33,493 nt of DNA, taken from contig CAMAYN010000017.1 in assembly GCA_945862285.1 (NCBI GenBank), positions 1 through 33,493 of the forward strand, given 5' to 3'. Below, one piece after another: positions 1 through 33,493 of this stretch (positions are counted from its first letter, which is position 1; the number at the start of each line of letters is the position of its first letter). A program made the translations under genes and the position numbers. The notes beneath the pieces were generated by a model. It saw only the letters and a list, made by a program, of their open reading frames with translations, did not search any database and was not told the origin of the DNA. Source of the stretch: Akkermansia muciniphila. Its GTDB lineage: Bacteria > Verrucomicrobiota > Verrucomicrobiia > Verrucomicrobiales > Akkermansiaceae.

Positions 1-90
1 TTTAGCCGCTTCACAGCATCGGAGTATCCCGACATTGATTCATTCGTCAAAGCACTGAATGATCGCTTAGAAAAGAAGGATTTAGATTAA
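1..90 (+). CDS. C-terminal end of an unknown protein (partial)
   Basis: An open frame runs in from the left edge and stops at TAA 88-90, giving 29 residues that end in a charged tail (EKKDLD). The start and most of the gene are outside the window, so no function can be named. Its last 9 bases overlap the 3' end of the opposite-strand ATPase remnant. It could be a real gene end or part of the same decayed region. Confidence 0.4.
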   Translation, partial: FSRFTASEYPDIDSFVKALNDRLEKKDLD

Positions 91-279
91 AGAAAGCCGC
101 GCTAAATCTGCTGGCGATTCGAGATTGAAATGGTGAATCTCCCTGACGGCAATGTTCTTCACCAGCAGCCGTGCCATTGTCGTTTTCCCCGTCTGCTTTG
201 GCTCGGGCAAAGCAACGATCAGATAATCCTCCCAACGAGCACGAATGGCACTCAAGTAATCTCTTCGTTTAATGATCAT
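82..279 (-). pseudogene. Truncated AAA_14/DUF4143-type ATPase remnant
   Basis: This 65-residue frame matches the N-terminus of the AAA_14/DUF4143 family of ATP-binding proteins: an opening MIIKR, a P-loop-like EPKQTGKTT, and the ESPADLARL segment that follows it in the family. Intact members are several hundred residues long, with an ATPase core and a C-terminal DUF4143 domain. Here translation stops right after the first conserved block. The first Walker A glycine (GPRQ.GKT in relatives) is glutamate. Both features point to a non-functional fragment left by a deletion. The family assignment is from recalled motifs. Confidence 0.6.
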
Positions 280-347
280 TCTAAGCAGATTACGGAAACA
301 CCTCGCTTGTCATGGCAACTTCCGTGTGCTAAACCTGCCGCACGAGT

Positions 348-1319
348 ATGATCTTGGCATTGAGTGGCATGTTGTTTCAGGTGGCGGTTTTAAGCGGTGC
401 TTTTGCCCTTGCGGGTTTGCTGATTTTGTCAGCAATTGCTCGTCGTACAGTAGAGAACAACGATGAGCCTACACCGGTACCCAACCGCTATGCGGCCAAG
501 GATCAGGCATCGCCATACGAATTTGTTGGCGTGATCGAGGTGGAGGAAAAGTCGGAAGAAATTGTGGCAGAAAAGCCGTTGCAGTTCGGTCGAGTTGCGG
601 TTGCTTGGGTAAAAAATTCTGACATTTTTGGCGTATTAGGTCTGTGTAGCTTTTTTGTTTTTCTCGCCTTTGCGAATCTCGCGGCATCAGGAAATCCCAA
701 AGTTCCCGAAGTCAGTTCCACAGGCGTTTTGGCAAATTTTGTGATCTTCGGCATCTTAGTGGCGATCACCGTGGCATTGGTGTATCGACGGATTAAGCCC
801 ATCGATTGGCTCGGCTTGCGCTGGCAAAATTGGCTACTAGCATTGTTTTCGCCCTTGGTGGTAATTGGCATGTGGATCGTCCTCGGCTGTTTGGCGTGGG
901 TAGGATATTTCGCATGGATGGAACAAATGTGCGGGGAGTCATCCACGCAAGAAGCCGTGAAAATGTTACGTCAAAACAAAGATGTTGTCGCAGTCATTTT
1001 GATGGCCATTGCCGCAGCGGTAATGGCACCCCTAGTGGAAGAAATCATCTTCCGCGGTTACATTTACCCCGCGATGAAACGGTGGGTCGGCATTTGGCCC
1101 GCCATACTCTTTAGTTCCTTGGTATTTGCCGCAGGGCATGGCAATGCCGCACTAACTTTACCGCTGCTGATTTTGGGCGTAGTCCTAGTAATTTCTTACG
1201 AATTTACGGGATCAATCTGGATGCCGATCACCATCCACGCCTGCTTCAACGGCGCAACTGTCGGACTCCAACTTCTCGCCCGATTCGGCAATATCCCTCT
1301 ACCCGAGCCATCGCCATGA
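348..1319 (+). CDS. CPBP family intramembrane metalloprotease
   Basis: A 323-residue multi-pass membrane protein of the CPBP (CAAX protease/bacteriocin-processing, Abi) family. The three family motifs are in order: EEIIFR (residues 231-236), FAAGHGN with H264, and ITIHACFNG with H297. These form the glutamate/histidine metal-binding centre of the Rce1-type fold. The N-terminus has one hydrophobic segment (about 8-30), then a charged cytosolic or periplasmic stretch (about 32-85), then a cluster of membrane helices. Substrates in bacteria are mostly unknown; some members act in bacteriocin immunity or surface-protein processing. The stop codon overlaps the thiL start (ATGA), so the two are probably cotranslated. 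The ATG at 348 begins directly with the first hydrophobic segment; no strong ribosome-binding site is visible. Confidence 0.85.
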   Translation: MILALSGMLFQVAVLSGAFALAGLLILSAIARRTVENNDEPTPVPNRYAAKDQASPYEFVGVIEVEEKSEEIVAEKPLQFGRVAVAWVKNSDIFGVLGLCSFFVFLAFANLAASGNPKVPEVSSTGVLANFVIFGILVAITVALVYRRIKPIDWLGLRWQNWLLALFSPLVVIGMWIVLGCLAWVGYFAWMEQMCGESSTQEAVKMLRQNKDVVAVILMAIAAAVMAPLVEEIIFRGYIYPAMKRWVGIWPAILFSSLVFAAGHGNAALTLPLLILGVVLVISYEFTGSIWMPITIHACFNGATVGLQLLARFGNIPLPEPSP

Positions 1320-2212
1320 CGCAGGAAAGCTCCATGAACGGCATGGGCGAGGACGCACTTGTCGCCCGACTACTAGCGCAGTGGCCTCAGGTTTCCCACC
1401 CCGTCATCGTTGGTCCTGGCGATGATTGTGCCGTGATCGAATGCGGGACAACTTGGCAACTTTTGAAAACTGATGCCATGGTGGAAGGCCAACATTTTAC
1501 CCGCGACGAAGAGATGCACCGCGTGGGCTGGAAAGCCATCGCCCGGGTGCAAAGCGACTTCGCTGCAATGGGCGGCGCCGCAGAGGCATTGGTGGTAACG
1601 ATTTTTCTGCCGAGTGATCGACCTCTCGCACTATGGGAAAAACTCTACGCAGGCATGGCCGCAGCAGCGAAGGCGCACGGCGGTGTCCTATGCGGCGGCG
1701 AAACATCGCGCTCGCCCGAAGGAGCGGGCATATTGATTTCTGTGGCTGGCACGGGGCGTTGCTATGCCGAGCCGGTGTTGCGCTCGGGGGCTAGGAACGG
1801 CGATTTACTTTACGTTACCGGCCATCTCGGCGGGTCGCTAGCGGGGCATCATCTGGATTTTTCACCACGGGTGAACGAGGGACAATGGCTGGCGAAAATG
1901 GGCTTTGCCACCGCGATGATGGATGTATCCGATGGACTCGCCAAAGACCTGCCGCGACTCTGCATGCAATCGCAAATTGGCGCACGTGTCGAAGAAAATA
2001 AACTCCCCTTGCGGAACCATGCCACACAAAAACAGGCGATGAACGACGGCGAGGATTACGAATTACTTTTTTCCGTAAAACCCGAGCACCAAGCCGATTT
2101 AGAATCCACATGGGCGAACGATTTTCCCCGAACCCCGCTCACAAAAATCGGCACATGCACCCAGCCAAGCGCAGGAATGTCCTTCACTGGTGGATGGGAT
2201 CCATTCCGCTAA
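1316..2212 (+). CDS. thiL: Thiamine-monophosphate kinase
   Basis: ThiL phosphorylates thiamine monophosphate to thiamine diphosphate with ATP, the last step of cofactor synthesis, in the cytoplasm. All hallmarks are present: VGPGDDCAVIE with D36-D37 near the N-terminus, TDAMVEGQHF (about 52-61), SDFAAMGG (80-87), GGETSRS (about 127-133), MDVSDGLAKDL (about 202-212) and the C-terminal NDGEDYELLFSV (243-254). At 298 residues it is slightly shorter than the usual 310-330. The start overlaps the CPBP protease stop by four bases (ATGA). No TPP riboswitch and no other thi gene is visible nearby. Confidence 0.95.
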   Translation: MTQESSMNGMGEDALVARLLAQWPQVSHPVIVGPGDDCAVIECGTTWQLLKTDAMVEGQHFTRDEEMHRVGWKAIARVQSDFAAMGGAAEALVVTIFLPSDRPLALWEKLYAGMAAAAKAHGGVLCGGETSRSPEGAGILISVAGTGRCYAEPVLRSGARNGDLLYVTGHLGGSLAGHHLDFSPRVNEGQWLAKMGFATAMMDVSDGLAKDLPRLCMQSQIGARVEENKLPLRNHATQKQAMNDGEDYELLFSVKPEHQADLESTWANDFPRTPLTKIGTCTQPSAGMSFTGGWDPFR

Positions 2213-2237
2213 ATCCCCCACATTGCATTCATTCCCC

Positions 2238-2266
2238 TTGCACAATCTCCCGCCATCTCGTAGTTT
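2238..2266 (+). promoter_or_regulatory. Candidate sigma70-type promoter for the topoisomerase gene
   Basis: TTGCAC (2238-2243) and TAGTTT (2261-2266) are separated by 17 bases in the 75-base gap between thiL and the topoisomerase gene. Transcription would begin around 2273, about 15 bases before the ATG at 2288. The -10 is not ideal, so this is a pattern match only. Confidence 0.35.
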
Positions 2267-2287
2267 TTTGCTTAACAAATCCTAACT

Positions 2288-4141
2288 ATGGCAGCCACTT
2301 ATACTGAAGATGACATCAAGAGCCTCGACTGGCGCGAACATATCCGCATGCGCCCCGGCATGTACATCGGCAAACTCGCCGATGGCTCATCGCCCGACGA
2401 TGGCATTTACATTTTGTTAAAGGAAGCCGTGGATAACTCCATCGACGAGCACATCATGGGATTTGGGAAAGAAATCCGCATCGACATCGACGACCATGGC
2501 CGCGTGGAAGTGCGGGATTTTGGACGGGGGATTCCTCTCGGCAAACTCTTCGACTGCGCTGCGCAAATCAACACTGGTGCCAAGTACGATAGCGAGGCCT
2601 TTAAAAAATCCGTCGGCCTCAACGGTGTCGGCATCAAGGCCGTGAATGCGCTCTCCTCCTTCTTCGAAATCCAAGCCTGGCGCGAAGGCGAAACAAAAGC
2701 ACTAGAGTTTTCCAAAGGCCAGCTCACCCAGGATATGAAAAATCCCCGCAAAGAAGATGGAGCCAACGGCACCCGTCTCGCCTTTGATGTGGATCGCACC
2801 ATTTTCCCCGAACGCACTAAATTCCGCGAGCCCATCGTCGAGAAAATGTGCCGTTATTATTCTTACCTGAATCCCGCCCTGACCATCATTTTCAACGGGA
2901 AAAAATTTCGCTCTAAAGACGGGTTGCTCGACCTCCTCCGCGAGGAAATGGAAAAAGCCCCGCTCTACCCGCCCATCCACCTCACCGGCAAGGACATCGA
3001 AATTGCCTTCACTCACAGCGAAGAAAGCAGCGAAGAATATTACACCTTCGTCAATGGCCAAAACACCTCCCAAGGTGGCACGCACTTGCAGGCTTTTCGC
3101 GAAGCCATCGTCAACGTCATCCGCGGATTTTATAAAAAACAATGGGAACCTGCCGACATCCGCGCCGGCATCGAGGCGGCGATCTGCGTACGCATCGAAG
3201 AACCCGTCTTCGAGTCACAAACGAAAACCAAACTTGGATCTGCCAATACCAAGCCGAACGGCGGGGAATCTCTACGCACGTTCATCGGCAATTTCCTCAA
3301 AGAACACCTCGACAACTACCTGCACAAAAATCCGCAAACCGCCGAGGCGATCCAAAAGCGCATCATCGCCGCCGAGCGCGAACGCAAGGACCTGAAAGGC
3401 ATCCAAAAACTCGCCCGCGAGCGATCCCGCCAAGCGAAAGTCCACAACAAAAAACTCCGCGACTGCCGCATTCACCTCGATACCAAGCACAAACAGCGCG
3501 AAGAAAGCACCATCTTCATCACCGAGGGCGACTCCGCCTCCGGCTCCATCACCAAGTCCCGCGATGTCGAAACGCAGGCTGTTTTTTCCCTTCGTGGTAA
3601 ACCGCTCAACACCTTTGGCCTCGCCCGCAAAGTGGTTTATGAAAATGAGGAGTTCGCCTTGCTGCAAGCCGCGCTCAACATCGAAGACGGTATGGCCGAC
3701 CTGCGCTACAACCGCGTCGTCATCGCTACCGATGCCGATGTCGATGGCATGCACATTCGCTTGCTATTGCTGACATTTTTCCTCCAATTCTTCCCCGAAT
3801 TGATTCGCGATGGCCATGTTTACATTTTGCAAACGCCACTTTTCCGTGTGCGTAATAAAAAGGAAACCATTTACTGCTACAGTGAAGAAGAGCGCGTCGC
3901 CGCCATGGCAAAGCTCGGAAAAAACCCCGAAATCACGCGTTTCAAAGGTCTAGGGGAGATCTCGCCGGATGAGTTCCAATTTATGATCGGAGCCGACATG
4001 CGCCTCGACCCCGTGAACTACATCGAAGGCAAAGGCGTGCGCGAGCTGCTGACCTTCTACATGGGCAAAAACACACCCACCCGCCAAGAATACATCATCG
4101 AAAACCTCCGCGAAGACGTCGATCGCCAGATCGCGGTGTGA
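2288..4141 (+). CDS. parE: DNA topoisomerase IV subunit B-like (ParE/GyrB family) ATPase subunit
   Basis: The ATPase subunit of a type IIA topoisomerase, which drives strand passage with its A-subunit partner. The N-terminal GHKL ATPase has [11 protein letters not shown] (about 18-28), EAVDNSIDE (46-54, with the catalytic glutamate), GRGIP (79-83) and the [10 protein letters not shown] lid (111-120). The transducer domain has the QTKTKLG loop (311-317). The TOPRIM domain has TEGDSASG (412-419) and TDADVDG (481-487). [13 protein letters not shown] (551-563) closes the protein. At 617 residues it lacks the insert of gamma-proteobacterial GyrB and is nearer ParE in size. No parC/gyrA follows; the next gene is convergent. 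Whether it works as Topo IV or as a second gyrase B cannot be decided from this window. Confidence 0.9.
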
Positions 4142-4159
4142 TGAATATTTTGCTGTTTT

Positions 4160-7100
4160 TCAGCCCGTGATTCGGGATCGACACAGATTATCGAAATCAT
4201 TCAGCAGATCCTGACGCGCCATCAATGGTTCATTCGGCAGCGGTGGGCCGCAGGCGATTTGCCAACGGGCGAGGCTTTCGAGGTAATGCTCTCGATCTGC
4301 GGGTGAAATATTGACCGGAAATTTGCAGGCGGCGAGCAAAGGAACATTGGCGAGCAGACGAGCCATGCGCCCATTTCCATCTGCAAAAGGATGAATGCGG
4401 GTAAAAGTCGCATGGAGATAAATGTGGTCTTCCAGAGTATCACCTTTTCCTTCTCGGCGTTGATTGAACTCCCTCAACCATGAGCCCATCAAGCTGCACA
4501 CGTTGCGGGCGGTGGCATAGTTGTCATTCCATTTGAGTTTACCGTCCAACTTGATCGTAGTGCCGTTATCTTCGATCTTCCAAGCACCGATGGGTTGATA
4601 AATATCTACGGTGCTGCCTTGCATTAAAATAGTGTGAAGGCGAAAAAGGTCAGCTTCTGTCCACTCTCGTGGATCTAACATGCGATCTGCCAACCACTTT
4701 TCCGCCTCACGCTGGGCGCGGGTCATCGCAACGTGCTCTTTAGGTCGCTCAGGAAATTCAGCTTCAGGATTTTCCAAAGCGGTACGAGTCTCCTCAAGTG
4801 TAAGCGTGTTCCCTTCTAGGGTTGTGGTATTGTATGTCCAGCCTGGGTTGAGGTGTTGCAGAGTTAGCTCTTTTCGGCACTCTTTCAGAACATTTTCCGC
4901 AGTAGATCGATCCAAAGAGCCAAGGCTTGTGAAAATCTCTACCGCTCGCTGGGCATGAGGCAGTGCCTCGGCTACACGGCATTGACGTAATTTTGCAATA
5001 GCTAGGAGTTGGTTGTGATCAGCAATAAATTTTTTACCTCCGAGTTGCTCGGACAATGCAAGAGCTTCGCGGGCAAGAGCTTCGGCAGTTGAAAATTCCA
5101 TCTGAGAAATCGCCAGTCGTGCTAGGTTTCCCATGTATACTGCTTCACCTTCGAGGTCATTATTCGCACGGACGATTTTTAAAGCTTCAATGAAGCATTC
5201 TTTCGCAGCAGTAGCCTTACCAGATAGGATAAGTGTATTCGCATCGTTAGTAAGAGCCATAGCGACATTGGCACTTTCGGGGGAGATACTGCGCCGTAGT
5301 TCGAGTGCCTCTTGGTATGCAGAAATGGCTTCTGCGTATTGTCCGTCTAACTGATATCCATGACCAAGAAGTTCTTTAGCTGCCGCTTTTTCGCTGGTGA
5401 CATTTGCTTTTTTCCAGTGAAAATCGGCACGCTCGGCGCACTTGATAACTTCATTCGCCTGGCGCCGTTGGTCAAAAATACATCCAACATTGTATGCTCG
5501 CCATCCTGCGCTTAGGTAATCAGCGGCAGCTAAGGCGCGAGCTTCGGCTTTCTCGCAAAGGACGAGACACTCATCCCATTGCCCTCGAAAATGAAAGAAG
5601 TATTGGAGCGCATCGCATACTGTTTGTAAGCGCTTATTGTCGCCCGCAAGAAAAATTGGTAGCGCTGGGGCGATTTTGGGCCATACTGCTTCTAGTGCAG
5701 GAAAACGTTCGAATTTATTATAGCCGTTTTCAATGATCAAGGCATATGTATGATTTTCCAGTCGCAAGCCCGTTTCTTCAATCACTTGAGGCTTTTTATG
5801 ACATAAGAAATCCTTCACCATCGGAACGATAGTAAAAAATTGTAATTCGTCGCTTGGTACAACGAGGGAGCGGTTTACAAGAAAGCGCAGAGCGATATGA
5901 CATTCCGATTCCGTTATACTTGCGATGGCAGCTACGTGTTCTACTTTGGCTGGCTCGGTAAAATAAGAAAGGGCGCAAAGTGCCTTCGTTTCGTCTTCAC
6001 TAAAGTCGTCCACCAGATCTCCGAAAATGAATTCCAGCGGATCATTTCCATCCGGGCAGGAACGCAGGAAATCGAGCGCGTGGGCGACGGTTAGGCAGTG
6101 ACCGCGCCCGAGTTGGCCTGCCGTCCACCGTAGCAGTAGCGGTTTGCCTCCTGTTTCTTGATAGAGCTGGATACGTTCCGCCGCTGATGCATTGGCAAGA
6201 GCGGGGTTGTGTTTGGCAAGCTCGTTCAAAGTGGCAAGAGCGGCAGGCTCGCTTAGCTTTTCTAGGATAAGCTCCTCAGCGCCGGAGCCTATACGACCGC
6301 GACTGGTAAGAATGGCTTTGCATCCTGAGGGCAATTTTTTAACGAAGGTAAAAACCGTATCTCGTTCTTTTTTGAGCAGGCTTTCTAGGTTGTCGAGAAT
6401 CAGCAGCGTTTTAGAATCGCGCAAGGCATCTAGCAAAAGCCGCGGGCGTTGGTCTTCTGGGGATTTGAGAATTTCCTCATGCTTCAGTTCGCGAGCGAGT
6501 TCGCCGAATAATTCGGCGAGTCCACTGATGAGAAAACCGCTGAGGTCGCGAAGGCCATCGTCATCGAGTTCACGACTTTTGAGGGAGATAAAGATGATTC
6601 TCTGGAAGTTTTCTGGAGGAGCATCGTAAGCAGCGCGGACAGCGAGCGAGGTCTTCCCCATGCCGCCCGGTCCATCGATCAAGGCACCCCATGTGCGAGA
6701 TTCTGGGTCAAGAGCATCGGCGATTTTCCGCAACTCGTCTTCCCGACCAAAAAACGGCTGTAACGTGGGGAGATTGTGGGCGATGGTTGTATGAAGGGTA
6801 GATGCCACAACGGGAATCGATTCCTCACCACCTAGCCAGCGGACGATATTGGAGAAATCCCTTTCGACATGGAAGCGGTGGTAGCGTTTGAGCTTAGAAG
6901 AGATGTGCTGCGCATCATCATCATCGAAGAGGACAACGCGTATATTTTCTACGATGCCATTAGCTTCGTAGATGCGATGGCGAAGATCGTCTGCCTCACA
7001 AGCAGCACCCAGTCCAGTGCCAGGTTTTTGGTTTTTTTCAAAACATTCAAACCATGATTGACTGCCGATGATGATGACGTGGTCAGTTTGCAATGCTCGA

Positions 7101-7285
7101 TCACTACTCCATTTATCCCAGCCATCGTCGGGGCCTGCTGGCTTTTTATCGAGCAAGAATTGATCAAGAAGCACGTCGATACCGCAAGAGCGCAAACGTT
7201 CCGCAAAATCCCGAACTCGCGATCTTTCTGTTTCGGAAGTCTGACGATAACTAATGAAAACCTTCTTCATGCGTAGTAAGTGCAC
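4160..7285 (-). CDS. SEFIR/TIR-like, NB-ARC ATPase, TPR and Fic domain fusion protein
   Basis: A 1041-residue (from GTG 7285) multidomain STAND-type protein. Residues about 6-150 form a SEFIR/TIR-like domain (KKVFISYR, then ERLRSCGIDVLLDQF). An NB-ARC-type ATPase follows: FFGRE (178-182), Walker A GPGGMGKTS (205-213), Walker B TLLILDN (293-299), the TSR sensor (327-329) and a GGKPLLL box (379-385). A winged-helix-like segment spans about 425-500. Residues about 555-800 are helical TPR-like repeats. The C-terminus is a Fic domain with TTTLEG (820-825), resembling the class II Fic inhibitory helix motif (S/T)xxxE(G/N), and a complete catalytic HPFADGNGRMAR (965-976). The layout suggests sensing of a signal, ATP-dependent oligomerisation and effector action, as in antiphage STAND proteins; this role is inferred. 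ATG 7270 (residue 6) is an equally good start. It is monocistronic, convergent with the topoisomerase gene. Confidence 0.9.
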   Translation of the reverse strand: MHLLRMKKVFISYRQTSETERSRVRDFAERLRSCGIDVLLDQFLLDKKPAGPDDGWDKWSSDRALQTDHVIIIGSQSWFECFEKNQKPGTGLGAACEADDLRHRIYEANGIVENIRVVLFDDDDAQHISSKLKRYHRFHVERDFSNIVRWLGGEESIPVVASTLHTTIAHNLPTLQPFFGREDELRKIADALDPESRTWGALIDGPGGMGKTSLAVRAAYDAPPENFQRIIFISLKSRELDDDGLRDLSGFLISGLAELFGELARELKHEEILKSPEDQRPRLLLDALRDSKTLLILDNLESLLKKERDTVFTFVKKLPSGCKAILTSRGRIGSGAEELILEKLSEPAALATLNELAKHNPALANASAAERIQLYQETGGKPLLLRWTAGQLGRGHCLTVAHALDFLRSCPDGNDPLEFIFGDLVDDFSEDETKALCALSYFTEPAKVEHVAAIASITESECHIALRFLVNRSLVVPSDELQFFTIVPMVKDFLCHKKPQVIEETGLRLENHTYALIIENGYNKFERFPALEAVWPKIAPALPIFLAGDNKRLQTVCDALQYFFHFRGQWDECLVLCEKAEARALAAADYLSAGWRAYNVGCIFDQRRQANEVIKCAERADFHWKKANVTSEKAAAKELLGHGYQLDGQYAEAISAYQEALELRRSISPESANVAMALTNDANTLILSGKATAAKECFIEALKIVRANNDLEGEAVYMGNLARLAISQMEFSTAEALAREALALSEQLGGKKFIADHNQLLAIAKLRQCRVAEALPHAQRAVEIFTSLGSLDRSTAENVLKECRKELTLQHLNPGWTYNTTTLEGNTLTLEETRTALENPEAEFPERPKEHVAMTRAQREAEKWLADRMLDPREWTEADLFRLHTILMQGSTVDIYQPIGAWKIEDNGTTIKLDGKLKWNDNYATARNVCSLMGSWLREFNQRREGKGDTLEDHIYLHATFTRIHPFADGNGRMARLLANVPLLAACKFPVNISPADREHYLESLARWQIACGPPLPNEPLMARQDLLNDFDNLCRSRITG

Positions 7286-7307
7286 ATTTCGTCACTGACG
7301 ACCATCG

Positions 7308-7335
7308 GATATAGTTCGATTCTCACGGATAACAA
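7308..7335 (-). promoter_or_regulatory. Candidate promoter for the SEFIR-NB-ARC-Fic gene
   Basis: On the minus strand TTGTTA (7335-7330) and TATATC (7313-7308) are 16 bases apart, just upstream of the GTG/ATG starts at 7285/7270. Each box matches the sigma70 consensus at 4 of 6 positions. It would give a short leader and its own transcript, independent of the CorC/HlyC gene upstream on the same strand. Confidence 0.35.
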
Positions 7336-7383
7336 GATTAAAACCAGAATATCAGCGGGGGCATTTTTGAGATGAAAGAGCAC

Positions 7384-8715
7384 TTAACTTGGCACAGCGT
7401 TGTCGGCACCATCGTTATTTTCCGGCATACGTTGGATGAGGATTTTGTCGATGCGTTGCTGATCCATGTCGGCGATGTGGAATTTTAGGGTGCCGACGAA
7501 AAATTCCTCACCCTCCTTCGGTAAACGATCGAGCTTGTGCATGACGAAGCCCGCCAAAGTTTGGAATGGTTGGGTTTCTTGCTCGGCGGCTTCTTCCATC
7601 TCGGGGATGAGGTCAAAGATGTCGTCGATTTCCATCATGCCATCGATGATCCATGAGTCGTTGCTAATGACGCGGATTTGTGGTTTTTCGAGCGGTTGAG
7701 AACTGGGTAAATCGCCGACGATTTCTTCGATGACGTCGTCAAGTGTAACGAGTCCGCGGATGGTGCCAAATTCATCAGTGACGAGGGCGGCACCGAGTGG
7801 TGTGTTGCGTAGTGTTTCAAAAAGGCCAAGGGCATTATGGTTTTCGGTGACGAAGGCGGGTGGAACCATGATTTCGGCGAGATGTTTTACGGGAGTTTCA
7901 GGGTTGGCGAGGTCGGCGTAGAGCTGGCGGAGGCTGACCATGCCGCAGATTTCATCGCGTGAATCGCGGAAGATGGGGAAGACACTTTGACGGGTTTGGG
8001 TGATCATTTGCCAAGCGCTGGCGTGAGTGGCGTCGTGGGGAAGAAAGACGATTTTAGGGCGAGGCAGCATGATTTCCTCGGTGACGGTGTTTTGTAATTC
8101 GAGGACGCCACTTACCATTTCTTCCTCGTCGGGTTTGACGCCGCCGGTGATGATGCCTTCGCGAAGTAGGACTTGTACGTCTTCGCGTTGGCTTTGGCTT
8201 TCTGCTGTTTCTTTGCCGACGAAAAACATCAGTAGTTTGGATGATTTTTCTAAGATTTTTACCAATGGGCTGGTGTAAAACGCGAGGAGATACATGGGGC
8301 GCGCCATGAAAAGGGCGACTTTTTCGGAGTATCGTAAGGCAATGCCTTTGGGGACGAGTTCGCCGATGATGAGTGATAGGTAGGTGATGAAAGCAACGGC
8401 GAGGAAAAACGCGGTTTTCTCTGTGGTTTCGGGGGAAAGGAAGGAGATTTTTGCAAGGAGCGGGGTGATGTTTTTGGCGAGCGATTCGCCACCAAAGGCA
8501 CCGGCGAGAACACCGACGAGGGTGATGCCAATTTGCACGGTACTGAGAAATCGCTCAGGATTGGCCATGAGATCGAGGGCGGTTTGGGCGCCTTTGTGGC
8601 CTTCGTCCGCGCGTTGTTTGAGGCGGGATGTTTTTACGGAGACGAGAGCAATTTCTGCCATGGCAAAAATCCCGTTGAAACAGAGCAGGAGGATAATCAA
8701 AAGAAGTTCTAACAC
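7384..8715 (-). CDS. CNNM/CorC (HlyC) family membrane protein with CBS domains
   Basis: A 443-residue protein of the hemolysin C/CorC (CNNM) family, inner-membrane proteins linked to magnesium or cobalt transport. An N-terminal DUF21/CNNM membrane domain (about 1-165) carries the conserved ANPERFLSTVQIG segment (51-63) and GELVPK (118-123). A CBS pair follows at about 215-335, with MLPRPKIVFL and the second-CBS GLVTLDDVIEEIVGD. A C-terminal CorC_HlyC domain (about 350-430) has DGMMEIDD and LAGFVMHKLDRLPKEGE. The frame is open further upstream, to 8877, but that would overlap the panB 3' end and add 54 residues without family character. GTG 8715 places the first membrane helix at the N-terminus and leaves a 70-base gap to panB. 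Transport activity is family knowledge; the substrate is not visible here. Confidence 0.9.
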   Translation of the reverse strand: MLELLLIILLLCFNGIFAMAEIALVSVKTSRLKQRADEGHKGAQTALDLMANPERFLSTVQIGITLVGVLAGAFGGESLAKNITPLLAKISFLSPETTEKTAFFLAVAFITYLSLIIGELVPKGIALRYSEKVALFMARPMYLLAFYTSPLVKILEKSSKLLMFFVGKETAESQSQREDVQVLLREGIITGGVKPDEEEMVSGVLELQNTVTEEIMLPRPKIVFLPHDATHASAWQMITQTRQSVFPIFRDSRDEICGMVSLRQLYADLANPETPVKHLAEIMVPPAFVTENHNALGLFETLRNTPLGAALVTDEFGTIRGLVTLDDVIEEIVGDLPSSQPLEKPQIRVISNDSWIIDGMMEIDDIFDLIPEMEEAAEQETQPFQTLAGFVMHKLDRLPKEGEEFFVGTLKFHIADMDQQRIDKILIQRMPENNDGADNAVPS

Positions 8716-8785
8716 ATGGGTAGGATACTTGAGAAACGAACCAAGAGCAAGCTTGGGATGAGAACAGCTTGGGAAGAGAACGGCA

Positions 8786-9604
8786 TCAGGTATGCTGTAC
8801 GCGGCGTTTGTAGGCGGCGACTGCTTGGCGAATGGTTGTGGCGAGATTCGCTTCCGGCTTGGCGAATGGCGGAACAAACCATGGGTAGGAACCGAGCAGA
8901 TCGGTGATGACGGCTACCTCCCCATCGCATGTGTTTTCTCCGCAGCCGATGCCAATCGTAGGAACTGAGATGGCGGCGGTGATGGTGGCAGCTACATCGG
9001 GAATGACCGACTCAAGGACGATGGCGCATACGCCTGCGGCACTGAGTGCTTGCGCGTCGGCGAGGAGTTTTTGGGCACTTTCGGCGGTGCGGCCTTTTTT
9101 CCGATAGGCTCCTTCGCTAAGGATTTGCTGGGGAAGCATGCCGATGTGGCCAATGACAGGAATTCCGGCTTGAAGAATGGCGGAGATTTTTGGGATTTGC
9201 TCCATGCCACCTTCGAGCTTCACGGCTTCGGCTCCGGCATCGTGGAGGCGTTGGGCATTTTCTACGGCGAGAGCTGGTGAGTCGTACGAATGGATCGGCA
9301 TGTCGCCAAGAATCAGCGCAGATGGTTTTGCCCGTGCCACGGCGGCGGTATGATGGCACATGTGCGCCATGGTGACGTGGGTGGTATCTGGAAACCCGAG
9401 CACAACCATGCCTAGGGAATCGCCGACGAGGATGAGATCGATGCCGACTTCATCAATAAGGCGCGCCGTAGGGAAATCATAGGCGGTAAGTGCGGTGATT
9501 TTGTTTTGGCCTTTGCGGGCGGTGAGGGAGCTTGCTTTTTCGATAGGTGACATGGGAAAAATGTTCATTGGTTTGAGCTTTGTCGCGTTTCCAGATTTCA
9601 GCAT
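8786..9604 (-). CDS. panB: 3-methyl-2-oxobutanoate hydroxymethyltransferase (pantothenate synthesis)
   Basis: PanB transfers a hydroxymethyl group from 5,10-methylene-tetrahydrofolate to 2-oxoisovalerate, giving ketopantoate for pantothenate and CoA. The 272-residue TIM-barrel protein shows the metal- and substrate-binding residues of the family: GDSLGMV (D62), GDMPIHSY (D101), VKLEGG (K129, E131), GHIGMLPQ (152-159) and LES with E198. IGIGCGENTCDGE (about 217-229) is the C-terminal signature. The ATG at 9604 overlaps the end of the antiporter gene by 7 bases, which suggests translational coupling. A shorter start at residue 13 (9568) is also possible. panC and panD are not in the window. Confidence 0.93.
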   Translation of the reverse strand: MLKSGNATKLKPMNIFPMSPIEKASSLTARKGQNKITALTAYDFPTARLIDEVGIDLILVGDSLGMVVLGFPDTTHVTMAHMCHHTAAVARAKPSALILGDMPIHSYDSPALAVENAQRLHDAGAEAVKLEGGMEQIPKISAILQAGIPVIGHIGMLPQQILSEGAYRKKGRTAESAQKLLADAQALSAAGVCAIVLESVIPDVAATITAAISVPTIGIGCGENTCDGEVAVITDLLGSYPWFVPPFAKPEANLATTIRQAVAAYKRRVQHT

Positions 9605-11292
9605 TTCTTTTCATACGCTGTTTCGACTATGGCGCAGAGGGCGGTGGCGGCTTCTTGTTCATCGTGGATGACGCGAGCCCCCATGAGGGTTAATTCTAGC
9701 GCTTCTTGCGAGAACTTGGCACGGGCAAAAATGGAGATTTCTGGATTTTCTTGGAGGACGATCGGGATGGATTGCTTGGTAATGGCGACGATGGGAAAGG
9801 TGTAGGCGATTAGCCGGGCGTTGCGGATTTTTGTGAGAGCTAATGCTTCGGGATGGGTGATGTCACCAAAGAGCACGGGGTGTCCGGCTTTTTTCAAGCT
9901 TCTGACCGTGTCCGCGTTCAGATCAACGATAAGACATGGCGTGCCATTTGCCGTAAGAGCGTTGTGAAGCGCTTGGCCAACAGGGCCGTATCCACAAATG
10001 ATGGCGTGATCGGTCAACTCCTTGAGGGCATGGGACATGGTCATTTCTTCGGGCGCAAGGGAATGACGACGGAAGAAGCGCGATTTTTCCAAAACGTTTG
10101 CCATCGGATTCATGGCGTTCATCGCTGCCGGAATGAAGGCCATGCCGATGGCAGTGCATAGCAGCAGGCACTGTTCTGTTTGCTCACCGAGGGGTGCCCA
10201 GATGTGGATTTTCTGCATTAAAACCAGCGAGAATTCGCCGATGCTCGATAGACTGGCCGCGGCAAATAAGGCGGGGCGTAGTGGTAATTTCAGGAAACGT
10301 GATAACGAAAAAACGATGGCGAATTTTACAGTAAATACGATGATCGCGAGCCCGAGAACACTGGGCCAATAGCGAGCGAAAGCACTAAGATCGATCATCA
10401 GCCCCACAGAAATGAAGAAAATGGTCAGAAATAAATCCTTAAACGGTAGGATATTCTGCATAATGCGGTGGCTGTAGATGGATTCACTGACCATCATTCC
10501 CGCGGCGAACGCGCCAAGGGCAAGGCTGAGATCCAATGCGCCGCCCGCGAAGGTAATACCGGCACTGATGCCAATCACCGCAAGGGTGAAAAGCTCACGA
10601 CTGCGAGTATTGGCTACGGCATGAAGCAAGGGATTAATGCCGTAGCGTCCGAGCAATCCTGCTACGAATAAAAATGTTAGACCTTTGCCTACCGCGATGG
10701 CTACGGTTTGCCAGCCTCCCGCTTCATTGCCCATGAGCGAGGGCATAATGATGAAGAGGGCAATCACGAAAATGTCCTGAAAGAGAGCGATACCCAGTGC
10801 CGTCTTCGCTCCAGGGCTACTGCCTATGCCCATATCTTGGAATGATTTCAGCGAAACGGCTGTCGAGCTAAGGGCGACGATGACGGCAAGAAAAAATGCC
10901 TGCGTCAGGGGGAATCCAAACCATTTGCTGGCCGCGAATGCCGCAGATCCCGTCAAAAAAACTTGCAGTCCGCCGCCGATGAAGGCGAAGCGCCATAGGT
11001 GCCGCAGTTCTCGCAAGGAAAACTCAATGCCGAGGGAAAACATCAGTAGCACCACGCCGAGTTCGGCAAATCCGGCAATCGTAGAACCTCCGCGTTCGAG
11101 TCCGAGTTTTTCCATCACGCCGCTATTGGAAATAATCATGCCGCAGAGAAAATACCCTACGAGCAGACTTTGCCGCAATTTCACCATCAACAAGCAGACA
11201 AATACCGCTAATGCGAGGACGAGCGTCAACAGTGCGAACATCGGCGAAATGTCCGTAAGGCTAGCACCAAGAATAAGGGGAAAATCATACAT
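9598..11292 (-). CDS. KefB/YbaL-like cation:proton antiporter with TrkA-N domain
   Basis: A 564-residue monovalent cation:proton antiporter-2 (CPA2) family protein. Residues about 15-400 hold some 12 hydrophobic helices, including the LMFSLGIEFSLREL segment, a FQDIF motif (171-175) and the GAFAAGMMVSES region. The C-terminal soluble part is a TrkA-N (RCK) nucleotide-binding domain beginning AIICGYGPVGQAL, with the Rossmann glycines at 434-439, VDLN at 456-459 and GDITHPEAL at 476-484. Relatives such as KefB/KefC, YbaL and RosB exchange K+ or Na+ for H+ and are gated by nucleotide or glutathione adducts; the ion here is unknown. No TrkA-C domain is evident after the Rossmann fold. It overlaps panB by 7 bases although the functions are unrelated. 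Confidence 0.9.
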   Translation of the reverse strand: MYDFPLILGASLTDISPMFALLTLVLALAVFVCLLMVKLRQSLLVGYFLCGMIISNSGVMEKLGLERGGSTIAGFAELGVVLLMFSLGIEFSLRELRHLWRFAFIGGGLQVFLTGSAAFAASKWFGFPLTQAFFLAVIVALSSTAVSLKSFQDMGIGSSPGAKTALGIALFQDIFVIALFIIMPSLMGNEAGGWQTVAIAVGKGLTFLFVAGLLGRYGINPLLHAVANTRSRELFTLAVIGISAGITFAGGALDLSLALGAFAAGMMVSESIYSHRIMQNILPFKDLFLTIFFISVGLMIDLSAFARYWPSVLGLAIIVFTVKFAIVFSLSRFLKLPLRPALFAAASLSSIGEFSLVLMQKIHIWAPLGEQTEQCLLLCTAIGMAFIPAAMNAMNPMANVLEKSRFFRRHSLAPEEMTMSHALKELTDHAIICGYGPVGQALHNALTANGTPCLIVDLNADTVRSLKKAGHPVLFGDITHPEALALTKIRNARLIAYTFPIVAITKQSIPIVLQENPEISIFARAKFSQEALELTLMGARVIHDEQEAATALCAIVETAYEKKC

Positions 11293-11355
11293 TGGTCGAA
11301 TGTCTCAGTGCAGATTGCTTTCCTAAGCGCGATCTTGTCGAGCAGGAAGCGATGA

Positions 11356-11835
11356 TTAGCTTTGAAAAAGTTCACTAATATCCACGCCGTCACCCACGCG
11401 CTCGACGTGCCACTGGCGATCAACCTGCAAGCGTAAGGTAGCGAGATGGCGCTGTGGCCATTGATCGGGGCTGATCATCGATAGCTGATTCCCGCGTCTA
11501 GTTCGGTAAAGATGGTAGCATTGACCGACGACAGGCTCAAATTGTATCGCCGATTCATAGACGAGTTTATTCCAGTTATAGTGATCGATGGTGGCGATGT
11601 ATTGCTCGCGGATTTCGCGGAGCTTTTCTTGGAGGTCACGCTCGACTTCGCTAATGCCACGTGATTTAAAGCTACTCAAATCCTGCGGAACAATCGGCGG
11701 ACTTAGCGAAGATACAGGATAAGGTAAAAAAGCGGCACTTTTTGGCTTTTCGATGGCAAACGGCTCCATGCAAAGAATATGCTGCGCATTGGTGAAGATG
11801 CAAATGGCAATGCTATTTCGCAGGAGCAGGCTCAT
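11356..11835 (-). CDS. DUF2452 family protein
   Basis: A small protein of up to 159 residues with the DUF2452 signature: YPVSSLSPPI (39-48), a helical stretch with EKLREIREQYI, then GQCYHLYRTRRG (104-115) and SMISPDQW (119-126). The function of the family is unknown. The frame starts at ATG 11835, inside the 3' end of the thioredoxin-like gene (23-base overlap), preceded by AAAAGG at a sensible distance. However, residues 1-22 do not look like family sequence, and ATG 11769 (residue 23) would begin just before the conserved block. The family call is from recalled motifs and is fairly secure; the start is not. Confidence 0.75.
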   Translation of the reverse strand: MSLLLRNSIAICIFTNAQHILCMEPFAIEKPKSAAFLPYPVSSLSPPIVPQDLSSFKSRGISEVERDLQEKLREIREQYIATIDHYNWNKLVYESAIQFEPVVGQCYHLYRTRRGNQLSMISPDQWPQRHLATLRLQVDRQWHVERVGDGVDISELFQS

Positions 11836-12805
11836 TTAGCGCCTTTTCTTTCTGCTTTTTCACCGCTTCCTTGATGGCTGTGATGACTTTCTCTTTGTTT
11901 TTTGCCATGGGGCTATCTGGATTCGCGGCGATATATTGCTCAGACGTGGCGATGGCATTCGCTTCATCACCGGACTGAATGTACATGGTCAAAAAATGAT
12001 CGTGCTTCATGCCTTCGATCTTATTTGCAGGGATTTGCGGATTGCTTTCCGCAAACTTGGCAAACGCTTGATGTATGCCATTGATGTCTTTAACCTCTTT
12101 CAAAGGCTTGAGGGTTTTTTGACTAAAATCAATGATCAATCGATTCAATTCAGATTGTTGCTTGGCCTTTGCTATGGCCTCTACGCGCGGCTTGGTAAAA
12201 TTAAGCGTATCGTCGGGATCGAGCTCGGCAATTTCTTTCAACGTAGCGCCGTAATTTGTATCAACGACCTTCATATCCATGGATTGTAATGCTTTCACAA
12301 GGAACTCAGCTTTTTTGATTCCCGCATGCTTTTGTGCTTCCGCGAAAGCATCATCCCGCTCTTTCCGAGCCTGCATAAGCTTTTCCATATACGCTACATA
12401 ACTCTCCGGTGTCGTCTTGCTATAGCCTAATGATGCATAGGGAAGTCCATCTTTGTCGCAGAGCAAAATCGTCGGATACCCTTGCACACCGAACTGCGCG
12501 AACAACTTTTTGTTTTGTTCTTGGAGCGCAGGAGCAATTTCCTTTTTCTTGGGAAAATCAAGCTCCACTAAAATAAAATTCCGCTTGGCAAATTCCAAGA
12601 AAACCGGGTTTGTAAGGATCTCTGTATGCAACATTTTGCACGGCATGCACCAATCCGAACCAGTAAACTCTAGGAGGATGTCTTTATTTTCTCTGGCAGC
12701 AGCAGTTTTCGCATCTTCAAAATTAGTCTTCCATCCCGCTTCATTGGCGAAAGTCAGGTGCGAAAAAAGTGCTAGTATGGCGAAGGCGACGATTTTTTTT
12801 ATCAT
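11813..12805 (-). CDS. Exported thioredoxin-like protein
   Basis: A 330-residue secreted thioredoxin-fold protein. An N-terminal signal peptide (MIKK, then a hydrophobic run, with likely cleavage after residue 20 at FA/NE) is followed by a thioredoxin domain with FTGSDWCMPCKML, catalytic C53 and C56 in a CMPC motif. The conserved cis-proline segment GYPTILL lies around 114-120. The remaining ~180 residues are charged and mostly helical, of no recognised family, with a lysine-rich C-terminus. Relatives act as periplasmic disulfide reductases or in cytochrome and envelope protein maturation; the target here is unknown. Its last bases overlap the start of the DUF2452 gene. Confidence 0.88.
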   Translation of the reverse strand: MIKKIVAFAILALFSHLTFANEAGWKTNFEDAKTAAARENKDILLEFTGSDWCMPCKMLHTEILTNPVFLEFAKRNFILVELDFPKKKEIAPALQEQNKKLFAQFGVQGYPTILLCDKDGLPYASLGYSKTTPESYVAYMEKLMQARKERDDAFAEAQKHAGIKKAEFLVKALQSMDMKVVDTNYGATLKEIAELDPDDTLNFTKPRVEAIAKAKQQSELNRLIIDFSQKTLKPLKEVKDINGIHQAFAKFAESNPQIPANKIEGMKHDHFLTMYIQSGDEANAIATSEQYIAANPDSPMAKNKEKVITAIKEAVKKQKEKALNEPAPAK

Positions 12806-13116
12806 AAATTTTGCTGAGTTAACGATGAAGCAACTAATATTGAGGAATTTTCATACTGGACTGAGAAGGCAATGTTTTCAATCGAATGCAAGAAAATCGG
12901 GCATCCGCTATCGAATCAAGTCGATCTCCTCCTAACAATAGAAAATAATCTACATAACTAAGTGATCAGGATCGCTGCATTTCTCTGGAGGAAGACCAAA
13001 TTTGAGCAAAATGAAAAAAAATCGTTTTTGGCATGAAATATGCTTTGCAATTCTTGAACATCTTGGTACAATACCAACACCGTTCAGGTAAAAACTAATA
13101 CAACAACACAACAAGA
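12806..13116. other. Intergenic region between divergent genes
   Basis: This 311-base gap separates the thioredoxin-like gene (-) from the porin-like gene (+). It is AT-rich near the porin and contains the porin promoter. I see no coding frame with family character, no tRNA and no riboswitch-like fold. Confidence 0.5.
13045..13072 (+). promoter_or_regulatory. Promoter of the porin-like gene
   Basis: TTGCAA (13045-13050) and TACAAT (13067-13072) are 16 bases apart, upstream of the ATG at 13117. The leader of about 38 bases is rich in A and C and has no Shine-Dalgarno sequence before the start. The -10 has 5 of 6 consensus bases. With the strong terminator downstream, this defines a single-gene transcript. 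Confidence 0.55.
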
Positions 13117-13932
13117 ATGAAAACATTACTGTCATTATCCACTATCGCAGCCATCACTGCTTCCGCTTTTGCTGGCACAGCATCTGCTCAAACAGCCGTT
13201 TCCTCTGATCCATGGATCACTGGCAGCGTAACTGCTACTTATGAGTCATCTTACTACTTCCGTGGTTTGTGGTTCTCCAACAACAACACTTACAACGGTG
13301 TTAACCTTTCCGCTCCTCTTGCCGACAAACTCACTCTTGGTTTTGGCGCTCTTTACACACAAGCAGCTGACACAACTCTCAACAACGGCGACGAACTTGA
13401 GTATTCCGAACTCGATTTGGTTGGCTCCTTGAGCTATGAAACCGACTTTGCCACCTACGGCTTAGTTGTTACCAACTACCACTTCTTCGAAACTTTCTCT
13501 GGTGAAGTAAATGGCGTTGGTCAAGGCGCAAATGCTGATCTCGGAGTAAAAAATGCTCTTGATATCGGTCTGACTGCTACCAAGTCCATCGGATGCACCA
13601 CTTTGTCTCTTGGCGCATGGTTCGACACCAAGATCGACGCATGGTATTTCGAAGCAAGTGCAAGCTACAACTACGAAGTTTGTGAAAAACTTTCCTTGGT
13701 TCCTATGGTCCAAATGGGCTACGGCATCGATTACTACGTAGATGCTAGCTCCGATGGTGAAGGCTTGTCCCACGTGCGTGCTTCTCTCAGCGCTCCTTAC
13801 AAATTGACCGACGTTATCACCGTAACTCCCTATGTTGCTGGTAACTTCGCTCTTGAAACCCGTAAAGGTCAAAATCTCACTGAGTCGCAAAACGATCTCT
13901 TCGGCGGTATCTCCGTTGGCTGCTCGTTCTAA
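13117..13932 (+). CDS. TorF/Gcw_chp-like outer-membrane beta-barrel (putative porin)
   Basis: A 271-residue exported protein with a clear signal peptide (MKTLLSLS..., cleavage after ASA near residue 24) and a mature part made of alternating-residue beta strands rich in aromatic and small residues, ending in phenylalanine (GCSF) as outer-membrane barrels usually do. The early segment GSVTATYESSYYFRGLW resembles the TorF/Gcw_chp putative porin family (typical VxxxSDYxFRG). It is expected to sit in the outer membrane; substrate or channel activity is unknown. Its own promoter, leader and strong terminator suggest high expression. The family call is from motif recall. Confidence 0.8.
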   Translation: MKTLLSLSTIAAITASAFAGTASAQTAVSSDPWITGSVTATYESSYYFRGLWFSNNNTYNGVNLSAPLADKLTLGFGALYTQAADTTLNNGDELEYSELDLVGSLSYETDFATYGLVVTNYHFFETFSGEVNGVGQGANADLGVKNALDIGLTATKSIGCTTLSLGAWFDTKIDAWYFEASASYNYEVCEKLSLVPMVQMGYGIDYYVDASSDGEGLSHVRASLSAPYKLTDVITVTPYVAGNFALETRKGQNLTESQNDLFGGISVGCSF

Positions 13933-13960
13933 TCTTTTCTAAGATTTACGATTATTACAA

Positions 13961-13993
13961 ACTCTCATGTCTCTGGACATGAGAGTTTTTTTT
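13961..13993 (+). terminator. Rho-independent terminator of the porin-like gene
   Basis: A perfect 11-bp stem (13961-13971 with 13976-13986) with a TCTG loop is followed by eight T residues (13986-13993). It starts 28 bases after the porin stop codon and sits between convergent genes. It is the clearest terminator in the window. Confidence 0.93.
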
Positions 13994-14000
13994 GCTCACA

Positions 14001-15368
14001 CTACAGCTTCTCGCCATACGACCATCCATCACGGACAGGCTCTTTCACAAAAGCGTTTAGCTCTGGACGATTCGTCACTTTTCCTGCTTTGGCATCCCAC
14101 TCAATACTGCCGCCGAATCGTTGTGCTAAAACACCGAGCAGCACAATTTCCGTCAGCTTTGCCCCATAAGGAAAATGTCCACCCGGCTCTGGGCCTTCGC
14201 CTTTAATGGCACGTAGCCATTCGCGGAATGGTCCACCAGCCACGCGAGGAATCGATGCGATTGGGGGATTTTCTTTCCAATTTTTTTCTAGCTCTAGTGG
14301 CATGATGCGCGGTCGCCCCGCATGCGTGCCACAACCAATCAGGCCTTTTTCGCCTACCATCCAACAGGCTTGCCCTAGGTGTGCGGCATGCTCTGCTCCA
14401 AATTGATCAATTCGTCCTACTTTCGTCCAATCTTGCGGACCATCGAACCAATCCATCACCACTGGGCCGCGCTCCTTGTTGGCGGGGAAGTGAAAACGGA
14501 TGTGACTTCCCGCAGGAATCACTCCATCGAGAGAATCACTGCGTTCAATACATTCGATCAGCGTTGGAGGATCTAAATCGAGCGCCCAGACAGGTGTATC
14601 CAAGGTGTGGCAGCCCCAGTCCCCTAGCATACCGAGGCCGAAATCATAAAAAGTACGCCATTTCGTCGGATGGTAATCCACATTGTATCCTCGTGCCGCC
14701 GCGGGACCTAACCAAAGATCCCAATTCAAACCCTCGGGAATAGGCATCGTCGGTAGTGGCATCACCTCTGGTTTCGCAAAATGCATGCCACCCAGCTCGG
14801 GGCCGGGATTTCTACAGAAAACTTGCTTTACGTTGCCAATCATACCAGCGCGATACGCCTCTACCGACTGCCGAATCCCATCACCCGCGTGTCCTTGATT
14901 CCCCATTTGGGTAACGACGGGGTATTTCGCCAGCGCCTTGACTAGGGTACGCGCCTGCCAAATATTATGCGTGAGTGGTTTCTGGGTATAAACATGAATG
15001 CCGCGCTCCATCGCCGCCATGGTGGCCGCAAAATGCGTGTGATCGGGCGTATTGATCACCACGGCATCAATTTCCTTGTGCATTTTGTCAAACATTCGCC
15101 GAAAATCTTCGAAAAATGGCTGATTCGTGCGCCAATTTTTCATATTTTCCGCACATCGACTTTGGTCAACATCGCAAAAAGCGACAAGATTTTCTTCGGA
15201 ACATCCTTGTTCGTACGGCTGACGCGCGATCCATCCGCCCGAACCGATGAAAGCGACATTCACCTTGCCGTTGGCTGATTTCCCTTTGCTTGCTTTTCCT
15301 ATCGAAAATAATGGTATTGCGGCAATGGCACTACCTGCAGTTGTTGCTAAAAAGTTTCTCCTTTTCAT
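14001..15368 (-). CDS. Gfo/Idh/MocA family oxidoreductase with Tat-type signal
   Basis: A 455-residue NAD(P)-dependent oxidoreductase-like protein. ATG 15368 is chosen because it begins MKRRNFLATTAG, a twin-arginine (Tat) signal with a hydrophobic stretch to about residue 22; the frame is open to a GTG at 15410, but that would put 14 extra residues before the signal. The Rossmann domain follows with VAFIGSGGWIA and FCDVD, then INTPDHTH and YTQKPLTH, the Gfo/Idh EKP-type motif with E replaced by Q. The C-terminal half carries GDWGCHTLDTPVWAL. Such exported members are very common in Verrucomicrobiota and Planctomycetota and are linked to sugar oxidation, in some cases as glycosidase-like enzymes. 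The actual substrate is unknown. It is convergent with the porin gene. Confidence 0.88.
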   Translation of the reverse strand: MKRRNFLATTAGSAIAAIPLFSIGKASKGKSANGKVNVAFIGSGGWIARQPYEQGCSEENLVAFCDVDQSRCAENMKNWRTNQPFFEDFRRMFDKMHKEIDAVVINTPDHTHFAATMAAMERGIHVYTQKPLTHNIWQARTLVKALAKYPVVTQMGNQGHAGDGIRQSVEAYRAGMIGNVKQVFCRNPGPELGGMHFAKPEVMPLPTMPIPEGLNWDLWLGPAAARGYNVDYHPTKWRTFYDFGLGMLGDWGCHTLDTPVWALDLDPPTLIECIERSDSLDGVIPAGSHIRFHFPANKERGPVVMDWFDGPQDWTKVGRIDQFGAEHAAHLGQACWMVGEKGLIGCGTHAGRPRIMPLELEKNWKENPPIASIPRVAGGPFREWLRAIKGEGPEPGGHFPYGAKLTEIVLLGVLAQRFGGSIEWDAKAGKVTNRPELNAFVKEPVRDGWSYGEKL

Positions 15369-15466
15369 ATCTAAATTAAATAATACAGTGTGCGATGAAG
15401 CTTCTTTCACCCGATGGCGTATCGGCGTCTATCCGCAGCGCTAGAAAAAGTCTTTTTTCAGGGTGC

Positions 15467-15494
15467 TTGCATGTCTTTCGCTTGCTGATATAGT
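15467..15494 (+). promoter_or_regulatory. Candidate promoter for the unknown/4HBT gene pair
   Basis: TTGCAT (15467-15472) and TATAGT (15489-15494) are 16 bases apart. Transcription would begin near 15501, ten bases before ATG 15511. This argues against the upstream in-frame GTG at 15463 as the start, because that codon lies before the promoter. Confidence 0.45.
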
Positions 15495-15510
15495 TCATTG
15501 CAGTCACTTG

Positions 15511-15999
15511 ATGAAAGCATTTCCCACACCGCCGCAGTTAATGGAACAATTTGAGCAAGGAATGCTCACGCGCGAGGAATTACATGCGGCAATGGCGCAT
15601 CACGGGCGCGATCTCATCCAAGAAATGGAATATGAACATCAAAATCGCGAAGAATCATTCATCGAACGATGGCGTTGCAAGCGCCACGCTGCGCGATTAG
15701 CAAACCGGCATGGTGAAGCGATCGTACGGGAGGCGCTATCGACACTGGCGAAGCTGCAAGATTTCCCTCCAGCGAACTTGCTCTGGAATGCGGCTCATTC
15801 CCATGTGCCGTTATTTTGTTTTTTCCGCCTCAAGCGGGCACCTCTATTTTTGATTCGCACGATGCGCTGGCGTAATGCGCGGATAGAACTTGAGGTCGAA
15901 TACTCGGCCACAGATCACCAACGCAAAGTCGAACAATTTCTGTTAGAGCGGGGACGCCGCTGGGACTTTCAAATCACATCGCGTAAAAACATCTCATGA
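15511..15999 (+). CDS. Uncharacterised protein coupled to a thioesterase gene
   Basis: A 162-residue protein I do not recognise. ATG 15511 is preferred because a promoter-like element lies at 15467-15494 and the residues before it look unlike protein. The N-terminal half is helical and charged (LMEQFEQGMLTREELHAAM, then EERWR/RHAARLANRHG-type segments rich in Arg, Glu and His). The C-terminal half has strand-like segments (PLFLIRTMRW, RIELEVEYSA) and a basic end. No signal peptide or membrane helix is seen. Its stop overlaps the next start (ATGA at 15996), so the two proteins are probably made together. Confidence 0.7.
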   Translation: MKAFPTPPQLMEQFEQGMLTREELHAAMAHHGRDLIQEMEYEHQNREESFIERWRCKRHAARLANRHGEAIVREALSTLAKLQDFPPANLLWNAAHSHVPLFCFFRLKRAPLFLIRTMRWRNARIELEVEYSATDHQRKVEQFLLERGRRWDFQITSRKNIS

Positions 16000-16352
16000 A
16001 TCATCTTTCGACAACCATTGGCACCGTTTACACCTACGAGAGAGCCATCGCTTTTGCTGATACCGATATGAGCGGCAGAGTTCATTTCACCATGGTGCTG
16101 CGTTATGTAGAGGAAGCCGAGCATGCGTTTTTCGCCTCGATCAGCGAGCCTGTGACTTGCGATACACATGGCTGGCCGCGTGTTCATGTGACATGCGATT
16201 ATCGGTCTGCCCTTAGCTTTGGAGATCGTGCCACCGTGAAACTGGTTGTCACTGAGGTAGGAAATCGCTCCCTCAAATATTGCTTCACCGTGGACAAAAA
16301 TGAAACGTTGTGCGCAGAAGGAAATATCGTGATCGTTCGAATATCGAAGTAG
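15996..16352 (+). CDS. 4HBT-like acyl-CoA thioesterase (hotdog fold)
   Basis: A 118-residue single-domain hotdog protein of the 4-hydroxybenzoyl-CoA thioesterase type. The motif AFADTDMSGRVHFTMVLRY matches the 4HBT signature, with the catalytic-type aspartate in DTD followed by G.VH, then the E.AEHAFF helix. The SFGDRATVKL strand and the C-terminal beta strands complete the fold. It likely hydrolyses an acyl-CoA or acyl-ACP thioester in the cytoplasm; the acyl group cannot be told from sequence. At 118 residues it is slightly shorter than YbgC. It overlaps the gene upstream by four bases and ends 14 bases from the convergent cysK gene. Confidence 0.85.
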   Translation: MNHLSTTIGTVYTYERAIAFADTDMSGRVHFTMVLRYVEEAEHAFFASISEPVTCDTHGWPRVHVTCDYRSALSFGDRATVKLVVTEVGNRSLKYCFTVDKNETLCAEGNIVIVRISK

Positions 16353-16366
16353 CTACGCAAGCCAGA

Positions 16367-17326
16367 TCAAATCTCATGTACAGGGAGATTCGCGCACTCT
16401 TCGCGGAGTTTTTCCGCCAACATCGTGCTGAGGTAACGTTCCGAACTGGAGCAGCCGATAGTAACGATCCGTTTACCTGCAAACTCTGGACGCTTGGCGA
16501 CTTGCATCGCAGCCCAGACATTCGCACCCGTAGAAATACCTGCTGGAATGCCTTCGTCCTGCGCGAGAATCCGTGCCGTTTCAAAGGCATCTTCATTCGA
16601 TACAAGGATCACTTCATCAATGATTTCTTTGTTCAAATTGCCGGGAATAAAGCCAGCACCGATTCCCTGAATCATGTGCGGACCAGGTGCACCACCGGAA
16701 ATGACGGGGCTTGCGGCAGGCTCAACGGCAAATGTTTTCATGTCACATCGAGACTTCAGCACTTCGGAAACACCAGTGATCGTTCCGCCTGTCCCCACGC
16801 CCGCCACAAAGGCATCGATTTTCCCATCCGTAGCTGCCCAAATTTCTTCGGCTGTGGTTTCGCGATGAGCTTGTGGATTCGCGGGATTATCAAATTGCCC
16901 TGGCCCAAACGCATTGGGATTCTCTTCGAGAAGTTGTTTCGCTTTCGCAATAGCACCACCCATACCGCGCGCCCTTGGGGTAAGAACAATTTCCGCCCCT
17001 AACAAACGCAACAGAACTCTGCGCTCCAGGGACATACTTTCCGGCATGGTCAGGATACAACGGTATCCCTTTGATCGTGCAACGAAAGCCAGGGCGATTC
17101 CCGTATTTCCTGATGTAGGTTCGATGATTAGCCCGCCGGGCTTGAGTTGCCCACTGCGCTCAGCCGCTTCGATCATGGATTTTCCGATCCGATCCTTCAC
17201 ACTGAAGAGTGGGTTAAAAAATTCCGCCTTCACGCAAATTTCTGCATTGAGGCCTTTAGTGATATGATTCAGGCGAATGAGGGGGGTGTTGCCCACGGTG
17301 TCAACCATGCTGTTTGCGATTTTCAT
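16367..17326 (-). CDS. cysK: Cysteine synthase A (O-acetylserine sulfhydrylase)
   Basis: CysK makes cysteine from O-acetylserine and sulfide with pyridoxal phosphate. From ATG 17326 the protein is 319 residues, the normal length. It begins [20 protein letters not shown], carries NPLFSVKDR with the PLP lysine K44, then the substrate loop TSGNTG, the phosphate-binding GTGGTITG, and GISTGAN. The end is [11 protein letters not shown], where relatives usually have a PDTGERYLS-type sequence. The frame is open to 17401, but the extra 25 residues are not family sequence. It is divergent from the secreted protein gene at 17511 and convergent with the thioesterase gene. No cysE is nearby. Confidence 0.94.
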
Positions 17327-17462
17327 AAAAGTAATAAAGAAGTATTTTGGCGTGGCAAAGGTATCAGCAAAGTGAAAATTTTCTATGGTTTTTTCCGTCA
17401 TCAGAAAAAAATTGATTATATCCTTTCAACAGCACCAGCATTTCCTTATAGATTCTTTGGCA

Positions 17463-17492
17463 TTGAAGCGTGCCGTTCGAAACGAATATACT
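17463..17492 (+). promoter_or_regulatory. Candidate promoter of the secreted unknown protein
   Basis: TTGAAG (17463-17468) and TATACT (17487-17492) are 18 bases apart, 18 bases before ATG 17511. It supports that start over the upstream open frame. Confidence 0.45.
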
Positions 17493-17510
17493 CGAATTTT
17501 TCCATTTCCT

Positions 17511-18305
17511 ATGACTCAAAAATTACTGGCCACTTTTGTAAGTCTTGTTCCCGTGACGAGCTTCGCGCAGTTCACCGCCACCCAAGCGGTAACTTTTGCG
17601 GTAACGGAAACCTTTTCCGCGCCAGCGTTGCCCGCAAAAAATGCAAGTGGTGCCATTGTGGCAAATTCGCCATTGGTCTTCGAAAACGAATTTTCTACCA
17701 CTCGCAGCAGTGTAACAACTTCAACCTACGAATATGGCTCCAAAATGTTTACGGCAAGAATCTCCAATCGCGAAATCCTCCTCGCCTTGGTTGACGAAAA
17801 AGTCATCGACAACATTACCGGATATTCGCTCGCGTTCGTTTCCTCAGTAAGCGTAAACGGAATTGACGACGGCAAACTCATGTGTGTTCACAAGACCCGA
17901 CCGTCCGTCGATGTGAGTGCTTACATTTCATTTCATTCCGAATTAGAAGGCGAAGCTACGACGAGCATAACCACGAAAATTACCACAGAAAACTCAACAA
18001 CGGCAACGTCCTCCAACCGGATTAGCGGTTCGCTGAGTCGCAGAGAAAGAATCGAAATTTCATTTTTCAAGATCGATGATTCAGAGCACCGGGTTTTGTT
18101 GGGAATCAACAATTCCACAGAACGCACGCACACCGCGTTGGTTAGTGGTGCCAGTCGCACCGTTTTTGTGCCCGGCGCCTCATCGATCACCAACATCTCA
18201 GGTTCATCGGGAGATAATTCCTCCGAACGATCTGGCTACGGACTCATGGAAGGTCGAATTACCGCGGCAAATTCCGTAGTCACACTCACCCCAGTTACCC
18301 CATAG
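17511..18305 (+). CDS. Secreted Ser/Thr-rich protein of unknown function
   Basis: A 264-residue protein with a typical signal peptide (MTQKLLATFVSLVPVTSFAQ, cleavage near residue 18-20). The mature part is rich in Ser, Thr, Val and Asn and looks all-beta. Segments such as FAVTETFSAPALPAKNASGAI and a run of TTSITTKITTENSTTATSS alternate polar residues; no catalytic motif, lipobox or membrane anchor is seen. I do not recognise a family. The start is set by the signal peptide and the promoter-like element just upstream. The stop codon TAG at 18303-18305 runs into a perfect AGGAGG. Confidence 0.75.
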   Translation: MTQKLLATFVSLVPVTSFAQFTATQAVTFAVTETFSAPALPAKNASGAIVANSPLVFENEFSTTRSSVTTSTYEYGSKMFTARISNREILLALVDEKVIDNITGYSLAFVSSVSVNGIDDGKLMCVHKTRPSVDVSAYISFHSELEGEATTSITTKITTENSTTATSSNRISGSLSRRERIEISFFKIDDSEHRVLLGINNSTERTHTALVSGASRTVFVPGASSITNISGSSGDNSSERSGYGLMEGRITAANSVVTLTPVTP

Positions 18306-18382
18306 GAGGTGTAAGAAAAGTAATGCCTGCGAGAAATCGCAACACATTGAATGGTCTTTCGCCCGAAAAATACGAAATCTGA
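18304..18382 (+). other. Strong Shine-Dalgarno followed by a 19-codon ORF
   Basis: AGGAGG (18304-18309) is followed, 13 bases later, by ATG 18323 and a 19-codon frame ending at TGA 18380-18382 (MPARNRNTLNGLSPEKYEI). A small GNRA-capped hairpin (TGCGA-GAAA-TCGCA, 18328-18341) lies inside it. It may be a tiny gene, the start of a truncated gene, or chance. Confidence 0.2.
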
Positions 18383-18439
18383 TTCTTAGGATCATTTCAA
18401 ACTTGCCCTCCCCCAAAAAAATCAGCGTAACCTCCCCAC

Positions 18440-18733
18440 ATGAAACAAGTCCGCATCATTAACATCGAGGAAACTATCGGCAAAACCGTCGGTCGCCGCC
18501 TGCCGCCCGACCCACTCTGTCCCAAAAACCACTCCATCGCATCCTCCAAAAGCTGGAAAAAAGCATTTCCTTACGGATACCCACGAAGAAGCCGAATTAT
18601 GGAAGAAGAAGAATATCCAAGTGAGAGCGAGCTGACAACGCGCGAACCCAGCACCGAGGACCTCGTCAACCTGCTATTCCTCCGCGTACACTACGCCGAT
18701 CAAATTTTCCGCCAACCGGACGCAGAGCCTTGA
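18440..18733 (+). CDS. Small hypothetical protein, possibly a gene remnant
   Basis: A 97-residue frame of no recognised family. It starts KQVRIINIEETIGKT, has a basic middle (KSWKKAFPYGYPRRSR) followed by an acidic stretch (EEEEYPSESE), and ends in a helix-like NLLFLRVHYADQIFRQ. There is no visible Shine-Dalgarno before ATG 18440. It sits in a poorly coding stretch between the secreted protein and the hairpin run. It may be a real small gene or a decayed one. Confidence 0.4.
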   Translation: MKQVRIINIEETIGKTVGRRLPPDPLCPKNHSIASSKSWKKAFPYGYPRRSRIMEEEEYPSESELTTREPSTEDLVNLLFLRVHYADQIFRQPDAEP

Positions 18734-18770
18734 ACTTCGTGTCCCTAAACCCCGAATCCGAATTGCATCC

Positions 18771-18936
18771 GTCCCAACGGGACATGTCAAAACGAGACCG
18801 CGACTTTAATTGCGGTTCATGGCTCCATGTTTCTTGGCTTGGCACTTGAAAAGTGCGGCCGCTCTGGAAGCTGTGTCTTGCTGCAGAGCACCAAAGTCTG
18901 CCATTTTTGAAAAATGACGGAGATTTTGCTAAATCT
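18771..18936. repeat. Run of short inverted repeats (hairpins) upstream of tig
   Basis: The 280-base gap before tig holds consecutive inverted repeats: GTCCC-AAC-GGGAC (18771-18783), ACCGC/GCGGT (18797-18816), GCACTT-GAA-AAGTGC (18842-18856), GCGGCCGC (18855-18862), GCTCTG...CAGAGC (18861-18889), CATTTTTGAAAAATG (18902-18916) and AGATTT-TGCT-AAATCT (18921-18936). Each is perfect over 5-7 bp. The arrangement looks like a dispersed REP-type or structured-RNA element rather than coding sequence. An opposite-strand frame through it (18666-18962) is considered spurious. Confidence 0.6.
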
Positions 18937-18948
18937 GCGGCTTTTCCA

Positions 18949-18978
18949 TTGACAGCCGACACGTGACGTTCCTATTTT
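18949..18978 (+). promoter_or_regulatory. Promoter of the tig-clpP operon
   Basis: A perfect TTGACA (18949-18954) is followed after 18 bases by TATTTT (18973-18978), 37 bases before the trigger factor ATG. The -35 begins 13 bases after the last hairpin of the repeat run, so that element borders the promoter directly. Confidence 0.55.
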
Positions 18979-19014
18979 CCCGCCCCCCGTAAGCGATTAA
19001 CCAAATTTTTCCGA

Positions 19015-20331
19015 ATGAATATTACTGTCGAACGCCTCCCGAAATGCCTTGCTACCTTGCATGTCGATATTCCTGCCGATGCCGTTACCTTCGAACGCGA
19101 GACTTTATTGAAGACCTATGCTAGCAAAGCAAAAATCCCAGGCTTCCGCCCAGGAAAAGCACCTAAAGCGGTCATCGCTAAGAAATTCCAGAAGGAAATT
19201 GAGGAAGAAATGGAGTCGGATTTGGTGAATCGTGCCTTGGAGACCTCGATCAAACAGGAGAAACTCAAGGTGCTCGACTTCGGAACTCCCTCTGACATGG
19301 GTGTGCGCGAAGATGGTAGCTTTGGCTTTAAAACAAACCTCGTTCTTGCTCCAGACCTCGTTCTGCCCGATTACAAAAACATCGCTGTATCGGTAAAATC
19401 AGAGGAAGTGACGGAGGAGGAAATTTCCAAGCAATTAGAAGATCTCCAAAAGCGCTTTGCGGAACACGATGCTGTGGAAGGTCGTGCGATAGCGATGGGC
19501 GACATGGGAGTGATTGATTTCCATTCGACGATTGATGGCGTAAAGCTGGAAGAAGCACTCGGCAAGCCTGCAGGTTATCTTGCCGGACGTGAGGGATTCT
19601 GGATTCGCATGGAAGATGATGCTTTTTTACCAGGATTTGCGACGCAGCTTGTCGGCACAGAATTAGGAGCCGCGCGCGATGTGGACATTGTGATTCCTGA
19701 AGATTTCCCGATGGCTGACCTCGTCGGCAAAACCTTGCGCATTCACGTAGTTTTGAAAGAAATCAAGCAAGCGATTCTCCCTCAAATCGATGATGCATTC
19801 GCAGCAAAACTCATGGGTCCAGGGAAAACTACGGATGATTTGCGTTCGACGATATCTGATGGCCTTGCCACCAACAAGAAGAAGGAAAACATCGAGGAGA
19901 AAATCGACCAAATTGTTTCCTATCTTAGCTCTCAAGTGGAGTTCGAGATTCCGGAAGATTTGCTGATGTCTGAGGCGCAGCGCCAGACGGATCAAATGGT
20001 GCAGGAAGCATCGAAGAGCGGTATGAGCGATGAGGAAATCATGGAAAAACAAGAAGATTTCTTTGCGCAAGCGCAAGAGAGTGCGACGACGAACATTAAG
20101 ACGAATTTCATTCTGCAAGAAATCGCTAGCGTAGAAAATGTGACCATCTCTGATAGCGAGCTAGTGAATCACCTCGCGTATGTGGCGCAGCAGCGCAAAG
20201 AAGACCCCATCAAGTTCATCAAAGGATTGCAACGTGGCGGACGCTTACCCGGCATACGTAATTCGCTGTTGGTAAATAAAGTCCTTGATTTTTTGGTGGA
20301 ACAGGCTTCGGTATCATTCATCACAGAATAA
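19015..20331 (+). CDS. tig: Trigger factor, ribosome-associated chaperone
   Basis: Trigger factor binds the ribosome at the exit tunnel and shields nascent chains; it also has prolyl isomerase activity. The 438-residue protein (usual 430-450) has the N-terminal ribosome-binding domain with the signature IPGFRPGKAPKAVI (about 41-54), the PPIase region around MGVIDFHSTIDG and GFATQLVG, and a helical C-terminal domain with LLMSEAQRQTDQM. The PPIase core is rather divergent. It lies directly upstream of clpP with a 6-base gap, the classic tig-clp order. Confidence 0.95.
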   Translation: MNITVERLPKCLATLHVDIPADAVTFERETLLKTYASKAKIPGFRPGKAPKAVIAKKFQKEIEEEMESDLVNRALETSIKQEKLKVLDFGTPSDMGVREDGSFGFKTNLVLAPDLVLPDYKNIAVSVKSEEVTEEEISKQLEDLQKRFAEHDAVEGRAIAMGDMGVIDFHSTIDGVKLEEALGKPAGYLAGREGFWIRMEDDAFLPGFATQLVGTELGAARDVDIVIPEDFPMADLVGKTLRIHVVLKEIKQAILPQIDDAFAAKLMGPGKTTDDLRSTISDGLATNKKKENIEEKIDQIVSYLSSQVEFEIPEDLLMSEAQRQTDQMVQEASKSGMSDEEIMEKQEDFFAQAQESATTNIKTNFILQEIASVENVTISDSELVNHLAYVAQQRKEDPIKFIKGLQRGGRLPGIRNSLLVNKVLDFLVEQASVSFITE

Positions 20332-20337
20332 CAAATT

Positions 20338-20988
20338 ATGAATCCCTATTCGCCGCATTTCCAAGCCCCACAAAGCCCTAGCAACAATTACTACGTACCC
20401 GTCGTCATCGAGCAAGACGGACGTGGCGAGCGCTCCTTTGATATTTACTCGCGGTTGCTGAAGGATCGCATCATTTTCATTGGTACGGCGATTGATGATT
20501 ATGTGGCGAACTCGGTCATCGCGCAGTTGTTGTTTTTGCAAATGCAAGATCCGAAAAAGGACATTCACATCTACATCAATTCTCCCGGTGGCTCGGTCAC
20601 GGCGGGATTGGCGATGTATGATACCATGCAGTTCATGACCTGCGACGTGAATACGTACTGCATCGGCATTGCAGCCTCCATGGGTTCAGTTCTGCTCACC
20701 GCGGGGACGAAAGGGAAACGCTTTTGCCTACCAAATTCTCACGTGATGATTCACCAAGTGTCAGGCGGCGCGAGTGGCACGGCCTCTGATGTGGAGCGCA
20801 CGATTGGTTTCATGTTTAATCTTAAATCCCGTTTAAATGGGATTCTGGCGAAGCACAGCGGCCATACTCCAGAAGAAATTGAGCGTGACTCGGATCGCGA
20901 TAACTACATGTCTGCTGAAAGAGCCGTGGAATATGGATTGGTTGATAAAATTCTGAGCCGAAAAGAAATGCCCGACGTTAAGGGATAA
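20338..20988 (+). CDS. clpP: ATP-dependent Clp protease proteolytic subunit
   Basis: ClpP forms the barrel-shaped serine protease that degrades proteins fed by ClpX or ClpA/C. The 216-residue protein has the serine in GIAASMGS (S114), the histidine in MIHQVSGG (H139) and the aspartate in RDNYMSA (D188). The spacing, 25 and 49 residues, is exactly that of E. coli Clp[18 protein letters not shown] (81-97) is the usual N-terminal core. The loop after the histidine ([10 protein letters not shown]) differs from the common LGGFQGQATD form. About 20-35 residues before the core may include a propeptide. clpX is not next to it, unlike in many bacteria. Confidence 0.95.
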
Positions 20989-21026
20989 ACGGAATTTGCG
21001 CTCAGCGGCACTTCGCCTTTGACCGC

Positions 21027-21048
21027 AACCAAGATTTCTGGTTTTTTT
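21027..21048 (+). terminator. Weak Rho-independent terminator after clpP
   Basis: A 5-bp stem AACCA/TGGTT (21027-21031 with 21039-21043), 7-base loop, runs into seven T residues (21042-21048). It lies between clpP and the next gene, whose ATG is only 6 bases further on, so it may be partial or leaky. Confidence 0.35.
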
Positions 21049-21053
21049 CTGGG

Positions 21054-21659
21054 ATGCAATGCCCAAGCTGTGTTCAACAAATCCATAGGGGGGCAGAATC
21101 ATGTCCTCATTGTGGATTTACGATGAAGGTAGCTGATGCCTTGTTTTTCAGGGAGGTTTTGCCGACTGGATTGCTGGAAGATACGGCAGGAATTTTACGC
21201 AGAAGCGATTTGCAGCGCATCGACGTAGCGCTGGAGCGTTTCCGCAGGTTGTTTCCGCAGTTGTTTTTTGCCATTCATATTCGGACGTTTCGCACGCCCA
21301 CAGATCTGCAAATGTTTGGTTTTTGGCTACTCAACCATGCGATATTTCGGGATCAAGACCAGACACTTAACAACGCGGACGGTATCCTTTTGGTGATGGA
21401 CGTGGAGAGCAAACAAGCAGGACTCACCTTTGGCTACACTGTGGAGCCCTATTTGGATAAAACCGACACGTATGCCTGCTTGTGCAAAGCTCATTCTTCA
21501 TGGGTCAATCAATTATTTGCTGATGGAATGATTGCTTTGCTCATGCATTTGGAAGGTGTGCTGATTCGCAAGCATCGCATCCATCGGACCGATAAAAGCC
21601 TGATGCCCCGTAAACCCATCACCTCATCCATTTCCAACGATACGCCGCAAGTGGGATGA
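21054..21659 (+). CDS. Zinc-ribbon and TPM-like domain protein
   Basis: A 201-residue protein with an N-terminal zinc ribbon (CPSC at 3-6 and CPHC at 17-20) followed by a TPM-like domain (about 45-165): LERFRRLFPQLFFAIHI, then NADGILLVMDVESKQAGLTFGYTVEPYLD, which matches the TPM fold seen in thylakoid and bacterial membrane-associated proteins. No membrane helix is seen. The function is unknown; TPM proteins have been linked to photosystem II repair in plants and to membrane protein turnover. Its stop overlaps the next start (ATGA), so it is cotranslated with the membrane-anchored partner. It follows clpP by 65 bases. Confidence 0.75.
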   Translation: MQCPSCVQQIHRGAESCPHCGFTMKVADALFFREVLPTGLLEDTAGILRRSDLQRIDVALERFRRLFPQLFFAIHIRTFRTPTDLQMFGFWLLNHAIFRDQDQTLNNADGILLVMDVESKQAGLTFGYTVEPYLDKTDTYACLCKAHSSWVNQLFADGMIALLMHLEGVLIRKHRIHRTDKSLMPRKPITSSISNDTPQVG

Positions 21660-22717
21660 ATGATTCAATCAGAAATATCGTGAAATTTTGCCTTGTCATC
21701 TTGCTTGCACTGATGCCGATCGCCACAAGGGCAAATCCTGAACCAGAGGAAAATCGAGTGGCGGAGGAGTATCAATTAGCGCCGTTGCCTGAATGGTCGA
21801 ATGAGGATCTACAGCGTTTGCAGCAAGGCGAGAATCTGATTTTGGGCTCGTTATTTTTCGGGGATGCCGATGGCGACGATGTGATCGAGCTATCGCAGCC
21901 CGGCCCCGATCTTGCAGTTCAGCCCCCGCCTAGCGATATTCCAGATGCGGCTCTTGAGAAATATTTCCTCCAACCAATCGAATCTTTACTGCTTGATCCG
22001 CAAGGGATTTTATCCAACCAAGAGTATCTCGACATAGAGGGTTTTCTGAAATACCACTCGGAAGAATCAGCATTAGATTTATGCATTTATCTCTTCGATG
22101 CGGAGCAAAAGATTCCCAACTATTACCAAGTTGACAACATCCTCAAACGTCACGAACGCGAAGGTCGGCAAACGGCGGTGATCTACTATTTTTATGGTAA
22201 TCCAGCGCGCACGGAACTGAATTTGACGGCGGAAATCACCGGGAAAATTGGCAATCAGGAACGCTTACGATGCTTACAAAATTCCATCAATACCGCAGCG
22301 AAAAAAAGTCAAGATTTTGATCAACTTGAAGCATTTTCCATGCAAATGTCGATCTTAGTCGTTCGACTCGAAAAGGCCCTAGCCGATGGACAAGATTTAT
22401 CAGGATCGGCACTCGTCACAACGCCAACGAACCCAGCTCTGCTCGGCGAAAAGGCAACGAAACTTCATGATCTTTATGGGAAATTTCAGGCATACATCCT
22501 TCCTACGCTCCTCATTTTTTCAGTGGCCTGCGTGGCGTGGATTTTTTCTCGAATCATCAAAAACCGGAAAACCTACCGATTGGAAGAATATGAAATTCCA
22601 CCGCGTTTGGGCGCGAATCAGGCAGCGGGCATCGGTGGGGTGATATCGTATTCCAGCACCAGCAAGCCCGTTTCCTTTGAGCAATTCAATGCGCCTACAT
22701 ACCAGAAACGCCGATAA
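21656..22717 (+). CDS. Membrane-anchored exported protein, partner of the TPM-like protein
   Basis: A 353-residue protein with a signal peptide (about 1-26, ATRA/NP), a long extracytoplasmic part, and one membrane helix near 279-301 followed by a basic and then Gly/Ser-rich cytoplasmic tail. The middle (about 110-245) resembles a divergent TPM-type fold: LLDPQGILSNQEYLDIEGFL, DLCIYLFDAEQKIP, then TAVIYYFYGNPARTELNL. It begins within the stop of the zinc-ribbon/TPM gene, so the two probably form one complex across the membrane. This is inference; no enzyme motif is visible. Confidence 0.7.
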   Translation: MNDSIRNIVKFCLVILLALMPIATRANPEPEENRVAEEYQLAPLPEWSNEDLQRLQQGENLILGSLFFGDADGDDVIELSQPGPDLAVQPPPSDIPDAALEKYFLQPIESLLLDPQGILSNQEYLDIEGFLKYHSEESALDLCIYLFDAEQKIPNYYQVDNILKRHEREGRQTAVIYYFYGNPARTELNLTAEITGKIGNQERLRCLQNSINTAAKKSQDFDQLEAFSMQMSILVVRLEKALADGQDLSGSALVTTPTNPALLGEKATKLHDLYGKFQAYILPTLLIFSVACVAWIFSRIIKNRKTYRLEEYEIPPRLGANQAAGIGGVISYSSTSKPVSFEQFNAPTYQKRR

Positions 22718-22772
22718 GCTTACACTCTTAATTGAATGGCGCAGGCATCCCGCAATACCGCAGAAAAATCTT

Positions 22773-23003
22773 CTAGACTGACATTTCGCTCCATACGTAG
22801 ATTGAGGTTTTTCGTGTGGGAGATTTCTTATTTAAGGCCAACGACCAATCAATTTTTAATGGTCCTGCCTCCTTCATGCGACGAGCTTCTTCCCATGCCT
22901 CGGGGGAATTTCGGTACGCCACACGGGCGGCGTGCTCTTCGGCAATCAACTGCTTGTGAAGTTCACTGCCCCATGCGGTTGCAATCACTTCAATCTCGTT
23001 CAT
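22773..23003 (-). CDS. Small hypothetical protein
   Basis: A 76-residue frame of no known family: MNEIEVIATAWGSELH, then the Glu/Ala/Arg-rich helical segment SPEAWEEARRMKEAG. It looks like real coding sequence in composition, with no competing frame, but has no visible promoter or Shine-Dalgarno. It lies just downstream of the multi-module PVC gene, on the same strand. It may be a short gene or a remnant. Confidence 0.4.
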   Translation of the reverse strand: MNEIEVIATAWGSELHKQLIAEEHAARVAYRNSPEAWEEARRMKEAGPLKIDWSLALNKKSPTRKTSIYVWSEMSV

Positions 23004-23056
23004 GCCGAAAGATTAGCATAGCATGAACGAGGTAACAACGGTATTTCCGCGCGGTA

Positions 23057-26000
23057 TTACTTGAACGGGTGTTCTTTTAAAAGCTCGTCAACAAGATACA
23101 ATTGATTCCGATTTTTCGTCGCCTCACGTACCCGTTTCACGTCTTCGATTTTTACAGCAGGTGCTTTATTGCCGAATTGGTTCCGAACGTAGGTGAGCAC
23201 TCCGGCGACTTCATCATCCTTGAGCATACCACCAAAGGGAGTCATAGGAACTTGGCCTTCGAACTTTTTGCCATTGACTTGCAGCGGCCCCATCAAGCCG
23301 TGTAAGGTCAGTTTCACCAATCGATCAACATCATCCGTAACCCATGGGCTTTGATTCAGCGGCGGGAAGGCAGGCGCAAGGCCCTTGCCATCGGCTTGGT
23401 GACAAGTGGCGCAGTGCGCATCGCGGAAGTAAACTTCATGACCTTTTTTAAATAGGGCCTGTTCTTCTGCTGTCAAATGCTGCGGGATTGTAGGCATGGG
23501 ATGTTCATCAATGATTACATCGGAAATTCCATCAAGTCGTGACTTTGCCGTCTGGATCGTTTGCTTCATCCAGTCGTCCTGAGGTTGCCCGTTGGCGATG
23601 GCGACGATTTTTTTCGCTGCAGAATTGTTCATCCATGAGGCGGCGACCACAGCTTCGAGGCGCACACGACCGTGTGGATCTTTTGCTGCTGCTTCGAGGA
23701 TTTTTACATGATCGGGGATACGCTCGTAGTTATAACGAACAACGCGAACACCAGCGGCGCGGGCGCGTGGATCTTGTAACGTCAGGACTTTCGCCAAAAA
23801 ACTCGAATCCACGGCATTCAGCCCCCATGTGACCCATAGAGCTTCTACAAGGTGGTGTTCGTAGCCTGGAGCGGAGGGACTTAGTTTACTTACCCACTGG
23901 CGCAGGGCGGGTAATACGGCAGCTTCACCAAGACCGCGCAAAGCACGGCGACTGCGATAGCGGGTGCGGTATTCAGGAGACTTCAAGTTTTCCAAAAGTG
24001 TAGCGACACTGGCTTTATGGACGCTGGCGGGTTTCACCAAGGGGCGCGAGGGATAGGTGATGCGGTAGATTCTGCCATGGACGTGGTCGCGGAGTGGGTC
24101 GCGGGCATTGTGTTGCATGTGGCCGATCAGAACGTTATGCCAATCGATGATGTAAAGTGAACCATCAGGGGCGAATTCCAAGTCCACGGGGCGGAAATTG
24201 CCATCAGTGGAAGTAAGTAAATTTTGGCGAAACGCTGTCTTGTAGCCAGTGCCTTCGTCTTTCATGGAGTGCTGCTTAATGCCGAGAAAACCGATATTGT
24301 TGCACAAAAGAATGTCGCCCTGAACTTCGTCAGGGAAATGGCGGGAACTGACAAATTCTAGTCCCGATGTAGGGCGCACGGCTTGCCCGTCGGGGATCAA
24401 ATTTTTCGTCATCGGAGTTCTACCTCCGTAAGGATTTTTCAACGATGATGGCATCATCCAAGTAAGTGGTGGGCCAGAGGTGTGAATGAAAAAGTCCTGT
24501 CCCCAGTCATCAAAAGCAATGCCCCATGGGTTAGGAATGCTCAACTGAGCGGTGCGCTCAAGCTTGGTTTGCTGTGGATTAAAGCGCCAAAAGCCGCCAT
24601 CCACGCCACGCTCGGGGCCGTAGGGAGTCTCTGTATTTGTGTGGAGGAATACTCCTTCGCCCATGAGAAATGCGCCAGACGGATCAGCACAGAAGGCACT
24701 AATGGCGTGGTGAGTATCATGGGTATCAAAGCCGGAGATGACAATTTCCATCGAGTCGGCTTTATCATCGCCGTTTTTATCTCTAATGAGAACGAGGTTG
24801 GGCTCTTGCGCCACGTAAACACCCTCTGGCGCGAATTCGATGCCGATGGGGAGGTGGAGTTTGTCGGCAAAGACAATTTCTTTGTCGGCCTTACCATCGT
24901 TGTTCGTATCCTCGTAGATGAGAATTTTATCATTAGGCATGGGGTCGCCAGGGCGATAGTGTGGATAGGTGGGCATGACTGCCACCCACAGTCGCCCTCG
25001 ATCGTCAAAAGACATTTGCATGGGGTTAGCAAGGTTTGGAAACTCTTTTTCTGAGGCGAAAAGAGAGATTTTATAGCCATCGGGAACGGATAAACTCTTC
25101 AGCGCTTCATCGCCGTATTTATAGACACCGTCGCCATTTTTCCCGCCCGTGCGGAAATTGGTATCTACACTGGGCAAGGTGTGGGTTTTGCTATCATCCA
25201 CAGCGAGGCTGGTCGTTTTGCCCGCGGTGATTTCATAGATACGCTGGTCGCGGATCGACATCATTTCGCGGTTTTTTTTGACTTCATCGGGGTAATTTTT
25301 CGGGCCGAATGGAGCATAGCGACGTCCATGCGTATGCACACCGTTAAGAATATTGTAATCGTTATTCCAGAACCAATCTTTTTGCTTCACGGCGGCGCGG
25401 ACCAGTGCGGGAGTTGCTTTTGATTCGTGGTATTTTTTTCCGTAGATGCCATCGGCAAGCCATTTTGCGACTTGAGCATATCCTTCTTCTGTGGGGATGA
25501 AACCATAGCTAGTGAAGGGCTTCGATGATTTGCTGTAAAGCTCCATGGATGGCGTAAATAGATCAACGTAAGTGAGTTTGTTTGCCGTTGCCACTTGCTC
25601 GATCGCAGCAGCATAGGCTTTCAGACGGTCATTTTCGGCAACACCATCGGGCAAGTCTTTTTTGAATTTACGCTGATTTTCGTAGGCAATCGGCGACACC
25701 AAAACGAGGCGAGGTGCTTGTTTTCCATTGTAGGCCTTGCTCAAGGTGTGTTTGACAAAAGCCTCTAACTCCGCTTTAAAATTATTGACTTTGTCTTTGC
25801 CGTCGAAGGATTCGTTGTAGCCAAAGAAGGCGACGATTGTATCTGCTTCGAGATGGGTCAGCCACTGGTCAGGCATGGGGTAGAATCCAGTGCCTGCATG
25901 CGGTTTATGTTGGGGATGGAATTGCTCCGCACCAGGGAAAGCCCACTGCGATTTCCGGCTCGGATGTGGGCGAAAGCCTGGGGTATCTCCTGGGTGTCCC

Positions 26001-27229
26001 ATATTGCGAAAAAGCAATTGCTGCTGAGGAAATCTTAGGTGCAACTCCGTTTCGATTTGGTGGTAATACACGTCGCGTTCGGCGAGACCATTGCCGATCA
26101 GGACGATTTTCTCTCCTTTTTCTGGTGCTGCTACGGACTGCGAGCGAACACTGCTGGCATTTGCGGGTTCCGTCGTAGGTGCGTGGGAGGCATTAGGCGC
26201 CGTTTCTTTCTTTGCGGGTGCGGCTTTTATTTCTTTAGGAGAAAATCCTATGGTGAAATTTTCCGGCTTCAGATTCAAATTTTTGTAGTGACCAGGCTCC
26301 TTGATAAATCCAAAATTCTTCGGCGCGTAGGGATCCACGTAGTTGACATCCGCCGCTGCAGGCACTTTCTGTCCGGTTAGAAAATAACTGCCGTTAACGA
26401 TTAATCGGCGCAAATCTTCATCTGTAAAGTCAGTGGCTGCACCCATCGTTGTACACATTGCCTTGCCTTTTTTCGCGCCATCTGGCGATTGGTATTCGCG
26501 AATCCACGCGATCGGCATCATCGGATTATTCTTCGGACCATCAAGGTTTTTTGAAGTGGGATCGAGGGTTTCCGTAACCGCGCCGCGGAGAAGAATCGTT
26601 GCATTTTCTGGAGTGACGCGTTTGATTCCGTAAACATCCGTCGTTCCAAAAATTTCTTTGACCCCGCTCAACACCTCGTGGCTGCTGTTAGCAGCTTCTG
26701 GAACAGAGCACGTGCCCTCTTTGCCGTGATTTCCATGGTGGCTCACCCACGCTTCTCCCAGTATTTTTAAACCAAATTCAGCCCATCGGAAGTCGCCTGA
26801 TTGCGCTTTTCCTGTGAATGCGTGAGTCGCAGTCCGGAAGCCGATGACTGGCTTACCAGCATTGAGGTATGAAGCGATCGGGGCAAGTTGTTCTTCTGGG
26901 AGATCGCGAAAACGCGTGCCAATGATCATCAAATCTGCATTATCGAGAGCTTTTGTGCCTGGAACATTTTTCTGATTATTCGGATCAATGTAGCTATTGT
27001 CAGGGCTTAAAGAAAATAGCACCACGCAAGAAAAACCGTGTTTTTGGCTGAGAATTTTCGCCAACATGGGACATGACTCCTCACTACGATATTCCTCGTC
27101 TCCCGCAATCAATACCACTGTTTTCCCATTTGCTGTGCCTGCTTTCGCGGGGAATTCAAGCCAGTTCGCTGCCTTTACTTGAAATGCCCCCACTAGCCCC
27201 AATGCTGTAATCAATAGTCGCTGTAACAT
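23057..27229 (-). CDS. PVC-type multi-module protein: ThuA, SGNH hydrolase, beta-propeller, HEAT-like and cytochrome c
   Basis: A 1390-residue exported protein. After a signal peptide (1-20) come: a ThuA-like glutamine-amidotransferase-fold domain (about 35-285, VLIAGDEEYRSEESCPM); a linker rich in Ala/Pro/Lys (about 330-370); an SGNH/GDSL-like domain (about 372-600, KIVLIGNGLAERDVYYHQIE, FFGYNESFDG); a PVC-type membrane-bound dehydrogenase beta-propeller (about 700-1060, KSLSVPDGYKISLFASE, DKILIYEDTNNDGKAD); alpha-helical HEAT-like repeats (about 1070-1235); and a cytochrome c domain with CATCH (1273-1277) and likely axial M1329. Such proteins are characteristic of Planctomycetota and Verrucomicrobiota, probably oxidising sugars or their derivatives. 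The electron acceptor and substrate are unknown. The SGNH catalytic residues are not all certain. Confidence 0.93.
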   Translation of the reverse strand: MLQRLLITALGLVGAFQVKAANWLEFPAKAGTANGKTVVLIAGDEEYRSEESCPMLAKILSQKHGFSCVVLFSLSPDNSYIDPNNQKNVPGTKALDNADLMIIGTRFRDLPEEQLAPIASYLNAGKPVIGFRTATHAFTGKAQSGDFRWAEFGLKILGEAWVSHHGNHGKEGTCSVPEAANSSHEVLSGVKEIFGTTDVYGIKRVTPENATILLRGAVTETLDPTSKNLDGPKNNPMMPIAWIREYQSPDGAKKGKAMCTTMGAATDFTDEDLRRLIVNGSYFLTGQKVPAAADVNYVDPYAPKNFGFIKEPGHYKNLNLKPENFTIGFSPKEIKAAPAKKETAPNASHAPTTEPANASSVRSQSVAAPEKGEKIVLIGNGLAERDVYYHQIETELHLRFPQQQLLFRNMGHPGDTPGFRPHPSRKSQWAFPGAEQFHPQHKPHAGTGFYPMPDQWLTHLEADTIVAFFGYNESFDGKDKVNNFKAELEAFVKHTLSKAYNGKQAPRLVLVSPIAYENQRKFKKDLPDGVAENDRLKAYAAAIEQVATANKLTYVDLFTPSMELYSKSSKPFTSYGFIPTEEGYAQVAKWLADGIYGKKYHESKATPALVRAAVKQKDWFWNNDYNILNGVHTHGRRYAPFGPKNYPDEVKKNREMMSIRDQRIYEITAGKTTSLAVDDSKTHTLPSVDTNFRTGGKNGDGVYKYGDEALKSLSVPDGYKISLFASEKEFPNLANPMQMSFDDRGRLWVAVMPTYPHYRPGDPMPNDKILIYEDTNNDGKADKEIVFADKLHLPIGIEFAPEGVYVAQEPNLVLIRDKNGDDKADSMEIVISGFDTHDTHHAISAFCADPSGAFLMGEGVFLHTNTETPYGPERGVDGGFWRFNPQQTKLERTAQLSIPNPWGIAFDDWGQDFFIHTSGPPLTWMMPSSLKNPYGGRTPMTKNLIPDGQAVRPTSGLEFVSSRHFPDEVQGDILLCNNIGFLGIKQHSMKDEGTGYKTAFRQNLLTSTDGNFRPVDLEFAPDGSLYIIDWHNVLIGHMQHNARDPLRDHVHGRIYRITYPSRPLVKPASVHKASVATLLENLKSPEYRTRYRSRRALRGLGEAAVLPALRQWVSKLSPSAPGYEHHLVEALWVTWGLNAVDSSFLAKVLTLQDPRARAAGVRVVRYNYERIPDHVKILEAAAKDPHGRVRLEAVVAASWMNNSAAKKIVAIANGQPQDDWMKQTIQTAKSRLDGISDVIIDEHPMPTIPQHLTAEEQALFKKGHEVYFRDAHCATCHQADGKGLAPAFPPLNQSPWVTDDVDRLVKLTLHGLMGPLQVNGKKFEGQVPMTPFGGMLKDDEVAGVLTYVRNQFGNKAPAVKIEDVKRVREATKNRNQLYLVDELLKEHPFK

Positions 27230-27297
27230 ATTTCGTTCTCTATACGCATTAAATGAATGATTCTATCTGCAAAATCAATGATGAATATTTTATTGAG

Positions 27298-28485
27298 CTA
27301 ACTTAACCGATTGCGGAAGTCTTCGTAAGTGAACTCCCGCAACACTTGCAACTCGCCATTTTCCTGTTGTAAGGCTATCGCAGGGTGTGGCACGCCATTG
27401 AACATCGTGGTTTTTACCATCGTGTAGTGTGCCATATCGTCGAAGACCAAAGTATCGCCCACCACCAGGGGACGAGAAAAGGAGAAATCCCCCGTCACAT
27501 CACCCGCCAAGCATGTCGGACCGCCAATGCGATAGGTAAATGATTTCTCTCCCGCTATGTCAGCAAGCTCGTAGGTTTCACCAGCCATGACCACCGCGGG
27601 TTGTTGTTCCTGTGTTGCTCCATTGACTAAAAAAACATCGGGGCGGTAAGGCATTTCCATCACATCAGGCATGTGCGCTGTCGCCGAAACATCGAGAATG
27701 ACCAATTGATGCCCCGCCGAAGCAAAAACATCCAGAACCGTTGCCCGCAAGACTCCCGTGTGAATCGCCACGGCCTCGCCCGGCTCCAACCAAACCTCCA
27801 CGCCCCAGCGTTCTTGTGCCTCTTTCACCACGCGGATCAAGCGCTCGCGATCATAAAACGGCTTGGTAATCCAATGCCCACCGCCCATATTCAGATAGCG
27901 AAATTGCGGCAACCGCAGCAAATGGCCAAATTTTTCATCCACAGCCGCCATCGTGCTCTCTAGGTCGTCCGAATTCTGTTCGCATAAGGTATGAAAATGC
28001 AACCCACTTAAGCCTGTAAGATCTGCGTCAATCAATTGATCCGCCGTAATTCCTAGACGTGATCCCGCCACGCAGGGGTCATACAACGCGGTCTCGCCCG
28101 TCGAATGTTGGGGATTGATGCGTAAACCACATTGCACCTCACCTGAAATGTATCTTGGATGCGCCATGATCTGCTCGCGGGCGCTCATCCACTGGTTGAG
28201 GGAGTTAAAATCCAAATGATGACAAAATTCCAGCAGTTCCGCAATTTCTCCCGCCCGATACGCCGTCGAGTAGGTAATGACATGCTTGCCAAATTCCTCG
28301 TGGGCCAAACGCGCTTCCCACAATCCTGACGCGCAGCATCCATCTAAATCTTCGCGAATGTACGGAAAACTTTTCCAACAGGAAAAACCTTTCAACGCCA
28401 ATACCAGATGGCATCCGGCGGCCTCTTTCACATCGCGAAGAATCCGCGTATTGCGCTGCAATGCAGGAATTGATACAATAAACAC
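27298..28485 (-). CDS. nspC: Carboxynorspermidine decarboxylase
   Basis: NspC removes CO2 from carboxynorspermidine or carboxyspermidine with PLP, the last step of the alternative (nor)spermidine route. Visible are LALKGFS with the PLP lysine K32 (counted from GTG 28485), CCASGLWEARLA, HFHTLCEQNSDDLE, YLNMGGGHW, EPGEAV, GGPTCLAGD and HYTMVKTTMFNG. The start is unsettled. GTG 28485 begins MFIVSIPALQRN; a TTG at 28530 extends the same frame. But the sequence one frame over, from ATG 28511, reads MANTAIESAC, much like the family's N-terminus, and would join this frame if one T were added in the TTT run at 28482-28480. The carboxyspermidine dehydrogenase partner is not in the window. The gene lies 68 bases upstream of the PVC protein. 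Confidence 0.9.
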   Translation of the reverse strand: MFIVSIPALQRNTRILRDVKEAAGCHLVLALKGFSCWKSFPYIREDLDGCCASGLWEARLAHEEFGKHVITYSTAYRAGEIAELLEFCHHLDFNSLNQWMSAREQIMAHPRYISGEVQCGLRINPQHSTGETALYDPCVAGSRLGITADQLIDADLTGLSGLHFHTLCEQNSDDLESTMAAVDEKFGHLLRLPQFRYLNMGGGHWITKPFYDRERLIRVVKEAQERWGVEVWLEPGEAVAIHTGVLRATVLDVFASAGHQLVILDVSATAHMPDVMEMPYRPDVFLVNGATQEQQPAVVMAGETYELADIAGEKSFTYRIGGPTCLAGDVTGDFSFSRPLVVGDTLVFDDMAHYTMVKTTMFNGVPHPAIALQQENGELQVLREFTYEDFRNRLS

Positions 28486-28601
28486 GCACTTTCTATGGCG
28501 GTATTTGCCATCACAAACAAGGAGAAACAATCAGGAAAATCGATCGAATTCCATAACTCATTACCGACCTACCTTTTACAAATTCTGCCACGCTGTAAGC
28601 T

Positions 28602-29269
28602 CTACTCGCGGGAAACGAATTTTTTCTGTGTTCGACTCCATTCAGCCTGCCAGCGGTGCTTCCACACATCGCTCTTATCCGGCTTGGGATTGTTTGTGAA
28701 CGTGAAATCAATTGCTACATCACCTGATTTCGTGAAGCCTACTTGATCCCATCCATCAATGATAAAATCGAAATTGTGATTATAAGGCGGCATTTTTGAT
28801 TTTCTAAATTCTGGGCGCACTTTTTCTTTTGCCAGAGCTGCTAAATCAGTGAGTAATGGTGATTTACCTCCTGAAATCTCAAGGAGAAAAAGTCGATTAC
28901 CCCCCACTTTCCGCCATCGGCAAATAGCAGAGCAGAGGAATCTTTCATCCAAGTGATCTGATAGCCACTCTTGCCGAAAGGTAGAAAGCTATCGTTAGGC
29001 AACTCACAAAGAATCTCATACGGCTTAAGGCGAACGAGCGCTAGTTTAGCTGTTCCTTTTTCCCGTTGATCGAGAGCAAGGTCAGCGCGTGGCACAAGGA
29101 GCGCGAACTGCTGATTCGGAGATACCGAGTCCGGAAAAATCAGATATTCTGCGTAGGGATCAGGAAATTTTTCTACAATCTCATTAGCACGATCCGAAGA
29201 GATTCGCGGCATGCAAGCTGGAATCAGGCAACAAAGAAAAAGAAGCCTTACGACAAGTGGGGGAGTCAT
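28602..29269 (-). pseudogene. Lipoprotein of unknown function split by a frameshift
   Basis: Two overlapping frames, 28841-29269 and 28602-28952, read as one protein of about 222 residues if a single G is added in the six-G run on the minus strand at 28905-28900. The first part starts at ATG 29269 with a lipoprotein-like signal (hydrophobic stretch then CLIPAC) and continues through KDSSALLFADGGKWG. The other frame continues naturally as GNRLFLLEISGGKSPLLTDL to the TAG at 28602-28604. No family is recognised. As read, the product is truncated. It could be a consensus error, a recent mutation or a phase-variable tract. Confidence 0.65.
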
Positions 29270-29289
29270 GTAAATTGTCGTCAATCCGA

Positions 29290-30213
29290 CTAGTCGATGG
29301 TGTGGGTGACTTCGGCTTTGAAGTCGCCGATGGCCCATTGAATGCCCGCCAAGTAGTGAGAAAGAATTTTAGGATTCCAATACATTTCGTGGTTGTGACC
29401 AAGCGAGCAATAAAACACTCGCCCTTTTCCTTGGTGGCGTGCCCACGCTACGGCGTAATCACCGTCTTTGCGCTTGAGACCACCCACTTTGGCTGATTTT
29501 TCGACATTTAAACGCAAGAGCAAGTGCTGGCGTTTCGCGCTGTATGGGTCTTTGAGTTGGTAGATTTCTTCTTTGAAATTCATGCTTTGCCCATCGAACA
29601 TGGCGGCGAGCGGATGCTTTTCTTGGCCTTTTTCCACATCGATCTGCACCTCAGTGCCAGCATTCCAAGGATGACCATCAAAGTAACCGCCGATCATACG
29701 ACCGTATTCTGGCCAGTTGTAGAGTGTATCTGTCGCCGCGTGAATGCCTACGAAACCTTTACCGCTTTCAATAAATTCCATCAGGTTTTTCCGATAGGTT
29801 AGGCTTTTTTCTTGAGCGGATTTCGCTTCGTCAGGACTGAGTTTCTTGATGTCTTTCGGGGTGAAAACGTCTTGCGTGGTGCTTAAAAAACAGATGACAT
29901 CGAATTGTTTGATTTTATCGGCATCGAAGTTGGCAAGATCATCCGAGACGACGGTTTCGTAGGCACCCGTTTTTTTTCCCAACTCCGCAAGGGCGATTTT
30001 CCCTGTGGCGATCGATTGGTGACGGAAACCTGCGGTGGCAGAAAAGAGTAGCATTTTTCTCGGGGCGGCGGGCTTGGCATGGGCGGCAGCGGGAATGGCT
30101 TGAGCAATTTTTTCCTCTGCTCCATTAGGCGCATTTTCTCCTTTGGGGTTTTGGGAAATCAAGAGGCCTGCTCCGAGAAGGATGAGGAGTGATGGGATGA
30201 TTTTCGACTTCAT
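29290..30213 (-). CDS. Exported ThuA domain protein
   Basis: A 307-residue protein with an N-terminal hydrophobic signal (MKSKIIPSLLILLGAGLLI), an Ala/Pro-rich linker, then a ThuA domain: KMLLFSATAGFRHQSIATGK, FDVICFLSTT, SGKGFVGIHAATDTLYNWPEYGRMIGGYFDGHPW, YAVAWARHQGKGRVFYCSLGHNHEMY. ThuA has a class I glutamine-amidotransferase-like fold and is linked to trehalose or 3-keto-sugar metabolism; in this superphylum it often accompanies Gfo/Idh/MocA and PVC-type dehydrogenases, both present here. The frame is open to 30423, but that would overlap pta and precede the signal peptide, so ATG 30213 is used. No lipobox is seen. Confidence 0.88.
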   Translation of the reverse strand: MKSKIIPSLLILLGAGLLISQNPKGENAPNGAEEKIAQAIPAAAHAKPAAPRKMLLFSATAGFRHQSIATGKIALAELGKKTGAYETVVSDDLANFDADKIKQFDVICFLSTTQDVFTPKDIKKLSPDEAKSAQEKSLTYRKNLMEFIESGKGFVGIHAATDTLYNWPEYGRMIGGYFDGHPWNAGTEVQIDVEKGQEKHPLAAMFDGQSMNFKEEIYQLKDPYSAKRQHLLLRLNVEKSAKVGGLKRKDGDYAVAWARHQGKGRVFYCSLGHNHEMYWNPKILSHYLAGIQWAIGDFKAEVTHTID

Positions 30214-30268
30214 AATGATTTTTAGTGGTCTTTGATGAGTGTGTTTGTGATGACTTGTGATGGCAAGA

Positions 30269-31333
30269 TTAAACTTCGCCTTCAGGGTAAAGTTCATGGA
30301 ATTTAATCGCCTCGTATCCGACGGTGAGCGCAGTTCCGAAAATGGTTTCCTCCGATGAAGTGCGGGGGATTTGCGCTGCGGGGCGGGAGAGACCCATAAT
30401 GAATTGGCCATAATTTTGCGCATCGGCGCAGTGGGTCAGCAGCATCAGCGCAATGTGAGCCGAGTCAAGATTGGGGAAAATCAGCACATGCGAGCCTGGC
30501 CGCGCAATTTGTTCGGGAAGCTTGATTTCAGCGGCTTTGGGATCCAATGCTACATCAGCTTGCAGTTCGCCGTCGATGTCGAGATCCAAGTGTTGGTCTT
30601 TCGCCATGGTCTGTGCCAATCGAGTCGCTGCGGCAACGCGTTGCGCTCCTTGCGTGCCAGAGGAGCCGCGCGTGGAATGGCTGAGCAAGGCAATTTCCGG
30701 GCGAATCTCGGTGTAACGGCGGGTGAATTTCCCCGTCTCAACAGCCATGACAGCGAGTTGTTCTACGGTAGGCTCGGGGATGAGTCCGCAGTCAGCGAGG
30801 ATCAGCGTTCCATTGATACCGAAATTTTTCAAATGCGGCGCAACGAGGACAATCGTGCTGAAAATTTTCGGCACCTGCGGCATGGGCTTGATGGTCTGGA
30901 TGAGAGCGCGGAATAGCGTGCTAGGCATGGACATATTGCCGCCGATGAGTCCATCAACGAGGCCGTATTGCGCCATCATCGAAGCAAAGTAGGCGGGGCG
31001 GATTACGAATTCGCGACCATTCGGGATATCCACGCCGCGGACGCGACTGCTTTTCTCAAACATGCTGGCAAAGCGGTCAAGCTCGCGCGATTTCTCAGGA
31101 TTGAGCACATTGATGAAATTGAGTGAGATGTCGTTATCAGCAGCGAGGGCGCGGATGCGATCACGATCACCGAGAACTACCGGAAGCACACACTCGTGAG
31201 CAACAAGTTGCTCTGCCGCACGCAACACACGAATATCCTCCCCTTCCACAAAGACAACGCGCTTCGGATGATTCTTGAGCTTGGCGATTAGCTTGGAGGT
31301 AAAAACATTAGGAATATGCGTAAATGTGCTCAT
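30269..31333 (-). CDS. pta: Phosphate acetyltransferase
   Basis: A 354-residue phosphate acetyl/butyryltransferase-family enzyme that interconverts acetyl-CoA and acetyl phosphate in the cytoplasm. Family segments seen are VVFVEGEDIRVLRAAE, the YGLVDGLIGGNMSMPSTLFRA block, LILADCGLIPEPTVEQLA, ALLSHSTRGSSG (the conserved S..T.GS loop), DIDGELQADVAL and the C-terminal LIFPNLDSAHIALML. It is the short form, without the N-terminal regulatory domain of E. coli Pta. Phosphobutyryl activity cannot be excluded. It is 56 bases upstream of the ThuA gene and divergent from the PHP gene; no ackA is in the window. Confidence 0.9.
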   Translation of the reverse strand: MSTFTHIPNVFTSKLIAKLKNHPKRVVFVEGEDIRVLRAAEQLVAHECVLPVVLGDRDRIRALAADNDISLNFINVLNPEKSRELDRFASMFEKSSRVRGVDIPNGREFVIRPAYFASMMAQYGLVDGLIGGNMSMPSTLFRALIQTIKPMPQVPKIFSTIVLVAPHLKNFGINGTLILADCGLIPEPTVEQLAVMAVETGKFTRRYTEIRPEIALLSHSTRGSSGTQGAQRVAAATRLAQTMAKDQHLDLDIDGELQADVALDPKAAEIKLPEQIARPGSHVLIFPNLDSAHIALMLLTHCADAQNYGQFIMGLSRPAAQIPRTSSEETIFGTALTVGYEAIKFHELYPEGEV

Positions 31334-31403
31334 GAAAAAAAGCTCTGGTGAAAATTTCTTGAGAAGGTTAGGGTCAACTCACAAAAAATACAATACGAAA
31401 GCG

Positions 31404-32213
31404 ATGCCCTCAGATTATCATACACACACGCCATTATGCCGCCATGCGGTCGGGACGCCAGAAGAGTATGTGGAGGCAACGTTACTTTCAGGCTTGAGCG
31501 AGTATGGCATTGCCGATCACGCACCGGTAGGACGAGGAATTTTTGATGATTGGCGCATGGAGTTTGCGCAGTTGCCAGAATATTTTTCATGGATCGAGCG
31601 GGCGCGATCCCATGCCAACGGGAAAATCCCCGTGCGGGTTGGTCTCGAGTGTGATTGGTTGCCCGATTGCCGAGACTGGATTGAGGAATTGCGGGGTATG
31701 CACGAATGGGACTACTTCATCGGATCTGTTCATTACTTAGGGGATTGGGACTTCGATAACCCAAAGTGGCTTGGGCGTTGGGGTGAAAGCGACGTCGAGG
31801 AGGTGTGGAGTCGCTATTGGAAAACGTATAGCGCGATGGCAGAAAGCCAGTTGTTTGAAATTCTTGGCCATCCCGATTTAGTGAAAAAATTTGCCCATCG
31901 CCCTGCTGGTGATTTATCGCGATTTTACGAACCAGTGATTGAATCGATCGCAGTCAGTGGCTCGGCCATTGAACTTAATACGGCGGGCTGGCATAAGCCC
32001 TGTGCAGAGGCGTATCCCGCGATGGAGTTTTTAGAACTGGCTCGGGCGGCAGGAATTCCACTGGTCATTTCATCAGATGCCCATGCCCCGAGTGAAATTG
32101 GGCGTGATTTTTCCCGCGCCATCGAAATCGCTAGAGCGGTAGGCTACGATGAACTTGCCACATTCGTCAGCGGCAAACGCGGCATCGAGAAAATTCACAA
32201 ATCCGCCCCATAA
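31404..32213 (+). CDS. PHP-family histidinol phosphatase-like phosphoesterase
   Basis: A 269-residue PHP-domain phosphatase resembling HisJ/HisK histidinol phosphatase, which would convert histidinol phosphate to histidinol. The metal-binding motifs are in order: SDYHTHTPLCRHA at the start, YGIADHAPV, VGLECDW, FIGSVHYLGDWDFDN, EILGHPDLVKKF and the final SSDAHAPSEIG. The start is ATG 31404; the open frame to 31275 would precede the DYHTH motif by 43 residues and overlap pta. No his gene is next to it, so a different small phosphate ester is possible. The 3' end overlaps the convergent nucleotidyltransferase by 19 bases. Confidence 0.85.
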   Translation: MPSDYHTHTPLCRHAVGTPEEYVEATLLSGLSEYGIADHAPVGRGIFDDWRMEFAQLPEYFSWIERARSHANGKIPVRVGLECDWLPDCRDWIEELRGMHEWDYFIGSVHYLGDWDFDNPKWLGRWGESDVEEVWSRYWKTYSAMAESQLFEILGHPDLVKKFAHRPAGDLSRFYEPVIESIAVSGSAIELNTAGWHKPCAEAYPAMEFLELARAAGIPLVISSDAHAPSEIGRDFSRAIEIARAVGYDELATFVSGKRGIEKIHKSAP

Positions 32214-33151
32214 TGACACCCGCTTGCTACATCGGTGGAGTAAACGATGCAACGTTCTAACTCCGCACCATCTGCTACCTTTCCTCCGGGCCAGACGACG
32301 CAATTCCGCAACCGCGCGCCACGCCCAATTTCCGCGTTCCTGCCGATGATAGAACTCGTCACATCAGCACCTTCCGCAATCCGCCCGCCACAGGGCTTCG
32401 GCATACCCGGAATCTGATGCGCATCAAGATAGCTTTCCCTTTCGCCCAGATCAAACCACAGCCCCTCATCGAGTAACACGCCACCTAATTTCCCCTGCTC
32501 GGCCAATCGTAAAAACGCAGAAATCACCGAAACGACAGGCTCTTCTGGCAAAAAATCCAGCAAACTCGCATGAATGCAATAAATCCCCGTAAATACATGA
32601 GTCCCTGGTGCCCGACCCAGCATATTTCGAATGTCCAAAACGCGTTGACTCCCCGCCTCCCATGCTAAGTGTTTCGCCGTTCCTTCGCTCCGCAAGGCCA
32701 AAGTAGCCACGTTGCCGGATGCCCGATGCGCGGCAATCAATTGCTTCAGATCAATGCTCGAAAAAATATCACCATTGTGAACAAGGACATCCTCATTGCC
32801 CATCCAATGGCGGACATTGCGCAATCCGCCGCCCGTTTCCAGCAATTCAGGTTCATGAAAAAGCCGCAACGGTAAGTCATCAACACTACCAAGAATCACC
32901 TCTTCGCCATTGCCCCCGCGTTCACCGGAGGGAGCCCAGTTCTTACCGCCGATACCAAAAATTTCATCGCGCCACATTGCCGGCAAATGGTGGGTATTGA
33001 TCGCGAAATCATCACATCCCACTTCGCGACACGCATCAAAAGCATGTCGAATCAGCGGCCTGTCAAAAAACGGCACCAAGGGCTTTGGCAATCGACTTGT
33101 CAACGGCCGCAAACGAGTGCCAAGACCAGCACCTAATAAAAAAGCTTTCAT
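32195..33151 (-). CDS. Sugar-1-phosphate nucleotidyltransferase
   Basis: A 318-residue nucleotidyltransferase that would form an NDP-sugar from a sugar-1-phosphate and NTP. From ATG 33151 it begins MKAFLLGAGLGTRLRPLT, the diagnostic GXGTRLRPLT loop, with LPKPLVPF next, NTHHLP, ETGGGLRN and HNGDIFSSIDL. The C-terminal part (GRIAEGADVTSSIIGRNAEIGRGARLRN) is a left-handed beta-helix of hexapeptide repeats. This fits mannose-1-phosphate guanylyltransferase-like, MurU-like or HddC-like enzymes; the exact sugar is not clear. An ATG at 33160 is an alternative start. The end overlaps the PHP gene by 19 bases on the other strand. Confidence 0.88.
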   Translation of the reverse strand: MKAFLLGAGLGTRLRPLTSRLPKPLVPFFDRPLIRHAFDACREVGCDDFAINTHHLPAMWRDEIFGIGGKNWAPSGERGGNGEEVILGSVDDLPLRLFHEPELLETGGGLRNVRHWMGNEDVLVHNGDIFSSIDLKQLIAAHRASGNVATLALRSEGTAKHLAWEAGSQRVLDIRNMLGRAPGTHVFTGIYCIHASLLDFLPEEPVVSVISAFLRLAEQGKLGGVLLDEGLWFDLGERESYLDAHQIPGMPKPCGGRIAEGADVTSSIIGRNAEIGRGARLRNCVVWPGGKVADGAELERCIVYSTDVASGCHYGADL

Positions 33152-33238
33152 TTCAAACATCGAAATGCCTCAAATCGCCCATAAAAGCCAGCCTGATTGC
33201 GCGGGGAAGAGAGTTTATGCCAAAAATGTGGTAGGAGT

Positions 33239-33291
33239 ACTACATACGACACTTACCAACTACGCCCATAGGCACTACATAGGACGCTTAC
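33239..33291 (+). repeat. Imperfect 18-base direct repeat, 35-base period
   Basis: ACTACATACGACACTTAC (33239-33256) and ACTACATAGGACGCTTAC (33274-33291) match at 16 of 18 positions, separated by 17 bases. No gene explains them. Confidence 0.7.
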
Positions 33292-33300
33292 TTCTCATGA

Positions 33301-33400
33301 AACCACAAAGTTACACAAAGACACGCAAAGGAAAACAGACATGGCATGTGGTCATTCAAAATAATTCTTAAAAATCCGTGCATTCCGCACTCCGTGGTTA
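33301..33400. repeat. Short-period repeat with an inverted counterpart
   Basis: Three adjacent 10-base units AACCACAAAG, TTACACAAAG and ACACGCAAAG (33301-33330) are followed, 40 bases on, by a segment whose reverse complement starts TAACCACGGAG and continues with GCGGAAT and CACGGAT units (33371-33400). The two ends resemble each other except for A/G changes. The pattern recalls the CACAAAG/CACGAAG-type dispersed repeats of many environmental bacteria. Confidence 0.6.
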
Positions 33401-33466
33401 AAAATCTCTTCCAAAAAAATATTTCATTGAGACAGACGCGTTTCATCGGACACATACAATTCTACG

Positions 33467-33479
33467 ATCCCAAAGGGAT
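33467..33479. repeat. Small palindrome like that at 18771
   Basis: ATCCC-AAA-GGGAT has the same design as GTCCC-AAC-GGGAC at 18771-18783: a 5-bp stem with an AAN triloop. Both may belong to one dispersed repeat family; this copy is probably cut by the window edge. Confidence 0.4.
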
Positions 33480-33493
33480 TACGCATCAAAGCC

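Follow-up and report, generated by a model that had tools for sequence, protein, structure and literature searches.

The chain of inverted repeats directly upstream of the trigger factor gene tig is very probably an accumulation, specific to this lineage, of short palindromic mobile repeats that landed between an upstream open reading frame (ORF) and a genus-wide tig promoter and then decayed. We consider it most likely a graveyard of RAYT-mobilised repeats and not a regulator of tig. The DNA analysed, 33,493 nucleotides referred to as the window, makes up contig 17 of a 3.6-Mb Akkermansia muciniphila assembly in 279 contigs. The first three hairpins of the chain have relatives in two dispersed repeat families, termed unit A and unit B, and for these hairpins the cause is an ordinary one. 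A RAYT found nested in frame in metH is more unusual and a stronger lead than the hairpins upstream of tig.

An excess of short inverted repeats upstream of tig

The chain lies between a putative ORF of 97 amino acids without Pfam match (18440-18733, + strand) and tig (19015-20331, + strand; Pfam Trigger_N 9.7e-32, Trigger_C 6.2e-26), which is followed by clpP (20338-20988; CLP_protease 3.2e-77, Pfam). The initial annotation had described at least five perfect inverted repeats within 166 bases, denser than expected by chance and ending 12 bases before a consensus TTGACA, and this description was borne out. A script search located six such repeats in 18771-18936: those at 18771-18783, 18797-18816 and 18883-18901 have 5-bp arms, and those at 18842-18856, 18902-18916 and 18921-18936 have 6-bp arms. 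An additional 6-bp pair, GCTCTG/CAGAGC, was read from the sequence at 18861-18866/18884-18889. The last repeat ends 12 bases before the TTGACA at 18949.

Counting non-overlapping pairs whose arms are 5 bp or longer and whose loops measure 3-12 nt, we found 7 in 18771-18978. Dinucleotide shuffles average 1.65, and 7 was reached by 0 of 1000 of them and by 0 of 321 window tiles of equal size. The excess is real, yet it is built from short arms and is smaller under stricter settings. When loops were limited to 8 nt, we counted 4 pairs whose arms reach 5 bp or more (1.15 in shuffles, equalled in 16 of 1000) and 3 whose arms reach 6 bp or more (0.34 in shuffles, equalled in 2 of 1000), while no pair in 18771-18978 has arms of 7 bp or more at loops of up to 12 nt. 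The fold energy of 18740-18960 is mildly low on the + strand (z -2.35) and on the - strand (z -2.04), with 4 of 200 shuffles in each case.

Hairpins 1 and 2 form a divergent copy of a RAYT-flanking repeat

Unit A (18769-18817, + strand) consists of hairpin 1 (18771-18783), a linker and hairpin 2 (18797-18816), and starts 35 nt past the stop codon of the upstream ORF. A search for dispersed copies of hairpin 1, taken as a 23-mer, returned nothing but the window copy from 10 genus genomes, and that candidate was rejected; the kinship of unit A surfaced only afterwards, through short-word comparison and structure. In short-word BLAST, hairpin 1, linker and hairpin 2 align with repeats located beside Y1_Tnp genes. 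A covariance model, R1, was built from 27 copies at RAYT and other loci, which were chosen as clear two-hairpin copies with a permissive palindrome pattern and visual inspection. The window copy was excluded from training, and the candidate rows omitted loci overlapping the window as well as duplicate loci. Both sides vary in 10 of the 14 pairs of this alignment, and 95.2% of its 378 cells pair.

The top match of R1 in the window is 18769-18817, at 24.6 bits and E 1.8e-5 for a search of 33 kb (about 100 times worse at whole-genome scale), the runner-up scoring 11.8 bits. The covariation seen is a property of the repeat families, not of a tig leader. R1 has matches in each of the 10 genus genomes. 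At least 42 places in the window's own genome reach E<=1, with 150 of 1196 candidates having been scored there, and the best copy in this genome reaches 42.7 bits compared with 24.6 for the window copy. Relative to close copies, hairpin 2 of the window carries compensated pair changes plus two mismatched pairs; by R1 score, the window unit belongs to the family in both sequence and structure, as a divergent member.

The family borders RAYT genes. R1 matched at E<=0.01 in 18 of 30 Y1_Tnp loci, and in 9 of the 21 loci that supplied no training row; in the window's own genome, the RAYT at C10:9417-9752 has R1 matches on each side. At another locus of this genome (G000:C42:8600-9100, L181), a unit-A copy has next to it, in the right part, a tandem array with a period of about 21 nt (TCGGTACGGTCGGAGGGTCAA-like).

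Hairpin 3 lies in a decayed GTGG-type REP

Unit B occupies 18836-18862 on the - strand. The family consensus is GTGGCGGCRCTTTYCAAGYGCCAWGCC, and the window copy, read on the reverse strand, is GCGGCCGCACTTTTCAAGTGCCAAGCC. Over the 25-nt core (18836-18860) it has 1 mismatch, with one stem base changed, and its foot reads GCGG instead of the GTGG of the family, outside the GT[AG]G pattern. The window copy looks like a relic, a decayed relative and not an intact REP member.

A search for the 25-nt core that tolerated up to 3 mismatches returned 35 copies. They are spread over 8 of the 10 genus genomes, with 10 copies in the window's own; the same pattern read backwards gave 0. The copies are dispersed, in a number that is modest by REP standards. 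A degenerate 27-mer found 51 stretches in genome_contigs, 50 of them titled Verrucomicrobiota and one merely 'Bacterium'; contigs bearing the repeat are mostly titled Verrucomicrobiaceae and Akkermansiaceae. The stem has 10 pairs with a 2-nt bulge, and 97.7% of 300 cells are paired among 30 distinct rows. Six of the 10 pairs are invariant, and one varying pair has A-U and G-C in 13 of these rows each. Unit B thus has the shape of a REP palindrome (20-40 nt, imperfect stem, short loop), and at some loci it forms inverted dimers (L046/L087, L094, L103).

Association with RAYT genes was observed in relatives, where inverted unit-B copies border a RAYT at two loci (L130 and L147). The window's own genome yielded no RAYT with the exact unit-B stem on its flanks, and the one at L189 is flanked by a different stem only. 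The repeat also has a preferred placement: in 41 of 77 distinct copies, no more than 30 nt separate the stop codon of a frame of at least 100 codons from the unit-B head that follows it (0-3 nt in 28 of them). The tail is so placed in 5 of 77 copies, and random places are in 87 of 1540 cases. The window copy is not placed in this way. At four loci (L106, L127, L131 and L135) unit B lies in frame within one long reading frame, which is uvrA by Pfam in L127 and by likeness in the other three.

The promoter-proximal hairpins are single copy

The remaining hairpins (18861-18889, 18902-18916 and 18921-18936) gave chance-like matches only, whether in the window's own genome, in 195 and 97 family genomes or among the loci compared. 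The fold of 18862-18948 is borderline on the + strand (z -2.03, p 0.027) and unremarkable on the - strand (z -1.17, p 0.11). These hairpins may be older decayed copies or chance. Two candidate identities were rejected. The stretch 18857-18900 was tried as a known Verrucomicrobia repeat: across 97 family genomes, the 19-mer 18868-18886, allowing for 2 mismatches, gave no match beyond the window itself except two with 2 mismatches, compared with 4 matches for the reversed control. The whole stretch of 184-281 nt, tried as a single dispersed element, has BLAST-level relatives for the unit-B core alone.

The initial annotation had read the chain as a dispersed REP/MITE-like element. This reading stands for hairpins 1-3 (18769-18862) of the six or so, but not for 18861-18936, and what is dispersed is not one element since hairpins 1-3 represent two families. 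The outcome named there as speaking against it, a single-copy sequence lacking relatives, is what we found for 18861-18936 but not for hairpins 1-3. The BLASTN comparison that it proposed returned relatives of the unit-B core and, at BLAST level, none for the rest.

The repeats are not shared with other tig loci, the promoter is

The predicted tig promoter (18949-18978, + strand) comprises TTGACA at 18949-18954, an 18-nt spacer and TATTTT at 18973-18978. A TTGACA precedes the tig ATG at 63-66 nt in 10 of 10 genus genomes. A TTCCCGCCCC-like stretch directly past the tig -10 box (18955-18990) is also common to most congeners. Upstream of the promoter, the gap sequence differs in all nine congeners. 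Unit A was detected by R1 at E<=0.01 in 0 of 9 congener tig loci, with one match of 12.1 bits above that cut (E 0.044, L034), and the unit-B core was found in none of them. One congener (G005) has another GTGG-like palindrome 167 nt upstream of its tig. The promoter is genus-wide, separate from the repeats and older than them; it is not their creation.

Alternative explanations

The arrangement next to tig could be taken to indicate a cis-acting structured RNA or DNA element regulating tig, such as a leader, an attenuator or an operator array: the hairpins stand directly upstream of a consensus promoter, 18902-18936 adjoins the -35 box, and fold energy is mildly low on each strand. We regard this as very unlikely. 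The repeat units are missing in 9 of 9 congeners despite the conserved TTGACA, no match in the window reached the curated score of any Rfam family, and hairpins located upstream of the promoter fall outside any mRNA that starts there, which counts against a tig leader. The structured RNA that the initial annotation had offered as its second reading finds no support either, given the missing repeat units in congeners, the absence of an Rfam match and the lack of a terminator in the gap. No intrinsic terminator, defined as a G+C-rich stem with a T run behind it, was detected in 18734-19014, and a scan of 4.1 kb gave 3 candidates against an average of 5.0 in shuffles. This result also bears on a role at the 3' end of the upstream transcription unit, where the hairpins would stop transcription or protect mRNA, as proposed for REPs elsewhere. 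The closeness of unit A to the upstream stop codon and the head-first placement of unit B past stop codons across its family speak for such a role; but the window unit B is oriented the opposite way, the upstream ORF has no family match and the gap has no terminator to offer, and we consider a 3'-end function unlikely. A chance cluster of short palindromes would fit the lack of any 7-bp arm, fold z-scores of only about -2 and the hairpins of 18861-18936 that have no relatives. It is nevertheless extremely improbable for the chain, given that no shuffle and no tile reached its 7 pairs (loop <=12), and chance is already unlikely for units A and B, which belong to dispersed families.

We therefore return to the pile-up of mobile repeats. 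The window units resemble their families in sequence and structure, copies of both are dispersed, RAYT genes are bordered by like repeats, and congeners lack the units at tig. Against this reading, the window copies are worn, unit B having no GTGG foot and unit A being mismatched and weaker-scoring, and 18861-18936, about half of the chain, is without known relatives. In the proposed mechanism, RAYT enzymes (HUH/Y1, IS200-type) would act in trans on single-stranded hairpins, copying or moving units A and B and scattering them into intergenic gaps; the two units would have settled upstream of tig and then decayed. We infer mobilisation by RAYTs from known RAYT biology, as described in PMC6006769 and PMC3733652. 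The account is a passive one, in which the order of arrival would be that of insertion next to a pre-existing promoter and the repeats would presumably have no dedicated effect on tig. With no tig riboregulator indicated, a false lead is removed, and two RAYT-linked repeat families are documented in Akkermansiaceae.

RAYT genes nested in metH, leuS and carB

At L130 and L147, the RAYT between paired unit-B copies lies in frame inside metH (by Pfam for L147). The window's own genome also has a RAYT in metH, at about 2557-3141 on the - strand of L189 (G000:C141:1-8000), and further loci are L194 (with L147), L193, L195 and L229-L242. Its position in metH is that of the activation domain. As judged by eye in L130, L147, L189, L193 and L195, inverted GTGG...GCC palindromes stand on either side of the RAYT; the flanking stems are unit B in L130 and L147, and GTGGCGGAGGCGTCTCGCCTCCCAGCC in L189. 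The latter is dispersed too: it occurs at 93 places, distributed over 9 of the 10 genus genomes, and the control gave 0.

A probe for the empty site, made of the joined metH flanks, matched in 109 genomes among the 117 of the family that were searched. In 18 of these the match is interrupted at one and the same site, around query residue 150, where a gap of about 650-900 nt separates two parts whose ends overlap between query residues 141 and 156. In 6 others the gap at this site is about 37-94 nt, and most other matching genomes have a single uninterrupted match through it. Left uncounted were G102, which is split at 122/123 and not at 150, and G123 and G092, whose partial matches do not cross the site. 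In 19 loci (the 18 genomes plus L130) the RAYT segment, 266-347 amino acids including short flanks, is free of stops. All 19 segments contain an NHVH motif, and their alignment has an invariant tyrosine column. Five of the short-gap loci were read out (L244-L248, the sixth genome, G117, being left out) and have a short in-frame insert and no RAYT; these inserts are possibly scars of lost RAYTs.

Distances between RAYTs correlate with those between the host metH sequences (Mantel r 0.395, reached by 0 of 2000 permutations), which indicates that the insert has been at least partly inherited with metH. Mean identity is 0.51 for the RAYT and 0.71 for metH, and the two trees disagree in places. Y1_Tnp was likewise identified by Pfam in frame inside leuS (L190, G000:C134) and carB (L191, G000:C83) of the window's own genome and, by likeness, inside each of these genes in one congener (L192 for leuS, L196 for carB). 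Literature searches, some of them coarse and one weak for metH, returned no report of a RAYT nested in metH, leuS or carB.

Tentatively, and with less than even confidence, we propose that the GTGG REPs of this family, the window unit B included, are spread by an intein-like RAYT residing inside housekeeping enzymes and kept at a fixed metH site across genera. In this picture methionine synthase would carry the nested RAYT as an additional domain, translated in frame and with the RAYT's own REPs on either side; the RAYT would have relatives in leucyl-tRNA synthetase and carbamoyl-phosphate synthase, and would be lost via deletions that leave short in-frame scars. If this is true, shelter in an essential gene would explain the persistence of a REP transposase. 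Should the fusions be made and active, they would provide a testable answer to how single-copy, domesticated REP transposases are maintained over the long term.

Relation to known repeat systems

By description, unit A resembles the TIR repeats of TIRtrons/TIRYTs as presented in section 16 of PMC3733652: both are double palindromes that flank tyrosine transposase genes and form a scattered, moderately abundant family. Unit A often starts with CGTC, a likeness to the CGTC-tagged REPs of the same source. The CGTC of unit A is paired in the first stem, however, whereas the tag is unpaired in the published description, and CGTC-tagged REPs are said there to have no dedicated transposase.

The unit-B family, a 27-nt palindrome with a GTGG foot, some inverted dimers, a RAYT-bordering position in relatives and a frequent location at gene ends, resembles the GTAG/GTGG-tagged REPs and REPtrons as described in Di Nocera et al. 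2013 (PMC3733652) and in the TnpA-Y1 survey (PMC6006769). It differs from them in the GCGG of the window copy, in having only 10 copies in the window's own genome and in a range that is nearly all Verrucomicrobiota. Its in-frame occurrence in uvrA and metH recalls the intragenic REPs already published in section 15 of PMC3733652, Opitutus terrae uvrA included. The window copy, by comparison, is intergenic. The palindromic elements of Rickettsia are a further parallel to these in-frame copies. What sets the present case apart from both is that the transposase itself lies in frame in metH.
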